From the NCBI GenBank assembly GCA_030019445.1, contig JASEEU010000002.1, positions 248,995-312,994 on the forward strand: 64,000 nucleotides of DNA, read 5' to 3'. The translations under genes were made by a program, and so were the position numbers. This DNA comes from Anaerosomatales bacterium. GTDB taxonomy: Bacteria > Actinomycetota > Coriobacteriia > Anaerosomatales > Anaerosomataceae. Within the stretch, counting starts at the first letter, position 1; every line of letters begins with the position of its first letter. The notes under the pieces were generated by a model, which worked only from the letters and a program-made list of their open reading frames with translations, searched no databases and was not told where the DNA came from. Positions 1-64,000 of the stretch are shown here, one piece after another.

Positions 1-1731
1 AACCAGGCCATCACGAACCCCGAGAACACCATCAAGTCCATCAAGCGCTTCATCGGCCGTCGGTTCGAAGAGACCGAGTCGGAACGCAAGACCGTCTCCT
101 ACAACGTCGTGAAAGGCAAGGACGGCCGGGCCGTCGTGGAGGTCGAGGGCACGAGGTATACGCCCGAGGAGATCTCGGCGATGATCCTCCAGAAGATGAA
201 GGCAGACGCGGAGGCGTATCTCGGCGAGAAGGTCACCGAGGCGGTCATAACCGTTCCCGCGTACTTCAACGACTCGCAGCGACAGGCGACGAAGGACGCC
301 GGTAAGGTCGCCGGTCTCGAAGTGAAGCGCATCATCAACGAGCCCACCGCGGCTGCGCTCGCGTACGGGCTCGACAAGGGCCACGAGGACCAGACGATCC
401 TCGTCTTCGACCTGGGGGGCGGCACCTTCGACGTGTCGATCCTCGAAATGGGCGAGGGTGTCTTCGAGGTGAAGTCGACCTCCGGCGACAACCATCTCGG
501 TGGCGATGACTGGGACCAGCGCGTCATGGACTGGCTGGCCGACAAGTTCAAGGCCGATCACGGCATCGACCTGCGCGCCGACAAGATGGCGCTGCAGCGG
601 CTCAAGGAGGCCGCTGAGAAGGCAAAGATGGAGCTCTCCACGATGCAGACGACCCAGATCAACCTGCCGTTCATCACGGCGGACGCCTCCGGGCCGAAGC
701 ACCTGGACTACACGCTGACCCGTGCCGAGTTCCAGAAGGTGACGAGCGACCTGCTCGATCGCTGCAAGAAGCCGGTCGAGAACGCCATCAAGGATGCCGG
801 CATCAAGGCGGCGGACATCGACCACGTCATCCTCGTGGGCGGCTCGACCCGCATGCCGGCGGTCCAGGAGCTGGTCAAGGGCATCACCGGCAAGGATCCG
901 CACAAGGGTGTCAACCCCGATGAGGTCGTCGCCATCGGCGCGGCCATCCAGGGCGGTGTGCTCGGCGGAGACGTGAAGGACATCCTGCTGCTCGACGTGA
1001 CCCCGCTCTCGCTGGGCGTGGAGACGCTCGGCGGCGTCATGACCAAGATGATCGAGCGCAACACCACCATTCCCACGCGCAAGACCGAGGTCTACACGAC
1101 CGCGGCCGATGGACAGACGTCGGTCGAGATCCACGTGCTGCAGGGCGAGCGCGAGATGGCGGCGGACAACAAGACGCTCGGCAAGTTCCACCTCATGAAC
1201 ATCCCGCCGGCACCGCGCGGCGTACCGCAGATCGAGGTCACGTTCGATATCGACGCCAACGGCATCGTGAACGTCTCGGCGAAGGACCGGGGCACCGGGC
1301 AGGAGCAGAAGATCACCATCTCCGGCTCCACCGCGCTCTCCGACGAAGAAGTCGAGCGCATGGTCATGGATGCTGAGGCGCATGCCGAGGAGGACCGCAA
1401 GCGCAAGGAGCAGGCCGAGATCCGGAACACGGCGGACTCGCTCGTGTATACGACCGAGAAGACGCTCTCCGACCTCGGTGACAAGGTTCCCGAGGAGACG
1501 AAGGCTGCGTGCGAGGCGGCCGCGGAGAAGGTCAAGAAGGCGCTCGAAGGCGACGACGCCGATGAGATCAAGTCGGCGACCGAGGAACTCCAGCAGGCGA
1601 GCTACAAGCTGGCTGAGATCGTCTATCAGGAGAGCCAGGCGGCGGCCGCCGAAGGCGGAGAGCCCGCCGAGACGCCGACCGACGAGGAAGAGGTCGTGGA
1701 AGCGGACTACGAGGTCGTCGACGAGGAGTAG
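1..1731 (+). CDS. dnaK: Chaperone protein DnaK (Hsp70), 5' end missing
   Basis: ATP-driven cytosolic Hsp70 chaperone that works with the GrpE and DnaJ encoded just downstream. The reading frame is open to base 1 and begins inside the ATPase domain ([17 protein letters not shown]), so about 40 N-terminal residues lie outside the window and 576 residues are visible. Hsp70 signatures are present: [25 protein letters not shown] and [10 protein letters not shown]. The substrate-binding domain and helical lid follow, ending in an acidic tail ([10 protein letters not shown]). grpE starts 3 nt after the stop, so dnaK is the visible head of the heat-shock operon. Confidence 0.98.
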
Positions 1732-1734
1732 CGC

Positions 1735-2307
1735 ATGGACCGGAAGAGGCACACAGACCCCGCGGGGCCCGGTGCGACCGATCCCACGCTGGAAGAGGAC
1801 CTCGGTGCTGAGTTCGCCCTACGTGGCGACCAGCTCGAGCACGACCTCGAGCAGGCACGGCGCGAGGCGGCTCAGCACCTGGAGGCCGCACAGCGCATCC
1901 AGGCGGAGTTCGACAACTACCGCAAGCGTGTGGCCCGTGAGGCCGAGGACATCAGGCGCCGGGCCGGGCAGCGGATCGTGGAAGAGCTGCTGCCCGTGCT
2001 CGACAACCTGGAGCGCGCCATCGATCACACGACCGCCGGAGGCGACCTGGAGCACCTGCTTACCGGTGTCGAGATGGTCCACCAGCAGATCCGCGACGTC
2101 TTCGGCAAGGAGGGCGTCGAGGTGCTCGACCCGTTCGGTGCGGCGTTCGACCCGAACCTGCACCAGGCGGTCGGACAGCGAGAAGACGCAGTGGTGCCCG
2201 AGGGGACCGTCCTGGACGTGTACCAGAAGGGCTACCTCATGAATGGGCGTGTCGTCCGCCCGGCCATGGTGGTCGTGAGCACCGGAGGACCGGCCCGCGA
2301 GGAGTGA
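1735..2307 (+). CDS. grpE: Nucleotide exchange factor GrpE
   Basis: Releases ADP from DnaK. The 190-residue product has the expected layout: a variable N-terminus, a long coiled-coil helix (about residues 30-75, with QAEFDNYRKRVAREAE) and a C-terminal beta domain containing the region around VLDNLERA and NGRVVRPAMVVVS. The ATG follows the dnaK stop by 3 nt and dnaJ begins 3 nt after this stop, indicating translational coupling within dnaK-grpE-dnaJ-hspR. Length is normal for the family. Confidence 0.96.
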   Translation: MDRKRHTDPAGPGATDPTLEEDLGAEFALRGDQLEHDLEQARREAAQHLEAAQRIQAEFDNYRKRVAREAEDIRRRAGQRIVEELLPVLDNLERAIDHTTAGGDLEHLLTGVEMVHQQIRDVFGKEGVEVLDPFGAAFDPNLHQAVGQREDAVVPEGTVLDVYQKGYLMNGRVVRPAMVVVSTGGPAREE

Positions 2308-2310
2308 CGC

Positions 2311-3405
2311 ATGGCCGCACGCAAGGACTACTACGACATACTCGGCGTGCCGAAGAACGCGTCCACGGACGATATCAAGAAGGCGTTCCGCAAGCAGGCC
2401 CGCAAGCACCATCCTGACGCCGGCGGCAGCGAGGAGCGCTTCAAGGAGATCAATGAGGCGTACGACGTGCTCTCTGATCCCGAGAAGCGCAAGCAGTACG
2501 ACGAGTATGGCCAGTACTTCGGCGGCAACGTGCCGCCCGGCGGCGCCGGCCCGTTCGGCGGCGGCTACCAGTACACGACCGTCGACATGGGCGATCTCGG
2601 CGACCTGTTCGGCGACGTTTTCGCAGGCTTCGGTGGACGTCGCAGCCGCCAGGCCAGCGCTCGTCGCGGCAACGACCTGCAGTACGACCTCACCCTGTCG
2701 TTCGACGAGGCGCTCACCGGCGTCTCGACCAAGGTCGAGGTGAAGCGGACCGAGTCCTGCTCGGCATGCGGCGGTACGGGCGCGGCGCCGGGAACGTCGC
2801 CGGTCACGTGCACCACGTGCGGCGGTAGCGGTCACGTCAGCCAGGGGCAGGGTATGTTCGCGTTCTCCCGGCCGTGTCCACGGTGCGGAGGCAGCGGCAC
2901 GACGATCGAGACGCCGTGCCCGACGTGCAAGGGCAAGGGGACGGTGACGCGCGTGAAGCCCGTCACCGTCAACGTGCCGCCGGGCGTCACCGACGGCGGC
3001 AAGCTCCGCTTCAAGGGCAAGGGCGAGCCGGGCACCGGCGGCGGGCCGGCGGGTGATCTGTACGTCGTCACCCACATCCGGCCGCATGCGTACTACACGC
3101 GTGATGGCGCGGATGTCGTGCTCGACCTGCCGGTCACGCTTCCGGAGGCGGCGCTCGGCACGCAGGTCACGATCCCCGCGCCGGACGGCACCAAGGTGAA
3201 GTTGAAGATCAAAGCCGGGACCCAGGACGGTACCGTGCTCCGGATCCGCGGTAAGGGTGCGCCCAAGCTGAAGGGCAAGGGCTCCGGCGATCTGAAGGTA
3301 CGGGTGGCGGTGCAGGTGCCGACGGCGCTCACCGCCGAGCAGAAGGAGTTGCTGAAGCGTTTCGAGTCCTTGCGTGACGAGGACGTGCGGGCGCACATCA
3401 CCTGA
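2311..3405 (+). CDS. dnaJ: Chaperone protein DnaJ
   Basis: Hsp40 co-chaperone that delivers substrates to DnaK and stimulates its ATPase. The 364-residue type I protein has a J domain (about 1-70, with the HPD tripeptide in KHHPDAGG), a Gly/Phe-rich linker, and four CxxCxGxG zinc modules between about residues 149 and 210 ([32 protein letters not shown]). The C-terminal substrate domains follow. This is the DnaJ paralogue actinobacteria place next to hspR. Confidence 0.97.
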
Positions 3406-3421
3406 CCAAGGAGGAACCGCG

Positions 3422-3829
3422 GTGAAGAGCCAGCGACGTGGCGGCAAGGACAGGCCGCTCTACATGATCAGCGTGGCCGCTGAGCTTGCCGGCATGCATC
3501 CGCAGACGCTCAGGGTCTACGAGCGCAAGCGCTTGGTGCAGCCGCGACGCTCGGCAGGGAGCACGCGCCTGTACTCGGACGCCGACATCGAACGGCTCAG
3601 GCTCATCCAGCGGCTGACGCAGGAGGAGGGCATCAACCTCGCGGGAGTGACCCGCATCATCTCGCTGCAGCGCCAAATCGAGGAGCTGGAAGCCGAGCTC
3701 GAGGTGGCCAAGGCGGAGGCGAGCCGGAAGGACGTGTTGCTGGCAGCCGAGATCCAACGCGTCCGTGCGAGCATGCGTGCCGACATCGTGCACGTGCCCA
3801 CCGGACGCATCGTACGCAGAGAACGGTAG
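3422..3829 (+). CDS. hspR: Heat-shock repressor HspR (MerR family)
   Basis: MerR-type repressor. In actinobacteria HspR binds HAIR sites and uses DnaK as co-repressor. The 135-residue protein has an N-terminal winged HTH (about 12-75, [20 protein letters not shown]) and a C-terminal coiled coil (about 80-120). I chose GTG 3422 because AAGGAGG sits at a good distance just upstream; an in-frame ATG at 3374 lies inside dnaJ and has no ribosome site. Its position after dnaJ and before clpB is the classic arrangement. I found no convincing HAIR palindrome before clpB, and the operon promoter is outside the window. Confidence 0.94.
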
Positions 3830-4045
3830 CGAACGATGGCCGACCGACGATCGGCGCTCAGGCGATGGCTTGAGGGCGTCCGTGATGGCGAGATACCCGG
3901 AGGTCCCCTCTGACTACTCGTCGCCTGGGTGTGGTCGCACCTTGCGAGGGAACGCGGGAAGCCTCCCGCTTGAAGCGTGAACCGGTAGCGGCGCGGCGCG
4001 TCGCAATGGAGGACCGGTCGCCGAGCGCGACCAAAGGAGCATGAG

Positions 4046-6634
4046 ATGAGACTCGACAAACTCACGATCAAGGCGCAGGAAGCGTTGCAGGCCGCCCAGG
4101 GCATCGCAGCGGATGCATCGTCGCAGGTCATCGAGCCTGAGCATCTGCTGAAGGCGCTGCTTGACCAGGCCGAGGGCATCGTTCGTCCCATCGTGCAGAA
4201 GGTCGGAGCCGACCCCGACGCGATCGAGGCGGACGTCACTGCGGCCGTCGAGACGATGCCGAAGGTAAGCGGCGCCACGGCGCCGGGACAGGGCGTGAGC
4301 GCGCGGCTCAACAGCGTCTTCACCGACGCCTTCAGCCATGCCGAGAAGCTCAAGGACGCCTACGTCTCCACCGAGCACCTGCTTGTCGGCATCGCCGCGG
4401 ACAGCGGCGAGGCGGGCACGGTGCTGCGCAGGGCGGGCGTGACCGAGGAGCGGCTGCTTGAGGCGCTCGGTGAGCTACGCGCCGGCACGCGGGTGACCGA
4501 CCAGAACCCCGAGGCGCAGTTCCAGGCGCTCGAGCGGTTCTCGCGCAACCTCACCGATCTGGCGCGGCAGGGCAGGCTCGACCCGGTCATCGGCCGGAAC
4601 GAGGAGATACGCCGTGTCATCCAGGTGCTGTCGCGACGCACCAAGAACAACCCGGTTCTCATCGGCGAGCCGGGCACCGGGAAGACGGCGATCGTCGAAG
4701 GGCTGGCACAGCGTATCGTCGCCGGCGACGTCCCGACGAGCCTCAAGGACAAGGACGTCGTGGCGCTCGACCTGGGGTCCATGGTCGCGGGAGCCAAGTA
4801 CCGCGGCGAGTTCGAGGACCGGCTGAAGGCGGTCCTGCGCGAGGTGGAGCAGGCCGAGGGCCGCCTCATCCTTTTCATCGACGAACTGCATACGCTCGTC
4901 GGCGCGGGCGCGGCCGAGGGCGCGATGGATGCGAGCAACATGCTCAAGCCGGCGCTCGCCCGCGGAGAGCTGCACGCCATCGGAGCGACGACCCTCGACG
5001 AGTATCGCGAGCACATCGAGAAAGACGCCGCCCTCGAGCGACGCTTCCAGCCGGTATTCGTGGGCGAGCCGAGCGCCGAGGACACCATCGCCATCCTGCG
5101 CGGCCTCAAGGAGAAGTACGAGGTCCACCATGGCGTGCGCATCACCGACGGAGCGATCGTCGCGGCGGCGGCGCTCTCCGACCGCTACATCACCGATCGC
5201 TTCCTCCCCGACAAGGCGATCGACCTCATCGACGAGGCCGCGAGCCGGCTGCGGATCGAGATCGACTCGATGCCGACCGAGATCGACGCGCTCGACCGCC
5301 AGCTCCGCCAGCTGCAGATCGAGGAGCAGGCGCTGCAGAAGGAGACGGACGACGCGAGCAGGCAGCGGCTTGAGAGCCTCCGCGCCGAGATGGCCGAGAT
5401 CAACGAGCAGCTAACCGGCCTGAAGGCGCGATGGGAGCAGGAGAAGGAGGTCATCAACGCGGTGCAGCGCCTCAAGGCCGAAATCGATGAGGCCAAGGTG
5501 GCGGCGGAGCGCGCGGAGCGCGAGGGCGACCTGCAGCGGGCGGCCGAGATCCGCTACGGCCGCATGCCCGGCCTGGAGAGCGAGCTCGTCTCGGCGGAGG
5601 AGCGGCTGACCGAGCTCCAGTCGGGTGCCGCGATGCTCAAGGAAGAGGTCACCGAGGAGGAGATCGCGGAGGTCGTCGCGAGCTGGACGGGTATCCCTGT
5701 CTCCAAGCTGCTCGAGGGCGAGCTGCAGAAGCTCGCTCAGCTCGAGGAGCTGCTCCACCAGCGTGTGATCGGCCAGGACGAAGCGGTGAGCGCCGTTGCC
5801 TCGGCCATCCGCCGTTCGCGTGCGGGCCTGTCGGACCCCGACAGGCCGATCGGGTCGTTCATCTTCCTCGGCCCGACCGGCGTGGGCAAGACCGAGCTCG
5901 CCAAGGCGCTCGCCGCGTTCCTCTTCGACGACGAGCGCAACATGGTGCGGCTCGACATGTCCGAGTACATGGAGAAGTTCAGCGTCCAGCGGTTGATCGG
6001 CGCGCCTCCGGGCTACGTGGGCTACGAGGAGGGCGGGCAGCTGACCGAGGCGGTCCGCCGGCGACCGTACAGCGTCGTGCTGCTGGACGAGATCGAGAAG
6101 GCGCACCCGGATGTCTTCAACGTGCTGCTGCAGGTCCTCGATGACGGGCGCCTCACCGACGGCCAGGGCCGCACCGTAAGCTTCCGCAACACGATCGTCA
6201 TCATGACGAGCAACGTGGGCAGCCAATTCGTGCAGGAGTACGCAAAGAGCGGCGACTACGACCAGATGAAAGCGATGGTGGAGGAGGCGCTGCGTGCCAC
6301 CTTCAGGCCCGAGTTCCTCAACCGGGTGGACGATGTGGTGGTGTTCCACGCGCTGACGATGGAGGAGCTTGCCGAGATCGTCGAGCTCCAGCTTGCCGAG
6401 GTACGCGACCGGCTGGCCGACCGTCGCCTCGCGCTTGAGATCACCCCCGCGGCGCGCGAACGCATCGCCCTGGAAGGGTTCGACCCGGTCTTCGGCGCGC
6501 GGCCGCTGAAGCGTGTGCTGCAGCGCGAGGTCATCGACCGCGTGGCGCGCGAGATCATCGAAGGCCGTCTGGCCGAAGGAGACACCGTGACGGTCGACAT
6601 CGTCGACGACGAGATCGGCATACGCGTGGGATAG
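4046..6634 (+). CDS. clpB: Disaggregase ClpB
   Basis: Hexameric AAA+ chaperone that pulls proteins out of aggregates together with DnaK/DnaJ/GrpE. Its 862 residues show the full ClpB order: an N-terminal Clp repeat domain (1-150), NBD1 with Walker A GEPGTGKT (about 207) and Walker [12 protein letters not shown] (about 273), and a coiled-coil M domain (about 400-530) that separates ClpB from ClpA/ClpC. NBD2 has Walker A GPTGVGKT (about 610) and [16 protein letters not shown] 4046 is preceded by AAAGGAG. It lies 216 nt after hspR; that gap holds only a short GC hairpin (3954-3969) without a T run. Confidence 0.97.
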
Positions 6635-6661
6635 CGCGGTGCGCGTGAGTCCCTCTCGGCG

Positions 6662-7162
6662 CTACCGGCCGCCCGGCCCCGGTCCCGGCTGCGGCGCGTC
6701 TTCGCCGCCGGGCGACTCGTCGCCTGCCGGTCCGGGCGCGTCGCTTCCGGCGTTCCCGGTGCCCGGGCCTTCCGTCTGGGCCGGCGCACCCGGGCGGACC
6801 TGGGTCTGCACCTGGTTGGTGCGCGGCTCATAGCGGTAGTCGACGACCTGCGTCGAGCCGTCTTCCTGCTGCAGCTCGACCGTCACGACGACGTTGGCGC
6901 CATCGGGCGCATCCCGCAGCGCCGCGCTCATGATCGCCTCGGCCTCGCTGGCCTCGATGGAGGCCACGCTCAGTCCCAGAAGCGTCTGGCGCGCGTTCAC
7001 GCCCTCGCCTGTGTGGACGTAGGTCACCGCCTGCTCGAGGTCGGCGCCGAAGGCGCGCCGCGCGGCGAGGATGGCCGGGTCGCCGGGCCCGCCGAGCAAC
7101 AGCACGGCGAAGACGGCGACGAGCGCCAGGACGCGCATCGGTCTGATGTTGACGGCGGTCAT
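6662..7162 (-). CDS. Secreted or membrane-anchored protein of unknown function
   Basis: I do not recognise a family. The 166-residue product has an N-terminal hydrophobic segment (about 9-27, VLALVAVFAVLLLGG), a compact middle region (about 40-115) and a low-complexity Gly/Pro-rich C-terminal tail (about 120-166, GPGTGNAGSDAPGPAGDESP) typical of exported, disordered linkers. ATG 7162 has GGAG seven bases upstream. It is convergent with clpB, with only 27 nt between the stops, so it is not part of the heat-shock operon. Confidence 0.75.
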   Translation of the reverse strand: MTAVNIRPMRVLALVAVFAVLLLGGPGDPAILAARRAFGADLEQAVTYVHTGEGVNARQTLLGLSVASIEASEAEAIMSAALRDAPDGANVVVTVELQQEDGSTQVVDYRYEPRTNQVQTQVRPGAPAQTEGPGTGNAGSDAPGPAGDESPGGEDAPQPGPGPGGR

Positions 7163-7325
7163 CGACGCTCCATGTCAGGACAGTCCTTCTCGGAGTACTT
7201 CGGCACGATGCTGCCACGGCCTGTGGGTCGTCGGCTGACTATCTGACGGACGGCGGTCCCGGCGTGCCGGTCGGCGCCGTTCCTGTCGCTCCCTTAGCGC
7301 GGCGTATGCGCGTCATCGTCACGCG

Positions 7326-7341
7326 CCGGGTACGTACCCGG
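7326..7341. promoter_or_regulatory. 16-bp perfect palindrome upstream of rtcB
   Basis: CCGGGTACGTACCCGG is a perfect palindrome ending 10 nt before the rtcB ATG. It could be an operator or a small hairpin that masks the ribosome site. No T run follows, so it is not a terminator. Its function is inferred from position only. Confidence 0.4.
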
Positions 7342-7351
7342 TGGTGACGCC

Positions 7352-8512
7352 ATGCAGGAGATCCCGACAGAGGGTGTGCCCATCAGGGTCTGGGGCGGCC
7401 CGCACGATGATTCGACGCTCGAACAGGCGCGGCATCTCGCGCTGCTGCCGTTCGCGTTCAGGCACGTCGCACTGATGGCGGATGCGCACGTCGGCTACGG
7501 CATGCCGATCGGCGGCGTGCTCGCAACGCGCGACGCCGTGATCCCGCACGCGGTCGGCCTCGACATCGGATGCGGCGTGCGTGCATGGCCGATCGGCGTG
7601 GACCTCGGCCGGCTGCTGGCCGAGCGGGACGCGATCCTCCACGAGGTGCAGCGCGCGGTGCCCACCGGCTTCCACTGGCATGACGAGTCGCAGGCGGCGC
7701 GGACGCGGCTGTTCGAGCGCCTCCCCGCGCTCGAGGTGCTCGAGCGGGAGGCCGAGAAGGCCACCCGGCAGGTCGGCACGCTGGGGGGTGGCAACCACTT
7801 CATCGAGCTGCAGGTCGACGACGACGAGATCGTATGGGCGATGGTCCACTCGGGGAGCCGGAACCTCGGCAAGCAGGTGGCCGAGCACTACGACGGCATC
7901 GCGCGCGAGCGGTGCGACCGTGACGGGTGCCCCGTGCCCGCCGCGTGGCAGCTGGCCCACCTGCCGATCGGCTCGGCGCACGGCGCCGAGTACCTCGAGG
8001 CGATGCGCTTCTGTCTCTCGTTCGCGCGCGACAGCAGGCGGCTCATGGCCGAGCGCGTGCAGGAGGCCGTGCTCGGCGCCGTGCCGGAGGCCGTCGCCGG
8101 CGAGACCATCGACGTGCACCACAACTACGCCGCGCTCGAGACGCACTTCGGCGAGGAGGTCGTCGTGCACCGCAAGGGCGCGGTGCGTGCCGAGGGGACC
8201 GTCGTGATCCCGGGATCGATGGGGACGCACTCCTATATCGGCCACGGGCTCGCCTCGGCGGAGTCGTTCATCTCGTGCTCGCACGGCGCCGGACGGGCGA
8301 TGGGTCGCAAGCAGGCGCTTCGGAGCATCCCCGCTCACCGGGTGCTCGCCGAGATGGCCGAGCGCGACATACGCCTCTTCAAGCCGAAGAAGGGCGACGT
8401 GGCCGAGGAGGCTGCCGAGGCCTACAAGGACATCGACGACGTCATGGCCGCGCAGGCCGATCTCGTCGAGCCGATCGCGAGGCTGCGGCCGCTCGGAGTC
8501 GTCAAGGCGTGA
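7352..8512 (+). CDS. rtcB: RNA-splicing ligase RtcB family protein
   Basis: RtcB joins RNA ends carrying 2',3'-cyclic phosphate or 3'-phosphate to 5'-OH ends, using GTP and Mn2+, in RNA repair or tRNA healing. The 386-residue protein carries the family motifs in order: LMADAHVGYGMPIGGV, GLDIGCGVRA (metal-binding Cys), GGGNHFIEL, HSGSRNLGKQ, DVHHNYA, PGSMGTHSYI and SCSHGAGR. The last holds the histidine expected to be guanylylated. No archease or RtcR/RtcA gene is adjacent, so it appears to be a single-gene unit. The palindrome at 7326-7341 may regulate it. Confidence 0.93.
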   Translation: MQEIPTEGVPIRVWGGPHDDSTLEQARHLALLPFAFRHVALMADAHVGYGMPIGGVLATRDAVIPHAVGLDIGCGVRAWPIGVDLGRLLAERDAILHEVQRAVPTGFHWHDESQAARTRLFERLPALEVLEREAEKATRQVGTLGGGNHFIELQVDDDEIVWAMVHSGSRNLGKQVAEHYDGIARERCDRDGCPVPAAWQLAHLPIGSAHGAEYLEAMRFCLSFARDSRRLMAERVQEAVLGAVPEAVAGETIDVHHNYAALETHFGEEVVVHRKGAVRAEGTVVIPGSMGTHSYIGHGLASAESFISCSHGAGRAMGRKQALRSIPAHRVLAEMAERDIRLFKPKKGDVAEEAAEAYKDIDDVMAAQADLVEPIARLRPLGVVKA

Positions 8513-8524
8513 GCGATGCGCTCG

Positions 8525-9052
8525 TCAGTTGGGCGCTCCCAGCCGCACGGTGTCATGTCGGGCGCGCGCGAGCTGAGAGATGTCGTGTCCCAGGCGTATG
8601 AGCTCGGTCTGCGCTGCCCGCAGGTCGGTGAGGTCGGCGAGCAGCACGAGGCAGCCGAGCGACGTCTCGCCCTCCACGAGCGGGATCGCGCGGCCCCACA
8701 GGACGGTGCCGTCGAACAGCGTCTCGAACGTCGTCTCCGGAAGATCCGACACGAGGCAGTGCTCCATGTGCGTCGTGAGCGGTGGGCAGTGCTCGGCGAC
8801 GGCGTCGCCGGGGCGCATCCGCGGGAAGAGGCGTCGTGCAGCGCTGTTGGCGAGGACGACGTGCAGCCGGGTGTCCACCACGACCGCGGCGTCCGACATC
8901 TCCTCGAACGCCTGCTCGTGGGCCCGGAGACAGAGGTCGTGCACGTCGCGTCTCCTGAGGCGCCTGGAGCACCATATCCAGAGCGCAGCGAGGCAGACGC
9001 CGAGCGTGATGACGCCAGCGCTGAACGCTACGAGTGTCGTGGTGCTGGTCAC
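8525..9052 (-). CDS. Membrane-anchored PAS-domain protein
   Basis: A 175-residue protein with one N-terminal membrane helix (about 7-27, LVAFSAGVITLGVCLAALW), a basic stop-transfer (SRRLRRRD) and a PAS-like sensory domain (about 45-150, FEEMSDAAVVVDTRLHVVLANSAARRLF). A short helical tail follows, with no kinase, GGDEF or phosphatase output. I chose GTG 9052 because GGGGGGAG lies 9 nt upstream; the open frame extends much further 5' but overlaps the next gene. It is probably co-transcribed with the GerMN/Gmad2 gene upstream and could pass a signal to a partner protein. Confidence 0.72.
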   Translation of the reverse strand: MTSTTTLVAFSAGVITLGVCLAALWIWCSRRLRRRDVHDLCLRAHEQAFEEMSDAAVVVDTRLHVVLANSAARRLFPRMRPGDAVAEHCPPLTTHMEHCLVSDLPETTFETLFDGTVLWGRAIPLVEGETSLGCLVLLADLTDLRAAQTELIRLGHDISQLARARHDTVRLGAPN

Positions 9053-9126
9053 GGCGAGTGACTCCCCCCAGAGCCGGTACCCGATGAATAGCACATCAGG
9101 CCGCGAGGGGCCACCCGCCAGGTGGC

Positions 9127-10044
9127 CTATCGCAGCAGCTTCACAGGGATCCGCACCACATTGATGGCCGATCCGTCGCGCGCCGACTCCTCGTAGACGA
9201 CGAGCGTCCCGATGCCCGTCTCGGCTGAGGCATAGGGCACGCTGACGTCGAAGAGCCGCCATTCGCCCATAGCGCCGGCAGTGACGACCTTCCGTGCGAT
9301 GCGCGTGCCGGACGGATCGAGCACTTCGATGATGAACGTCGCCTCGAAGGTGTTGTTGAGCCCCCGGATGCGGAGCGGGCTCGGGGTCGATTCGCCCGGC
9401 GCCGGATGCTCGACCAGGATGGCGGGGAGCACGTCGGCGAAGTCCGCTCTGGCGAGCGGCGCATCGAGCGCGGTCGTGCCGAGCGATGGCAGCGGCGCGC
9501 CGTCGATCTCGATGCGCACGGCGTCGACCGTGCGGAACTGCGTGAGCGTGAAGACGAGCTGCGCGAGCCGCAGTCGCAACGCCTTCCCGGCAGCCGGCTC
9601 CGTGAACTGCGGCGACAGGTCGACGGTCGCGACGCCACCGGCGATACTCACGCCATTCAACGTCACGCCGACGGGGAGCTCGCTCGAGAGCCCGTAGCCG
9701 AGCTCCGATCCCGTGACGCCGATCACGAGCTGACGCGTGGCCGCGGCCGCCACCGCCTTGGTGGCCGGCACCTCGCGAGCGCTGACTCCGAGGACGCCGT
9801 CGCGCACGAAGTAGACCAGCAACCGCTGCTGCTGTGTGTCCGGGGTGACCGAGGGCTCGGCGCTCGGCACGGGCTCCCGGGGAGCGTCCGTGGCCTGCTC
9901 TGAAGGAGGCGTCACGGTCCCATCGCCGTCCCGCACCCCGTTCGCCGGCGGTTCGTCGCGCAGTAGCACCGACGCCGCCACCACTGCCCCTACGACGACG
10001 ACCCCGATGAGCGCCGCCACTATGAGGCGCCGCTGAGGATCCAT
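9127..10044 (-). CDS. GerMN and Gmad2 domain exported protein
   Basis: A 305-residue surface-anchored protein. It has an N-terminal membrane helix (about 6-26, LIVAALIGVVVVGAVVAASVL), a Pro/Thr-rich linker, a GerMN domain (about 75-190, LLVYFVRDGVLGVSAREV to RIEIDGAPL) and a C-terminal Gmad2 Ig-like domain (about 215-305, IRGLNNTFEATFIIEVLD). These domains occur in spore germination GerM, but the pair is common in non-sporulating actinobacteria and is taken to be cell-envelope related. ATG 10044 has GGGGAG five bases upstream and is preferred to GTG 10071. It is divergent from the phosphatase gene at 10126. Confidence 0.85.
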   Translation of the reverse strand: MDPQRRLIVAALIGVVVVGAVVAASVLLRDEPPANGVRDGDGTVTPPSEQATDAPREPVPSAEPSVTPDTQQQRLLVYFVRDGVLGVSAREVPATKAVAAAATRQLVIGVTGSELGYGLSSELPVGVTLNGVSIAGGVATVDLSPQFTEPAAGKALRLRLAQLVFTLTQFRTVDAVRIEIDGAPLPSLGTTALDAPLARADFADVLPAILVEHPAPGESTPSPLRIRGLNNTFEATFIIEVLDPSGTRIARKVVTAGAMGEWRLFDVSVPYASAETGIGTLVVYEESARDGSAINVVRIPVKLLR

Positions 10045-10125
10045 ATCCGCTCCCCTCGTCACTGCGGTCACTAGAGTACATCCCCGTACCCTCGTCGGGA
10101 CCGGAGCCGTTCATCAGGGTGATGG

Positions 10126-11922
10126 ATGCGGGGTCTTCAGGCTCAGCGGACGCACGCCGATACACCGAGTATCGGGTATCCATACCTGGGGACCCGCAGT
10201 GCCCATGCTCGGGGAGTGTGCGGGACGGACAGCTCACAGAACACGTTCGGTACGACAGGCGCCCGATGGCGACCGCTCCTGGATCCATCGTGGCTCTCGA
10301 TCCTCCTCGAGGGGGTCAGCTTCCCCGCTGCCCTGTGGTCGGGTGCCGAGCTCCGGTTCAAGTGGACGAACCGCGCGTTCCTCGATCTGCTCGATGACCC
10401 GCGTCCCCAGTACGATCTTCTCGGCATGCCCGTGCGCGGGTTCCTCTCGGACACATCGTCGGCGGTCCGCTTCATCGATGTCGCATACACCGGGCAGGCG
10501 TTCACCGATCCCGAGTACGAGTTCCGCGCGTCGTGGGGCGAGACGACGTACTGGCAGCTCAACTACCTACCCGTGCCGGGGCATCTCGGCGACCCGTTCG
10601 ACGTGCTGCTCACCGCTGTCGACGTGACGGCGGCGACCGTGGAACGACGTCGCCGCGCCGCCGAGGAAGCCGACCTGCGACACGCCTCCGAGCTCATAGA
10701 CACCACGGTGCTGTCATCGCTCGACGCCGAGGACATCCTGCAGCGCGTGCTGATCGAGGCATCTGAAGCGCTCGGTTCGGACTGGGGATGGATCGCGCAG
10801 CGCGAGGACGGGCTGTGGGTCTTCCGCAACGTCCACGGCTGGCCGATGGAGATGGTCGGGCTGGCGTTCGAGGAGGACGACCTGTCGCTGCCCGCGCTCA
10901 TCGGCCAGGAGCATCGGCTCGTCTACGCCGGCAGCCGGTCGGACGCGTCCCCGGACGGTCGGACCGTCATGTCGCGCCACGATGTCGGCGCATTCCTGCT
11001 GGTGCCTATCGTGAGGCGAGGCCTCGTCACCGGCGTCATGGGCTTCTGCTGGGACGCGCCCACCGAGATGACCGAGCCGATGGTCACGCTCGCGCGCAAG
11101 CTGCAGACATCGCTTGCGCTCGCGCTCGAGAACGCGGCGGCCTACGAAGCCGAGCGCGCGGTCTCGCGTACGCTGAGGTCGGCCTTCTTCAGCGCTCCGG
11201 GACGCATACCGGGACTCGAGCTTGGTCACCTCTACCACTCCGCCTCGGGCGGCCCGCACGTCGGCGGCGACTTCTACGATGTCGTGCCGCTCGCGGGCGG
11301 ACAGGTCGGCGTCATGGTCGGCGAGATCACCGGTCGAGTCGGCGAGGTCGCGGCCCTGACGGCGCTCATGAAGAGCTCGATGCGCGGGGAGGCGCTCAGG
11401 CTGCCCGCGCCGGGCGCCGTGCTCGAGCGCGCGAACGAGATCATGCTCCACGGAGCCGACGCCGGCGAGTACGCGAGCGCCTTCTTCGGACTGCTCGACA
11501 CCGCGTCGGGCCGTCTCGCCTACAGCCTTGCCGGTCATCCGGCGCCCGTCCTGTGTCGCTCCGGCGAGCCGCCCGCCTTCCTGCCGAGCGCACAGGTCGT
11601 GCTCGGCGCTGATCGGTCCTCCCGCTATGAGACCGCCGAGACCGTCCTCGACCCCGGGGACCTGCTCGTCCTCTACACGAGCGGTCTCACTGAGACGCGT
11701 GACGCGCGGGGTCGACGCTACGGCGCCCAGCGTCTGCTCGAGGCCGTGGCCGCGACCGGGGACCGGCCGGCGGGAAGCATCCCGGAGCACCTGTTCCTCT
11801 CGGCGTTCTCGTTCTCTGACGGCATGCTCTCAGACGACATGGCCGTCGTCGCGATGCGTCGCACCGGCGAAGGAGGCGGCGCGGTGCAGGAGCGGCTCGC
11901 GCTGGAGGTCGGCGCCGCCTAG
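10126..11922 (+). CDS. PAS-GAF-PP2C (SpoIIE-type) phosphatase
   Basis: Likely soluble sensor phosphatase of the RsbU/SpoIIE type, which dephosphorylates anti-anti-sigma proteins. Regions: PAS (about 50-150), GAF (about 190-340) and PP2C (about 365-590, with HVGGDFYDVV and LSDDMAVVAMR). The metal-site motif usually written GDVxGxG reads GEITGRVGE, so an Asp ligand is replaced by Glu; activity may be altered. The start is uncertain: the first 30-50 residues look non-homologous and GTG 10216 is an alternative. The next gene is convergent, with only 22 nt between the stops. Confidence 0.86.
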   Translation: MRGLQAQRTHADTPSIGYPYLGTRSAHARGVCGTDSSQNTFGTTGARWRPLLDPSWLSILLEGVSFPAALWSGAELRFKWTNRAFLDLLDDPRPQYDLLGMPVRGFLSDTSSAVRFIDVAYTGQAFTDPEYEFRASWGETTYWQLNYLPVPGHLGDPFDVLLTAVDVTAATVERRRRAAEEADLRHASELIDTTVLSSLDAEDILQRVLIEASEALGSDWGWIAQREDGLWVFRNVHGWPMEMVGLAFEEDDLSLPALIGQEHRLVYAGSRSDASPDGRTVMSRHDVGAFLLVPIVRRGLVTGVMGFCWDAPTEMTEPMVTLARKLQTSLALALENAAAYEAERAVSRTLRSAFFSAPGRIPGLELGHLYHSASGGPHVGGDFYDVVPLAGGQVGVMVGEITGRVGEVAALTALMKSSMRGEALRLPAPGAVLERANEIMLHGADAGEYASAFFGLLDTASGRLAYSLAGHPAPVLCRSGEPPAFLPSAQVVLGADRSSRYETAETVLDPGDLLVLYTSGLTETRDARGRRYGAQRLLEAVAATGDRPAGSIPEHLFLSAFSFSDGMLSDDMAVVAMRRTGEGGGAVQERLALEVGAA

Positions 11923-11944
11923 CGCACGGCTACCGACTGCGGGG

Positions 11945-13141
11945 CTACGGCAGCTGGCCGGACGGATGACAGTTCAGGCAGAGGTCGTCCTCCTCCTCGA
12001 CGAGCATGCTCTCATTGAGCGTCTCGTGAGGGAAGTTCTGGAATCGGGGATTGTCTGTCGCGGTCCTGCCGTCTTCGGCCGTGAGCGTGAAGTCCGCCGC
12101 GTCGCCCTGATTTCCCGGCGCAAGCAGTGTCCCGACGTCTCGGCTGTCCTCGTGGCACTGCTGACAGATCGGATAGTGGGCGCCCTGCTCGGCGGTACGC
12201 GGCCAGGGAATCAGATAGCCGCGATTCTCCGCGTAGGTCTCGGAGATGTTGCGGTTCCACCCGCCCAGAGCTTGCAGAACCGTGGTGGAGGTCGGATCGT
12301 CAGAGGCGAGCACGGCGACGTTGTTGTAAGTGAACGGCGTCGCCACGTTGGTGCTGTCAAGTGAGTCGACCGGGTGATTGTGGACCGTGGTCGTGACGCC
12401 TCGACCCTGATGGCATCCGAGGCACCAGTCAGAGCCATACTGAACGACGGTCCGGTCCGAGCCGATGGGCCGCCGTCTCAGCAGCTTGTTCGACTCACGG
12501 ACATGTCTGCTGTTGTAGTCCACGGCGGTGCGTTGACGGTCGCCCGGAAACGCTGCGACGACGAGTTGGTCACCGCCATGCGCCGCATGACAGTCGCTGC
12601 AAGAGAGCGTCCCTGAGGTCCCCGAGAACGCGAAATCGGCCGAACCGCCGGTGTTCGGGTCACCGCCGGGGACCACGCTGGTGGTCTCGACGCCGTGCTC
12701 CGCGCCGGGCAGCTGATTCGTTCGCCGCCAGATCGCGCCGTAGACACCGTAGCCCCCCGTCCCATCGTGACACGATTGGCAGGTCGCGGTGACCGTGGGA
12801 CCTGGCAAGAGGAGGGGACCGGATGAGATCGAAACGTGGACCGTGTGACACACCGAGCACTTCGTGGATGTCTCGAGGTAGCCGGCATGGGGGCCCTGTC
12901 CGTGGTCGCCGGGGAAGCCGAGATGGCAGTCACCGCAACTCTCGAACGTCAGGCCACCGTGACACCCGGCGCACTCGGCGACGTGGCGAGGGTACGTCGA
13001 CAGATCGTCCGGCGTGACCGGTGCTGTCGAGGTGGTCTCGTTGTATGCGGCAGCGATACCGGGAACGGCCACGAGGCACGCGCCAAGTACGACCAGCACG
13101 GCCACCTCGGCCATGCGCCGGCAGCGCTGCGTCACGGTCAC
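11945..13141 (-). CDS. Eight-heme c-type cytochrome (doubled CXXCH motif protein)
   Basis: Exported multiheme cytochrome, probably an extracytoplasmic electron carrier. The 398-residue product has a signal segment (about 10-32, VAVLVVLGACLVAVPGIAAAY) and eight CxxCH motifs: CAGCH, CGDCH, CSVCH, CQSCH, CSDCH, CLGCH, CQQCH and CLNCH. The first five are clustered in the N-terminal half with the doubled CXXCH spacing. GTG 13141 is preferred because GGGAGGA precedes it by seven bases; ATG 13168 is the longer alternative. No cytochrome c maturation gene or catalytic partner lies nearby, so its redox partner is unknown. Confidence 0.9.
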   Translation of the reverse strand: MTVTQRCRRMAEVAVLVVLGACLVAVPGIAAAYNETTSTAPVTPDDLSTYPRHVAECAGCHGGLTFESCGDCHLGFPGDHGQGPHAGYLETSTKCSVCHTVHVSISSGPLLLPGPTVTATCQSCHDGTGGYGVYGAIWRRTNQLPGAEHGVETTSVVPGGDPNTGGSADFAFSGTSGTLSCSDCHAAHGGDQLVVAAFPGDRQRTAVDYNSRHVRESNKLLRRRPIGSDRTVVQYGSDWCLGCHQGRGVTTTVHNHPVDSLDSTNVATPFTYNNVAVLASDDPTSTTVLQALGGWNRNISETYAENRGYLIPWPRTAEQGAHYPICQQCHEDSRDVGTLLAPGNQGDAADFTLTAEDGRTATDNPRFQNFPHETLNESMLVEEEDDLCLNCHPSGQLP

Positions 13142-13269
13142 GCCCCCATCCTCCCGCTCGGGCATCACACTCGTTCATGTAAGAGTACGGTCTGCCCGCA
13201 CGTCGGGTCAAACGGCCGCGGGTGCGAGCAGGGGGTTTGATCAGGCGGGGTGCGGGACTCATCGGCGCT

Positions 13270-13298
13270 TTGACAGCCACACCGCCCACCCGTAGATT
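13270..13298 (+). promoter_or_regulatory. Sigma-70-type promoter for the zinc-ribbon gene
   Basis: TTGACA (13270-13275) and TAGATT (13293-13298) are separated by exactly 17 nt. The predicted start is near 13305, about 24 nt before the ATG at 13329. This is the best -35/-10 pair I saw in the window. Confidence 0.75.
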
Positions 13299-13328
13299 CT
13301 TCTCATGACGCGCGGGGAAGGGAGTCCC

Positions 13329-14279
13329 ATGAACTGCCCGAACTGTGGTAAGCCGGTCGGACCCGACCAGGCGTTCTGTGGCGAGTGTGGCGCCGCGCTG
13401 CCGGAGCAGCCGCAAGCACCCGCGGCGGCAGCCCCCGAGCCCGTGGTCCCGCCGCAGCCGATCCCGCAGCCGACGCAGCCCATGCCCCAGGCGGCGCAGC
13501 CACCGGTCCCGCCACCCTACGGGCAGCAGCCTCCCACGTACCCGCCTGCATACGCCCAGCAGCAGGCATACGCGCAGCCGACGCCCCCACCCGCCAAGAA
13601 GGGCAAGGGGTGCCTGATCGCCGCGATCATCGGCGTCGTCATCATCGTTCTTCTCGGCCTCGCTGTGGGCGGCTTCTTCGTATGGAAGGCGATGCAGGAG
13701 CCCACGACGACCACCGGCACCACCACCGAGACGCCGGGGAGCGGCGGCCAGACCGAGACGCCGTCTACGGGGTTCGCGACGGCGGACGAGGCCGTACAGG
13801 CCGAGATCGATCCGGACTGGGTCTATACCGTCCAACGCGATGACGGCAACCTCGTGACCTACTGGATCGGACCACCCAACAGCGAGTACGTCGAGGAGGT
13901 CCTGGTCGAGCAGCAGGCTGACGGTTCCTGGATCGTGGTCGACGCCTATCCGATCGGTCAGAGCGACGTCTCGGGTGACACGAGCGAGGCCGAGGCACAG
14001 GCCGTCGACACCGTCACCGCCTTCCTGAGCGCGATCATGGCGGACGACCCGCAGACTGCCCAGTCGCTCACGGTCGAGCCCTTCAAGAACGATCCCGCGA
14101 GCGCGTCGTACTCCAACGGCGACTTCTACGACTTCTTCATCATGGATACGGAGATGCAGGACGACGGCACCGTATGGGTGTACGTCGAGGAGGAGTGGGC
14201 CTGGGGTGTGGACCGCTGGGCCTACTACACGGTGCCGACGGAGCTCGGCTACTACATCTCCGACGTCTCGAGCTGGTAG
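13329..14279 (+). CDS. Zinc-ribbon membrane protein with proline-rich linker
   Basis: A 316-residue protein of modular type: an N-terminal zinc ribbon (MNCPNCGKPVG and CGECGAAL, about 1-25), a long Pro/Gln/Ala-rich cytoplasmic linker (about 28-90), one transmembrane helix (about 98-122, LIAAIIGVVIIVLLGLAVGG) and an extracytoplasmic domain of about 180 residues rich in acidic and aromatic residues. Such zinc_ribbon_2 proteins are widespread and their function is mostly unknown. ATG 13329 is preferred over 13305 because AAGGGAG sits just upstream and the predicted transcript starts near 13305. Confidence 0.8.
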   Translation: MNCPNCGKPVGPDQAFCGECGAALPEQPQAPAAAAPEPVVPPQPIPQPTQPMPQAAQPPVPPPYGQQPPTYPPAYAQQQAYAQPTPPPAKKGKGCLIAAIIGVVIIVLLGLAVGGFFVWKAMQEPTTTTGTTTETPGSGGQTETPSTGFATADEAVQAEIDPDWVYTVQRDDGNLVTYWIGPPNSEYVEEVLVEQQADGSWIVVDAYPIGQSDVSGDTSEAEAQAVDTVTAFLSAIMADDPQTAQSLTVEPFKNDPASASYSNGDFYDFFIMDTEMQDDGTVWVYVEEEWAWGVDRWAYYTVPTELGYYISDVSSW

Positions 14280-14286
14280 CGGCGGA

Positions 14287-14895
14287 CTAGGACTGCGGCC
14301 GCTCGAGGATCCTGCGCGCGTACTGCATGCCGTACGCGGGTGCGGGATGGATGCTCTTCGTCGTGTTCCAGTGCTGCACGGTCGTGTAGTACTCGTGCAT
14401 GCCGACGAGCGCGAGCGTGAGGTACGCTCGCTCGACCGCCGGCAGCGCGTTCACGAGGCTCTGCAGGTAGAGCAGCACCGTGCCCTGCACGTCGACATCC
14501 TCGACGTCCACGGGCTTGCGGAACTTGCTCAGGTACTCGCCGGGGCCGACGGTGAGCAGCTCACCGACGTAGACCGTGCGCGGCTCCCCGGCGTCAGGCC
14601 CGGCGAGCGTCCAGTCCCGGCTCACGTCGGGTTGCGTGCCGTCGTGCACCGAGGCGAGCGCGTCGGTCGCCTGCTCCATCCACGACAGCAGCTCGTTCGC
14701 GGTGTCCCTGAAGCTGAGGAAGAACATCGCGCGGGCGTAGTACATCAGGAACAACAGGATAGTCTGGTACGCGACCTCCTGGCGTTCATCGGCCGAGTAC
14801 CACGTCTCCACGGTGCCGGAGCGCTCGCCCGTGAGGGCGACCGTCACCCTGGAGACCGGCGTCTTACGGCCGAACATCGCGCCGAGCATGCCCAT
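14287..14895 (-). CDS. Conserved hypothetical protein
   Basis: I do not recognise this 202-residue protein. It starts MGMLGAMFGRKTPVSR, has no clear signal peptide, and is mostly helical with several aromatic-rich stretches (TILLFLMYYARAMFFLSF, about 42-60; AYLTLALVGMHEYY). ATG 14895 is supported by GGTGAGG upstream; the same frame stays open to 15984 but that part overlaps trkH on the other strand and reads as shadow. It is convergent with the zinc-ribbon gene (7 nt between stops). Confidence 0.65.
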   Translation of the reverse strand: MGMLGAMFGRKTPVSRVTVALTGERSGTVETWYSADERQEVAYQTILLFLMYYARAMFFLSFRDTANELLSWMEQATDALASVHDGTQPDVSRDWTLAGPDAGEPRTVYVGELLTVGPGEYLSKFRKPVDVEDVDVQGTVLLYLQSLVNALPAVERAYLTLALVGMHEYYTTVQHWNTTKSIHPAPAYGMQYARRILERPQS

Positions 14896-15120
14896 CTCGT
14901 CCTCACCCCGTTCGTTCCGCGTGGTCCCGGTGCCGGACCGGCACCGACAAGCGTAGCAGAACGGACCGGCCGCGCCACCGCGCGCAGATCGGGGCCGCGC
15001 TGTCGTCCGTCCGCGACATGCGCGTTTTCCGCGGGGTAGGGCTTTGTGACACAATGGCCGTTGCCGGTCCCGCGCTCTTCCCGCGCGGCGGACCAGGGGT
15101 TCGATCGAAGGAGCAAGAGG

Positions 15121-15246
15121 GTGGAGATTCGGTTCCACAGCCCGTATCGGCACTGGCTGGTGGGGCTGCTCGCCGAGCTGGCCGTATTCACGGGCTTTCT
15201 CGCGGTCATCGCGCTCATCGCCTACGTCGCGTCGTTGGCGGGGTAG
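15121..15246 (+). CDS. 41-residue membrane peptide upstream of trkH
   Basis: A short ORF starting at GTG 15121 behind AAGGAG, ending 6 nt before the trkH ATG. The peptide has a charged, amphipathic N-terminus (VEIRFHSPYRHW) and one hydrophobic helix (about 14-38, LVGLLAELAVFTGFLAVIAL). Its position and size recall the small subunits of some potassium systems (KdpF is an analogy only; no homology is claimed). It may be a TrkH accessory peptide or a translational coupler. The ribosome site and compact spacing are the main evidence that it is real. Confidence 0.55.
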   Translation: MEIRFHSPYRHWLVGLLAELAVFTGFLAVIALIAYVASLAG

Positions 15247-15252
15247 TCGTCG

Positions 15253-16770
15253 ATGTGGGTGGCACCCCAGAAGCGTGACGCACGCGTCATAGCCCACTAC
15301 ACGGGCATCCTCGTCGTCGGCGTGGGTCTGGCGATGATCGTTCCGCTCATCACGGCCGTCTCGCTCGGGGAGTGGGACGCCGCGCTCGACTATCTCTTCG
15401 GCATGGGGATCGCGTGCGCCGCGGGTATGGCGCTCGCGCTCGTCTCGCCACCGGACCAGCCCCTCGATCGCACCAACGCGCTCATCGTGACCGCTCTTGC
15501 GTGGTTCGCAGCATCGGTCACGGCCGCGGTGCCGCTCGCCGTCTCCGGCAACTACGCCAGTTACCTCGATGCCCTGTTCGATGCGATGTCCGGTCTGACG
15601 ACTTCGGGTCTCACGCTCGTGCAGGACCTCGACCATATGGCGTACTCCCACAACATGTGGCGGCACTTCCTCCATCTGATCGGCGGCCAGGGGATCGTCG
15701 TCGCGGCGGTCTCGATCGCCATCGGCCTGCGGGGCGGGGCCGTGTCGCTCTACATCGCCGAGGGTCGGGACGAGAAGATCCTGCCGAACGTGATGCACAC
15801 GAGCCGCTTCATCTGGTTCGTGACAGCGGTGTACGTCACCCTCGGGACGGCCGCGCTCGCGGGCGTGAATCTCTTCTCGGGCATGGAGCCGACGCGCGCG
15901 GGGCTGCACGCCTTCTGGGCGACGGTCGCCTGCTACGACACCGGCGGCTTCGGGCCGCAGTCGATGAACGCGCTCTACTACCACTCATGGGCGTTCGAGT
16001 TCGTCACCGTGCTGCTCATGATCGCCGGCACCCTGAACTTCAACCTGCACGCCGATATCTGGCGAGGTGACCGGTGGGAGATCTTCCGGAACATCGAGGC
16101 GCGCGCATGGGCGGCGAACGTCGCCATCCTGAGCGCCTTCGCGGCGCTCGGGCTGGGGTCGACGCTGCTCTTCTCGGACACCATGTCCGTGCTGCGCAAG
16201 GGCGTCTACCACGTGCTCTCGGCGAACACGGGAACGGGGCATCAGACGCTCTACACGGCGCAGTGGGTGGGCGATTACGGCGGGCTCGCGATGGGCGCCG
16301 TCATCCTTGCGATGGCGTTCGGCGGCATGGCGTCCTCGACGGCCGGCGGCATCAAGTCGCTGCGTCTCGGTCTCATCGTGAAGGGCGTCGTCCTCCGCGT
16401 GAGGGAGTCGCTTGCGCCCTCCTCGGCGGTCGTGCGCGCCAAGTTCCACCACCTGACCGACCGCGAGCTCACGCCTACGCTCCTCGACAGCGCGCTGCTC
16501 GTGTTCGTGCTGTACATGGTGACCTACATCAGCGGCGCGCTCGTCGGCGCGGCATACGGATACCCCATCGGGGAGGCGCTGTTCGAGTCGATCTCGGCCA
16601 CCGCCAACGTCGGTCTGTCCACTGGCGTGACGAGCCCGGCGATGCCGGCCGGCCTCAAGATCCTCTACATACTGCAGATGTGGGCGGGCCGGCTCGAGTT
16701 CGTCGCGCTCCTGACCCTGTTCGCGTCGCTCGTGATCTCCGTCAGACGGAAGCGGAGCCAGCGCTCATGA
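15253..16770 (+). CDS. trkH: TrkH/KtrB-type potassium uptake membrane protein
   Basis: Integral membrane K+ (or Na+/K+) translocating subunit of the superfamily of K+ transporters. The 505-residue product has about ten membrane segments arranged as four M1-P-M2 repeats. Pore-like stretches are visible: DAMSGLTTSGLTL, ACYDTGGFGPQS, SANTGTGHQTL and SATANVGLSTGVTSP. The regulatory TrkA/KtrA subunit is not encoded nearby. A 41-residue membrane peptide precedes it and an exported OB-like protein overlaps its stop by ATGA, so the three are probably one transcript. Confidence 0.92.
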   Translation: MWVAPQKRDARVIAHYTGILVVGVGLAMIVPLITAVSLGEWDAALDYLFGMGIACAAGMALALVSPPDQPLDRTNALIVTALAWFAASVTAAVPLAVSGNYASYLDALFDAMSGLTTSGLTLVQDLDHMAYSHNMWRHFLHLIGGQGIVVAAVSIAIGLRGGAVSLYIAEGRDEKILPNVMHTSRFIWFVTAVYVTLGTAALAGVNLFSGMEPTRAGLHAFWATVACYDTGGFGPQSMNALYYHSWAFEFVTVLLMIAGTLNFNLHADIWRGDRWEIFRNIEARAWAANVAILSAFAALGLGSTLLFSDTMSVLRKGVYHVLSANTGTGHQTLYTAQWVGDYGGLAMGAVILAMAFGGMASSTAGGIKSLRLGLIVKGVVLRVRESLAPSSAVVRAKFHHLTDRELTPTLLDSALLVFVLYMVTYISGALVGAAYGYPIGEALFESISATANVGLSTGVTSPAMPAGLKILYILQMWAGRLEFVALLTLFASLVISVRRKRSQRS

Positions 16771-17285
16771 CCGATCAACGCACACTGCCCGTGATGAGGT
16801 CGGCATCGGTGCTCGCGCTGGCGTGCGCGCTCCTGCTGCCCGGTGTCGCGCACGGCGCGGCGGCGCGGGAGAGCACGGTCATCGAACTCACGACGCTCGA
16901 GGTGGCCGACGGGACGCAGGTGACGTTCAGCGGCGAGGTCGTGAGCGAGGCGCTGCGCGACGGCGAGGACCGGGTTTGGCTCAACGTGCTCGACGAGGGC
17001 GTCGCGATCGGGGTGAACATGCCGGCGGAGATGGCCGAGAAGGTCAGCGTCTTCGGCGACCACCGCAACGACGGCGACGTGGTGCGCGTCACGGGCGTGT
17101 ACAACGAGGCGTGCCGGACGCACGGCGGCGACATGGACGTGCACGCCGAGACGGTCGACGTGCTGGAGCAGGGTGGCGAGCGCACCCTCGAGCCGCAGGC
17201 GTGGAAGGGCGTCGTCGGGCTTCTCGGCCTCGTCGCTGCGTTCATCGGCAGCCGGCGGCTCCGTCGGATGCGAGAGACGGTCTAG
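16767..17285 (+). CDS. Exported OB-fold-like protein
   Basis: A 172-residue protein with a signal peptide (about 12-31, VLALACALLLPGVAHGAAA), a beta-rich domain (about 35-140) and a C-terminal hydrophobic anchor (about 148-162, VVGLLGLVAAFIG) followed by a basic tail. The core (VTFSGEVVSEALR, VWLNVLDEGVAIGVNM, GDVVRVTGVYNEAC) resembles the OB fold of small nucleic-acid or ligand-binding exported proteins. The ATG overlaps the trkH stop by 4 nt, so it is translationally coupled, and the threonine aldolase gene follows after 10 nt. Its ligand is unknown. Confidence 0.75.
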   Translation: MTDQRTLPVMRSASVLALACALLLPGVAHGAAARESTVIELTTLEVADGTQVTFSGEVVSEALRDGEDRVWLNVLDEGVAIGVNMPAEMAEKVSVFGDHRNDGDVVRVTGVYNEACRTHGGDMDVHAETVDVLEQGGERTLEPQAWKGVVGLLGLVAAFIGSRRLRRMRETV

Positions 17286-17295
17286 GGAGCGATCG

Positions 17296-18327
17296 ATGAC
17301 AGGCAGGACCTTCGCGAGCGACAACAACTCAGGCGTGCACCCCGCCGTGCTCGAGGCGATCGCGCGCGCCAACGAAGGCCATGTGCACGCGTACGGCGAC
17401 GATCCGTACACACAAGACGCCATCGCTGTGCTGCGGCGGCACTTCGGCGACGACGCCGCTATCTGGTTCGTGTTCAACGGGACGGGCGCCAACGTCACGG
17501 CGCTCTCCTCGGTGATGCGGCCCTTCAACGCCGTGATCTGCGCGGACACGGCCCACATCAACACCGACGAGTGCGGCGCGCCCGAGCGATTCACGGGAAG
17601 CAAGCTCATCGACCTGCCGTCCGGCGACGCCAAGCTCACGCCCGAGCAGGTGCGCGGCGCGGTGCGAGGCGTCGGCGTGGAGCATCACGTGCAGCCGCGC
17701 GTGCTGTCCCTGACGCAGTCGACGGAGTATGGCACGGTCTACACGCCCGAAGAGCTCCGCGCCCTTGCGGATACCGCGCACGCTGAGGGCCTGCTCGTTC
17801 ACGTGGACGGCGCGCGCATCTCCAACGCCGCGGCCGCGCTCGGTTGCACGCTCGCCGAGATCACGCGCGACGTCGGCGTCGACGTGCTCTCCCTCGGCGG
17901 GACGAAGAACGGGCTCTTGCTCGGCGAGGCCGTCGTCTTCTTCGATCCGGCTCTCGCGCCCGACTTCGCGTTCGTCCGCAAGCAGTCGGCGCAGCTCGCC
18001 TCCAAGATGCGCTTCGTGTCGGCCCAGTTCTCGGCCCTGTTCGAAGACGGGCTCTGGCTTCACAACGCGTCGCACGCCAACGCGATGGCCGCTCTTCTCG
18101 CTCGCGAGGCGGCCGGGCTTCCCGGCGTCGTGATCACGCAGAAGGTCGAGGCGAACGAGGTCTTCGCGCGCGTGCCCGCCGAGAAGATCGCGGCGCTGCA
18201 GGCGATCGCCGACTTCTACGTATGGGACGAGCGGACCGCCGAGGTCAGGTGGGTGACCTCGTGGGACACCACCCAAGAGGACGTGCGCGGATTCGTCGCA
18301 GGCATGCGCGAGGTCCTCGGCGGTTAG
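17296..18327 (+). CDS. ltaE: Low-specificity L-threonine aldolase (beta-eliminating lyase family)
   Basis: PLP-dependent cytosolic enzyme splitting L-threonine or allo-threonine into glycine and acetaldehyde. The 343-residue protein is fold type I and carries the PLP lysine at about K204 in SLGGTKNGLL. LVHVDGARISNAA supplies the cofactor-binding Asp, and the N-terminal SDNNSGVHPAVLEAI is typical. ATG 17296 is preferred because AGGGAG precedes it; the open frame reaches upstream into the previous gene without a ribosome site. Short-chain aldolases of this group can also accept other beta-hydroxy amino acids. Confidence 0.92.
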   Translation: MTGRTFASDNNSGVHPAVLEAIARANEGHVHAYGDDPYTQDAIAVLRRHFGDDAAIWFVFNGTGANVTALSSVMRPFNAVICADTAHINTDECGAPERFTGSKLIDLPSGDAKLTPEQVRGAVRGVGVEHHVQPRVLSLTQSTEYGTVYTPEELRALADTAHAEGLLVHVDGARISNAAAALGCTLAEITRDVGVDVLSLGGTKNGLLLGEAVVFFDPALAPDFAFVRKQSAQLASKMRFVSAQFSALFEDGLWLHNASHANAMAALLAREAAGLPGVVITQKVEANEVFARVPAEKIAALQAIADFYVWDERTAEVRWVTSWDTTQEDVRGFVAGMREVLGG

Positions 18328-18381
18328 AACGCGCATGTCCCGTCTGGTATCGTGTCCGAACGCCGAGATGAGGGGTGACAC

Positions 18382-18600
18382 GTGTCCGAGTGCAAGCTGC
18401 GCAGGGCCAACGGCATCAGCGGGGTGGCGTGCGACCGTGAGGAGTGCGTCTACTGGCGCGTCGTCGAGCATCTCGACCTCGAGGTGCCCTCGGAACACGG
18501 GTGCGCCATCCAGTACTTCGAACTGCTCGAGGGCGCGAACGGCGACCTCGTCACATGGCTGCTGAGCGTCAAGGAGCGCATGGAGACCGACGGCTCGTGA
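18382..18600 (+). CDS. Small cysteine-containing protein
   Basis: A 72-residue soluble protein starting at GTG 18382 behind GAGGGGTG. Cysteines at 4, 17, 22 and 41 (SECKLRRANG, GVACDREECVYWR, HGCAIQYFEL) could bind a metal, but the spacing fits no zinc-finger class I know. It sits between threonine aldolase and the DUF554 gene on the same strand with short gaps. Function unknown. Confidence 0.65.
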   Translation: MSECKLRRANGISGVACDREECVYWRVVEHLDLEVPSEHGCAIQYFELLEGANGDLVTWLLSVKERMETDGS

Positions 18601-18640
18601 GCGGCCGTACGGGTGGCAAGCTGTCGGGATCGGAGTCGTA

Positions 18641-19396
18641 GTGCCTGGTTCGGGAGTCATCGTCAACGTCGTGGCCGTGCTGCTCGGAACGGCGGTGGGG
18701 CTGTTGTTCGGCAAGGTCATCGCCGAGCGGTTCAGGGCGATCGCCTTCTCGGCCATCGGCCTCGCGGTCATCGTCATCGGCGCCTCGATGAGCATCGGCG
18801 GACTCGGCAGCCTGGGCGAGTCCTCGCTCGGCGAGTACGCCGGGCTCGTGCTCGTCGGCGCGCTCGTGCTCGGTGCGCTCACCGGTGAGGCGCTGCGCAT
18901 CGAGCACGCGCTCGAGCGGTTCGGGCACTTCCTGCAGGGACTCTCCGCCCGGATGCCGTCGCTCGCGCCGATGAAGACGAGCGAGCCGGGCGAGAAGGGC
19001 CGGACGCTCGTCGAGGGGTTCGTCACGGCGAGCCTGCTGTTCTGCGTGGGCGCCATGACGGTGCTCGGTTCGATCCAGGACGGGCTGGGCGATCCCTCGC
19101 TCCTCTACCTGAAGGCGCTGCTGGACGGGATCGCCTCCATCGCGCTGGCCACCACGCTCGGTGTGGGTGTGGGCCTCTCGGCCATCCCGGTGCTCGTGCT
19201 GCAGGGCGGCATCGCGCTCGGGGCGAGCGGCGTGGCGCCGTACATGACCGACGCCGTCATCGCGTCCATCCAGGCGATCGGAGGCTCGCTCATCCTATGC
19301 ATCGGCCTGGACCTGGCGGGCATCAAGCGGCTGCCGGTCGGGAACATGCTCCCGGCCATCGTCTGGGGCGCCGCCTTCACGATCCTGCTCACCTAG
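18641..19396 (+). CDS. DUF554 family membrane protein (YdfK-like)
   Basis: A 251-residue integral membrane protein with about seven helices rich in Gly and Val. The start is typical of DUF554: GSGVIVNVVAVLLGTAVGLL. Further family-like stretches are GALTGEALRIEHALERFG, FCVGAMTVLGSIQDGL and MLPAIVWGAAF. The family is widespread and has been proposed to transport small molecules, but the substrate is unknown. GTG 18641 is the only start in a sensible position, with GGAG just upstream. It is convergent with nth. Confidence 0.87.
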   Translation: MPGSGVIVNVVAVLLGTAVGLLFGKVIAERFRAIAFSAIGLAVIVIGASMSIGGLGSLGESSLGEYAGLVLVGALVLGALTGEALRIEHALERFGHFLQGLSARMPSLAPMKTSEPGEKGRTLVEGFVTASLLFCVGAMTVLGSIQDGLGDPSLLYLKALLDGIASIALATTLGVGVGLSAIPVLVLQGGIALGASGVAPYMTDAVIASIQAIGGSLILCIGLDLAGIKRLPVGNMLPAIVWGAAFTILLT

Positions 19397-19408
19397 CGCG
19401 CCGCCGCG

Positions 19409-20065
19409 TCAGGCGTCCTCGCGCCATCCCTTCACCTTGAACGCGCTCGGGCAGATGTCTGAGAGCACGCACCGGCCGCATATGGGGCGCTTGGCGTCGC
19501 ACACCGCGCGCCCGTGGTCGATGAGCCGATAGGTGACCACGCCCCACTCGTCACGCGGGAAGACGCGCATGAGGTCGCGCTCGATCTTATCGGCATCGGT
19601 CTGAGCGGTGAGGCCGAGCCGCTGCGCGAGCCGCTTCACATGCGTGTCCACCGCGATACCCTCCTGGATGCCGAACGCATTGAACAGCACGATGTTCGCC
19701 GTCTTGCGTGCGACGCCGGGCAGCGCCGTGAGGTCATCCATGGTGTCGGGCACGTTCCCGCCATGCTCGTCCACGATCCGGCGAGCCGCCTCCCGGATGT
19801 GCTTCGCCTTGTTGTGGAAGAAGCCGGTCGGCCTGATGATCGCCTCGATGTCGTCGATGTCGGCGGTCGCGAGCGCCTCGGGCGTGGGATAGGCGTCGAA
19901 GAGCCCGGGAGTGACCTTGTTCACCGTGACGTCGGTCGTCTGTGCCGAGAGGATGACGGCTACGAGCAGCTGGAAGTCCGACTCGTAGCGCAGCATGATA
20001 TGGGCCCGGGGGTACTCGGCGTCCAGCCGTCGCATGATCACCTCGGCACGCTCGGCTCGCTTCAC
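19409..20065 (-). CDS. nth: Endonuclease III
   Basis: Bifunctional DNA glycosylase/AP lyase for oxidised pyrimidines in base excision repair. The 218-residue protein has the helix-hairpin-helix LPGVARKTANIV with the catalytic Lys, the catalytic Asp in GIAVDTHVKR, and a C-terminal [4Fe-4S] loop with C-x6-C-x2-C-x5-C spacing (CDAKRPICGRCVLSDIC). Length and layout are standard. It is transcribed toward the DUF554 gene and away from the C39-like gene. Confidence 0.96.
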   Translation of the reverse strand: MKRAERAEVIMRRLDAEYPRAHIMLRYESDFQLLVAVILSAQTTDVTVNKVTPGLFDAYPTPEALATADIDDIEAIIRPTGFFHNKAKHIREAARRIVDEHGGNVPDTMDDLTALPGVARKTANIVLFNAFGIQEGIAVDTHVKRLAQRLGLTAQTDADKIERDLMRVFPRDEWGVVTYRLIDHGRAVCDAKRPICGRCVLSDICPSAFKVKGWREDA

Positions 20066-20178
20066 GGCGGCATCCTTTCGTTCGGCCTGTCGTGATGGTA
20101 CCCGAGTCGCGCCGAGCGGCGTTCGGTCGCGGACAGGTCGCGGTCAGATCCGGTTTAGGGCCATCGGTCATGATACGC

Positions 20179-20208
20179 GTGCCCGCACCGACGGAGGCGG
20201 TCGGGCAC
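20179..20208 (+). other. Leader hairpin upstream of the C39-like gene
   Basis: GTGCCCG and ACCG pair with CGGT and CGGGCAC around a 7-nt loop, giving an 11-bp stem with one bulge, about 90 nt before the ATG at 20296. It matches no riboswitch consensus I know. It lies in the 230-nt gap between nth and the next gene; the rest of that gap shows nothing I can support. Confidence 0.35.
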
Positions 20209-20295
20209 GAGGGGCGGCGGGCGGACTCCTCCGGACGCGTCGCGTCATCCGCCGGGCGGTTCCTCACGCGATACGACGAGTGTGAGGAGAGAACG

Positions 20296-21036
20296 ATGAG
20301 GTACAGGATCATCCTGGCCGTGCTGGTCGCGGCCCTGTGTCTGAGCGTCGCCGGACCTGCGTACGCCGAAGGGACGGGAGACGACCCAAGGCCGAGCAAG
20401 AACAAGGAGACGAGCGACGATGTGTCGATGGAGGCCGAGTACCAGGCTTGGCTCGCAGAGCAGTCCTCGGAGGAGACATCGACCGGGGAAGAGGTGGGCG
20501 TCGCCGCGGTCATCGCACCGTACCGCTACCTCTGGACGCCGAGCCACGCCCAGGAGCGCTCGTACTGGTGCGGCCCCGCGACGGTGCAGATCGTCGACGA
20601 TTACTTCGGGACGCCGGCCTCGCAGTACGACATCTCGAAGTACCTGAGGACGACGCGTGATGGCACCGACTTCACCCGCGTGGACGATGCGCTCAGATAC
20701 TTCACCGGGCACTACGACTACACGTATCGGACATGCACGAGCCATGCGGACTTCCGCTCGCGCGTGCAGTACGGGATCAAGACGAAGGGTCATCCGTGCG
20801 TCGTGGACATGAACGTGGACGGCAGCGCGATGAACTGCTACGTGTTCGACCACCCGGGCCACATCGTGCCGATCGAGGCGTTCGATTGGCGCTACGGGAC
20901 GGTGCGGCTGAACGATCCGTACGACGAGTCCTACTACCGATCGCACGGCGGGAGCACGTTCGGGCACAGGACCTACCCGGTCGGTCAGATCTCGAACGCT
21001 GTGATGTCGCACTTCCGGCACGCGATCGTGTACTGA
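20296..21036 (+). CDS. Secreted C39-like (peptidase_C39_2) protein
   Basis: A 246-residue exported protein with a signal peptide (about 3-24, ending VAGPAYA), a charged linker (about 25-75) and a papain-like C39_2 domain (about 80-246). The likely nucleophile is Cys in RSYWCGPATVQIV, the catalytic His lies in HPGHIVPIEAFDW, and the third residue is probably the Asp or Asn in RLNDPYD. Such stand-alone domains act on peptides or the cell wall, or bind ligands; the substrate is unknown. ATG 20296 has GAGGAGAG upstream and places the signal peptide at the N-terminus. A lipoprotein gene follows. Confidence 0.82.
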   Translation: MRYRIILAVLVAALCLSVAGPAYAEGTGDDPRPSKNKETSDDVSMEAEYQAWLAEQSSEETSTGEEVGVAAVIAPYRYLWTPSHAQERSYWCGPATVQIVDDYFGTPASQYDISKYLRTTRDGTDFTRVDDALRYFTGHYDYTYRTCTSHADFRSRVQYGIKTKGHPCVVDMNVDGSAMNCYVFDHPGHIVPIEAFDWRYGTVRLNDPYDESYYRSHGGSTFGHRTYPVGQISNAVMSHFRHAIVY

Positions 21037-21100
21037 CGTCCGGTTGAGAGGAGAGGGCGGTCGCTCCTCGGCCGCCCGCACTCGAAGAAGGGGGAGGGCC

Positions 21101-22348
21101 ATGATCAGCAGGGGGAGCGCGTCTCGTGCGGCGCTCGTGGCTTCTGTTCTCGTCATCGTGCTGCTGTGCACGGGCTGCGCGCGCGAGGATTCCGCTGAGC
21201 GCGCGGGTGCCCGGTCGCTCGAGAGCACGGCCCCGGGGGAGACGGCGCCGTGGCCGCGTGTGGATTCGATCGAGACGAGCGCGCCGCTGATGGCGATGGA
21301 TGAGTTCCGCTTGCCGCCCGGCTCGCTTCTCAAGGGCCACTCGGACCGGATGGCGGTCTTCTACGACGCCAACTACGACGGCAACGGAGGCAACCGCATC
21401 CGCCTTCTCGACCTCGTGACAGGGACTCATGCGGTCGTCGTTCCCGGGACCATGGGGCCGTCCGACGACTTCACGATCCTCGGAGTCCGCTGTTCGGACG
21501 ACTGGATCGTCTGGGAAGAGGAGAACGGTGACGTGCTGCAGCATCCGCTCGATGGCGAGTGGCGGCTCTGGGCCGCGCCGATCATCCCCGGCGAGACGCC
21601 GCAGGTCGGTGAGCCGGTGAAGGTGCGCGGCATCGTGTCTACCGCCGTGGAGTCGCGCCCGCTCTTCTCGGTGGTGGGCGACCGGCTCTACTACATGACC
21701 AACCAGGCTCCGAATCCGAAGCAGGAGGGTGCGCTGCGCGGGTCGCGCGTCAGGGCCATCGACCTCGCGACCGGGGAGGAACGCGTCGTCTACCAGACGC
21801 CCCGCAACATGATGACGTTCGTGGTGCAGGACGGGTGTCTCGTGATGTCCGAGTGGGTCTCCACCGATTCCAAGGCCATCGAGGTCGTGGTCTACGACCT
21901 CGCCGCAGAGCGCGTCGTGGATCGCGCGCCGCTCGACAACAGGATGGAGGTGTCGCACTACCCGGTCTACGACGGCGAGGTGATGGCCTGGGCAGAGAAC
22001 GACGTAGACCTTCCGCGGCCGCGCCTCTACGTGAAAGGCCCTGATGAGTCGGTCCTCCTTCTGGACGACACCGGCGGCGACCCGCTACTGGTCGATGGGC
22101 GTATCGTCTACGAGGCGCATCCGAAGACACAGGTGCTGACCGGCTACTGGACAGAGCGCGCGCAGCTCCGCGTCTACGACCCCGCCACGCGCACGTGGTT
22201 CGTGCTGACCGACGTGTCCGAAGGCGAGGGATGGGAGGGCGGCATCGGGATCCCGTCGAGCGAATCGACGCTCGTCGTATCGATCGACACGCCGGCGGGT
22301 CTGGCGGACTCGAGGGATACCGTCGTTCGCGTGTACCGCTTCCGATGA
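21101..22348 (+). CDS. Lipoprotein, probable beta-propeller
   Basis: A 415-residue lipoprotein. The signal peptide ends in the lipobox VLLCTGC (Cys about residue 23), so it should be anchored on the outer face of the membrane. The rest resembles repeated beta-sheet blades of a TolB/WD-like propeller (RIRLLDLVTGTHAVVV, VRAIDLATGEERVVY, QLRVYDPATRTWFVL), each pairing an aromatic strand with a Gly/Asp turn. No catalytic motif is visible. ATG 21101 has GGGGGAGG upstream. It may form a two-gene unit with the C39-like gene. Confidence 0.75.
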   Translation: MISRGSASRAALVASVLVIVLLCTGCAREDSAERAGARSLESTAPGETAPWPRVDSIETSAPLMAMDEFRLPPGSLLKGHSDRMAVFYDANYDGNGGNRIRLLDLVTGTHAVVVPGTMGPSDDFTILGVRCSDDWIVWEEENGDVLQHPLDGEWRLWAAPIIPGETPQVGEPVKVRGIVSTAVESRPLFSVVGDRLYYMTNQAPNPKQEGALRGSRVRAIDLATGEERVVYQTPRNMMTFVVQDGCLVMSEWVSTDSKAIEVVVYDLAAERVVDRAPLDNRMEVSHYPVYDGEVMAWAENDVDLPRPRLYVKGPDESVLLLDDTGGDPLLVDGRIVYEAHPKTQVLTGYWTERAQLRVYDPATRTWFVLTDVSEGEGWEGGIGIPSSESTLVVSIDTPAGLADSRDTVVRVYRFR

Positions 22349-22355
22349 CAGCCAT

Positions 22356-22385
22356 TTGACCGCCGTCACGCGTCGGTCCTACACT
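22356..22385 (+). promoter_or_regulatory. Promoter for mfd
   Basis: TTGACC (22356-22361) and TACACT (22380-22385) are 18 nt apart. Predicted transcription begins near 22392, directly before a 10-bp hairpin in the leader. The upstream lipoprotein gene ends at 22348, so this is a separate transcript. Confidence 0.6.
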
Positions 22386-22393
22386 GGCCGAGC

Positions 22394-22417
22394 CCCGCAA
22401 CCGGTCCCGGTTGCGGG
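22394..22417 (+). other. 10-bp hairpin at the 5' end of the mfd leader
   Basis: CCCGCAACCG and CGGTTGCGGG pair perfectly around a GTCC loop. The hairpin would begin within a few nucleotides of the predicted transcription start. No T run follows, so it is more likely a 5' stabiliser or a binding site than a terminator. Confidence 0.45.
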
Positions 22418-22447
22418 CGTTCGTGCTGCACGGAGGAAGAGGTCACG

Positions 22448-25400
22448 CTGCAACCGCTTATAGACATCCTCGAAGCGCATCTCGCCGTCGATCCCGCCAT
22501 CGCGCGCATGCGGACCGCGCTCACCGGCGGCGACGACGTGACGCTCGCGGTCGCAGGGCTCGTTCGGCCGGCGGTCATTGCGGCGGCGTATGCGGATCAG
22601 CCGAGGCCCATGCTCGTCGTCGTCTCCGGGGAGGAGGCGGCAGAGCGTCTCGGCCGCCAACTCGAGCCGTACCTGCCGGCTGCCTCGGTGTTGCGGCTCC
22701 CGCTCCGCGATGACATGCCATGGGAGCGTGTCCAAGCGGACCTCACGGCGATCGGGAGGCGCGCCCGCGCCCTGCATGCGCTCGATCGGGGGCGCCCGGT
22801 GATCGTGGTCGCCAGCGCCCGTGCGCTGCTGCGCACGCTGCCCCCTCGCGGCTCACACGTCTTCGAGCCGCTCGTACTGGCGACCGGCGCCGAGCTCGAT
22901 CTGGTCGAGGCGACTGAACGCCTCGCGGCGATGGGCTACGAGCGCGTGGACCGGGCGGACGAGCGGGGCACGTTCGCGGTACGTGGCGGCACGCTCGACG
23001 TCTTCGGCTCGGACGTGGCCTACCCGGTGCGGGTCGAGCTGTTCGGTGATGAGATCGAGAGCGTGCGCCGGTACGTGCCGTCCACGCAGCAGAGCATCGG
23101 GGACGCCCCCGCGACCGAGATCCTCCCCTGCCGAGAGGTGATGCTCGGCACACGCGCCGCGCAGTCGGTGCGGCGCGCTCTCGGCGAGCGGGCGTGGACG
23201 GACGAGCAGGCGGCTCACGACCTCGAGCTCATCGAGCAGGGCGTGTACTTCAATGGCATCGAGCGGTATCTTCCGATGTTCTACAAGCGATCGGGGACGG
23301 TCCTGGAGTACGTGCCGCCCACCGCGCTCGTTGTCATCGCGGAGCCCCGTTCGCTCTTCGACGACATGGCACGACATCGGGACGAGCTGGAGGCCCGTGC
23401 TGCACAGGCCGAGGTCCCCCTCGAAGGACTCATGCTCTCGCCCGGAGCGGTCGACCTTGGCGGACGCCAGCGTCTCACGCTGCTCTCGGTGCTTCGGGCC
23501 GGCGGCTCGGTCGACGCGGAGGTCGCCTCGCGCCGTCCGGACGTGGCGGGCGGTGAGGAGGCGTTCGTCGCCGGCGTGCGCGGGCTCGTCGCGTCCGGCT
23601 ATCGGGTGCTCGTCGCCGTGCGTGACCGTGAGGGAAGGCGACGTGTCACCGACGCCCTCGTCTCGGCGGGCCTCAGCGTCGTATCGGCTGAGGCCGGGCT
23701 CGAGGGCCGGGCGGTCCACGTCGTCACGGCCGAGGTCCCCGCGGGCTACGTGCTCCCTAACGCCCGTCTCGCCGTCGTGAGCATCGACGACGCCTTCCCG
23801 CGCGCAGCGTCTTCGCGGCGTGCGCGCGCGGCAGACCCCACCCGGCTGACGTTCTCCTTCTCGCCCGGCGACTACGTGGTGCACGAGACGCACGGCGTCG
23901 CGCTGTTCACCGAGATCGTCCGCCAGGAGGTGCTCGGCGCCGAGCGTGACTACCTGCTGCTCGAGTACGCGAAGGGCGACAAGCTCTACGTGCCGGTCGA
24001 GCAGCTCGACCGGGTCACGAAGTACGTCGGGCCTGACGCCTCGGCGCCGCGCCTGACACGGCTCAACACCGCCGACTGGTCGCGTGCGACCGGCAAGGCC
24101 CGCCGGGCGGCGCGCAAGCTCGCCTTCGACCTCATCGACTTGTACGCGCGTCGTGCCGCGGCGTCGGGGTTCGAGTTCTCGGAGGACACCCCGTGGCAGA
24201 TGGAGATGGAGGCCGCGTTCCCGTTCGAGGAGACCCCCGACCAGCTCGCGGCGATCGCCGACGTGAAGGTTGACATGATGTCCTCGCGCCCGATGGACCG
24301 TCTCGTCTGTGGCGACGTGGGGTACGGGAAGACCGAGGTCGCGATCCGGGCCGCGTTCAAGGCGACCCAGGACGGCAAGCAGGTGATGGTGCTCTGCCCC
24401 ACGACCATCCTCGCCCAACAGCACTTCACCACGTTCTCGGAGCGCTACGCGCCCTTCCCGGTCCGCGTGGAAGTCCTCTCCCGGTTCCGCACACCGGCCC
24501 AGCAGAAGGCTGCGCTCGAAGGCTTCGCGGCCGGGGAGGTCGATGTCCTTATCGGCACACACCGTCTCCTCTCGGCGGATGTCACGCCTCGGTCCCTCGG
24601 TCTTGTGATCATCGATGAGGAGCAGCGGTTCGGTGTCGAGCACAAGGAGCATCTCAAGAACCTTCGCGAGCAGGTCGACGTGCTCGCGATGACCGCCACG
24701 CCGATCCCGCGCACGTTGCAGATGGCGCTTTCGGGCGTGCGCGACCTCTCGGTGATCGACACGCCGCCCCCCAACCGCTTCCCCGTCAACGTCCACGTGG
24801 GCGAGTACGATCCTGACGTCGTCAGCGGCGCGATCAGGCGCGAGACCCAACGCGGCGGCCAGGTCTACTACATCTCCAACCGCGTCCGCTCCATCGAGGC
24901 GGCGGTCGAGCGGGTGCGCGAGGCGGCTCCCGAGGCACGCGTAGAGGTCGCACACGGCCAGCTGACCGAGCACCAGCTCGAGCGCATCATGGAGCGCTTC
25001 TCGGCAGGCGAGGTCGATGTGCTCGTCGCGACCACCATCGTGGAGAGCGGCATCGACAACCCGCACACGAACACGCTCATCATCGAGGACAGCCAACGAC
25101 TCGGCCTGGCGCAGCTCTACCAGCTCAAGGGACGGGTCGGCCGCTCCCACGTCAAGGCGTACGCGTACTTCCTCTTCCCGCCCGGAGCGCCGCTCACCGA
25201 CCAGGCGTACGAGCGGCTGACCGCGGTCGCCGAGCACACCGAGCTCGGCAGTGGCATCAAGATCGCGATGCGCGACCTCGAGATCCGCGGCGCGGGTTCG
25301 CTCCTCGGCGCGGAGCAGTCGGGGAACCTCTCAGCGGTCGGCTTCGACCTGTACGCTCAGATGCTTCGGGAGGCCGTGGCGGACGCGCGTGGCGAGCCGC

Positions 25401-25849
25401 TGGCCGCCCATCCCGACGTGCGGGTCGACCTGCCGGTCTCCGCGTATCTCCCCGCCGAGTACGTCCCCGCCGCGGACGAGCGGGTCCGTGCGTACCGCCG
25501 CCTCGCAGGCGCGGTCGCCCCCGAGGCGGTTGAGGTGATCGCCGGCGAGTTCGAGGGCGTCTACGGCCCGCTTCCCGAGGCCGCATCCGCGCTTGTGAGC
25601 ATCGCGCGCATCAAGGCCCTGGCCGCCGAGGTCGGGGCACGATCGGTGGCGCTCGTACGTCACCGGATCGTGGTGCGTCCGCTTGCGCTGACGACGGAGC
25701 AGCGCGGGGCGCTCGCCGGCCTCGGCGGCGTGCCGAGCGGCAAAGATGGCATGGCATTTCCACAGGGTAACCACGAGTCGCCCACACGGGCGGCCGAGCA
25801 TGTGCTCAGTGCTATACTCGCTGCAATCCGCCGCCCGGCGGAGGACTGA
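22448..25849 (+). CDS. mfd: Transcription-repair coupling factor Mfd
   Basis: Removes RNA polymerase stalled at DNA lesions and recruits UvrA. Domain order is typical: UvrB-like N-terminal modules, the CarD-like polymerase-interaction domain (about 465-530, FSPGDYVVHETHGVALF), RecG-like helicase domains with Walker A GDVGYGKTEVA (about 620) and IIDEEQRFGVEHKEHL, and a C-terminal TRCF domain. The start is unusual. The ATG at 22508 lacks a ribosome site, while GGAGG/GAGG at 22432-22442 precede CTG 22448, and the 20 extra residues (LQPLIDILEAHLAV...) match the expected N-terminal helix. I propose CTG as the start; with ATG the protein is 1113 residues. Confidence 0.95.
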   Translation: MQPLIDILEAHLAVDPAIARMRTALTGGDDVTLAVAGLVRPAVIAAAYADQPRPMLVVVSGEEAAERLGRQLEPYLPAASVLRLPLRDDMPWERVQADLTAIGRRARALHALDRGRPVIVVASARALLRTLPPRGSHVFEPLVLATGAELDLVEATERLAAMGYERVDRADERGTFAVRGGTLDVFGSDVAYPVRVELFGDEIESVRRYVPSTQQSIGDAPATEILPCREVMLGTRAAQSVRRALGERAWTDEQAAHDLELIEQGVYFNGIERYLPMFYKRSGTVLEYVPPTALVVIAEPRSLFDDMARHRDELEARAAQAEVPLEGLMLSPGAVDLGGRQRLTLLSVLRAGGSVDAEVASRRPDVAGGEEAFVAGVRGLVASGYRVLVAVRDREGRRRVTDALVSAGLSVVSAEAGLEGRAVHVVTAEVPAGYVLPNARLAVVSIDDAFPRAASSRRARAADPTRLTFSFSPGDYVVHETHGVALFTEIVRQEVLGAERDYLLLEYAKGDKLYVPVEQLDRVTKYVGPDASAPRLTRLNTADWSRATGKARRAARKLAFDLIDLYARRAAASGFEFSEDTPWQMEMEAAFPFEETPDQLAAIADVKVDMMSSRPMDRLVCGDVGYGKTEVAIRAAFKATQDGKQVMVLCPTTILAQQHFTTFSERYAPFPVRVEVLSRFRTPAQQKAALEGFAAGEVDVLIGTHRLLSADVTPRSLGLVIIDEEQRFGVEHKEHLKNLREQVDVLAMTATPIPRTLQMALSGVRDLSVIDTPPPNRFPVNVHVGEYDPDVVSGAIRRETQRGGQVYYISNRVRSIEAAVERVREAAPEARVEVAHGQLTEHQLERIMERFSAGEVDVLVATTIVESGIDNPHTNTLIIEDSQRLGLAQLYQLKGRVGRSHVKAYAYFLFPPGAPLTDQAYERLTAVAEHTELGSGIKIAMRDLEIRGAGSLLGAEQSGNLSAVGFDLYAQMLREAVADARGEPLAAHPDVRVDLPVSAYLPAEYVPAADERVRAYRRLAGAVAPEAVEVIAGEFEGVYGPLPEAASALVSIARIKALAAEVGARSVALVRHRIVVRPLALTTEQRGALAGLGGVPSGKDGMAFPQGNHESPTRAAEHVLSAILAAIRRPAED

Positions 25850-25870
25850 CCGATCAAGGAGGACCACATC

Positions 25871-26818
25871 GTGAAGAACATGACCCGGCTCGCGCTTGCC
25901 GGGCTGCTGATACTGTCGCTCGCGGCCGCGGGCTGCTCCTCGGCTGACGCCGTCGCCACCGTGAACGGCGAGGAGATCCTGCGCACCGACTTCGACGCGT
26001 TCGTCAACGCCATGGTCAGCCAGAACCCGACCGCGTACGAGGGCGATGCGGGCGTTGCCGCGCTCACCCAGCTCAAGCAGGCGGTGCTCGACTCGATGAT
26101 CGAGAACGAGCTCATCGGGCAGGATGCCGTGGCGCAGGGTGCCGAGGTGACCGAGGCCGATATCGATGAGCGCCTCGAGTCGATCAAGGCCGGCTTCCCC
26201 GATGAGGAGACGTTCAACTCGACGCTGGAGCAGTCGGGCATGGACATGGAGGACCTGCGCAAGAGCATCCGCGACCAGTTGCTCTACGAGTACCTGTTCG
26301 CGAAGGTCGCACCCGAACCGGAGATCGGCGATGAGCAGGTCGAGGCGTACTACAACGACAACAAGGCGGACTACGAGACGCCGGCACAGTCGCAGCTGAG
26401 CCACATCCTGGTCGCCGATGAGGCGACGGCCAACGAGGTGCTCGCGAAGCTCGAGGCGGGCGAGGATTTCGCGGCGCTTGCCGAGGAGTACTCCACAGAC
26501 ACCATGAGCGCCGCTCAGGGCGGTGACCTTGGCTGGTCGAGCACCGACGCCTACGTCGTCGAGTTCGCCGATGCGGCCGACGCGCTGGCGGTCGGCGAGA
26601 CGAGCGGTGCTGTCGAGTCGCAGTTCGGCTGGCACATCATCCGCAAGGTCGATGAGCGCGCAGCCGAGCAGCAGTCCCTGGAGGACGTGAAGGAGATCAT
26701 CCGCAGCACGCTCGCTCAGGAGGCGCAGACGGCTGCGTTCGCCGAGTACGTCGACGGCCTTCGCGCCGCCGCGGAGATCGAGGTGCTGGACGAGTCGCTC
26801 GCGGCGGCGAGCGAGTAG
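25871..26818 (+). CDS. PrsA/SurA-type peptidyl-prolyl isomerase lipoprotein
   Basis: Extracytoplasmic foldase helping secreted proteins fold. The 315-residue lipoprotein has a lipobox (LAAAGC, Cys about 21), a SurA-like N-terminal domain (about 25-165) and a parvulin rotamase domain (about 175-275; QLSHILVADEATANEVL and GGDLGWSS, then VESQFGWHIIRK). A helical C-terminal tail follows. GTG 25871 follows AAGGAGG. It lies 21 nt after mfd and 25 nt before mazG, a common actinobacterial order. A TATACT sequence within the end of mfd could supply an extra promoter. Confidence 0.9.
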   Translation: MKNMTRLALAGLLILSLAAAGCSSADAVATVNGEEILRTDFDAFVNAMVSQNPTAYEGDAGVAALTQLKQAVLDSMIENELIGQDAVAQGAEVTEADIDERLESIKAGFPDEETFNSTLEQSGMDMEDLRKSIRDQLLYEYLFAKVAPEPEIGDEQVEAYYNDNKADYETPAQSQLSHILVADEATANEVLAKLEAGEDFAALAEEYSTDTMSAAQGGDLGWSSTDAYVVEFADAADALAVGETSGAVESQFGWHIIRKVDERAAEQQSLEDVKEIIRSTLAQEAQTAAFAEYVDGLRAAAEIEVLDESLAAASE

Positions 26819-26843
26819 CGAGAGCTCGGGTGCGGTCGAACAC

Positions 26844-29608
<2,765 letters not shown>

Positions 29609-29678
29609 CGACCCCGATGCAGCTCGTCGGGTCCGGTCGGGTAGCATCATGAGAGGACCGCGACCCGAGGAGCGCGTC

Positions 29679-31085
29679 ATGCGTAGAACCAAGATCGTGG
29701 CCACGATCGGCCCGGCCACCGATGCGCCCGCCACGCTCGAAGCGCTCGTGCGTGCCGGGCTGGATGTGGCGCGCCTCAACGCGAGCCACTCTACTCGTGA
29801 GCAGCTCGAACGCCGGTTGCAGGCGGTCCGGGCGGCGTCCGAGACGGTCGGCCGGCACGTCGCCGTGATGCTCGACCTCGGCGGTCCCAAGCTGCGGGTC
29901 GGCGAGATGGCGGAAGACACCGTACTCGCCGAAGGGGCCGAGTTCGACCTCGTCGCCGGGGAGTGCGTGGGCGACGGTCGCCGTGCCTGCATCAGCTACC
30001 CGCGACTCGCCGCTGACGTAGAGCCGGGCGCGCGCATCCTCCTCGACGACGGGAAGGTGCAACTGCGCGTGACGGCGACCGCCGACGAGGCCGTGCGCAC
30101 GGTCGTCGAGCGCGGCGGCGCCGTCGCCAGCCACAAAGGCGTCAACGTCCCGAGCGTGCGGCTGCGGGTGGAGCCGGTGACCGAGGCGGACAGCGCGGAC
30201 CTGGCGTGGGGGCTCTCGGCGGGCATCGACATCGTCGCGCAATCGTTCGTGCGCAGTGCCCAGGACGTACGGGCGCTTCGCGAGCTCATGGGCGATGCGG
30301 CGGTGCCGATCGTCGCGAAGATCGAGAAGCACGAGGCGGTCGCGGAGATCGACGCCATCGCTGAAGCGGCGGACATCGTGATGGTCGCGCGCGGCGACCT
30401 CGGCGTCGAGACGTCGGCCGAGGACGTGCCGGTGATCCAGCGGCGCATCATCGACGTCTGCCGCGCGAGCGGCACGCCCGTCGTCATCGCCACGCAGATG
30501 CTGGAGTCGATGACCTCGCAGCTCAGGCCGACGCGTGCCGAGGCCAGCGACATCGCCAACGCGGTGTTCGACGGCGTCGACGCGCTCATGCTGTCCGCAG
30601 AGACGGCCATCGGCCGCCATCCCGTGCCGGCGCTCGAGACGATGGTGCGTATCGCGCGTACCGCCGAGGAGGGGATGGCCGCCGAAGGACTCGGTCCCGC
30701 ACAGCGCGAAGCGAGGGGTGGTGGTGACGTGACCGCAGCGGTGAGCGCCGCGGTCTGCCAGCTTGCCGCCGAGCTCGACATCGCGGGGATCGTGACCGCA
30801 ACCCAGTCCGGCGCCACGGCGCGCGCGGTCGCGTCGCATCGCCCGAGCGTCCCGATCGTGGCCATGACGCCGGATGCACGCGTGGCCCGGCAGCTCGCGG
30901 TGGTCTGGGGCGTGCTTCCGGCGATCGTCCCGGAGCAGGACACGATCGACGCCATGCTCGACGCCGGCATCGAGGTGGCGCGTGCCGTCGGGGTGGCCGA
31001 GAACGGCGATCTCGTTGCGCTCACCGCCGGCGTGGCGGTGAATGTGCCCGGAACGACCGACCTCATCCAGGTGCGCCGCGCGTAG
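29679..31085 (+). CDS. pyk: Pyruvate kinase
   Basis: Converts phosphoenolpyruvate and ADP to pyruvate and ATP, the step after enolase. The 468-residue protein has the N-terminal RRTKIVATIGPAT and LNASHS, the B domain, the catalytic VPIVAKIEKHEAV (Lys) and MVARGDLGVE (metal Glu/Asp), and a full C-terminal regulatory domain. ATG 29679 with GAGGAGCG upstream is preferred over ATG 29649. TAGCAT at 29641-29646 could be the -10 of a dedicated promoter, placing the start close to the long form's ATG and arguing for the shorter protein. Confidence 0.97.
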   Translation: MRRTKIVATIGPATDAPATLEALVRAGLDVARLNASHSTREQLERRLQAVRAASETVGRHVAVMLDLGGPKLRVGEMAEDTVLAEGAEFDLVAGECVGDGRRACISYPRLAADVEPGARILLDDGKVQLRVTATADEAVRTVVERGGAVASHKGVNVPSVRLRVEPVTEADSADLAWGLSAGIDIVAQSFVRSAQDVRALRELMGDAAVPIVAKIEKHEAVAEIDAIAEAADIVMVARGDLGVETSAEDVPVIQRRIIDVCRASGTPVVIATQMLESMTSQLRPTRAEASDIANAVFDGVDALMLSAETAIGRHPVPALETMVRIARTAEEGMAAEGLGPAQREARGGGDVTAAVSAAVCQLAAELDIAGIVTATQSGATARAVASHRPSVPIVAMTPDARVARQLAVVWGVLPAIVPEQDTIDAMLDAGIEVARAVGVAENGDLVALTAGVAVNVPGTTDLIQVRRA

Positions 31086-31117
31086 GATCGCAGCAGGTCA
31101 GCGGGTGTACCTATCTC

Positions 31118-31134
31118 AATCTCACGTAGAGATT
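31118..31134. other. Small AT-rich inverted repeat downstream of pyk
   Basis: AATCTC, a 5-nt loop and GAGATT form a 6-bp inverted repeat 33 nt after the pyk stop. It lies in an unusually AT-rich patch for this genome, between pyk and the divIC-like gene. A weak terminator or a regulator site is possible; no T tract follows. Confidence 0.3.
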
Positions 31135-31162
31135 CAGGGTTTATCAGCGACAGGCGCGGTGG

Positions 31163-31168
31163 TATCAT
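31163..31168 (+). promoter_or_regulatory. Likely -10 element for the FtsB/DivIC gene
   Basis: TATCAT stands 49 nt before the ATG at 31217. A weak -35 (TTATCA, 31141-31146) lies 16 nt upstream. Support is modest. Confidence 0.4.
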
Positions 31169-31216
31169 CGGGTGTGCAGACCGTATCGCTGGCCTTCACA
31201 CACCAGGAAGACCGCC

Positions 31217-31840
31217 ATGAGCGCCGCACGGAGAACGCAGAACGGGGCCTCAGCGAACGTCCGCCGCTCGACCAGCTCGGCCAGGGGCTCATCGCGCAAG
31301 CGGTCCCCGGCGGGCAGGGCGAGCGGTTCCCGGGCGTCCGGCGGTCGTGCTTCCTCGAGCCGCTCCCGTGGCACCGCCGCAGCACGCGCTCGCAACTCGT
31401 CATCCTCGGCCCGACGCGCCGCGTCCTCCCGCACCGCTCGCCCGTCCTCGAGCCGGCGAGGCCCCGCGCGGGCAGGGCTGACGAGCACGCTGCTGATCGC
31501 CGCGATCGTCTTTGCGGGATGGACGCTCTATCCGGTGCTCCAGCTGCAGTACGAGCAGCAGCGCGAGGTGCAGACGCTCGAGGCCGAACTGGCGGGTCTG
31601 AAGGAGCGCAACGAGGTCTTGTCCGAGCAGGTCGACCGCCTCAAGACGCCCGAGGGCGTCGAGGAAGCCGCACGCGAGAGTCTCGGCTTCGTGCGCGATG
31701 GTGAGGACGCGTACGTGGTGACCGGCGTCGAGGACCCCGAGCTCGCGCCCGAGGCGGTGAACGAGCGCACGCGCAGCGCCGACCCCACCGAGACCGCCTG
31801 GTGGTGGCAGGCGCTCGATCTCGTCTTCGGCGTGCGATGA
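31217..31840 (+). CDS. FtsB/DivIC-family septum formation initiator
   Basis: Bitopic cell-division protein of the FtsB/DivIC family. The 207-residue product has a long, extremely Ser/Arg/Ala-rich cytoplasmic N-terminus (about 1-85, low complexity), one membrane helix (about 88-106, LTSTLLIAAIVFAGWTLYP), a coiled coil (about 107-140, QREVQTLEAELAGLKERNEV) and a short C-terminal region. ATG 31217 is the best start. The next gene overlaps its stop, matching the actinobacterial eno-divIC-DUF501-ppx order. Confidence 0.88.
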   Translation: MSAARRTQNGASANVRRSTSSARGSSRKRSPAGRASGSRASGGRASSSRSRGTAAARARNSSSSARRAASSRTARPSSSRRGPARAGLTSTLLIAAIVFAGWTLYPVLQLQYEQQREVQTLEAELAGLKERNEVLSEQVDRLKTPEGVEEAARESLGFVRDGEDAYVVTGVEDPELAPEAVNERTRSADPTETAWWWQALDLVFGVR

Positions 31841-32331
31841 TGCTTCCCTCAGACGATCGCATCGTCGAGCGTCAGCTCGGACGTGCGCCACGCGGACGCT
31901 GGCGTGTCGTCGCACGCTGCAGCTTCGGCGCCCCGGTCGTCATCGCCACGCATCCGCTCTTGCCCACAGGTGAGCCGTTCCCGACATTGCTCTGGCTCAC
32001 GTGCCCGTACCTCCTGGAACGCGTGAGCGATCTGGAATCCGCGGGCGGGACGACGCACTGGGCCGAGCGGCTCGCATCGGATCCCGCGCTCGCGGAGCGC
32101 ATGCGCGCCGCCGACGAGGCGTACCGTATCGCCCGCCGGGCGGAGGGGGGCGGCGATGACCCCTGCTCCGGGGTCGGTATCGCCGGCCAGCGCGACCCCC
32201 TCGGCACGAAGTGCCTGCACGCGCACGTGGCCGCCTACCTCAGTGGGCTGGACGACCCGGTGGGCGAGGGTGCGCTTGCGGGGTCGCCGCGCGAGTGTGA
32301 CGATGCCCGGTGTACCGGGGAGGTGCGCTGA
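31837..32331 (+). CDS. DUF501 family protein
   Basis: A 164-residue protein of the DUF501 family, almost always found between divIC and ppx in actinobacteria. Family-like stretches are VVIATHPLLPTGEPFPTLLWLTCPYL, of which the core PFPTLLWLTCPYL is most diagnostic, and GTKCLHAHVAAYLSG with conserved Cys and His. Cys-rich positions suggest a metal site, but the biochemical role is unknown. It starts at ATG 31837 (or 31840) overlapping the previous stop, and overlaps ppx by one base. Confidence 0.88.
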   Translation: MMLPSDDRIVERQLGRAPRGRWRVVARCSFGAPVVIATHPLLPTGEPFPTLLWLTCPYLLERVSDLESAGGTTHWAERLASDPALAERMRAADEAYRIARRAEGGGDDPCSGVGIAGQRDPLGTKCLHAHVAAYLSGLDDPVGEGALAGSPRECDDARCTGEVR

Positions 32332-33278
32332 TGGCAGCCGAGCGGCTCGCCGCCATCGATATCGGGACCGTGACGACACGCCTGCTCGTCGCCGACGTGG
32401 GCGACGGCACTGTGGCCGAGGTCGCGCGTCGCCAGCGCATCACGCACCTCGGCGAGGGGCGGACCGCGACGGGCGAGCTCAGCGACGCGGCCATCGAGCG
32501 CGTGGCGTCAGCGATCGGCGCCTTCGTAGCAGAAGCGCGCTCGCTCGGCGCGACGCGCATCGCTGCCGTCGCCACGAGCGCGGCGCGCGACGCGGCCAAT
32601 GGCGAGGCGCTCCTTGCCGCATGCGAGAGCGCGGGAGTCCGACCGGAGATCATCGGGGGCGCACGAGAGGCCGCCCTGTCCTTCGCCGGTGCGACGTACG
32701 GGCTGATCGGAGAGGACCTGCTCGTCGTCGACGTCGGCGGCGGCTCGACCGAGCTCGTCCTCGGCAATGTCACCGCAGGCGACGACGGCGCGCGCGAGAC
32801 CGAGATCGTCTCGGCACGCTCGGTCGACGTCGGCTCACGCCGCGTGACGGAGCTCTACCTGCACGCCGATCCGCCGCGGGAGAGCGAGCTGGCGCCTGCG
32901 TGGGAGTGGGTCGCCGGTGAGCTGCGTCCGTACTTCAACGGGTTGCGTGTGAAGCCGCGGACGATGATCGCCGTCGCCGGCACCGCCACGAGCCTGGCCG
33001 CGATCGACCTCGAGCTCGAGCCGTACGACCCCGAGCGGGTCCACGGCTACGTCCTCGGCGGCCATCGGCTGTTCGAGATCCGCGAGGAGCTCGCCGCGAT
33101 GACGCTGGCCCGACGCGAGCGCGTGCGCGGGCTCGAGCCGGACCGCGCGGGGGTGATCGTGGGCGGCGCGCTCGTGCTCGAAGCAGTGCTCGCGCTCGCA
33201 GGCCTCGATTCGACCGTGGTGAGCGAGCACGATATCCTGTACGGCATAGCGCTCGACCTGCACGCTTCGGGGATGTGA
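32331..33278 (+). CDS. ppx: Exopolyphosphatase / pppGpp phosphohydrolase family (Ppx/GppA)
   Basis: Hydrolyses polyphosphate or the alarmone pppGpp; sequence alone does not separate the two. The 315-residue protein is the short actinobacterial form with only the ASKHA-fold core: AAIDIGTVTTRLLVADV (phosphate 1), AVATSAARDAANG, LLVVDVGGGSTELVLG (phosphate 2) and MIAVAGTATSLAAIDLEL. The C-terminal HD domain of E. coli Ppx is absent. GGGGAGG precedes ATG 32331. tRNA-Leu follows 43 nt later. Confidence 0.92.
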   Translation: MAAERLAAIDIGTVTTRLLVADVGDGTVAEVARRQRITHLGEGRTATGELSDAAIERVASAIGAFVAEARSLGATRIAAVATSAARDAANGEALLAACESAGVRPEIIGGAREAALSFAGATYGLIGEDLLVVDVGGGSTELVLGNVTAGDDGARETEIVSARSVDVGSRRVTELYLHADPPRESELAPAWEWVAGELRPYFNGLRVKPRTMIAVAGTATSLAAIDLELEPYDPERVHGYVLGGHRLFEIREELAAMTLARRERVRGLEPDRAGVIVGGALVLEAVLALAGLDSTVVSEHDILYGIALDLHASGM

Positions 33279-33321
33279 GCCCCGCGCTCGCGTCCCGTGC
33301 AGGCCCGGCGCGAAGGAGTCC

Positions 33322-33408
33322 GGCGGTGTATCCGAACTGGTACAGGAGGGGGCCTTAAAAGCCTCTGGCCGAAAGGCCGTGTGGGTTCGAATCCCACCAC
33401 CGCTACCA
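33322..33408 (+). tRNA. tRNA-Leu (anticodon TAA)
   Basis: The acceptor stem GGCGGTG pairs with CACCGCT (one G-U). The anticodon loop is CTTAAAA with TAA at positions 34-36. A long variable arm (GGCC GAAA GGCC) marks class II, the T arm is GTGGG TTCGAAT CCCAC, and CCA is encoded. All features fit tRNA-Leu(UAA). Confidence 0.96.
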
Positions 33409-33457
33409 GGCGCAATCGCGTGCCCGTCCGGGGGCGCTGACAGGAAGGAGCGTGGGG

Positions 33458-34114
33458 GTGGCCGCCGAGGAGGCTGCTCAGCTCTACCAGGCGTTCGTCG
33501 ACCAGGATCCGGCTGCGGCCATCCAGGTCGTCGAGCGCGCGCGCTCCTCCGGCGTCGCTCAGGCGCAGCTGTTCGACGCGCTGTACGTCCCCGCGATGTC
33601 CGCGCTCGGCGGAGCGTGGGCGTCCGGCGAGATCGATGAGATGACGTTCACGCAGGCCGCGGTCGTGGCCGAGCAGATCGGGTCGTTCGTGCTGCCTCCC
33701 GCCGCCAAGCGGGACACGGGCGTGACCCTTGTCCTCGGCAGCATGCACCGGGACCTGCACAGCATCACCAAGGATGTGATCGCCTCCGCGCTCAAGGAGT
33801 CGGGCTACCGTGTGAACGACCTCGGCGTGGATGTGCGTCCGACCGACTTCCTCGAGCGGCTCGAGGAGACAGGCGCCCGCATCGTGATCGTCTGTGCCGA
33901 GATGCTCGCTACCGCACGTGCGGTGTCCCGCGTCCGGCAGATGTTCGAGAGCGCGGGCAAGGACGATGTCGTGATCCTCGCGGCAGGAGCGCCGTTCGCC
34001 GCCGATGCCGGCCTCGCGCGCGAGGCGGGCGCTAACGGCGTCATCACCGGGGCCGAGAGCGCGCTCAAGCTCGTCGGGCGCGTGGCGGCCGACCTGGCGG
34101 ACGGGCGCGCCTGA
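33458..34114 (+). CDS. Cobalamin-binding (B12-binding) domain protein
   Basis: A 218-residue protein with the two-part layout of methanogenic corrinoid and MerR-associated B12 proteins: a helical cap (about 1-85) and a Rossmann-like B12-binding domain (about 88-218). The usual DxHxxG loop, whose His ligates cobalt, reads RDLHSITKDV: Asp and His remain but Gly is Thr. No methyltransferase is adjacent, so it is more likely a sensor or signalling domain than a methyl carrier. GTG 33458 has GGAG seven bases upstream. The TPR gene overlaps its stop. Confidence 0.83.
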   Translation: MAAEEAAQLYQAFVDQDPAAAIQVVERARSSGVAQAQLFDALYVPAMSALGGAWASGEIDEMTFTQAAVVAEQIGSFVLPPAAKRDTGVTLVLGSMHRDLHSITKDVIASALKESGYRVNDLGVDVRPTDFLERLEETGARIVIVCAEMLATARAVSRVRQMFESAGKDDVVILAAGAPFAADAGLAREAGANGVITGAESALKLVGRVAADLADGRA

Positions 34115-35280
34115 TGCCCCGGCGCAGCTCACAGGTGCTCATCGCCGAGGACCTCGCGCGCGGCGGCCAGACGGGCGCGGCGGTGACCGCCTGCTACGAG
34201 GCGCTGGCCGTGGACGACCGTGAGCCGTTCGCGCACTGCCTGCTGGCGCACCTCATGCTCGACGGCGACTTCTACGACGAGGCCATCGCCGAGGCGACCA
34301 CCGCCATCGAGCTCGACCCCGACTGCTCGCCCGCGTACCTCGCGCTCGGCCTCGCATACGACCGGCGCGGGGGGATGTGGGACCAGTCGGTGCTCGTGTG
34401 GCACGAGCTTGCCGAGGTCGTCCCGGACCTCGTGACCGCGCATGTGCAGCTCGGCGAGGCGTTCGCCGCGGCGCAGTTCGAGGAGCAGGCGGTCGAGAGC
34501 TGGCAGCGCGCCCTTGAGCTCGATCCCACCGAGGCGCGCGCGACGTACAACCTCGCGATCGCCGCGCTCAAGCATGAGGGGATGGCCAACGCGCTCCCCG
34601 GCTTCAGGAAGGCCGGCGAGCTCGACCCGAGCCAGGACGACCTGTTCTTCGCGCTGCTCGGCGTCTCGGTCGTTCCCGACCGACCGGTCGACCCGGCGAA
34701 GGTGCGCGCGGACCGCGACAGCCGCCTGGGCGCGGCCGGGCTCGCCGCCCGCGCTGACGACCTGTTCGCCGCCGCTGAGCTGGCGCGTCTCGTCCTCGAC
34801 GAGGAGCCCGATGACGCCGATGCGCTCGCGATCGCGGCCTACACCTACCTGAAGCAGGAAGCCACCAACGAGGCGATGGCGTGCGCGCTCAGGGCGCTCG
34901 CGTCCAGGCCCGACCTGCCGACGGCGCTCTACACGCTCGGCGTCGTCTACAGCAAGCGCACCGGGCTCTCGCGCCACGCCGCGCGCGTCTTCGTGGCGCT
35001 CGCCAAAGCGGCGCACACCCAGGCGCTCTCGCACGTGCTGCTCGCCGAGGCGCTTCTCGGCCTGCAGCGGTACTCCCAGGCGAAGAAGGCGTACGCCACG
35101 GCGGTGCGCCTCGACCCGGCGTGCGTGCGTGCGCGGTTCGGCCTGGCCGCCGTGCACCTCACGGAGGGCTCGCACGCCGAGGCCGAGTGGGAGATCCGGC
35201 GCGCGGCGTACTACGACACCAAGCGGCAGGGGTTGTTCTGGAAGCTCTACGACGAGTATGCCGAGGGGGGTGGGGAGTAG
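34114..35280 (+). CDS. Tetratricopeptide-repeat protein
   Basis: A 388-residue soluble protein made largely of TPR helices, with clear repeats near residues 40-75 (AHLMLDGDFYDEAIAEAT), 110-140 and 310-350 (AEALLGLQRYSQAKKAYATAVRLDP). No signal peptide or enzyme domain is visible. It starts on the stop of the B12-binding gene and its own stop abuts the ATG of the glycoside-hydrolase-like gene, so the three are strongly coupled. It is probably a scaffold for its neighbours; the partner is unknown. Confidence 0.82.
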   Translation: MPRRSSQVLIAEDLARGGQTGAAVTACYEALAVDDREPFAHCLLAHLMLDGDFYDEAIAEATTAIELDPDCSPAYLALGLAYDRRGGMWDQSVLVWHELAEVVPDLVTAHVQLGEAFAAAQFEEQAVESWQRALELDPTEARATYNLAIAALKHEGMANALPGFRKAGELDPSQDDLFFALLGVSVVPDRPVDPAKVRADRDSRLGAAGLAARADDLFAAAELARLVLDEEPDDADALAIAAYTYLKQEATNEAMACALRALASRPDLPTALYTLGVVYSKRTGLSRHAARVFVALAKAAHTQALSHVLLAEALLGLQRYSQAKKAYATAVRLDPACVRARFGLAAVHLTEGSHAEAEWEIRRAAYYDTKRQGLFWKLYDEYAEGGGE

Positions 35281-37215
35281 ATGGCCCGCGATCACGACGA
35301 GGCGGCGGCCGAGGAGCGCGAGGGGCGGCAGGCGCCGCGCCGCAACCCCGACTTCCCGGTCGGCTGCGACATCTACCCCCTCGACGAGGAGCGCCGCGGC
35401 TATGCCGACTGGTACGAGCGCGACATCTCGGCGGACTTCGCCACGCTCGCCGAGGCGCACGTCTCGCTCGTGCGGGTCTTCATCTCGTGGAAGTGCTTCG
35501 AGCCGCAGGTTGGGCAGTACGACGATGTCGCCGACGAGCGGCTCGACGCGCTGCTCGAGGCGGCGCACGCCCACGACATGCGGCTCATCGTGTGCTTCTT
35601 CGCCGATGACCGGCTCGCCGAGATGAACGACGTCACTTGGGGCAAGCGCCGCGATGCGCACACCGACGACTACCTCATCCAGCGCCAGACGCAGCTCGTG
35701 CAGCGGGTCGTCAACCGGCTTCGCACCGACCCGGCGGTCTGGGCGTGGGACCTCGGGAACGAGGCGTTCCTCGCCGGCTTCGCATCGGAGGCGGACCTCG
35801 AATCCTGGGTCGCGACGATGCGCGACGCCATACAGGAGGTCGACGCGGATCGGCCGATCCTGCTCGGCTGCGACGCCGAGACGTTGTTCAGGACGAGCGG
35901 CGTGGACCCCCGTCCCGCGATCGACATCGGCGAGTACGCGATCAGCCACGTGACCGCGCCCTACCGGGTGTACGCCGCCGAAGGCCCCGTCACGAGCGGG
36001 CCGGCGACGTACCTCGACTCGTTCCTGCTGCGCGCCTCCCTCCGCGAGCTGCCGGTGCTTGTGGACGGTGTCGGCGTGCACGCGCTGGACTACTCCTTCG
36101 CCGAGGAGGCTGCCGCGGTGCGCACCGCGCTCTTCTCGGCGCTCATGAACGGCGCCAGCGGCGTGATGCTGCGCAGGTTCCGCGACCTCGCCACCGAGAA
36201 GCGCGAGCCGTACTTCCGCGATCCGTTCGAGGTGCTCGTCGGCGTGGCGGACGCGGACGGAGCGCCGAAGCCGGTGATGGCCGAGGTGAAGCGCTTCGCG
36301 CGCGTGGCGGCCCGCATCGACTTCCGGCGCTACCAGGCGGCGCCGAGCCGCGCGGCGGTCGTCATCCCCGCCGAGCGCTACGAGCCGTTGCCGTCGCTTG
36401 CGGGTCTCTACGACCCCCGGGCGTGCTTGCAGGCGTACATCGCCGCCAAGGAGGCGCACGTCCCGGTCGCCGTCGCGCGCGAGGGTGACGACCTCGAGGC
36501 GCTCCATGCGGTCTTCGTACCGTCAGCGGCCAAGCTGTCTGCGGAGATGTGGCGCGAGCTCGCGGCGTTCGTCCAGGGCGGCGGCTCGGTCGTCCTCTCA
36601 TACGGTGGCGGGGACGCCGATCCCGCCGTTCGGGAGATCTTCGGCGTTGAGTTCCTCGGCGACCATGGGTCGCGCCGGACGTTCTCGTGCCGGGTCGCGC
36701 AGCCCGGGATGCTCGGCGAGCTGATGTCGTTCGATGCGCGCCTCGAGCTGCCGCACTTCGCGCTGCTCGGGCACGGGGGAGCGACGGTGGTCGCGACCGA
36801 CGCGACCGGCAGCCCGCTGCTGACCAGCAACCAGTTCGGGCAGGGGACTGCGGTATTCTGCGCCACGCCCGTCGAGCGGGCGATCGCGCAGGGCGATCCG
36901 TGGGCCGCGCCGGAGGAGGTCCGCTCACTGCTGCGCACGGTCTACGGGTCCGTGGCGCGCGCGGCGGGCGCCGCGCCCGTGCTTGGCTGCGACTCGCCCG
37001 ATGTCGAGGTCGCGGTCTTCCTCGGCGAAGAGGACGACATCGTGCTGGCGCTCAACCACGCGCCGGTCGCGATCACGGCGACGCTCTCCAGCGAGCGGAT
37101 GGTGGCGGGCGTCGCGGACGCACGCGGGGGCAAACCGGCGGAGGTGGGTGGCAAGTCGTTCGGCGTGCCGCTCGGCCCCAACGCGGCCGCCGCACTGCGG
37201 CTGACATATGCTTAA
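35281..37215 (+). CDS. Glycoside-hydrolase-like TIM-barrel protein
   Basis: A 644-residue cytosolic protein with an N-terminal TIM barrel like GH5/GH42 (about 25-340), a Rossmann-like middle domain resembling the GH42 trimerisation domain (about 355-570) and a small beta-rich end. The acid/base Glu is likely E161 in WDLGNEAFLAGF. The expected nucleophile, normally TExG, reads VLVDGVGV with Asp at about 262. The enzyme may therefore be inactive or altered. No signal peptide is present, so an extracellular polysaccharide role is unlikely. It immediately follows the TPR gene. Confidence 0.75.
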   Translation: MARDHDEAAAEEREGRQAPRRNPDFPVGCDIYPLDEERRGYADWYERDISADFATLAEAHVSLVRVFISWKCFEPQVGQYDDVADERLDALLEAAHAHDMRLIVCFFADDRLAEMNDVTWGKRRDAHTDDYLIQRQTQLVQRVVNRLRTDPAVWAWDLGNEAFLAGFASEADLESWVATMRDAIQEVDADRPILLGCDAETLFRTSGVDPRPAIDIGEYAISHVTAPYRVYAAEGPVTSGPATYLDSFLLRASLRELPVLVDGVGVHALDYSFAEEAAAVRTALFSALMNGASGVMLRRFRDLATEKREPYFRDPFEVLVGVADADGAPKPVMAEVKRFARVAARIDFRRYQAAPSRAAVVIPAERYEPLPSLAGLYDPRACLQAYIAAKEAHVPVAVAREGDDLEALHAVFVPSAAKLSAEMWRELAAFVQGGGSVVLSYGGGDADPAVREIFGVEFLGDHGSRRTFSCRVAQPGMLGELMSFDARLELPHFALLGHGGATVVATDATGSPLLTSNQFGQGTAVFCATPVERAIAQGDPWAAPEEVRSLLRTVYGSVARAAGAAPVLGCDSPDVEVAVFLGEEDDIVLALNHAPVAITATLSSERMVAGVADARGGKPAEVGGKSFGVPLGPNAAAALRLTYA

Positions 37216-37252
37216 CTGAGAGCAGGGAAGCGTTCGAGGTTGGGGAGTGCGG

Positions 37253-38605
37253 ATGAGCGAGGCGCCGGGAGGCCACAAGTACCTGCTCGAGTCGTGGCTC
37301 GAGTTCCACGAGGCCATCAAGGCCCATCCTGAGATCCGGCGTCTGCTGTTCGACCCGGTGACCGGGCTGCCCACGACGCCGCTGCTCTTCCCGCGCATCG
37401 AGTCGCTGATGGAGGAGTGCGGCGAGATATCCGTGCTCTGCCTCAACATCGTCAAGTACTCCAAGATAGAGGAGATCTACGGCTGGGAGGTCTTCGACGA
37501 GGTGATGCGGCAGGCCGCCGAGGCGCTGGAGCGGATCACCGGCTCCGAGCTCAGGGACACCGACATCGTGGCCGAGCTCATGATCTCCGGGAATGCCTTC
37601 GTCGTGCTGCTGTCGCCGCCGCGCACCACCGACCACATGGTGCACGATAGCCTCATGAAGCTCGTCCAGCGCGTGCAGCACCGCGTGTGCGGCGAGCTGA
37701 AGACCGTGCTCGAGCCCGCGCTCTACGCCAAGTTCGGCTGCTACGCGGGCGCCGCCACCGTGCGGCACGACCCCAAGCGTCGTCTCGAGCGCATCGTCCA
37801 TGAGGCGCTCGACCGGGCGCTCGCCCAGGCCGACACCCACGAAGCGGCCGACGCCGAGGAGCGCCGCGAGCGTCTTCGCGAGATCATCGACATGGGTGCG
37901 GTCCGCACGCTCGTCCATCCGGTCGTGGATCTGACCAGCGGGGAGATCGTCGGCTACGAGGCACTCTCCCGCGGCCCCGAGGGCGGGGAGTTCGAGCGGC
38001 CTGACAAGCTGTTCAAGGTGGCATACGATGCCGACCTCGTGGTCAAGCTCGAGCGCCTTTGTCGTAAGCGGGCGATCGAGGCGGCGCAGGCGTTGCCCGA
38101 AGGCCGTCTGATGTTCCTGAACGTCGAGCCCGAGGCGGTGGCCGACCCGGAGCTCCGGGATGTGATGTTCGCTTCGATCCTCAAAGACTCCGACCTCGAG
38201 CCGGCGCGCATCGTCCTCGAGATCACGGAGCGCACCGCGATCACGGACTTCGTGGCGTTCCGCAGCACGCTCGAGTACCTGCGGATGCTCGGGTTCTCGG
38301 TGGCGGTGGATGACGCCGGTGCGGGCTTCGGTTCGCTCCAGTGCCTGGCCGAGGTGAAGCCCGAGTGGCTCAAGATCGACATGTCGCTCACGCGCGACAT
38401 CGATACCGATGAGGTGCGACAGCAGCTCGTCCGTAGCCTCGTCACCTTCGCCGAGCGCATGGAGGTCAACCTTATCGCCGAGGGGGTCGAGCGCCGCGAG
38501 CAGCTCGACATGCTCGTCAGCCTCGGCGTCCGGTACGCCCAGGGCTTCTACTTCTCGCTTCCGGTCGAGCCGTTCCCGTCCGACGAGGACGTCACCGGCG
38601 TCTAG
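37253..38605 (+). CDS. Degenerate GGDEF plus EAL-domain protein
   Basis: A 450-residue soluble protein with a degenerate GGDEF-like region (about 40-190, lacking a GGDEF signature) and a C-terminal EAL phosphodiesterase domain (about 205-440). EAL catalytic elements are present: GYEALSRGP, LNVEPEA, LEITERTAI, DDAGAGFGSL, LKIDMSLTRDI and IAEGVERREQ, so c-di-GMP hydrolysis is plausible. ATG 37253 has GGGGAG upstream. It lies 37 nt after the glycoside-hydrolase-like gene and is probably the last gene of that operon. Confidence 0.88.
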   Translation: MSEAPGGHKYLLESWLEFHEAIKAHPEIRRLLFDPVTGLPTTPLLFPRIESLMEECGEISVLCLNIVKYSKIEEIYGWEVFDEVMRQAAEALERITGSELRDTDIVAELMISGNAFVVLLSPPRTTDHMVHDSLMKLVQRVQHRVCGELKTVLEPALYAKFGCYAGAATVRHDPKRRLERIVHEALDRALAQADTHEAADAEERRERLREIIDMGAVRTLVHPVVDLTSGEIVGYEALSRGPEGGEFERPDKLFKVAYDADLVVKLERLCRKRAIEAAQALPEGRLMFLNVEPEAVADPELRDVMFASILKDSDLEPARIVLEITERTAITDFVAFRSTLEYLRMLGFSVAVDDAGAGFGSLQCLAEVKPEWLKIDMSLTRDIDTDEVRQQLVRSLVTFAERMEVNLIAEGVERREQLDMLVSLGVRYAQGFYFSLPVEPFPSDEDVTGV

Positions 38606-38667
38606 CACCGCTCCGTCACGCCACGGGTCGGCGATGGCCGTGGGTGCGCATCAGCATCGGTTATGGT

Positions 38668-38673
38668 TATGAT
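38668..38673 (+). promoter_or_regulatory. Likely -10 element for the selenium operon
   Basis: TATGAT lies 50 nt before the selD ATG in an AT-rich patch between the EAL gene and selD. No good -35 is visible at 17 nt. TATGGT at 38662 is an overlapping alternative. Confidence 0.45.
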
Positions 38674-38722
38674 TGCTGTTGCTGCGCACTTCGAACCGTA
38701 CCGCACCACGGGAGGAGCCCTC

Positions 38723-39760
38723 ATGTCGCACGCGGAGCCCATCCGCCTGACACAGCTCTCCACCAAGTCCGGTTGAGCCGCCAAGTGGGGTCCGGGTGAC
38801 CTTGCCTCCGTGCTCGAGACGATGTCGCCGGGTGAGTCGGACGCGCTCATGGCGGGCTTCGAGACCGCTGATGACGCCGCCGTCTACCGCCTGGGCGATC
38901 GTGCCGTGCTGCTCACGGTCGACTTCTTCACCCCCATGGTGGACGACCCCTACGACTTCGGGCGCATCACCGCGGCCAACGCGCTCTCCGACATCTACGC
39001 GATGGGCGGCGTCCCGCTCGTCGCGATGAACCTGCTCGCGATGCCATGCAAGCTTCCGGCCGACGTGACCGCCGCCGTGCTGCGCGGTGGCGCGGACAAG
39101 GTCCGCGAGGCAGGCGCCGTGATCGTCGGCGGCCACACGATCGACGACGCCGAACCGAAGTACGGGCTGTCCGTCATGGGGACGTGCGACCCGGAGCGGG
39201 TGGTCCGCAACGTCGGCGCTCTCGCCGGCGACGTCCTCGTGCTCACCAAGCGCATCGGCGTCGGCATCCTCAACACCGCCCTCAAGCAAGGGCTCGAGTC
39301 CGAGAAGAGCCTGCATCGCGTGATCGAGAGCATGGCGCACCTGAACCGCGCTGCCGCCGAGGCGATGACCGAGGTCGGCGTGCACGCGGCGACCGACGTC
39401 ACCGGGTTCGGGCTCCTCGGCCACGTGCGTGAGATCGCGGTGGCCAGCGGCCTTTCCTGCGAGATCGACCTCACCAGCGTGCCGGTGTGGCCCGGTGCCC
39501 TCGACTACTCCCGCGATCGTGTCCGACCGGGTCGCACCGAGGACGTCATCGCCTTCCTCGACCCCTTCACCGACTGGGGGCCGGCCGACGCGGCGTGGCG
39601 GGGCGTGCTCGCCGACCCGCAGACGAGCGGCGGCCTCCTGATGGCCGTCGAGCCGCAGCGGCTCGATGACCTGCTCGGCGCCCTGGAACAGCGCGGCGAG
39701 GCCGCGAGCGTCGTCGGCCGGTTGGCCGAGGGCGAGCCCGGCGCGATGCGCGTGAGGTGA
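38723..39760 (+). CDS. selD: Selenide, water dikinase SelD, itself a selenoprotein (in-frame UGA)
   Basis: Makes selenophosphate, the selenium donor for Sec-tRNA. The gene starts at ATG 38723 behind GGAGGAG. Codon 18 (38774-38776) is TGA, read here as selenocysteine: QLSTKSG-U-AAKWGPGDL. This aligns with the catalytic Cys/Sec of SelD, which precedes the conserved Lys. The frame then stays open to 39760 (345 residues with Sec) and contains the AIRS-type ATP-binding motifs (ALSDIYAMGG, VTGFGLLGH, QTSGGLL). A stop-terminated gene call would wrongly begin at 38810 and lose the active site. Confidence 0.93.
38785..38805 (+). promoter_or_regulatory. Bacterial SECIS-like hairpin in selD
   Basis: GTGGGGTC (38785-38792) pairs with GACCTTGC (38798-38805) as an 8-bp stem with three G-U pairs. 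The CGGGT loop starts 17 nt after the UGA, within the range for bacterial SECIS elements bound by SelB. The stem and distance are read from sequence; binding is inferred. Confidence 0.65.
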
Positions 39761-39799
39761 CCGCACCGATCCGTCCCATCCGTGAAGGAAGGAGCGCAC

Positions 39800-40135
39800 A
39801 TGAAGGTCGTGTTCGTGAACTCGGACCGTATCGGCAAAGGTGGCGAGGAACTCGGCGCCAAGCTCATGGCGAGCTTCCTCTACTCGCTCGCACGCGCGGA
39901 GCTGCGGCCCGACGCCGTGCTCTTCATGAACGCGGGCGTCCGCCTGACGTGCGCGGGGTCGCCTGCCCTCGACGACATCGCCCTGCTCGCCGCCGACGGG
40001 GTGACGATCGCGTCCTGCGGCACCTGCCTCGATTACTACGGACTGACCGATGCGCTCGCGGTCGGAGCGGTCGGGAACATGAACGACACGGTGGCGACCT
40101 TCATGGCGGCCGACGACGTGGTGAGCATCGGCTGA
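39800..40135 (+). CDS. yedF: YedF-like selenium metabolism protein (DsrE domain only)
   Basis: A 111-residue protein of the DsrE/DsrF fold. It matches the C-terminal half of YedF, which is found in Sec-encoding bacteria and linked to selenium transfer. The conserved CGTCLDYYGL carries two cysteines, and MKVVFVNSDRIGKG and AVGNMNDTVATF are family-like. The N-terminal TusA half of full-length YedF is absent. ATG 39800 has AAGGAAGGAG upstream, and it is placed between selD and selA. Confidence 0.85.
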   Translation: MKVVFVNSDRIGKGGEELGAKLMASFLYSLARAELRPDAVLFMNAGVRLTCAGSPALDDIALLAADGVTIASCGTCLDYYGLTDALAVGAVGNMNDTVATFMAADDVVSIG

Positions 40136-40168
40136 CGAACCGCCGAGCTACGTGCCCACGCCATGGGC

Positions 40169-40174
40169 TAGAAT
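40169..40174 (+). promoter_or_regulatory. Possible leaderless promoter for selA
   Basis: TAGAAT ends 6 nt before the selA ATG, and no ribosome-binding site is visible. In actinobacteria this arrangement is typical of leaderless transcripts beginning at the A of the ATG. No -35 is evident. Confidence 0.45.
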
Positions 40175-40180
40175 AGCCGC

Positions 40181-41584
40181 ATGGACACGAACGCCCTGCT
40201 GCGGGCCCTGCCCAAAGTCGATCGTCTGCTGGAGCGCGAGGATGTCGCGGCGCTCGCGGCCGTTCATCCGCGCCCGCTCGTCGTCGAGGCTGTCCGCGAA
40301 GCCATCGATGCGACCCGCGCCGACGTGCTCGCGGGCCGGCTCACCACGGTGAGCGAGGACGATGTCGCCGCCCGGGCGGCCGTCGCCGTCGAGCGCTCCT
40401 CGCGGCGCTCGCTGCGCCGCGTCATCAACGCCAGCGGCATCGTGGTGCACACCAACCTCGGCCGCTCGCCCCTCGCGAGCAGCGCGATCGACGCGGTCGT
40501 CGATGTGGCCGCGGGCTATTCGACCCTCGAGTACGATGTCGAGAGCGGCGAGCGGGGTTCCCGGCACGTGCACGTGGAATCGCTGCTCACCCGGCTCACG
40601 GGCGCCGAGGCGGCGATGGCCGTCAACAACAACGCATCGGCGGTGCTCCTCGGCCTTGCCGGGCTCGCCCGCGGCAAGGAAGCCATCGTCTCCCGCGGAC
40701 AGCTCGTGGAGATCGGCGGCAGCTTCCGGATCCCGGACATCATGCGCGAGTCGGGCGCCACGATGGTGGAGGTCGGCACCACCAACAAGACGCACCTTCG
40801 GGACTACGAGGCCGCGCTGACGCCCCGGACCGGTCTGCTGCTCAAGGTCCATTCCTCGAATTTCCGAGTGGTAGGTTTCACCGAGGGGGTCTCGCTCGCC
40901 GAGCTCGTGGAGCTCGGCGCGCAGCACGGCGTGCCGGTCTTCGAGGACCAGGGCTCGGGCGTGCTCATCGACCTCGCGCGCTTCGGCATGCCGGGCGAGC
41001 CGACGATGGCGCAGGCGGTCGCCGCCGGCGCCGACCTTGTGAGCGCATCGGGCGACAAGCTGCTCGGCGGCCCGCAGGCGGGCATCCTCGTGGGCAAGTG
41101 GCACGTCATCGAGAAGCTCAAGAAGCACCCCCTCGCCCGCGCCGTGCGCCTCGACAAGATGACCCTCGCCGCGCTCGAGATGACGCTCAGGCTCTACCTC
41201 GACGAGGAGCGCCTGTTCGCCGAGGTCCCCACGCTGCGCATGCTCACGATGTCCGCCGAGGAGTCCGCGGCGCGGGCCGAGAAGCTCGCGGCGGCGCTGC
41301 GCGACGCGTGCGGCGACGCGTGTGACGTGCGGACGTCGCCCGACGTCTCGCGCGCCGGCGGCGGTGCGCTGCCGATGGCCGACATTCCGACCACCGTCGT
41401 CTCGGTCGCCCCGCGGACGGTTGCGGTCAACGAGCTCGAGCGGCGCCTGCGTCTCGGCACGCCGACCATCGTCGCCCGCATCAGAGACGACCGCCTGCAG
41501 CTCGACCCCCGGACGCTCGCTCCGGGTGACGAGCCCGCCATCGTCGCCGCGATCGCGCGCGCGCTCGGAGAGGCGTCGGCGTGA
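40181..41584 (+). CDS. selA: L-seryl-tRNA(Sec) selenium transferase SelA
   Basis: PLP enzyme that converts Ser-tRNA(Sec) to Sec-tRNA(Sec) with selenophosphate. The 467-residue protein has NASGIVVHTNLGRSPL, VNNNASAVLLGLAGLA, the PLP lysine at about K293 in ASGDKLLGGPQAG, and the SelA-specific N-terminal region. It lies between yedF and selB; its last codons overlap the selB GTG by 4 nt. Lack of a ribosome site and a TAGAAT hexamer just upstream suggest leaderless initiation as well as read-through from selD. Confidence 0.97.
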   Translation: MDTNALLRALPKVDRLLEREDVAALAAVHPRPLVVEAVREAIDATRADVLAGRLTTVSEDDVAARAAVAVERSSRRSLRRVINASGIVVHTNLGRSPLASSAIDAVVDVAAGYSTLEYDVESGERGSRHVHVESLLTRLTGAEAAMAVNNNASAVLLGLAGLARGKEAIVSRGQLVEIGGSFRIPDIMRESGATMVEVGTTNKTHLRDYEAALTPRTGLLLKVHSSNFRVVGFTEGVSLAELVELGAQHGVPVFEDQGSGVLIDLARFGMPGEPTMAQAVAAGADLVSASGDKLLGGPQAGILVGKWHVIEKLKKHPLARAVRLDKMTLAALEMTLRLYLDEERLFAEVPTLRMLTMSAEESAARAEKLAAALRDACGDACDVRTSPDVSRAGGGALPMADIPTTVVSVAPRTVAVNELERRLRLGTPTIVARIRDDRLQLDPRTLAPGDEPAIVAAIARALGEASA

Positions 41585-43485
41585 GCTCCTCGCTCGTGCT
41601 CGGGACCGCCGGTCATATCGACCACGGCAAGTCGTCGCTTATCAAAGCGCTCACCGGCACCGATCCCGACCGGCTGCCGGAGGAGAAGTCGCGCGGCGTG
41701 ACCATCGAGCTCGGCTTCGCGCAGCTCGAGCTGCCGAGCGGCCGGACGATGGGCGTGGTGGACGTGCCCGGCCACGAGCGGTTCGTCCGGCAGATGGTGG
41801 CCGGCGCCACCGGCATCGACGTCGTGCTCCTCGTCGTGGCCGCCGACGACGGCATCATGCCCCAGACGCGCGAGCACCTCGCGATCATCGACCTTCTCGG
41901 CATCCCTAAAGGCGTCGTCGCGATCACCAAGTCCGACCTCGTCGATGACGAGTGGATCGAGCTCGTGCGCGATGAAGTGACGGCGCTCACCCGGGGGACG
42001 TCGATCGAGGGCGCGCCCGTCGTGCCCGTATCGGCACGCACCGGAGCGGGTCTGGACGACCTGCTCACCGCACTCGACGAGATGGCGACCGAGGCGGTCT
42101 CGCGGCAGGCGACGTTGCCGATGCGCCTCCCGGTGGACCGCGTCTTCACCATCGCGGGCGCGGGCACGGTGGTGACCGGCACGCTCTGGTCCGGGACGGT
42201 GAAGCGTGACGATGCCGTCGAGCTCTACCCCAGTGGCCGAGAAGGACGCGTCCGCTCCGTGCAGGTGCACTCGCGTCCGGTCGACAAGGCGGTCGCCGGC
42301 AGCCGCGTGGCGCTCAACCTCGCCGGGCTGGAGACGCAGGAGATCGCGCGCGGCGATATCGTCGCCGCGCCGGGGACGCTCTCGGTGACCGACCGCTTCG
42401 ACGCGCGCTTCACCTACCTGCCGGGCAACGAGGAGCCCTTCGCGACCGGCACGCGCGTGCACATCCACCACGGGACGCGCGAGGTGCTCGGTCGTGTGCT
42501 GCTGATGGGCGCCGAGGAGCTCGCGCCGGGCGAGAGCGCGCTCGCGCAGGTGCGACTGGAGGAGCCGCTGGCGCCGCGGTACGAGGACCGCTTCATCGCA
42601 CGCTCGTACTCCCCGATGTTCACCATCGGCGGCGGGACCGTGCTCGACGTGCTGCCGCCCCGGCGCACCACGCTCAAGCCTCACGAGCGGTCGCTGCTGG
42701 AGGCGCTCGTGGCGCACGACCTCTCGGCCGCCTCGACCGGTCTGCTCGCCGCGCGTGCCGTGCCGATGACGTCTGCCGAGGTTGCGGCCGCCATCGGGGT
42801 GCCGCGCGCGCAGGTGGCCGATGAGCTCAACCGGGCATCGCTCGAGCGCCTGAAGGTCGGCCCGGACACATGCTTCGTCACCCCGGAGGCGCAGGCCGGC
42901 CTGCTCGCAACCATCGAACGGGAGCTGCGCGCGTACCATGACACGAATCCGACGGCCACGGGGATCGCGGCGCTCGCGCTGCGCGACCGCGTCGACCGCC
43001 GCCTCGGGCCCAAGGTCTTCGACGCGCTGCTGGCGCTATCCGCCGAGCGCGGCGACATCGTCCTCGCCGGGGGTGAGGTGCGGCACCCACAGGCAGCCTC
43101 CACGGCGCTTGCCGCGGAGGAGCAGGCGGTCGCGGCGCTCGGCCCGCTCCTGGAGCGCCAGGGGCTCGCTCCGTCGTCGCTCGCTGAGCTTGCGGCCGAG
43201 GTCGGCGTCGAGGTGGGCGTGGCGCGCAAGGCGCTCAACCGGCTCGTGTCGGAGGGCGCCGTGGTGCGCATCGCGGGTGACCTGCACTTCTCGGCGGGCG
43301 CGCTCGACGCCGCCCGCGAGACGATCGTCGGCTACCTGCGCGAGCACGGGGAGATGCTCGCCAAGGACGCCCGAGACCTTCTCGGCAGTTCGCGCAAGTA
43401 CGTCGTCCCGATCCTCGAGCACTTCGACGCGCAGGGCATCACCCGGCGCGACGGCGACGTCCGCACGCTCGGCAAGCGGGCCTGA
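41581..43485 (+). CDS. selB: Selenocysteine-specific elongation factor SelB
   Basis: EF-Tu-like GTPase that carries Sec-tRNA to UGA codons marked by SECIS hairpins. The 634-residue protein has G1 TAGHIDHGKSSL, the switch RGVTIELGFAQL, G3 DVPGHERFVR and G4 TKSD, followed by EF-Tu domains II and III. Four C-terminal winged-helix domains (about 380-634), which bind SECIS RNA, complete it. It is coupled to selA by the GTGA overlap. With tRNA-Sec at 44927 the Sec-incorporation set is complete. Confidence 0.97.
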   Translation: MSSSLVLGTAGHIDHGKSSLIKALTGTDPDRLPEEKSRGVTIELGFAQLELPSGRTMGVVDVPGHERFVRQMVAGATGIDVVLLVVAADDGIMPQTREHLAIIDLLGIPKGVVAITKSDLVDDEWIELVRDEVTALTRGTSIEGAPVVPVSARTGAGLDDLLTALDEMATEAVSRQATLPMRLPVDRVFTIAGAGTVVTGTLWSGTVKRDDAVELYPSGREGRVRSVQVHSRPVDKAVAGSRVALNLAGLETQEIARGDIVAAPGTLSVTDRFDARFTYLPGNEEPFATGTRVHIHHGTREVLGRVLLMGAEELAPGESALAQVRLEEPLAPRYEDRFIARSYSPMFTIGGGTVLDVLPPRRTTLKPHERSLLEALVAHDLSAASTGLLAARAVPMTSAEVAAAIGVPRAQVADELNRASLERLKVGPDTCFVTPEAQAGLLATIERELRAYHDTNPTATGIAALALRDRVDRRLGPKVFDALLALSAERGDIVLAGGEVRHPQAASTALAAEEQAVAALGPLLERQGLAPSSLAELAAEVGVEVGVARKALNRLVSEGAVVRIAGDLHFSAGALDAARETIVGYLREHGEMLAKDARDLLGSSRKYVVPILEHFDAQGITRRDGDVRTLGKRA

Positions 43486-43517
43486 GCCACTCGAGGCGAA
43501 GGGCCGCACCCGGGGAC

Positions 43518-44786
43518 TCAGTCGTCGTCATCATCGTCCGGGTCGTTGGAGGAGTGGCATTCCAGGCACGAGTAGGTCGAGTAGCCGCGAGGATGGCACG
43601 TCGCACACGAGAAGCTGCGGTACGTGTGCTCACCGCCCGGCACGCGCGGGTGCGAGAACGTCGCGCTGCTCCATGCCCGGCTCGGCGAGTGGCAGCTCGC
43701 GCACGAGCTCCCGTAGTGGTTCGCGGGGGGCCGGTGGCAGCTCGCGCATGCCGTAGATGTGGGGTGCGTGAACGCCCAGCTGACGCCGGTCTTGTGGCAG
43801 CTCGCACAGCTCGTGGAGTAGTGTCCGGCCGGCTTCGTGTGGCACTCGAGACATGCCGACGCGCTGCCGGGGTGCGTGAACACGGCGTCGCTCCACGCCT
43901 CGTCCGGTGAATGGCAGCTCGCGCACGAGCTTCCGTAGTGGTCGGCGGGGGGCGCGTGGCAGCTCGCGCAATCGGCAGACGTGGGGTGTGTGAACGCCCA
44001 GCTGACACCCGTCTCATGACAGGTCGTGCACGGCTGCGGATAGTGGTCGTCGGGCGGCTCGTGGCACGCGGCGCACGCTGCGGATGCCGGCGGGTGCTCG
44101 AATCTCCAATCCGCGGCGGCGTGGCACGTCAGGCACGTCGCGGTGGTCTCCGGGTGCTCTTCAGGCCGGGGATGGCAGGCCGCACACCCGGTCGCGGCGA
44201 GGTCGTGGCAGTCGGAGCACACCACCTCCACATGGCCCTCGATGTTCGCCGCCCCGGCTCCGAGCACGGCAGTCCTGGAGGACTCGTAGGCCGCGAACGC
44301 CTCGGGGTCGAGCACGCCGGCAGCGTCGAGCGCCTCGGCCGTGACCGTGTGGCCGATGCCGGAATGGCACGATACGCACTGTCTCCCGGCGCGGTGAGCC
44401 TCGTGGTCGAAACCGGGGATACGGGGATCCACCTCGTCATCGTGACAGGCGACGCACCGCCGGTCCGGCACCTCCGCACCCACCGGGAAGCGCGGATCGG
44501 TCGTGAGGTGCAGGTACACTTCTTTCAGGGCGACGAACTTGTGCGACACCTGGGCGACCACGCCCGGATCGACGTGGCAGTCCACGCAGTCGACCGTCGC
44601 GTGCGCACCCGCCGTCCACGCCTCGTAGTAGGGGGTCATCTCGTGGCAGGTGTTGCAGAAGGCCGGTCGGCTCGTCAGCTCTACGGCGACCGCGCTGCCC
44701 GTGACGAGGAGGACGACGCCCACCGCCAGCAGCAGCCGGGTCTGCGGCTTCATGTCACGCAACCAGGCGATCGGGTGACGCATCAT
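43518..44786 (-). CDS. 17-heme membrane-anchored c-type cytochrome (NapC/NrfH-type N-terminus)
   Basis: Quinol-linked electron carrier likely anchored in the membrane. The 422-residue product has one N-terminal helix (about 12-36, TRLLLAVGVVLLVTGSAVAV) and a first heme motif FCNTCHEM as in NapC/NrfH. I count 17 CxxCH motifs. The C-terminal half contains two near-identical blocks, each with the order WAFTHP, CASCH, PPxxHYGSS and CASCHSP. The protein ends in a run of Asp (DPDDDDDD). ATG 44786 is preferred to a start 63 nt upstream. No nitrite reductase or other terminal enzyme is adjacent. Confidence 0.9.
   Translation of the reverse strand: MMRHPIAWLRDMKPQTRLLLAVGVVLLVTGSAVAVELTSRPAFCNTCHEMTPYYEAWTAGAHATVDCVDCHVDPGVVAQVSHKFVALKEVYLHLTTDPRFPVGAEVPDRRCVACHDDEVDPRIPGFDHEAHRAGRQCVSCHSGIGHTVTAEALDAAGVLDPEAFAAYESSRTAVLGAGAANIEGHVEVVCSDCHDLAATGCAACHPRPEEHPETTATCLTCHAAADWRFEHPPASAACAACHEPPDDHYPQPCTTCHETGVSWAFTHPTSADCASCHAPPADHYGSSCASCHSPDEAWSDAVFTHPGSASACLECHTKPAGHYSTSCASCHKTGVSWAFTHPTSTACASCHRPPANHYGSSCASCHSPSRAWSSATFSHPRVPGGEHTYRSFSCATCHPRGYSTYSCLECHSSNDPDDDDDD
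43650..43790 (-). repeat. Tandem heme-module repeat, copy 2
   Basis: Encodes TGVSWAFTHPTSTACASCH and the following RPPANHYGSSCASCHSP segment of the 17-heme cytochrome. It is nearly the same as copy 1, 222 nt away, at protein and DNA level. Confidence 0.8.
43872..44012 (-). repeat. Tandem heme-module repeat, copy 1
   Basis: Encodes TGVSWAFTHPTSADCASCH and the APPADHYGSSCASCHSP segment. High identity with copy 2 indicates recent internal duplication of a two-heme module. Confidence 0.8.
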
Positions 44787-44926
44787 CTCTATCCGTTCTG
44801 GACGGCAACGGGTGCCGGTGGGGCGACGGGTGCAGGTGAGGCGGGGCAAGCAAATCGAGTACCAGGCGGGCGTCGTCAGCGACGCCCGTTTGACACCCGC
44901 TCGGTCGCTCCGGACAATACCCCCTT

Positions 44927-45023
44927 GGAGGCGGATGGGGCCTGGTGGCTCCCGCGGTCTTCAAAACCGTAGTGGGGCGTGAAGAGCGTCCCGGGTGTGT
45001 TCGATTCGCACGCGCCTCCGCCA
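44927..45023 (+). tRNA. selC: tRNA-Sec (anticodon TCA)
   Basis: 97-nt selenocysteine tRNA with encoded CCA. The acceptor GGAGGCG pairs with CGCCTCC; the eighth pair typical of bacterial tRNA-Sec would be G-G. The extended 6-bp D stem GGGGCC/GGCTCC closes a 4-nt TGGT loop, the anticodon loop is CTTCAAA, there is a long variable arm, and the T arm is GTGTG TTCGATT CGCAC. These features distinguish tRNA-Sec from tRNA-Ser. Confidence 0.95.
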
Positions 45024-45036
45024 GATGCTCTGACCT

Positions 45037-45064
45037 GCGGCGACCTGCTTCGGCGGGTCGCCGC
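45037..45064 (+). terminator. UUCG-capped hairpin after tRNA-Sec
   Basis: GCGGCGACCTGC and GCGGGTCGCCGC form a 12-bp stem (one G-U) closed by a TTCG tetraloop, 13 nt after the CCA. There is no T run, so intrinsic termination is not certain, but the strength and position favour a terminator or a 3' processing barrier. It also lies at the 3' end of the opposing lipoprotein gene. Confidence 0.6.
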
Positions 45065-45080
45065 TGGCGTCGCCGGGCGG

Positions 45081-45821
45081 TCATCGGAGCGTGCCGAGAA
45101 GCTCGAAAAGCCGGGCGTCGAGCGCCTCGTACGCGGCGTCGTTGAGGTGCGAGTCGTCGGGGCTGGCGGCGAAGTCCGCTCGCAGGCTCCCGTCGGGCGC
45201 GGCGAGGACGCCGTTGAGGTCGAACACCAGAACGTCATCGCGTCCGTTGGCGAGGCGTTCGAGTTCCCGCGCGTAGCGGCGGTGCGTCTCGACGAGCGCC
45301 GGGCTCGTCTCGGCGGACACCCTGGGCAGCGCGGTCCCGAGGATCACCGTCAGCCCACGCCCGTCGGCGGCGTCGAGCACCGCCTCCGCGTACCCGACGA
45401 GCTCGCGCACGTTCGCGTCGATGTCGGACGCCGACGCCGGCCAGAAGTCGACGAAGCACGGCTTGAAGAAGACGACGCTGCCTCTCGGCGCGCCGGCCAC
45501 GTGCTCGGCGGCGCTCCAGCCGAGGTCGGGCGGCGACGCGACCTCGCGGTACAGAAGCGTCACGCCGTCTCGCTCGTGCTCGCCGTCGCCGGCGCCCCAG
45601 TGCTCGAACCAGCCCGCCATCACGGAGCGTCCGAGCATGACCGCCGTGCGCCGCGGGGCATCGTCCTCATCGGGCTCGCTCTCGCGGCCGGGCTCGACGG
45701 CGACGTCCGGCCCGGTGATGCCGGCGTCCCGTGGCGCCTCGGATGCGCACCCGCCGGTCAGCCCGACCGCCGCGCATGCGAGCAGCACGCCGAGGATGCC
45801 GACGGCCACGGTCCTGCGCAT
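45081..45821 (-). CDS. SGNH-hydrolase-like lipoprotein
   Basis: A 246-residue lipoprotein with a signal peptide and lipobox LTGGC (Cys about 25), an acidic linker, and an SGNH/GDSL-like domain (about 45-246). The N-terminal block reads MLGRSVMAGW, so the usual GDS is GRS, and the C-terminal block DSHLNDAAYEAL supplies the Asp-x-His pair. An esterase or acyl-hydrolase on the envelope is a reasonable guess, but the Gly-Arg-Ser change needs care. GGAGAGGAG precedes ATG 45821. It lies just downstream of the photolyase gene on the same strand. Confidence 0.77.
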   Translation of the reverse strand: MRRTVAVGILGVLLACAAVGLTGGCASEAPRDAGITGPDVAVEPGRESEPDEDDAPRRTAVMLGRSVMAGWFEHWGAGDGEHERDGVTLLYREVASPPDLGWSAAEHVAGAPRGSVVFFKPCFVDFWPASASDIDANVRELVGYAEAVLDAADGRGLTVILGTALPRVSAETSPALVETHRRYARELERLANGRDDVLVFDLNGVLAAPDGSLRADFAASPDDSHLNDAAYEALDARLFELLGTLR

Positions 45822-45826
45822 CGTGG

Positions 45827-47272
45827 TCACTCCTCTCCGCTCCTGAGCGCGTCGTAGAGGGCGATCGCTCGCTTGCGCGCCTCGGCATGGTCGACGATCG
45901 GGCGCGGATACGTGCTGCCGAGACGGACGCCGGCCGCTCGCAGCGTATCGGCGGGCGCCTCCCACGGTCGGTGGACCCACCGAGCGGGCAGACGCTCGAG
46001 CTCGGGGAGCCACCGGCGGACGTAGGCGCCGTCGGGGTCGTACCGCTCGCCCTGGGTGACGGGGTTGAAGACCCGGAAGTACGGCGCGGCGTCCGCGCCG
46101 CATCCGGCGACCCACTGCCAGCCGAGGGTGTTATCGGCCAGGTCGGCGTCGACCAGGCTCGTCCAGAACCATCGCGCGCCCTCCAGCCAGGGGAGGAGCA
46201 GGTCCTTGGTGAGGAACGAGGCGACGAGCAGCCGCACGCGATTGTGCATCCATCCCGTCTCGGCCAGCTCGCGCATACCCGCGTCGATCACCGGGTAGCC
46301 CGTCTCGGCACGCTGCCACGCGGCGAGCCCTGCGTCATCACGGCTCCACGGGAAGATCTCGAACCGGGCGCGAAGCGGCCGCTCGGCGGTGTGCGGGAAG
46401 TGGTGGAGGAGGTGGTAGGCGAACTCGCGCCAGTAGAGCTGTCGGATGAAGGCGTCCGCGCCGCGCGTCAGGCGCTCGTCGGCTTCCGCGGCCTCCCGTG
46501 CCGCCGCGAGCACGGCCCGGACGTCGATCTCGCCGAATGCGAGGTGCGGTGAGAAACGCGACGTGCTCTCGAGGTCGGGGCGGTCGCGCTCCCCGGCGTA
46601 CGTGCCCAGCCCGCTGCCGAGGAAAGCGTGCAGCCGCTCCTTCGCGCCGCGTTCGCCCGGCGACCACGAGGCGTCCAGCCCGGGCACCGCCGTCCTGGCA
46701 CGCCGCTCGACCGCTTCGATCGGCTCGGAGCGTGGCAGCCGCAGCGGGCCGGGGATGCGGCGCGGCCCGGGACCGGACGGCCCGGGAGTCCCGATCCGCT
46801 CGGCGGCACGGAAGAACGGCGTGAACACCTTGTAGGGGGTTCCCGAGCCGGTGAGGAGCGACCCGGGGTCGTGCAGCAGCGCGGTCTCGAAGACCCGGAC
46901 CGCGATGCCGTCCTCCCGGAGCGCCCCGATGACCCGCTCGTCATGCCGCGCGGCCAGCGGTTCGTACCGGCGTCCCATGAAGACCGACCGCGCGCCGGTC
47001 TCGGCAGAGAGTTCCCGGAGCGCATCCACGGTCGGCCCGCTCCGCAGCACGAGACCCGAGCCGCGTTCGCGCAGCCCGGCGTCGAGGGCGGACAGCGAGC
47101 GCGCCAGCCACCGCCGCGAGGCGTCACCCGGAGCCCAGGGGCCTTCGTCCTCGGGCGCGAACACGTAGGCGCAGATGATCTCGTCCGAGCTCTCGACGGC
47201 GGCGCGCAACGCGGGGTTATCGTCGATCCGCAGATCCGTGCGGAACCACATGATCGCGACGGGACGTGGCAT
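45827..47272 (-). CDS. phr: Deoxyribodipyrimidine photolyase (class I)
   Basis: Repairs UV-induced cyclobutane pyrimidine dimers with FAD and blue light. The 481-residue protein has an N-terminal antenna domain (about 5-130, WFRTDLRIDDNPAL) and a C-terminal FAD domain with SRFSPHLAFGEI, IRQLYWREFAYHL, GWMHNRVRLLVASFL and NTLGWQWVAGCGADAA. Divergent from a DUF523-DUF1722 gene; photolyase pairs with DUF1722 (YbgA) in E. coli too. Its stop is 5 nt from the lipoprotein ATG. Confidence 0.95.
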   Translation of the reverse strand: MPRPVAIMWFRTDLRIDDNPALRAAVESSDEIICAYVFAPEDEGPWAPGDASRRWLARSLSALDAGLRERGSGLVLRSGPTVDALRELSAETGARSVFMGRRYEPLAARHDERVIGALREDGIAVRVFETALLHDPGSLLTGSGTPYKVFTPFFRAAERIGTPGPSGPGPRRIPGPLRLPRSEPIEAVERRARTAVPGLDASWSPGERGAKERLHAFLGSGLGTYAGERDRPDLESTSRFSPHLAFGEIDVRAVLAAAREAAEADERLTRGADAFIRQLYWREFAYHLLHHFPHTAERPLRARFEIFPWSRDDAGLAAWQRAETGYPVIDAGMRELAETGWMHNRVRLLVASFLTKDLLLPWLEGARWFWTSLVDADLADNTLGWQWVAGCGADAAPYFRVFNPVTQGERYDPDGAYVRRWLPELERLPARWVHRPWEAPADTLRAAGVRLGSTYPRPIVDHAEARKRAIALYDALRSGEE

Positions 47273-47401
47273 TCGGCTTCCGATCCGCTCGGGTACTGCT
47301 CCGTTTCTTCCCAACATCCGCGTGCTTAGGAAGCTTCAGCGCGCTGGGGGTACAAACGGTGCAAGCGTCGCGTGTCGGACCACCGACCGAGAGGAGCGTG
47401 C

Positions 47402-48361
47402 GTGGCCGAGATCATCACCGAGCGGGCGTCGGTCGGTGTGAGCGCCTGCCTCTACGATTGCCCCGTGCGCTACAACGGGAAGCGGTTCGACGCGGTCAGC
47501 AAGCTCGGCAGGGAGCGTGGCGACTTCGTGTTCACCCCGGTGTGCCCCGAGTGCCTCGCTGGTCTCGGCGTGCCGAGGGAACCGATCCACCTCACCGGCA
47601 CCGGCCAGGAAGTGCTCGCCGGTGCCGCGGCCGTGCGCGACCGTCACGGGCGCGATGTGACGGACCGCGTGGTGGGAGGGGCGCGGGCGGCGCTCGACGC
47701 GCTCGACCGGGCCGGCGCCGTCGCGGTCGTCCTCAAGGAGGAGTCGCCCACGTGCGGGTTGTTAAAGGCGCGCACCGGCGCCCGGCGTCGCTCGCAGGTG
47801 ACCGGCGCCGGGGTCTTCGGGGCGATGCTGCTCGAGACGGGGCGGTTCCTCATCCCCGATAAGGCCTTCGACTCGGCGCTCTCGTGGTGGGACTGGCGTC
47901 GACGTCTGCACGCCTGGCTCTGGCTGCGCGAGCGGCCGATGCGCACGAACGGCGACCTCACCGCCGCGTGGCACGTCGTGAAGTTCGTCCTGCAGGAGAC
48001 GGACCGCGCGTGGGCCGACGGGATGGGCCGGCGTCTGGCATCTCTGCCGAGAAAGGCTTCGCGCGAGACGCTCGAGGCGCTCCGGGTCGAGATGCTGGAC
48101 GCGCTGCGCACGCCCACCACGCGCGAGCGGGCGCTCAACGCGCTCTGGAAGACATACACGCACTACCGCAAGCGCGGTAAGCTGGACGGCGTGGACCTGC
48201 ACGAGCTCTCGGTGCGCTCGCCCGAGGTCCGCCGCAACGTCACGACCATCGCCGCCGAGCTCACCGCGCTCGAGCGGATCGCGTTCGAGAACGACCTGCT
48301 GTTCGGGACGAGCCCCGTGATCTACCGGGATGGACGCCGGGTCCGGGCCGAAGACCGCTAG
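47402..48361 (+). CDS. DUF523 plus DUF1722 (YbgA-like) protein
   Basis: A 319-residue fusion: an N-terminal DUF523 domain (about 8-150) with conserved cysteines in VSACLYDCPVRYNG, FTPVCPECLAGLG and ESPTCG, and a C-terminal DUF1722 domain (about 185-310) like E. coli YbgA, which is encoded next to phr. The Cys pattern suggests an iron-sulfur cluster. Divergent transcription from photolyase supports a role in the UV or light response; the reaction is unknown. GTG 47402 follows GAGAGGAG. Confidence 0.85.
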   Translation: MAEIITERASVGVSACLYDCPVRYNGKRFDAVSKLGRERGDFVFTPVCPECLAGLGVPREPIHLTGTGQEVLAGAAAVRDRHGRDVTDRVVGGARAALDALDRAGAVAVVLKEESPTCGLLKARTGARRRSQVTGAGVFGAMLLETGRFLIPDKAFDSALSWWDWRRRLHAWLWLRERPMRTNGDLTAAWHVVKFVLQETDRAWADGMGRRLASLPRKASRETLEALRVEMLDALRTPTTRERALNALWKTYTHYRKRGKLDGVDLHELSVRSPEVRRNVTTIAAELTALERIAFENDLLFGTSPVIYRDGRRVRAEDR

Positions 48362-48382
48362 CGTAGACCGAGGAGGCCTGCC

Positions 48383-48892
48383 ATGGACGCCCTTGAAGCC
48401 ATCATGACGAGACGCAGCATCCGCCGCTTCTCCGACGAACCGGTGACGGATGAGCAGATCGAGACGATCGTGCGCGCTGCGATGCAGGCGCCGTCCGCCG
48501 GCAACCAGCGGCCCTGGCGCTTCGTCGTGCTGCGCGATCGCACCCGGCTCGTCGATGCCTCCAAGACGAGCCCGTATGCGGGCATGCTGGCCGAGGCGGC
48601 GTTCGGGCTCGTCGTCTGCGGCGAGACCGAAGGGCTCCGCCACCCGATGATGTGGGAGCAGGACTGCTCGGCGGCCGTGGAGAACGCGCTGCTCGCGGCG
48701 CACGCGATGGGCCTCGGTGCGGTGTGGCTCGGATTCCATCCCAAAGAGGAGCGGGTCGGGCCGCTCAAGGACCTTCTCGGCCTACCGCGCACCATCGAGC
48801 CGCTCGCCGTGCTCGCCATCGGCGTGCCTGCCGAGGAGAAGGAGCCGGCAGACCGCTACGACCCGTCGCTCGTGCACGAGGATGCCTGGTGA
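48383..48892 (+). CDS. Nitroreductase family protein
   Basis: FMN-dependent oxidoreductase of the nitroreductase fold. The 169-residue protein is compact, with TRRSIRRFSDEPVTDEQI and QAPSAGNQRPWRFVV (FMN phosphate loop), SAAVENALLAAHAMGLGAVWLG, and AVLAIGVPAEEKEP near the end. The substrate cannot be told from sequence. AGGAGG lies upstream of ATG 48383. It ends in GTGA overlap with the ABC ATPase gene, so it may be co-transcribed with fetAB. Confidence 0.9.
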   Translation: MDALEAIMTRRSIRRFSDEPVTDEQIETIVRAAMQAPSAGNQRPWRFVVLRDRTRLVDASKTSPYAGMLAEAAFGLVVCGETEGLRHPMMWEQDCSAAVENALLAAHAMGLGAVWLGFHPKEERVGPLKDLLGLPRTIEPLAVLAIGVPAEEKEPADRYDPSLVHEDAW

Positions 48893-49563
48893 CGACGCTG
48901 CTCGAGGCGCGCGGGCTCACCGCTGACCGGCCCGGCGACGAGGGGCCGGTGCGCGTGCTCGACTCAGTCGACCTCGCGCTCGAGAGCGGCACGCTCACCG
49001 AGCTCGTCGGGCCCTCCGGCGCCGGCAAGACGACGCTGCTGCTCGCGCTCGCGCGACTGCTTCCCGATGCGCGCGGGTCGCTCGCGCTCGACGGCGTCCC
49101 GGCGGAGGAGATCGACATCCCCGCGTGGCGGATGCGCGTCGCGCTTCTCCCGCAGCGCCCGACGATGTTCGCCGGCACCGTCGCCGAGAACCTCCGCGTG
49201 CCGTGGCGGCTCGGCGTGCGCTCCGCTGAGAGCCCCCCGGACGACACGGCGCTTCGCGAGGCGCTCGATCGGGCGGGGCTGTCCGGCGTCGCGCTCGAGC
49301 GAGGCGCCACGCGGCTGTCGGTCGGCCAGGCGGCCCGTGTGGCGCTGCTGCGGGTGCTCCTCACGCGGCCACGCGTGCTGCTGCTCGACGAGCCCGACGC
49401 GAGCCTCGATGACGCCAGTGCCGAGCAGGTGCGCCGTTTCACCGCGGAGTTCGTCTCGGGAGGCGGTGCGGCGGTGCGTGTCAGCCACGCCCGGTCGGAC
49501 GATGCCGCCGACCGGCGTGTCCGCCTGACGGGCGGCCGGCTCGAGGAGGTCGGCCGTGCCTGA
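48889..49563 (+). CDS. fetA: ABC transporter ATP-binding protein, FetA/YbbL-like
   Basis: ATPase of a FetAB-type exporter (iron or other metal efflux in E. coli). The 224-residue protein has Walker A GPSGAGKTTLLLAL (about 37-46), Q-loop LLPQRPTMF, a degenerate signature TRLSVGQAARVALLR in place of LSGGQ, and Walker B VLLLDEPDASLDD. Start GTG 48889 overlaps the nitroreductase stop. The membrane subunit starts 8 nt before its stop. Confidence 0.87.
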   Translation: MTTLLEARGLTADRPGDEGPVRVLDSVDLALESGTLTELVGPSGAGKTTLLLALARLLPDARGSLALDGVPAEEIDIPAWRMRVALLPQRPTMFAGTVAENLRVPWRLGVRSAESPPDDTALREALDRAGLSGVALERGATRLSVGQAARVALLRVLLTRPRVLLLDEPDASLDDASAEQVRRFTAEFVSGGGAAVRVSHARSDDAADRRVRLTGGRLEEVGRA

Positions 49564-50368
49564 GGCCACTGCGGGCGTCATCGCGATCGGCTGGTGGGAG
49601 CTCGCGCTCGCGACCGTGTTCGTGGTCGTGTCAGGCGCCTTGTCGCTCGCCATGGGTCTCGGCCTCGGCAAGGATCTCGTCGTCGCGACCATCCGCACCT
49701 ACGTGCAGCTGTTCGCGCTCGGATTCGTGCTGCGCTGGGTGTTCGAGAACCAGACGGGCCCGATCGTGCTCGCCCTGTTACTGGTCATGGTGCTGGCCGC
49801 GGCGCGGGTGGTCCTCAAGCGGGCGCCGAGCGCCCCGCGCGGGCTGTTCGGCAACGCGGCGCTCGCCATGGCGCTCACCGGCTTCACGGTGACGTTCGCG
49901 GTGACCGCCCTCATCGTGCGCGTTCCCGTCTGGTACCAGGCTCAGTACGTCCTGCCGATCGGCGGCATGGTCATCGGCAACTCGATGACCGGCATCGCGC
50001 TCGCCATCGAGCGCCTCTTCGCCGACCTCGACGCGCGCTCCGGCGAGATGTTGACGCTCACCGCGCTGGGAGCCACGACCTGGGAAGCCGCACACCCGTC
50101 GATCAAGACCGCGCTCACCGCCGGGCTCGTGCCGACGATCAACTCGATGGCCGCGGTGGGCGTCGTCTTCATCCCGGGCATGATGACCGGCCAGATCCTC
50201 GCGGGGGCCGATCCGCTCGAGGCGACCAAGTACCAGATCGTCGTGATGCTCATGATCAGCGCGGCGACCGCGATCGGCGCCATCGTGGCGGTGCTGCTCA
50301 TGTACCGGCACCGGTTCACCGCCGAGGGGGTCTATCTGGAGCAGGGATTGCGCGGCGGCGCGTCGTAG
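49556..50368 (+). CDS. fetB: ABC transporter permease, FetB/YbbM-like
   Basis: Membrane subunit of the FetAB-type exporter. The 270-residue protein has about seven hydrophobic helices and family features LALATVFVVVSGALSLAMGL, VATIRTYVQLFALGFVL, VLPIGGMVIGNSMTGIALAI and SIKTALTAGLVPTINSMAAVG. GTG 49556 overlaps the fetA stop by 8 nt, so the two are coupled. Role in metal or oxidative stress is known for E. coli relatives only. Confidence 0.9.
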   Translation: MPEATAGVIAIGWWELALATVFVVVSGALSLAMGLGLGKDLVVATIRTYVQLFALGFVLRWVFENQTGPIVLALLLVMVLAAARVVLKRAPSAPRGLFGNAALAMALTGFTVTFAVTALIVRVPVWYQAQYVLPIGGMVIGNSMTGIALAIERLFADLDARSGEMLTLTALGATTWEAAHPSIKTALTAGLVPTINSMAAVGVVFIPGMMTGQILAGADPLEATKYQIVVMLMISAATAIGAIVAVLLMYRHRFTAEGVYLEQGLRGGAS

Positions 50369-50386
50369 TCCACCCACAGGGGCGTG

Positions 50387-50415
50387 TTGCCGCGACCCTT
50401 TCGGCCACCTATGCT
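50387..50415 (+). promoter_or_regulatory. Promoter for the polyprenyl synthase gene
   Basis: TTGCCG (50387-50392) and TATGCT (50410-50415) are 17 nt apart. The predicted start near 50422 lies after the ATG at 50411 and supports the TTG start at 50477. Confidence 0.6.
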
Positions 50416-50476
50416 ATGGTGCGTACCGCGGTCGGCGCAGCACGTCGCCGCGCGCGCCGGCCATTCGGGAGGGCTC

Positions 50477-51484
50477 TTGACCGGGTTCGAGCTGTATCTC
50501 AAGCGGAACGCCCGCACGGTAGACGAGTATCTTGCGACCTTCTTCTCCGATGGCGTCCACGAGGACATGCGACGGTATCTCTATGACCCGTTGCGCGCGT
50601 TCTCGGACAACGCGGGCAAGCGGCACCGCCCGCTGATCTGCCTGCTCGCGTGCGAGGCGGTCGGGGGAGATCCCGCGAAGGCCTGGCCGGCGGCCGCCGC
50701 GATCGAGCACTTCCACACCGCGGCGCTCATCCACGATGACATCGAGGACTCGTCACTGACGCGCCGGGACGAGCCCTGCATGCACGTGACCGAGGGTGTC
50801 GGCCTCGCCATCAACGCGGGGGACCTCGCGCTCGCCCTCGTGTGCGGCACCGTCGTCGACGACCCGGGGCTGGATGACTCCACGAAGCTGCGCGTGCTCT
50901 CCGAGCTCGTGTCGATGACGACGCGGACGATCGAGGGGCAGGCGCTCGACATCGGGTGGGCCCGGGATGATCGCTTCGATCTCTCGGTCGACGACTACCT
51001 CGTGATGGCGAACCACAAGACCGCGTTCTACTCGGGCGGCGTGCCGCTCGCCGTCGGCGCGATCGTGGGCGGAGGCACCGACGAGCAGATCGACGCGTTG
51101 CGCCGGTTCGGCATGGCCGCGGGGCTCGCGTTCCAGATCCAGGACGACGTGTTGAACCTCATCGGCACCAAGGAAGCGACTAAGAAGGACTTCCGGAGCG
51201 ATCTGACCGAGGGGAAGCGGACGCTCGTCGCCATCCACGCGCTGCAGCACTCCCCGCACCGCTCGCGTCTCCTCGAGTTGCTCTCATCCCGCACGACCGA
51301 TCTCGGCCGGCTCGATGAGGCCGTCGGCATCATGCGCGAGGCGGGCTCGGTCGACTACGCCAACGACTACGCGCGGTCGCTCGTGCTGGACGCCAAGCGT
51401 GCCCTCGAAGACGCGCTTCCGCGCTCTAAGGCGAGGGACCTGCTGCTGTCCATGGCGGACTTCTTCATCAAGCGCGCGAGCTGA
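50477..51484 (+). CDS. Polyprenyl (geranylgeranyl-type) diphosphate synthase
   Basis: Condenses isopentenyl diphosphate with allylic diphosphates to make quinone, carotenoid or cell-wall lipid precursors. The 335-residue protein has the first Asp-rich motif HDDIEDSSLTRR, the second QIQDDVLNLI, and GKRHRPLICLLACEA and FYSGGVPLAVGA. The product length is not decidable here. TTG 50477 is preferred: GGGAGGG lies upstream and the predicted transcript starts after the earlier ATG candidates at 50384 and 50411. Confidence 0.9.
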   Translation: MTGFELYLKRNARTVDEYLATFFSDGVHEDMRRYLYDPLRAFSDNAGKRHRPLICLLACEAVGGDPAKAWPAAAAIEHFHTAALIHDDIEDSSLTRRDEPCMHVTEGVGLAINAGDLALALVCGTVVDDPGLDDSTKLRVLSELVSMTTRTIEGQALDIGWARDDRFDLSVDDYLVMANHKTAFYSGGVPLAVGAIVGGGTDEQIDALRRFGMAAGLAFQIQDDVLNLIGTKEATKKDFRSDLTEGKRTLVAIHALQHSPHRSRLLELLSSRTTDLGRLDEAVGIMREAGSVDYANDYARSLVLDAKRALEDALPRSKARDLLLSMADFFIKRAS

Positions 51485-51506
51485 TCGCGGCTCGCGCCGC
51501 GCCACA

Positions 51507-52709
51507 TCACTCGGCCAGGAAGAAGGCGCTGTCCGCCATCGGCATCCAGGTGCTGCGTGGATAGGCCGAGGAGAACGCCCGCCAGACCTCCATGGCCTGC
51601 TCGCGATCACCCGACGCAAGGTAGACATGTGCCAGCCGGAAGGCGGCCTTCTCGGCTGATCGCGTCTCGGGCATTCGCTCGACGACCTGTGCGTACGCGT
51701 GCCCGGCGACATCGTGCGCGTCCGCTCCGTCGGCAAGGGCGGCGATGCCCATGAGGGCGCGCTCGGGGAGCGGGGGAGCGAGCGGGCCGGTCGCCCACCT
51801 CCGGTACGTATCGAGCGCCTCGCCGCGCTCTCCGTCCGCGATGAGCGCCTCGAGCATCGAGCCAAGCCTCTCTCCCGCGCGGACCGGGTCGGCGGCCTCT
51901 GCCTGCATCGCGGCTGCGACCGCGCGCTGCCGCCACGTGGGGTCGTCGGGATCCACGTCCGCCAGCCTGGCGTACTTCGACGCCGCGACGCCCGGCATCC
52001 CGCCGCTCTCGTAGCGGTCGGCCTCCTCGGCCAGCACCTCGAGGTCCTCGAGGCGCCGGTAGCCCGACAGCCACGCCACGACCACACCGGCGAGGAAGCC
52101 CCCGACGTGCGCCCAATCGGCGACGCCGCTGAACGCTCCGGACCCGGCTGTGAGGAGGCCGGCGAGCAGCTGCCCGGCGAACCAGAAGCCGAGCCCGACG
52201 TACGCGGGAACCTCGAAGGTGCCCGCGCGCGGGAAGAAGAGCAGCAGGAAGAACCACCACACCTTGATGGGCGTGCGATACCGGCGGACCGCGAAGCAGC
52301 CCATTATCGAGGCGATCGCCCCCGAGGTGCCGATGACGGGGAAGTACAGGTGCTCGGGCGCGACCGCGAACGTCACGACGGTGTGCAGCGCCAGGGCGCA
52401 CGCGCCGCCGAGCAGATAGAGCGTCGCGAACCGTGCGGGACCGATCGCGTCCTCGAGCGCCGCGCCGAACAGCCACAGGAAGTAGAGGTTGAGGAGCAGG
52501 TGCGCCGGCGACGCGTGCACGAACATGCTCGTGAACCACGTGTAGAGGCCGCTCCATGCCGGCGTGAAGCCGAGCGTCCGTATGATGGCCTCGGGGTCGT
52601 ACTGCTGGACGCCGAAGCACACCAGATTCACAGCGATGATGGCCGAGGTCGCCCAGGGCCACTGTTCGATCCGCTGGCCCACACGGTACGGCAGCAGCAG
52701 GAAGAACAC
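51507..52709 (-). CDS. Rhomboid intramembrane protease with C-terminal TPR domain
   Basis: A 400-residue membrane protein. The N-terminal part (about 15-215) is a rhomboid fold with the conserved His/Asn in MFVHASPAHLLLNLYF, the catalytic Ser at about 129 in IGTSGAIASIMG, and the catalytic His at about 201 in ADWAHVGGFLAGV. The C-terminal half (about 220-400) is helical and TPR-like, ending YPRSTWMPMADSAFFLAE. GTG 52709 is preferred because GGGGGGAG stands just upstream; the frame is open further 5' but overlaps the flavodiiron gene on the other strand. Confidence 0.88.
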   Translation of the reverse strand: MFFLLLPYRVGQRIEQWPWATSAIIAVNLVCFGVQQYDPEAIIRTLGFTPAWSGLYTWFTSMFVHASPAHLLLNLYFLWLFGAALEDAIGPARFATLYLLGGACALALHTVVTFAVAPEHLYFPVIGTSGAIASIMGCFAVRRYRTPIKVWWFFLLLFFPRAGTFEVPAYVGLGFWFAGQLLAGLLTAGSGAFSGVADWAHVGGFLAGVVVAWLSGYRRLEDLEVLAEEADRYESGGMPGVAASKYARLADVDPDDPTWRQRAVAAAMQAEAADPVRAGERLGSMLEALIADGERGEALDTYRRWATGPLAPPLPERALMGIAALADGADAHDVAGHAYAQVVERMPETRSAEKAAFRLAHVYLASGDREQAMEVWRAFSSAYPRSTWMPMADSAFFLAE

Positions 52710-52853
52710 GCGCTCCCCCCGATTGCGTCGATTCCCCGTCACATCGTCCCATACGGGGGCGCGCCGCGCCAAGCCGGGCGAGGCGGCGAGGCTCGGCCCC
52801 CGGTATCGGGTACCATCCACAGGGTGAACGACGTGCGAACGGAGGAGTGCGAC

Positions 52854-54041
52854 ATGCGTGCAGTGCCTGTCTCGGAAGGCATCCATTGGGTGGGCGCCAT
52901 CGATTGGAATCTGCGGGACTTCCACGGCTACGAGACACCGCGCGGGACCACGTACAACGCGTACCTGGTGTCGGGCGCCGACTCGACCGCGCTCATCGAC
53001 ACCGTGAAGCAGCCGTTCGTGCCGGAGCTGCTCTCCCGCATCTCGGAGATCATCGATCCCGCCGAGATAGACCTCATCGTCGTCAACCACGTCGAGCCGG
53101 ACCACAACGGCGGGCTCGTCGACGTCATCGAGGCGTGCCCGCAGGCGCGCGTCGTCGCGTCGCCATCCGGCGTGCGCGGGGTCGCCGAGTACCACGACGG
53201 ACTCGAGATCGAAGCGGTGAAGGCCGGCGACGTCATCGACCTGGGCGGGCGGACGCTGCGGTTCCTGCCGATGCCGATGGTGCACTGGCCCGACTCGATG
53301 TTCACCTACTGCGCCGAGTCGCGCACGCTGATGCCGAACGACGCGTTCGGCCAGCACATGGCGTCATCCGAGCGGTTCGCGGACGAGGTCGGTCTCTCGC
53401 TCGCACTCACCGAGCTCGGCATCTACTACGCGAACATCCTGATGCCGCTCGGCGCGCAGGTCGCCAAGGCGGTCGCCAAAGTCGCCGAGGCGGGGTGGGA
53501 GCCCGCGATCGTCGCGCCCTCGCACGGCGTCATCTGGCGCGGGGACGCGCTGCCCGCGGCTATCCAGGAGTACGGCCGCTGGACCGAGGGGATGCGCGAA
53601 GACCGCATCGTGCTCGCGTACTCGACGATGTGGGGTTCCACGGACACGCTCGCCAAGCGGATCGCCGACGGCATCGCGGCCGAGGGCGTCGATGTCCGGC
53701 TCCATGACCTCGCCGTGTCGCGCCTCGCCGACATCACCTACGACTTGCTCGAGGCCAAGGCGTTCGTGCTCGGCTCGCCGACGCTGCACCACGGCATGCT
53801 CTACCGTGTGAGCGGCTACCTCACGTACCTGGAGGGCCTCAAGCCGAGCGACCGGCTGGCCGCCGTGTTCGGCTCCTACGGGTGGAGCAGCGGTGCCACC
53901 AAGCAGATGCGCGAGCGCCTGGAGGCGATCGGGTTCGAGATGCCGTTCGAGGACCACACCGTCAAGTTCCGGCCTGATCACGACGACCTCATTGCCGCCG
54001 AGGAGTGGGGACGCGCGATCGCCCGGGCCGTGAAGGCGTAG
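52854..54041 (+). CDS. FprA-type flavodiiron protein
   Basis: Reduces O2 to water or NO to N2O in anaerobes. The 395-residue protein has an N-terminal metallo-beta-lactamase diiron domain with ligands in NHVEPDHNG, MVHWPDSM, PNDAFGQH and APSHGVIW, and a C-terminal flavodoxin domain binding FMN (AYSTMWGSTDTLAKRIADGI and GSYGWSSGA). No rubredoxin domain is fused. ATG 52854 follows GGAGGAG. It is divergent from the rhomboid gene, and TACCAT at 52811-52816 may be its -10. Confidence 0.93.
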   Translation: MRAVPVSEGIHWVGAIDWNLRDFHGYETPRGTTYNAYLVSGADSTALIDTVKQPFVPELLSRISEIIDPAEIDLIVVNHVEPDHNGGLVDVIEACPQARVVASPSGVRGVAEYHDGLEIEAVKAGDVIDLGGRTLRFLPMPMVHWPDSMFTYCAESRTLMPNDAFGQHMASSERFADEVGLSLALTELGIYYANILMPLGAQVAKAVAKVAEAGWEPAIVAPSHGVIWRGDALPAAIQEYGRWTEGMREDRIVLAYSTMWGSTDTLAKRIADGIAAEGVDVRLHDLAVSRLADITYDLLEAKAFVLGSPTLHHGMLYRVSGYLTYLEGLKPSDRLAAVFGSYGWSSGATKQMRERLEAIGFEMPFEDHTVKFRPDHDDLIAAEEWGRAIARAVKA

Positions 54042-54070
54042 GCGACCTGGTCCCGCGGCGCTTCGTCTGC

Positions 54071-55309
54071 CTAGACCTCCGCGAGCAGGGCGACGATGAA
54101 GCGCGCCGCCTCGGCGAGCAGTTCGGCGTCGACGACGTCCGGCGTGTCGGCGGGGGTGTGCGAGATCACGCCCGACGCCGTCGCGAAGTCGGTCGACGTG
54201 AGCGCGAGCGCCGGCACACCGCGCAGAGCGAATACCATGTGGTCGCTGGCGGGCCACTGTGCTCCCTCGGCAACCGAGCCGAAGCGCGCCATGACGTCGC
54301 GGATGCGACCGGCCATCTCCTCCCCGACGCCGTAGAGGGAGCATGCCGTCGGGCCGCCCGGCAACCCCGCACCGTCGATATTGACCATGAGGGCGATGTC
54401 GGAGACGTCGGGACGGGCCGCGAGATAGGCGACCTCGCCGGGGGACGTCGTGTGGTCCTCGCCGTTGAACGGCACGAACTCGATCTCACGCGCCGTGCGC
54501 GAGCCTGCGAGCGCTTCGGCGACTTCGAGCAGCACGGCCACGCCGCCGGCGTTGTCGAGCGCTCCCGGCGTCCCGTGCGTGGTGTCGAAGTGCGCCGCCA
54601 CCACGACCCGCCCCGCCTGCGCGCCCGGCATCCGCCCGATCGGTTGCGTCCCGTACGATGCGCGCGTCTCGGAGTCGATGCGCACACGCACCGGCTCCCC
54701 GGCGTGCGCGGCGAGCGCGGCGCCATCGGCCTCGCCGAGATAGGCCGATGGGATGCGGAACGTGACGTCTTCGATGAGCGGGAACGGCGAGCGCCCGCCG
54801 GTCATGGCGTCCTTCCCGGTGGCCGAGACCACCGCGACGGGCTCGAGCGCCTCGATCGCCTCGAGCACGGCGGTGTCCTCCGGGTTCTGGTACCAGGGGT
54901 AGCCGCGCGGCGTGAGCTGGGCGCTCGCGATCTCCCCGTGCAGCAGCAGCACGGCGCCGGTCGAGTCGACGCCCGCGAGCTTCTCGGCCGTCTCGACGCA
55001 CACGAGCGGGCCGACGGCGTCGATCCCCGCCGAGAAGGGCCCCGGAAGCGCGGGGACGGCGAAGTCTCCCGCGATGACCTCGGCCGTGCCGGCGCGCCAT
55101 TGGGGGACATCGAAGCGGTGCTCATCCACGACACAGCCCGCCCGACGGAGCGCACCGGCGACGTACGCGGCCGCTTCGCGGTTGGCGTCGCTCCCGGGGA
55201 AGCGGTCGGGGCCGAGCGAGCACAGCGCGCGCACGTGACCGGCGATACGCGTGGCGCTCGGCGTGCGCTCCTCGGCAGGTCCGTTCGTGTCCGTTTCCGT
55301 TGCAGACAT
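54071..55309 (-). CDS. M28 family metallopeptidase
   Basis: Zinc aminopeptidase of the M28 family. The 412-residue protein has the metal ligands in order: AAHFDTTHG (His), ALDNAGGVAVLLE (Asp), FNGEDHTT (Glu, catalytic Glu adjacent), MVNIDGAGL (Asp) and ISHTPADT (His). A PA-like insertion is likely at about 90-200. No signal peptide is visible, so it is probably cytosolic. ATG 55309 has AGGGGGC upstream. Substrate unknown. Confidence 0.87.
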   Translation of the reverse strand: MSATETDTNGPAEERTPSATRIAGHVRALCSLGPDRFPGSDANREAAAYVAGALRRAGCVVDEHRFDVPQWRAGTAEVIAGDFAVPALPGPFSAGIDAVGPLVCVETAEKLAGVDSTGAVLLLHGEIASAQLTPRGYPWYQNPEDTAVLEAIEALEPVAVVSATGKDAMTGGRSPFPLIEDVTFRIPSAYLGEADGAALAAHAGEPVRVRIDSETRASYGTQPIGRMPGAQAGRVVVAAHFDTTHGTPGALDNAGGVAVLLEVAEALAGSRTAREIEFVPFNGEDHTTSPGEVAYLAARPDVSDIALMVNIDGAGLPGGPTACSLYGVGEEMAGRIRDVMARFGSVAEGAQWPASDHMVFALRGVPALALTSTDFATASGVISHTPADTPDVVDAELLAEAARFIVALLAEV

Positions 55310-55488
55310 GGCTGCCCCCTTGTCGCATGCGCCATCCGGTCGGTCTCGAGCATACCGGTCGCCGCCGGCTCCGCACACCCTGGGCATGGCGGGTCGGCGT
55401 CTGCGACAATGGCGAGCAGCGGGACGGTGCCGCCACCACGACCCCGGGGTACACATACGATGCCGGACGAACGACGAGCGGGGAACGC

Positions 55489-56898
55489 ATGACGAAGCGT
55501 CGAGCAGACATGTGGGCGGAGCAGGGTACGGACCTGCCGGCGGCGCGTCTGGCCGCGCTGCTCAAGGTGAGCAGCTCCATCGCCTCATCGCTCGATCTCA
55601 CGGTGGTGCTGCAGACGGCGATCGACGCGGCGGTCGAGGTCCTCGAGTTGGACACCGGCGCGTTCTACCTCCTGGACCACCAGTCGCTCTTCCTCGGCGC
55701 CACGACGCCGCCGCTCCCGCCCGACATGCCTGCCGAGCTGCGGCATGCCGCGATGAGCGACCACCCGCACATCCGCGAGGCGGTCGAGACCGGCGTCGTC
55801 GTGCAGGTGCACGACGCTCCCGCCGCCGCCCTCACGGCGCAGGAGCGGATGGTGGTCGAAACGCGCGGCCTCCGGTCGGTGCTCTACGTGCCGCTCATGC
55901 ACGAGGACGCCGCGGTCGGCGTCCTCATCGTGGGGACGCAGACGACGACACGGCGGTTCGCCGAGGAGGACATCGCGCTGTGCTGGCTGCTGTCCACGCA
56001 GATCGCGCTCGCGGTGATGAACGCACGACTGCACGAGTCGGTGCTGCGCGCGAACACCGAGATCAAACGCATCAACGAGCACCTCGAGACGCTCGTCGCC
56101 GAGCGCACCCAGGAGCTCGCGGCTGCCAACGAGGAGCTGCGCAGCCAGGCCGAGGAGCTTCAGTGCCAGGCCGCCGAGCTCGAGGAGGCGGCGGATTCGC
56201 TGGCTGCGTCGAACGAGGCGCGCGCCCGCTTCCTGCGCGCGGTCAACCACGAGCTGCGCTCGCCCCTCGGCACGATCATCGGCGCGTCCGACCTCCTTGC
56301 GATCGATCACGCGGGCGAGCTCTCGGCAGATCAGAGGCGGCAAGCCGAGATGATCGGCGCCGCGGCGCGTCATCTGCTTGCGCTCGCCGAGAGCGTGCTC
56401 GATCTCTCGCGCATCGACGCCGGCGTCCTCGAGCTTGCCGTCGAGCGGATCGACGCAGTCGCCCTCGCGGACGCGTGCGCTGACGCGGCATCGACGGCCG
56501 CCGCTGACAAGGGGCTCGAGCTCATCCGCGTGCTGCCCGATGCGGCGCTCCCGATGACGAGCGATCCCGTCCGACTGCGGCAGATCCTCACGAACCTGCT
56601 CGACAACGCCGTGAAGTACACCCCGAGCGGAACGATCACCCTCGCGGTGGCCGAGGCGCGGCCCGGGACCGTGACCTTCTCGGTACGCGACACCGGCCCC
56701 GGCATCCCCTGCGGGGAGGCCGAGGCGGTGTTCGAGGAGTTCTACCGCCGGGCGGACGGACGCTCCGTGGCCGCCGGGGCAGGCCTCGGGCTCGCGATCG
56801 CGCGCGGTCTCGTGCAGGCGCTCGGGGGCGAGCTCGCCCTGCGGTCTGCCGAGGGCGAGGGCTGCACGTTCACGCTCACGCTGCCCGCCGACCGCTAG
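55489..56898 (+). CDS. GAF-domain sensor histidine kinase
   Basis: A 469-residue soluble sensor kinase: a GAF domain (about 25-180), a long coiled-coil signalling helix (about 185-245, VLRANTEIKRINEHLETLV), HisKA with the phospho-acceptor His at about 254 in FLRAVNHELRSPLGT, and HATPase_c with DNAVKYTPSG (N box), DTGPGIP (G1) and GAGLGLAIARGL (G2). No response regulator gene is adjacent, so the partner is elsewhere. ATG 55489 follows GGGGAACGC; TACGAT about 30 nt upstream may be the -10. Confidence 0.92.
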   Translation: MTKRRADMWAEQGTDLPAARLAALLKVSSSIASSLDLTVVLQTAIDAAVEVLELDTGAFYLLDHQSLFLGATTPPLPPDMPAELRHAAMSDHPHIREAVETGVVVQVHDAPAAALTAQERMVVETRGLRSVLYVPLMHEDAAVGVLIVGTQTTTRRFAEEDIALCWLLSTQIALAVMNARLHESVLRANTEIKRINEHLETLVAERTQELAAANEELRSQAEELQCQAAELEEAADSLAASNEARARFLRAVNHELRSPLGTIIGASDLLAIDHAGELSADQRRQAEMIGAAARHLLALAESVLDLSRIDAGVLELAVERIDAVALADACADAASTAAADKGLELIRVLPDAALPMTSDPVRLRQILTNLLDNAVKYTPSGTITLAVAEARPGTVTFSVRDTGPGIPCGEAEAVFEEFYRRADGRSVAAGAGLGLAIARGLVQALGGELALRSAEGEGCTFTLTLPADR

Positions 56899-56901
56899 GC
56901 G

Positions 56902-57792
56902 TCAGTCGCCGCATCCCTTCCAGCGCTCGAGCGCGTCGACCGCTTCGGCCACCGAGAGGGCGGGGTCGGGCGCAGCGTCGTCGCGCTCGCGGAGACGCGC
57001 GAACAACTCGGCGAGGATCGGGGGCTTGATGTTCCCCTCAGCGAGCGCGTCGGGGCTCGCGAAGAGCTCGGCTGGCGTGCCGTAGAGGACGATCGATCCG
57101 CCCGGCGCGAGCACGTACGCGTAATCCGCGAACTCGGGCACGGCGTCGATGTCGTGCGTGGAGAGGATCACGGTCACGCCGCGCTCGCTGGCGAGCGTAT
57201 CGAGCAGCGCGAGCAGCGACGCGCGCGAGGCCGGGTCGAGGCCCTCGAAGGGCTCGTCCAGGACGAGCAGCTCGGGCTCCATCACGAGCGCACCCGCCAG
57301 CGCGGCCTTGCGCTTCTCGCCTCCCGACAGGTTGTGCGGCACACGCTCCGCCAGCGACCCGATGCCGAGCAGGTCGAGCGCGCGCTTGACTCGCTCGACC
57401 ACCTCGGCCTCATCGAGCCCGTACTGGCGCGGCGAGAAGGCCACGTCGTCGAAGACGGTCGGTGCGAGGAGCTGCTCGTCCACGTTCTGCAGGACGACGC
57501 CCACGCGTCGCCGGATGTCGCGCCATCGGTCGGCTGGCGGCACGCCGAAGACGCTCACCTCGCCCTCCTGCGGCTTCATGAGGCCGAGGATGTGGAAGAG
57601 CATGGTCGTCTTGCCGGCGCCGTTCGGGCCGAGGACCGCCACCCGGGCACCCCGGTGCGCCAGGAAGTCGAGGCCGCACAGGTGCACCGTCGTGCCGTCC
57701 TCGTAGGTGTGCCGCACGCAGCTGATGCGCACGATCTCGTCTGCCCCGGCGAGGTGGCCGTGGTCATGACTGTGGTGCGTGGTCGCGGTCAT
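56902..57792 (-). CDS. cbiO: ECF/energy-coupling ATPase CbiO
   Basis: ATP-binding subunit of a CbiMQO-type metal importer (cobalt, nickel or zinc). The 296-residue protein has Walker A GPNGAGKTTMLFHILG, Q-loop VVLQNVDEQLLAPTV, signature LSGGEKRKAALAGAL and Walker B LLVLDEPFEGLD. The N-terminus carries a His-rich run (HHSHDHGH, about 6-13) before the ABC fold, probably metal-binding. It overlaps cbiQ by 4 nt and is last in the fur-cbiM-cbiQ-cbiO operon. Confidence 0.93.
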   Translation of the reverse strand: MTATTHHSHDHGHLAGADEIVRISCVRHTYEDGTTVHLCGLDFLAHRGARVAVLGPNGAGKTTMLFHILGLMKPQEGEVSVFGVPPADRWRDIRRRVGVVLQNVDEQLLAPTVFDDVAFSPRQYGLDEAEVVERVKRALDLLGIGSLAERVPHNLSGGEKRKAALAGALVMEPELLVLDEPFEGLDPASRASLLALLDTLASERGVTVILSTHDIDAVPEFADYAYVLAPGGSIVLYGTPAELFASPDALAEGNIKPPILAELFARLRERDDAAPDPALSVAEAVDALERWKGCGD

Positions 57793-58586
57793 CGGTGCCT
57801 CCGTCCGTACATGATGCCGATCGCGCACGCGACGGCTCCCGTGACCGCCGCGATCCAGGAGTAGCCGGCCAGCGACGGGAGTGCCCGGAACAGCGCTATG
57901 GTCGCAAGCCCGAGAGCGGCGGCAAGGACGGCGCCGGCGTCTGCAGCGGGCGACGCCGATCGTCGGGGCGTCACGCGCAGGCCCCCCTCATAGCCGCGCA
58001 GATAGAGGATGTCGTACTCGCGCTGCGCGAGGTCGAACGAGTAGAGCAGCAGGCCGCCGAGCGCGCGCGTCGTCGCCTTCGCGGAACGCAGGGGCTGGCG
58101 AGCCGAGACGCCCGCGCGCAGGCGGACGGCGCGGGTGAGGTCGGCGAGCTTCTCGGCCAGGATGAAGAGCGAGCGGTACGTCATGAGCAGCGCGTCGCCG
58201 ACGATGCCCGGGGTGATGCGCTGGATGGGGGCGAAGACCTGCGGATACGGCGTGGTGAACATGAGCGTGACGACCGTGAACGCCGCGGTGACCGCCTTGA
58301 GGACGATCAGGAGGGCGGTCACCGCGCCGGGCGCGGCGGCGAACGCGAAGACGAGCGCGAACAGCGCGGGATAGAGCGCGAGCACCCACATCGAGCGCAG
58401 CGGCAGACGGAGCGCGGCGGCGCCGCCCGCCAGCGCGAGGAGCACGCCGAAGAGCGCCACCGGGTCGTTCGCCGCAACCACTCCGGCGATGACGAGCGTG
58501 GCAGCGACGAGCTTGCTCGCCGGTGTGGCGCGGTGCAGCGCGCTGGAGCCCAGCACGGCCGACCGGTCTATCGCCGTGACATCCAC
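57789..58586 (-). CDS. cbiQ: Energy-coupling transmembrane protein CbiQ
   Basis: The T component that links CbiO to the substrate-specific subunit. The 265-residue protein has about five or six membrane helices and the cytoplasmic coupling helices with Ala-Arg-Gly-like motifs (RAVRLRAGVSARQP and YDILYLRGYEGGL). The stop overlaps the cbiO ATG and the ATG overlaps the cbiM stop, so the three are translated as a unit. Confidence 0.92.
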   Translation of the reverse strand: MDVTAIDRSAVLGSSALHRATPASKLVAATLVIAGVVAANDPVALFGVLLALAGGAAALRLPLRSMWVLALYPALFALVFAFAAAPGAVTALLIVLKAVTAAFTVVTLMFTTPYPQVFAPIQRITPGIVGDALLMTYRSLFILAEKLADLTRAVRLRAGVSARQPLRSAKATTRALGGLLLYSFDLAQREYDILYLRGYEGGLRVTPRRSASPAADAGAVLAAALGLATIALFRALPSLAGYSWIAAVTGAVACAIGIMYGRRHR

Positions 58587-59398
58587 TAGTGTCCTCCGTG
58601 CTCATCGCCGTAGCGGGTCCGTCGGCTCTCGGCGAACACGCCGGCGATCACGAGCCGCGGGCGCACGCCGACGACGTAGCCGAGCACGCCTGCGGTCACG
58701 AGCGCCTCGAGCAGCCATCCGACCGGCCCGAGCGTGTACACGACCGCCGCGAAGCGGCCGACCGAGAGCGTGTGCTCCTCTTCCGCGGCGTGCTCCTCGT
58801 CGTGCTCGCCCCCGGAGAGGAGGCCGAGCGTGACGACGCCGTCGGAGAACGGACTCTCGAACCGCAGCGTATCGGGGTCGAGCGCACCCGTCTCGCGCTC
58901 GGTCGCCGGAGACCCCGCGAGCGCGACGATCCCGACGAGCATGGTCGTCGTGAGCGCGAGCGTCAGCACCGTGGCGACGCCGGCGACGGCGCGTGTCCGC
59001 CGCGCGCCGAAGACCCGGAGCCCGGCGCGGACGAGACCCCACCCCACGGCCATCTCGGCCGCGATCACGAGCGTGTTCAGGCCGATGACGGTCACGCCTC
59101 CATGGCCGAGCAGCGAGAGCACGAGCACGACGATGAACGCCGAGATGGCGCCGAGCCAGGGGCCGAGGAACGCGCCCGCGATGACGGTGAGGTTGATGTG
59201 GTAGGCGATGGGGACGATCTCGGTGGACATCGCCACGAGCACGAGGGCCGAGACCGCGCCGACGAGCGGGACTGCGCGCCGGGAGCCCGCCCGCCCGGCG
59301 AAGCGCGAGGCGAGGGCGAGCAGGGCGAGCGTGAGCAGCCAGCCGGCCGCCCAGAGCCACACGGGGAGCACGCCGTCGGGTATATGGATGTGGGTCAC
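58586..59398 (-). CDS. cbiM: Substrate-specific membrane protein CbiM
   Basis: Metal-binding S component of the importer. The 270-residue protein begins MTHIHIPDGVLPVW; the HIPDG start provides the metal-coordinating His in CbiM/NikM. About eight membrane helices follow, with a His/Glu-rich loop (GGEHDEEHAAEEEH, about 198-212). A CbiN-like segment may be fused at the C-terminal half (about 165-270). GTG 59398 overlaps the stop of the Fur-family gene by GTGA. Confidence 0.9.
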   Translation of the reverse strand: MTHIHIPDGVLPVWLWAAGWLLTLALLALASRFAGRAGSRRAVPLVGAVSALVLVAMSTEIVPIAYHINLTVIAGAFLGPWLGAISAFIVVLVLSLLGHGGVTVIGLNTLVIAAEMAVGWGLVRAGLRVFGARRTRAVAGVATVLTLALTTTMLVGIVALAGSPATERETGALDPDTLRFESPFSDGVVTLGLLSGGEHDEEHAAEEEHTLSVGRFAAVVYTLGPVGWLLEALVTAGVLGYVVGVRPRLVIAGVFAESRRTRYGDEHGGH

Positions 59399-59841
59399 GG
59401 CGTCGCTCCGTCCCTGGCGTGACGGCAGTCGGGGCACAAGCCGTAGAGCGTCACGTCGTGCCCGGTGACGGTGTAGCCCTCGCCACGGACGGCGCCGAGC
59501 GCCGACTCCCCGAGCGGGCACTCGATGCCCCTGACCGCTCCGCACCGCGTGCACACGAAGTGGTGGTGGTGGTCGTCTCGGCCGCACCAGGCGTACAGCG
59601 CGCTGCCGTCACGCGTGCCGATCCCGACGAGCGAGCCCGCATCGACGAGTGCCGTGACCGCTCGGTAGACGGTCGCCAGCCCCGCCGGCTCGCCGGCGTC
59701 GGTCACCGCGGCGTGCAGGCGCTCGACCGTGAACGCGGAACCGAAGCGTGCGGCGGCCGATGCGATCGCCCGTCGCTGGCGGCTGACGCGCGCCCCACCG
59801 AACGCGCCCTTCGTCTCCCCGGTCGTCCTCGCTCGCCCCAT
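59395..59841 (-). CDS. Fur-family metalloregulator
   Basis: A 148-residue DNA-binding metal sensor with a winged HTH (about 20-90, ATVYRAVTALVDAGSL) and a C-terminal dimerisation domain with DDHHHHFVCTRCGAVRG and LYGLCPDCRHAR. The two CxxC pairs form the structural zinc site, and the His run forms the sensory site. It heads the cbiMQO operon and has a Fur/Zur-type box 13 nt upstream of its ATG, so autorepression is likely. Whether it senses zinc (Zur), iron, nickel or cobalt cannot be settled from sequence. Confidence 0.92.
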   Translation of the reverse strand: MGRARTTGETKGAFGGARVSRQRRAIASAAARFGSAFTVERLHAAVTDAGEPAGLATVYRAVTALVDAGSLVGIGTRDGSALYAWCGRDDHHHHFVCTRCGAVRGIECPLGESALGAVRGEGYTVTGHDVTLYGLCPDCRHARDGATP

Positions 59842-59853
59842 GCGTGCCCTTCC

Positions 59854-59868
59854 TGATAATGGTTCTCA
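59854..59868. promoter_or_regulatory. Fur/Zur-type 7-1-7 box
   Basis: TGATAATGGTTCTCA is a near-perfect 7-1-7 inverted repeat (TGAxAAT-N-xTTxTCA), 13 nt before the ATG of the Fur-family gene and next to its ribosome site. It resembles actinobacterial Zur boxes and Fur boxes. A repressor bound here would shut off the whole operon. Confidence 0.8.
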
Positions 59869-60002
59869 CATGGCGAGTCTCTACCACCCGCGCCGCCTGC
59901 GCAAACCCGCGATGGCGACGGAGGTCGCACGCGCTGTCCCCGGCGCCTGTCACACGCCGTTGGGGTAGCATGGAAGCAGACACTCCAGTGAGGGAGGCGC
60001 AC

Positions 60003-60896
60003 GTGAACATCGCCCAGCTGCGGACGTTCGTCGCCGTCGTCGAGCACCGTTCGTTCTCCGGCGCAGCCCGGGCGCTCGGCATCTCGCAGCCGGCCGTCAC
60101 CATGCAGGTGCAGGCGCTCGAGGCCGATCTTGGCGTGACGCTGCTCGACCGCGCGTACCGCTCCGTGGATCTTACGGAGGCCGGGCGGGCGCTGCTTCCG
60201 TACGCGCGCAAGGTGCTCGCCGAGCTCGACGACGCCCGTGACGCCATAGCGGAGCTCTCCACGACCGTGGGCGGCCATCTGGAGGTCGCCGCCTCCACCA
60301 CGCCCGGCCAGTACGTCCTTCCCCGCCTGCTCGGCGGCTTCCTGCGCGAATTCCCCGACGTGAGCGTCGCCCTGCGCGTGCTCGACACGGCAGCGGTCGT
60401 GGAGCACGTGGAGTCCGGGGACGCGCACATCGGCATGGTCGGAGCTGAGGTGCACGGCGCGCGCGTCCACTACGAGCGCCTCGGCAGCGACGACCTTGTG
60501 ATGGTCTGCCCGCCCGACCACCCCGTGCTCGCCCGGGAGAGCGTGCTGCTCTCCGAACTCGTGGAGGAGTCGTTCATCGTGCGCGAGCCCGGGTCGGGCA
60601 CGCGCATGGTCGTCGAGGAGGCGATGCAGCGCTCCGGCATCGACCCCTCCGAGCTGCACGTTGTGATGGAGCTCGGCACCAACGAGGCGGTCCTCTCGGC
60701 GGTCGAAGGCGGCATGGGCATCGGCGTGGTGAGCATGTGGGTGGCCGAGAAGGCCCTCGAGCTCGGCACCGTCGGACGCGTGCCGGAGCACGGCTTCCCG
60801 CTCGCTCGGCCCCTCTTCCTCGTCGAGCCTCGCGGCACGATGACGCGGGCCGCCGACGCGCTCGCCGACCACCTCTCGGGGATCCTCGGCTCCTGA
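60003..60896 (+). CDS. LysR-family transcriptional regulator
   Basis: A 297-residue LysR regulator with an N-terminal HTH (about 1-60, NIAQLRTFVAVVEHRSFSG) and a periplasmic-binding-like effector domain (about 88-297). GTG 60003 is preferred because GGGAGG stands upstream. TAGCAT at 59966-59971 is a possible -10. It is divergent from the Fur-family gene and lies upstream of tupA on the same strand, so regulation of tungstate uptake is a natural guess. The effector is unknown. Confidence 0.9.
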   Translation: MNIAQLRTFVAVVEHRSFSGAARALGISQPAVTMQVQALEADLGVTLLDRAYRSVDLTEAGRALLPYARKVLAELDDARDAIAELSTTVGGHLEVAASTTPGQYVLPRLLGGFLREFPDVSVALRVLDTAAVVEHVESGDAHIGMVGAEVHGARVHYERLGSDDLVMVCPPDHPVLARESVLLSELVEESFIVREPGSGTRMVVEEAMQRSGIDPSELHVVMELGTNEAVLSAVEGGMGIGVVSMWVAEKALELGTVGRVPEHGFPLARPLFLVEPRGTMTRAADALADHLSGILGS

Positions 60897-60898
60897 GT

Positions 60899-60927
60899 TT
60901 GTCTGCACGGGAAGACTGCGCTACCCT
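60899..60927 (+). promoter_or_regulatory. Promoter for tupA
   Basis: TTGTCT (60899-60904) and TACCCT (60922-60927) are 17 nt apart, immediately after the lysR stop. Predicted transcription starts near 60934, before the structured leader. Confidence 0.55.
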
Positions 60928-60951
60928 CGTTCCCATACCCGCGCGCCCCTG

Positions 60952-61053
60952 ACGCGGGCCATAACCTCCGAAGTCTCGCGGACCTACAGCGCTTCGACAC
61001 GCCATGGACGCGAGACCGACAGGGTGAGACCGGGAAACCGCCTCATCTCCCGT
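60952..61053 (+). ncRNA. Moco/Tuco RNA-like riboswitch in the tupA leader
   Basis: Structured 5' leader. The visible helices are: P1, GCGGG (60954-60958) with CCCGT (61049-61053); a perfect 8-bp helix GTCTCGCG (60973-60980) with CGCGAGAC (61009-61016); and a GNRA hairpin CGG-GAAA-CCG (61031-61040). The conserved-looking ACCTCCGAAG and CGACAGGGTGAGAC flank them. The layout recalls the molybdenum/tungsten cofactor motif as I remember it. P1 closes a few bases before AAAGGAG, so it could hide or release the ribosome site. The tungstate gene downstream fits a tungsten-cofactor sensor. The family assignment needs a covariance-model search. Confidence 0.6.
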
Positions 61054-61072
61054 ACTTGGAAAGGAGCGTTCT

Positions 61073-61948
61073 ATGTCGAACCGTAAGAGGAGGTCCGCCT
61101 TGTGGCGGATCCTCGCCGTAGCCCTCTCGATGTCGCTGGTGTTCTCGCTGGCGGCGTGCACGTCCGAGGATACGGCGGAGGAACCCGGGGGTCAGGCACA
61201 AGAGCCTGTCGAGCCGACACGGCTCGTCCTCGCGTCGACCACGTCCACACAAGACTCAGGGTTGTTCGACGTGCTGATCCCCGCCTTCGAAGAGGCCTAC
61301 CCGGAGTACTCGGTCGAGGTCGTGGCCGTCGGCACCGGTGAGGCTCTCGAGCTCGGCCGCAACAAGGACGCCGACGTCCTGCTCGTCCACGCCAAGGCAT
61401 CCGAGGAGGAGATGGTCGCCGAGGGGTACGCGACGGAGCGTCGTGACGTGATGTACAACGACTTCATCATCGTCGGGCCTGCCGCGGACCCCGCGGGTGT
61501 CGGCGGCACCTCCGATGCGGCTGCTGCGCTGACCGCGATCTCCGGGTCGGGCGCCGAGTTCGCATCGCGCGGTGATGACTCGGGCACCCACAAGAAGGAG
61601 CTCCAGCTCTGGGAGGCGGCCGGCATCGAGCCGTCCGGCGACTGGTACCTCTCGGTCGGCCAGGGCATGGGCGACACGCTCAAGCTCGCCTCCGAGAAGG
61701 GCGCCTACACGCTCACGGACCGCGCGACCTATCTCAACCTGCGTGACACGCTGCAGCTGGAGATCCTGGTGGAGGGCGATAGCGCGCTGTTCAACCAGTA
61801 CGGCGTCCTGCCCGTCACCGATGCCACCAACAGTGACGGCGCCGAGGCGTTCACCGACTGGGTCACCAGCGCGGACGCGCAGGCGATCATCGAGGAGTAC
61901 GGGATCGACACGTTCGGCCAGCCGCTGTTCGTGCCGAACGCACAGTAG
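61073..61948 (+). CDS. tupA: Tungstate-binding lipoprotein TupA
   Basis: Extracytoplasmic binding protein of the tungstate ABC transporter. The 291-residue lipoprotein has a lipobox (SLAAC, Cys about 29), an acidic linker, and a type II periplasmic-binding fold. TupA hallmarks are TTSTQDSG near residue 57, NKDADVLLVHAKASEE, MYNDFIIVGP and the oxyanion loop ASRGDDSGTHKKE. GGAAAGGAG precedes ATG 61073. tupB and tupC follow on the same strand. Confidence 0.95.
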   Translation: MSNRKRRSALWRILAVALSMSLVFSLAACTSEDTAEEPGGQAQEPVEPTRLVLASTTSTQDSGLFDVLIPAFEEAYPEYSVEVVAVGTGEALELGRNKDADVLLVHAKASEEEMVAEGYATERRDVMYNDFIIVGPAADPAGVGGTSDAAAALTAISGSGAEFASRGDDSGTHKKELQLWEAAGIEPSGDWYLSVGQGMGDTLKLASEKGAYTLTDRATYLNLRDTLQLEILVEGDSALFNQYGVLPVTDATNSDGAEAFTDWVTSADAQAIIEEYGIDTFGQPLFVPNAQ

Positions 61949-61970
61949 CAGGCTGTCGGACTGAGCGAGG

Positions 61971-62000
61971 GGGGCGCCGCGGTGCCGGCCGCGGCGCCCC
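61971..62000 (+). other. 12-bp perfect hairpin between tupA and tupB
   Basis: GGGGCGCCGCGG and CCGCGGCGCCCC pair perfectly around a 6-nt loop. There is no T run. It may protect the tupA mRNA 3' end and set subunit ratio, or act as a weak terminator. TATCAT at 62003-62008 just after could start a tupB transcript. Confidence 0.6.
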
Positions 62001-62035
62001 GCTATCATGGACAGGACCTACGTCAGGGGTGATAG

Positions 62036-62740
62036 ATGGAACCCATCGTAGAGGGATTCGTAGAAGCCGGCAGGCTGCTCGCGAGCGGCGCGTCCGCCGT
62101 CTACGAGATCATCTTCCTCTCGCTGCGCGTCTCGGCGCTCGCTGTGGCGATCGCGATGCTCGTCGGCATCCCGCTCGGCTACGTGCTCGGCGTCGGTAGG
62201 TTCAAGGGCCGACGCGTCGCGCTGATCCTCGTGAACACCGGCATGGGCCTCCCGCCGGTGGTGGCCGGCCTGCTCGTCTACATGTTCCTGTCGCGCAGCG
62301 GCCCGCTCGGCGACCTGCGCCTGCTCTTCACCGTGCCTGCGATGATCATCGCGCAGGTGCTCATCGCGACACCGCTCGTGACCGGCGTGACCGCTGCCGC
62401 CATCGGTTCGGTCCCGCTCGAGCTGCGTCTGCAGGCCCGCTCGCTCGGTGCATCGTGGCTCCAGGAGTCGTGGCTGACCGTCAAGGAGGCGCGACGGGGC
62501 GTCATGGCCGCAGTCGTTGCGGGATTCGGCGGCATCATCTCCGAGGTGGGCGCCGTCATGATCGTCGGCGGCAACATCGAGCACTCGACCCGCGTGATGA
62601 CGACCGCGATCGTGCTCGAGGCGCGCAAGGGCAACTTCGGCACCGCGCTCGCCCTCGGCCTCATCCTCATCGGCATCGCGTTCGCCATCAACGGCATGCT
62701 GACCGGACTGCAGCAGTCAGGAGCGCGCTATGAGCGATAG
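62036..62740 (+). CDS. tupB: Tungstate ABC transporter permease TupB
   Basis: Membrane subunit of the tungstate importer. The 234-residue protein has about five or six membrane helices and the EAA-type coupling loop (LQARSLGASWLQESWLTVK). Family-like segments are LVNTGMGLPPVVAGLLVYMFL and GGIISEVGAVMIVGGNI. AGGGG lies upstream of ATG 62036. tupC starts 11 nt before its stop. Confidence 0.93.
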   Translation: MEPIVEGFVEAGRLLASGASAVYEIIFLSLRVSALAVAIAMLVGIPLGYVLGVGRFKGRRVALILVNTGMGLPPVVAGLLVYMFLSRSGPLGDLRLLFTVPAMIIAQVLIATPLVTGVTAAAIGSVPLELRLQARSLGASWLQESWLTVKEARRGVMAAVVAGFGGIISEVGAVMIVGGNIEHSTRVMTTAIVLEARKGNFGTALALGLILIGIAFAINGMLTGLQQSGARYER

Positions 62741-63827
62741 CCGACATCCGCTCATCGAGGCGAGCGGCATCCGCCAGGCCTACCGGCGTCGCACCGTCCT
62801 CGATGTCGAGCGTTTCGGGGTGGCCGCCGGTGAGACGCACGCGCTGCTCGGGCCGTCGGGAGCGGGCAAGTCGACGCTGCTCCGGATCGTCGGCCTGCTC
62901 GAGCGACCGCGCGAGGGGTCCATCCGGATCGACGGCACGCCCGTCACGCACCGCGATCGCGCCGCCCGTCTCCAGATGGCCGCTGTGTTCCAGAAGCCGT
63001 ACCTGTTCGCGGGAACGGTGGCCGAGAACGTCGCGTACGGCCTGCGCCTCCGTCGTGTGCCCCAGGGCGAGCGCGCGAGCCGTGTGGCGTCGGCGCTCGG
63101 AGACGTCGGCCTGTCTGAGTTCGCGAGCGCGTCCGCCCTCACGCTCTCGGGCGGCGAGGCGCAGCGCGTGGCGCTCGCCCGCGCGCTCGTGCTCCGCCCC
63201 CGGATCCTCCTGCTCGATGAGCCGCTGAGCTACCTCGACCCCCTCATCAAGCGCCGGTTGGTCGGGGACTTCCGACGCATCCTGGCCGAGACGGACGTCA
63301 CGACGCTCTACGTCACGCACGACCAGGACGAGGCGATGGTCGTCGCCGATCGGGTGAGCATCATGCACGAGGGGCGCATCGTGCGGACGGGCGACACGGA
63401 CGAGGTCATGAGCCTTCCGACGACCGACTGGGTGGCGGACTTCGTCGGGATGGAGTCCCCGCTTCGTGGCCGCGTCGTCGCGTGCCACGACGACCTCGCC
63501 GAGGTCGATTGCGGGGGCGTGTCGGTCTTCGGGCTGACGCCGCTTGCGATCGGAGCCGACGTGCTCGTCGGTGTGCGACCCGAGGATGTGACGCTCTTCG
63601 CCGGCGATGGGCTGCCGCCCAGCTCGGCGCGGAACGCCCTGCGATGCGTGGTGGACGGCATCGAGCCACGGGGCGCCACGGCCCGCGTGAGGGTGGCGGC
63701 TGACGGTCTCAAGCTCGCGTCGCTCGTCTCGCTCGCCGCGCTCACGGAGCTCGGGCTTGCTCCTGGCATGCCGGTTGTTGCCATGTTCAAGGCGACGGCC
63801 GTGCGCATCGGCCCGGCGCCCGAATGA
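62730..63827 (+). CDS. tupC: Tungstate ABC transporter ATP-binding protein TupC
   Basis: ATPase of the tungstate importer. The 365-residue protein has Walker A GPSGAGKSTLLRIVG (about 45), Q-loop AVFQKPYLF, signature LSGGEAQRVALARALV, Walker B ILLLDEPLSYLD and H-loop VTHDQDE. The C-terminal 120 residues (about 240-365) form a TOBE/molbindin-like domain that may sense oxyanion and regulate transport. ATG 62730 overlaps tupB by 11 nt. Confidence 0.93.
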   Translation: MSDSRHPLIEASGIRQAYRRRTVLDVERFGVAAGETHALLGPSGAGKSTLLRIVGLLERPREGSIRIDGTPVTHRDRAARLQMAAVFQKPYLFAGTVAENVAYGLRLRRVPQGERASRVASALGDVGLSEFASASALTLSGGEAQRVALARALVLRPRILLLDEPLSYLDPLIKRRLVGDFRRILAETDVTTLYVTHDQDEAMVVADRVSIMHEGRIVRTGDTDEVMSLPTTDWVADFVGMESPLRGRVVACHDDLAEVDCGGVSVFGLTPLAIGADVLVGVRPEDVTLFAGDGLPPSSARNALRCVVDGIEPRGATARVRVAADGLKLASLVSLAALTELGLAPGMPVVAMFKATAVRIGPAPE

Positions 63828-63843
63828 CGGCTGCTGCGTGACG

Positions 63844-63862
63844 ATACCCGAGCGGGTATGAT
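63844..63862 (+). promoter_or_regulatory. Inverted repeat and -10 upstream of mobA
   Basis: ATACCC and GGGTAT form a 6-bp inverted repeat around GAGC (63844-63859), overlapping a TATGAT hexamer (63857-63862) that could be the mobA -10. The overlap suggests an operator. No clear -35 is seen. Confidence 0.4.
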
Positions 63863-63907
63863 GGGTGACGCGTCCGGCGACGCGGAAGCGTGCAGGTGGA
63901 GGTTCGT

Positions 63908-64000
63908 GTGGGTAAGGGAACGGATCGCATACCGGTGACCGGAACGGTGCTCGCGGGCGGCCGATCGCTGCGCATGGGCATCGACAAGACGCTGCTCCCC
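63908..64000 (+). CDS. mobA: Molybdenum cofactor guanylyltransferase MobA, 3' end beyond the window
   Basis: Adds GMP to molybdopterin to make the guanine dinucleotide cofactor. Only the first 31 codons are present. They include TVLAGGRSLRMGIDKTLLP, the nucleotide-binding GGRSxRMGxDK signature of MobA. GTG 63908 follows GGAGG. Its position after tupABC fits a molybdenum/tungsten cofactor locus. Confidence 0.88.
   Translation, partial: MGKGTDRIPVTGTVLAGGRSLRMGIDKTLLP

Follow-up and report, generated by a model that had tools for sequence, protein, structure and literature searches.

The window, the whole 64,000-nucleotide stretch of DNA that was analysed, carries a gene for selenide water dikinase (selD), followed by genes for the synthesis and decoding of selenocysteine (Sec) (Table 1). 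The selD frame running from the ATG at 38723 to the TGA ending at 39760 is interrupted only once, by a TGA at 38774-38776 that forms codon 18; the terminal stop is likewise TGA (39758-39760). When this codon is read through, the product scores 372.1 bits against TIGR00476, with a curated cut-off of 125, and covers model positions 1-309 of 311, essentially the full model, with Cys/Sec at the catalytic position, which places it within the SelD family. Comparison with chains of known structure found homology to 3u0o, which we take to be SelD of E. coli, over residues 6-341 (E 1.3e-70). Residue 18 was aligned with Cys17 of this chain and with the Cys of the SGCAAKVGPGD motif in 2yye, in agreement with the earlier note, which had put the TGA at codon 18 and at the catalytic Cys/Sec position. 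The same note had expected ordinary gene calling to start at 38810 and to lose the active site; indeed, without recoding the longest open reading frame with an ATG, GTG or TTG start begins at GTG 38810 and does not include the active site, so that the Sec reading would put right a truncated gene model from routine calling. Inspection of the sequence upstream of GTG 38810 disclosed no ribosome-binding-like stretch.

Table 1 Position of selD, its recoding signals and the neighbouring Sec genes in the window.
Feature	Position	Strand	Basis
Ribosome-binding-like sequence GGGAGGAG	38710..38717	+	read in the sequence; 5 nt upstream of ATG 38723
selD, selenide water dikinase, 345 residues with predicted Sec18	38723..39760	+	TIGR00476, 372 bits vs cut-off 125; solved SelD structures 3u0o, 2yye
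In-frame UGA, codon 18, predicted to be read as selenocysteine	38774..38776	+	aligned with Cys17 in chain 3u0o (SelD of E. coli)
Predicted bacterial SECIS hairpin, 8-bp stem, loop CGGGU (38793-38797)	38785..38805	+	fold; stem of at least 7 in 47/51 close Sec relatives vs 3.2 expected
yedF, selenium metabolism protein, DsrE-like half only	39800..40135	+	TIGR03527, 133.9 bits vs 110, profile positions 86-194 of 194
selA, L-seryl-tRNA(Sec) selenium transferase	40181..41584	+	TIGR00474, 608.6 bits vs 267.9
selB, selenocysteine-specific elongation factor	41581..43485	+	TIGR00475, 388.5 bits vs 242.25; winged-helix domains PF09106, PF09107
selC, tRNA-Sec, anticodon UCA	44927..45019	+	ARAGORN (44927-45023); Rfam RF01852, 73.9 bits vs 47

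The genes from selD to that of tRNA-Sec (38723-45019) occupy 6.3 kb on one strand, and the start of selB overlaps the stop of selA by 4 nt. As selA, selB, selC and selD all score above their curated thresholds, the Sec-decoding trait is present in full within these 6.3 kb, and the claim of a complete Sec machinery within 7 kb holds for selA, selB and tRNA-Sec alike. The order selD-yedF-selA-selB at short distances was found in 14 of the 25 close Sec loci for which 4500 nt or more of downstream sequence is available, while in the other 11 the genes are farther away, missing from the stretch or interrupted. Little open frame is present upstream of YedF in most close relatives as well, and the TusA-like half of this protein seems to be missing in the lineage. 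A gene for a multihaem cytochrome c with a NapC/NirT-like N-terminal part lies on the minus strand (43518-44849) between selB and the tRNA-Sec gene, and a molybdenum/tungsten cofactor riboswitch was detected farther along the window (60954-61084; RF01055, 55.8 bits vs 36).

Downstream of codon 18 the sequence folds into a hairpin whose 5' arm (38785-38792) and 3' arm (38798-38805) form eight pairs, three of them G-U, with 16 nt between the UGA and the loop, which begins at the 17th nucleotide after the UGA. This is the 8-bp SECIS-like hairpin described in the earlier note. According to the legend to Fig. 2 of PMC13188914, the bacterial SECIS model has an apical loop of 3-9 nt, an upper stem of 4-16 bp, a G in the first two loop positions and a distance of 16-37 nt from the UGA, and the model given in this source has a minimum free energy at or below -7.5 kcal/mol. 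The selD hairpin agrees with this model, having a loop of 5 nt and a stem of 8 bp, the loop sequence CGGGU and a distance of 16 nt, equal to the lower limit; in energy it agrees narrowly, with -7.8 kcal/mol for the hairpin alone and -8.8 and -9.3 kcal/mol with flanks. The hairpin of this one gene is thermodynamically unexceptional, its energy not being beyond chance: the segment 38774-38812 gave z +1.06, with 176 of 200 shuffles equal or better, and 38777-38811 gave z +1.21; the 21-nt hairpin alone gave z -1.53 (18 of 200 shuffles equal or better), and among synonymous recodings of this selD its energy rank was 0.505 and its stem-length p value 0.06. Minimum free energy, weak as SECIS evidence in general and providing none for this gene, was set aside, and tests of synonymous sites and stem length were used instead.

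The synonymous-site set comprised 113 loci, 109 covering codon 18 and 93 non-identical; the close Sec set consisted of 52 Sec sequences at least 55% identical, one locus (L050) was left out of the folding-energy and stem-length tests, and expected codon counts were derived from the codon usage of each gene. Related sequences are not independent and kinship was not corrected for, so that the following counts overstate the evidence: codon 23 is GGT in all 51 Gly-bearing close Sec relatives (7.4 expected), codon 24 is CCG in 51 of 52 close Sec sequences (28.5 expected), codon 26 is GAC in 50 of 52 (39.6 expected) and codon 27 is CTC or CTT in 48 of 52 (about 31 expected). In an alignment of 50 sequences with 121 conserved degenerate columns, codon entropy is zero at codon 23, compared with 1.04 bits for the next best of 23 conserved Gly columns; of the 10 Pro columns, codon 24 varies least. 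Correctly spaced stems of at least 7 were present in 47 of the 51 close Sec sequences, against 3.2 expected, in 14 of the 30 more distant ones (1.5) and in none of the 11 Cys sequences (0.0); for a stem of at least 5 the values are 51 of 51 (7.2), 21 of 30 (6.1) and 1 of 11 (0.4), respectively. Folding energy compared with synonymous recoding gave a median z of -1.46 in the close Sec set, with 20 of 51 sequences at p 0.05, and of -0.17 in the Cys set, with 3 of 11. Across the relatives, the hairpin is clearly under strong synonymous constraint, beyond chance. This supports its reading as a SECIS element, and selD of this little-studied actinobacterial lineage would clearly illustrate SECIS constraint at the level of codons.

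Related selD loci were collected by a scan of genome_contigs, and the best 80 of the 254 confirmed loci were compared at codon 18. The codon is readable in 78 of them, two loci (L037 and L077) not covering the position and the copy of the window itself (L001) forming a 79th row, and it is TGA in 67, TGC in eight and TGT in three. The 11 Cys-type loci among these best 80 come from records labelled Acidimicrobiia, Actinomycetes, Actinomycetota or actinobacterium and have the motif GCACKLSP, as against GUAAKWGP in the Sec type; relatives' records are labelled Coriobacteriia or Anaerosomatales. The possibility that the active-site Cys of homologues falls elsewhere was checked in the same alignment, in which the active-site Cys/Sec column coincides with the TGA in all 78 readable loci. 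A separate search of 61 genomes (this one and 60 relatives) found SelD above the family cut-off in 53; the match reaches back to the model start and includes a TGA in 51 of these 53, and in the other two (G006 and G043) the match lacks the model start. SelD above cut-off is absent from eight of the 61 genomes, two of which (G040 and G045) are nearly complete. Two distinct Sec-type selD copies occur in two contigs of the record Zod_maxbin.0135_3 (L010 and L018), and likewise in genome G024 (C84 and C32); these pairs could reflect either a mixed bin or a true duplication.

A reading of UGA 18 as an ordinary stop would leave either a shortened SelD starting at GTG 38810 or a decaying gene copy. 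The frame from GTG 38810 is open and still scores 344 bits against the SelD model, but the residues ahead of 38810 are conserved in the readable relatives (among the best 80 of 254 loci), synonymous sites from the UGA to 38810 rank with the most constrained in the gene, a good ribosome-binding stretch is present ahead of 38723 but not ahead of 38810, and no second SelD in the genome exceeds the cut-off. Taken together, these data make an ordinary stop at codon 18 highly improbable. A sequencing or assembly error that turned a TGC or TGT into TGA is conceivable in a draft assembly of 23 contigs. Nevertheless, the codon is TGA in 67 of the 78 readable related loci from other records (best 80 of 254), and the SECIS-type codons GGT and CCG are present in this gene also. 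A read error at 38774-38776, the objection raised in the earlier note, was excluded because the Cys/Sec column falls on the TGA in all 78 readable loci, being Cys in the remaining 11; given the homologues, an error appears very unlikely. Even less credible is a general reassignment of TGA to a sense codon such as Trp, which has nothing in its favour except the open frame: TGA terminates both selD (39758) and selA (41582-41584), tRNA-Sec, SelA and SelB are present, and the column holds Sec or Cys and never Trp in the 78 readable loci (best 80 of 254).

The source genome (2.09 Mb in 23 draft contigs, 97.6% complete) contains one SelD above the family cut-off. Its single formate-dehydrogenase-like protein, a catalytic subunit encoded on the minus strand at about G000:C17:134996-137992 (within L138), reads EHQARICHSATV, with Cys (codon TGC) at the site where relatives have EHQARI-UGA-HSATV; at least one formate-dehydrogenase-like match with a TGA was found in each of 25 relatives, and a change from Sec to Cys or a replacement is probable for this genome. 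The Cys form prompted the hypothesis that SelD is the sole selenoprotein, which was rejected because, among the AhpC-TSA proteins searched for in this genome and the 25 relatives, one match in the genome itself carries an in-frame TGA. The match, to a lipoprotein-like peroxiredoxin (G000:C17:132463-132837), has the TGA within AFTPVU, which we take to be the peroxidatic site. The peroxiredoxin gene (L138 2323-2916; G000:C17:132322-132915) lies near that of the formate dehydrogenase on the opposite strand, and many relatives also have peroxiredoxin matches with one TGA. On these data, the genome is predicted to encode at least two selenoproteins, SelD and the lipoprotein peroxiredoxin. Searches of the same 26 genomes gave no match for FlpD, GRDB or HesB-like proteins in this genome, none for YbbB (selenouridine) in this genome and none above cut-off in any, and none for YqeB (Se-cofactor) in all 26; a HesB-like protein with an in-frame TGA was seen in one relative only (G004:C55:3492-3746; 1 of 26 genomes).

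An octamer, GTCCGGGT, is common to selD and the peroxiredoxin gene, 11 and 13 nt after the UGA, respectively. It was noticed post hoc, and with a gap of 8-18 nt from a TGA it occurs at 26 sites in the genome, both genes included, compared with seven for the control; none of the other 24 sites showed a convincing reading frame across the TGA when judged by eye, and the sharing of the octamer is suggestive only. When the window was scanned for further coding frames interrupted by TGA, seven places came up, none of them convincing by eye; the procedure is not sensitive close to gene starts and did not pick up even codon 18 of selD.

The uninterrupted remainder of the frame, the homology, the Sec/Cys column, the conserved hairpin, the neighbouring Sec machinery and the single SelD of the genome together indicate that selD is almost certainly a genuine selenoprotein gene, with Sec at UGA 18 inserted by means of the hairpin at 38785-38805. 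Translation would start at ATG 38723, and SelB, as expected from established knowledge, would bind the hairpin and deliver Sec-tRNA-Sec at codon 18, after which translation would continue to the TGA at 39758. By the same reasoning, Sec18 would lie in a mobile N-terminal loop and act as the catalytic nucleophile handling selenide, and the selenophosphate made by SelD would be used by SelA for Sec-tRNA-Sec, so that SelD would contribute to making its own active site. Such an autocatalytic loop, in which SelD needs its own product, is a fair inference because the genome has one SelD above the family cut-off, and organisms with Sec-SelD are known to have this property. The chance is slim that the Sec system is kept here chiefly by SelD itself, in a nearly self-serving loop, a reading based on the Cys formate dehydrogenase, the lack of YbbB and YqeB matches and the peroxiredoxin as the sole other selenoprotein found. 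Should the organism truly depend on a single Sec-containing SelD, its selenium use could be switch-like, all or none, with a slow return once Sec-SelD has been diluted out.

Among the SelD chains of known structure, 2yye is presumably an Aquifex protein with Sec in its natural form; its motif SGCAAKVGPGD matches SGUAAKWGPGD of the window, with Cys at the site in the crystallised chain and Sec predicted here. E. coli SelD (3u0o) is homologous but has Cys in place of the Sec, and a second Cys two residues on, which the motif of this lineage, GUAAKWGPGDL, lacks. SelD is described in PMC4561486 as 'often a selenoprotein itself', and in a 2016 survey it ranks second to formate dehydrogenase among bacterial selenoproteins, with 383 organisms (PMC5029168). 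A 2006 survey had already observed that organisms which decode Sec but lack FdhA possess Sec-SelD, and that this protein may keep the trait in place (PMC1794560); the combination of a Cys formate dehydrogenase with a predicted Sec SelD and Sec peroxiredoxin bears mildly on this idea of maintenance by FdhA or SelD. The protein resembles Sec-SelD of the SPS2 type, known from many bacteria and as SEPHS2 from eukaryotes, in its predicted catalytic Sec close to the N-terminus, a bSECIS directly downstream and the Sec machinery in the genome, as outlined in PMC4561486 and PMC13188914, and differs from it in no respect of kind. The assignment of a Sec-SelD is thus correct, well supported and ordinary, leaving the knowledge of SelD unchanged: the arrangement has long been known, and nearly all close relatives share the Sec form.

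What the first reader, a model, noticed from the sequence alone, without database searches (positions are those of the whole stretch)
60897..61072. Moco/Tuco-type riboswitch candidate controlling tungstate uptake
The 5' leader of tupA forms a closing P1, a perfect 8-bp helix, a GAAA tetraloop hairpin and conserved-looking single strands. P1 ends next to the ribosome site. A cofactor sensor controlling tungstate import, with mobA downstream, would be a neat feedback loop. A tungsten-cofactor-responsive member would be of special interest.
Basis: partly seen in the sequence, partly recalled or inferred. Interest (0 to 1): 0.75.

Follow-up and report, generated by a model that had tools for sequence, protein, structure and literature searches.

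The report
Tungsten-type Moco riboswitch before tupA
The RNA leader of a bacterial tungstate-import operon is a bona fide member of the known molybdenum/tungsten-cofactor riboswitch family, of the subtype long suspected (but never proven) to sense the tungsten cofactor, and it most likely shuts off translation of the importer when enough cofactor has been made.

Summary
Confirmed. Window 60954-61084 matches Rfam RF01055 (Moco RNA motif) over the full model: 55.8 bits, cut-off 36, E 1.8e-12; it is the only such RNA in its genome. It lacks stem P3, the variant Regulski et al. 2008 proposed to sense tungsten cofactor (Tuco). The 3' strand of P1 is the Shine-Dalgarno of tupA, 6 nt before its ATG: a translational OFF-switch layout. 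Leaders of 43 relatives keep the fold (96.4% of cells paired, 17 of 28 pairs with two-sided changes). All 49 tup leaders found in relatives are P3-less with the same SD-in-P1 layout. Of 109 such RNAs in the order 105 lack P3; the four with P3 all lie in one genome, which has ModA but no TupA or AOR. The window's genome has TupA and five AORs but no ModA. Exceptions exist: a P3-less RNA before modA (G005) and P3-bearing RNAs before tupA-like genes in two Bacillota MAGs. Family membership is settled; W-over-Mo selectivity and direct ligand binding are not. New member of a known kind.

The parts
60003..60896 (+). LysR-type regulator gene, upstream neighbour (possibly co-transcribed; not needed for the RNA)
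   Evidence: NCBIfam NF040786 'selenium metabolism-associated LysR', 260.5 bits, above its cut-off of 250; a LysR gene of the same cluster precedes the RNA at about 25 hits in the order
60954..61084 (+). P3-less Moco/Tuco riboswitch aptamer with built-in expression platform
   Evidence: RF01055, 55.8 bits, full-length model 1-135, E 1.8e-12
60964..60969 (+). P1 5' strand (ACCUCC; CUCC is the anti-SD part)
   Evidence: P1 covaries in tup leaders from other phyla: C-G to U-A in 8 and 3 sequences at two of its pairs
60973..60980 (+). P2 5' strand, perfect 8-bp helix
   Evidence: all six P2 pairs scored have two-sided changes in 43 relatives
60982..61008 (+). distal P2 with the GNRA-receptor-like internal loop (CCUAC...CAUGG) and the P2b hairpin
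61009..61016 (+). P2 3' strand
61017..61021 (+). P2-P4 junction (CGACA); stem P3 is absent here
   Evidence: the cmscan alignment has a gap at the whole P3; the junction is 5-7 nt in the P3-less relatives
61022..61048 (+). P4 hairpin with GAAA tetraloop (61034-61037)
   Evidence: P4 covaries
61049..61059 (+). P5 short hairpin
61063..61066 (+). P1 3' strand = Shine-Dalgarno GGAG of tupA
   Evidence: the same arrangement in 49 of 49 tup leaders of the order
61073..61948 (+). tupA-like tungstate-binding lipoprotein gene
   Evidence: NF041772 TupA, 190.5 bits, E 3.6e-56, but below the strict equivalog cut-off of 400
62036..62740 (+). tupB-like permease gene
   Evidence: NF038017 above cut-off; NF041773 TupB 180.6 bits, below its cut-off of 320
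62730..63827 (+). ABC ATPase with TOBE domain (tupC/wtpC/modC-like)
   Evidence: NF040840 WtpC is the best NCBIfam model, 255.5 bits, below its cut-off; TOBE
63890..64000 (+). start of the mobA::fdhD fusion gene (474 aa; runs off the window), followed in the contig by moeA and, further on, moaA
   Evidence: FdhD and MobA models on one protein

Best explanation
The tupA leader is a cis-acting riboswitch of the Moco RNA family (RF01055), P3-lacking (proposed Tuco) subtype. SHOWN: its fold and family; the fusion of its P1 3' strand with the tupA Shine-Dalgarno; its order-wide conservation in front of tupABC-mobA::fdhD-moeA. INFERRED: when the finished pterin cofactor carrying tungsten (Tuco) is plentiful it binds the P2/P4/junction core, stabilises P1 and buries GGAG (perhaps also the AUG), so TupA and the rest of the operon are translated less. 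When cofactor is short, P1 opens and tungstate import and cofactor assembly rise. Most likely ligand: the tungsten cofactor (about 0.65), otherwise Moco or either one. The confidence below covers the whole statement; membership in RF01055 alone would be about 0.99 and OFF-type translational control about 0.85.
For: RF01055 full-length hit, sole hit in the genome. P3 absent. 43 homologous tup leaders: 96.4% of cells paired vs 83.2% shuffled and 33-53% for slid structures, 17 pairs with two-sided changes; 104 RNAs of the order: 20 of 28 pairs; 39 matches at tup loci of other phyla: 21 of 28 pairs, including two P1 pairs. SD within P1 and a start codon 3-8 nt on in 49 of 49 tup leaders. Tungsten physiology: five AOR genes, TupA-like SBP, no ModA in the own genome. 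P3 segregation: 105 P3-less RNAs stand before tupA (49), FDH (38), AOR (5) and others; the four P3 RNAs are all in G040, which has ModA, no TupA, no AOR and is 99% complete. Other phyla: P3-less RNAs precede AOR or FDH, P3 RNAs precede moa/moe/modA and FmdE-like genes. Literature: PMC2408646 proposes P3-less = Tuco, 17 of 19 organisms.
Against: Exceptions to P3 = Mo: a P3-less RNA before a modA gene in G005 and P3-bearing RNAs before tupA-like genes in two Bacillota MAGs, L187 and L188. The in-order P3 contrast rests on one genome, i.e. perhaps one evolutionary event. TupA/B/C score below the strict NCBIfam cut-offs, so substrate specificity is not certain. Within the order's tup leaders P1 is almost invariant, as any SD would be. 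Regulski et al. could not show direct binding and did not exclude a protein factor; deleting P3 from the E. coli RNA abolished regulation rather than switching it.
Confidence: 0.72

Rival explanations
1. Same riboswitch, but the ligand is Moco or any metal-loaded (or metal-free) pterin; the P3-less form does not discriminate W from Mo. Tungstate import is controlled because this organism happens to use W.
For: Exceptions to the P3 rule in both directions (P3-less before modA in L114; P3 before tupA-like genes in L187 and L188). P3 absence is shared by nearly the whole order, so it may be inherited rather than selected for W. FDH, the second main target, can use either metal (general knowledge).
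Against: P3 state tracks ModA/TupA/AOR content in the order and gene type in other phyla; the 2008 survey found the same.
Confidence: 0.25
2. The fold is a binding site for a protein (a CsrA-like or cofactor-sensing protein, or one tied to the adjacent LysR gene) rather than a direct metabolite sensor.
For: Direct binding has not been demonstrated for the Moco RNA; a LysR gene sits just upstream.
Against: Size, multi-stem core and conserved unpaired core typical of aptamers; the RNA also occurs without the LysR gene, before fdh and AOR genes, and in other phyla.
Confidence: 0.06
3. Moco-family RNA that acts as an ON switch, or by transcription termination, at this locus.
For: fdh leaders of the same order have terminator-like hairpins after the aptamer, so the family uses more than one platform.
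Against: Here the SD is itself P1 and no terminator follows; 49 of 49 tup leaders share this layout. E. coli moaA has the SD in P1 too and Moco represses it.
Confidence: 0.05

Closest known systems
Moco RNA motif / Moco riboswitch (Rfam RF01055), E. coli moaA leader
   Same: P1, P2 with GNRA-receptor region, P4 with GAAA loop, P5, TTGGAAAGGAG 3' end; SD inside P1; translational control
   Different: Stem P3 is missing here; the controlled gene is a tungstate importer instead of moaABCDE
P3-lacking Moco RNAs (proposed Tuco riboswitches), Regulski et al. 2008 (PMC2408646)
   Same: No P3; associated with tungsten-use genes; tupA/tupB homologues were their marker for W users
   Different: New lineage; a tup leader in an order where the arrangement is nearly universal and the same SD-in-P1 platform recurs in 49 leaders
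tupABC tungstate ABC importer (Eubacterium acidaminophilum type)
   Same: TupA-like and TupB-like proteins with an ABC ATPase in one operon
   Different: Scores below strict equivalog cut-offs; ATPase is WtpC/ModC-like with a TOBE domain; operon extended by mobA::fdhD and moeA

Membership tests
Moco RNA motif (RF01055) | Covariance-model score at or above the gathering cut-off (36 bits) | tested here: met
   55.8 bits, model 1-135 of 135
Moco RNA motif (RF01055) | P1, P2, P4, P5 formed and supported by covariation in homologues | tested here: met
   P2, P4, P5 in the order; P1 too across phyla
Moco RNA motif (RF01055) | GNRA (GAAA) tetraloop on P4 with a receptor in P2 | tested here: inconclusive
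   GAAA at 61034-61037 is present; the receptor region is CCUAC...CAUGG here, against canonical CCUAAG...UAUGG; tertiary contact not testable
Moco RNA motif (RF01055) | Located before Mo/W cofactor, transport or enzyme genes | tested here: met
   tupABC-mobA::fdhD-moeA
Proposed Tuco subtype | No P3 stem | tested here: met
   gap at P3
Proposed Tuco subtype | Host carries tungsten-use genes | tested here: met
   TupA-like present, five AOR, no ModA
Proposed Tuco subtype | Binds or responds to tungsten cofactor and not Moco | not testable with these tools
   needs reporter assays and probing
Riboswitch (general) | Direct binding of ligand by RNA without protein | not testable with these tools
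   not shown for the E. coli moaA RNA either (PMC2408646)
TupA tungstate-binding protein (NF041772 equivalog) | Score at or above 400 bits | tested here: not met
   190.5 bits, only NCBIfam match; no TupA in the 61 genomes passes it, so called TupA-like

The most novel reading that the evidence does not exclude
The P3-less leader is a genuinely tungsten-selective cofactor sensor, i.e. an RNA that tells a W-pterin from a Mo-pterin, and this whole order has built control of its tungstate uptake, formate dehydrogenase and some AORs on it, with a P3-bearing Mo version present only in a lineage without tungsten genes.
Probability: 0.5. Interest if true: 0.65.

Novelty: new member of a known kind. 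Interest (0 to 1): 0.4.

Why it matters
Whether a tungsten-specific riboswitch exists has been open since 2008, because the cofactor is too unstable for ordinary binding assays. This leader offers a clean test: the SD is in P1, the start codon follows 6 nt later, the controlled gene is the metal's own importer, and a P3-bearing counterpart exists in a related Mo-using genome. Comparing the two leaders in one reporter host would ask directly whether P3 state goes with W or Mo response.

Tried and rejected
Folding energy as evidence: z -0.87, uninformative. Sigma-70 promoter between the LysR gene and the RNA: none found. Terminator at the locus: only a weak hairpin at the end of the LysR gene, so a transcriptional platform was rejected here. 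A class-wide comparison gave little: outside the order only 4 genomes of the class have the RNA. A WtpA check failed because the accession I tried is not in the library; one search was over the handle limit and was split. P1 5' extension pairing with the AUG: the MFE pairs CAUA 60960-60963 with UAUG 61072-61075 and CAT is commoner there in tup leaders (23 of 45) than in fdh leaders (5 of 31), but relatedness is not controlled, so it is only a hint. In silico P1 probability without ligand varies among leaders (0.83 here, mean 0.28) and says nothing firm about the free state.

Full report
OBSERVATION. It is one of only three Rfam matches in the whole window and the only RF01055 match in the 2.09-Mb genome. 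Mapped onto the sequence: P1 CUCC 60966-60969 with GGAG 61063-61066; P2 GTCTCGCG/CGCGAGAC (the 'perfect 8-bp helix'); a distal P2 with the receptor-like internal loop; P4 with GAAA 61034-61037; and a short P5. The unconstrained MFE fold gives the same P1, P2 and P4, with a hairpin at P5 shifted by about a base. The energy itself is ordinary for the composition (z -0.87).

COVARIATION. 43 leaders of related genomes were aligned by sequence only (MAFFT). RNAalifold gives the same architecture, with 17 of 28 pairs changed on both sides in at least one sequence. Counting on that structure, 96.4% of cells pair against 83.2% in shuffles and 33-53% in slid controls. P1 hardly varies within the order, as expected for a Shine-Dalgarno. 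In tup loci from other phyla P1 does covary (C-G to U-A in 8 and 3 sequences at two of its pairs; that alignment was fitted to the model, so it leans towards the structure).

ANATOMY OF THE SWITCH. GGAG, the 3' strand of P1, is the Shine-Dalgarno of tupA; ATG follows after 6 nt. In the order, all 49 tup leaders have the same layout, spacing 3-8 nt. By contrast, most of the 38 formate-dehydrogenase leaders have the aptamer far from the gene and a GC-rich hairpin with a T-rich tail after it, which looks like a transcription-termination platform. So the tup leader is, by its layout, a translational switch in which P1 formation hides the SD. E. coli moaA has the same layout and its translation is repressed by Moco (PMC2408646).

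GENES. Upstream: a LysR-type regulator of the 'selenium metabolism-associated' family. Downstream: TupA-like (only NCBIfam match TupA, but 190.5 bits against a strict cut-off of 400), TupB-like, an ABC ATPase with TOBE domain, then, past the window end, a mobA::fdhD fusion, moeA and further on moaA (moaA recognised by eye). The own genome has five AOR genes, one molybdopterin-family oxidoreductase and no ModA. A feedback loop from cofactor to tungstate import is therefore the natural reading.

W OR MO? Regulski et al. 2008 noted that Moco RNAs without P3 go with tungsten users (17 of 19 organisms) and proposed that they sense Tuco, without demonstrating binding. The window RNA has no P3. I tested the idea on 109 RNAs from 56 of 61 related genomes. 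105 lack P3 and stand before tupA 49, FDH 38, AOR 5, a diheme/ornithine-racemase group 5, modA 1, other or unresolved 7. Four have P3, all in G040. G040 is 99% complete and has ModA, no TupA at E 1e-20 and no AOR; one of its P3 RNAs precedes modA, others FmdE/DUF364/FecCD-type genes and genes of unknown function. In other phyla, reading the RNA sequences and the ORFs after them, P3-less RNAs precede AOR (four) and FDH (one), with two more before genes of unclear link; P3 RNAs precede moa/moe, FmdE-like, modA and a molybdopterin-enzyme gene. This supports the proposal, with limits: the in-order contrast is one genome; a P3-less RNA precedes modA in G005 (L114); and two Bacillota MAGs (L187, L188) have P3 RNAs before tupA-like genes.

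BREADTH. Searching tupA relatives in named genomes gave 80 loci; a model built from the order's tup leaders finds Moco RNAs in 31 of them, mostly shortly upstream of tupA, chiefly in Bacillota and actinobacterial relatives. So 'Moco RNA before tupA' is a general arrangement, and this window is one member of it.

VERDICT. Family membership and the tungstate-uptake context are settled; OFF-type translational control is very likely; tungsten selectivity is likely but unproven. It is ordinary as a discovery (a new member of a known class) and useful as a test case for a question open since 2008; the interest score reflects that.

Noticed in passing
G040 (L064, L097, L103): The only genome in the order whose Moco RNAs carry stem P3 (four RNAs); it has ModA but neither TupA nor AOR. 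A natural Mo-side control for the P3 hypothesis.
   Followed up: yes
fdh leaders, e.g. L106, L112, L033, L124: Moco RNAs before formate-dehydrogenase genes (alpha subunit apparently split at an in-frame stop, as for selenocysteine) are mostly followed by GC-rich hairpins with T-rich tails: a terminator-like platform, unlike the tup leaders.
   Followed up: partly
L199 6368-6475(+) and 3581-3470(-); L192 6349-6459; L166 6375-6488: Divergent Moco-like RNAs with a shortened P2, apparently no canonical receptor and no GAAA loop on P4, next to tup loci; in L199 they precede a xanthine-dehydrogenase-like gene and a ferredoxin/AOR-like operon (read by eye). Two score 37.2 and 29.9 bits with RF01055 (cut-off 36), the L199 pair did not reach E 0.1; possibly a distinct subtype.
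   Followed up: partly
L187 3493-3625, L188 3770-3919: P3-bearing Moco RNAs upstream of tupA-like genes followed by two moeA-like genes (Bacillota MAGs): exceptions to the P3 = Mo rule, or tup-like importers that carry molybdate.
   Followed up: partly
L114 (G005): P3-less Moco RNA before a modA gene, the opposite exception.
   Followed up: no
L042 1001-1123 and 1387-1507; L063; L066: Two Moco RNAs within about 0.4-0.9 kb of each other, the second before a diheme GEGP-type cytochrome gene (L042) or a tupA-like gene (L063, L066); in L063 and L066 an unknown gene (cluster c13, about 210-250 aa) lies between them.
   Followed up: no
window 63890 to contig C16 314308 (L032 8885-10309): MobA and FdhD fused in one 474-aa protein in the tup operon, recurrent in the order: guanylyltransferase and formate-dehydrogenase sulfurtransferase coupled to tungstate import.
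   Followed up: partly
window 44927-45019 and 60003-60896: Selenocysteine tRNA gene and a 'selenium metabolism-associated' LysR gene in the same window: selenium and tungsten functions lie close together.
   Followed up: no
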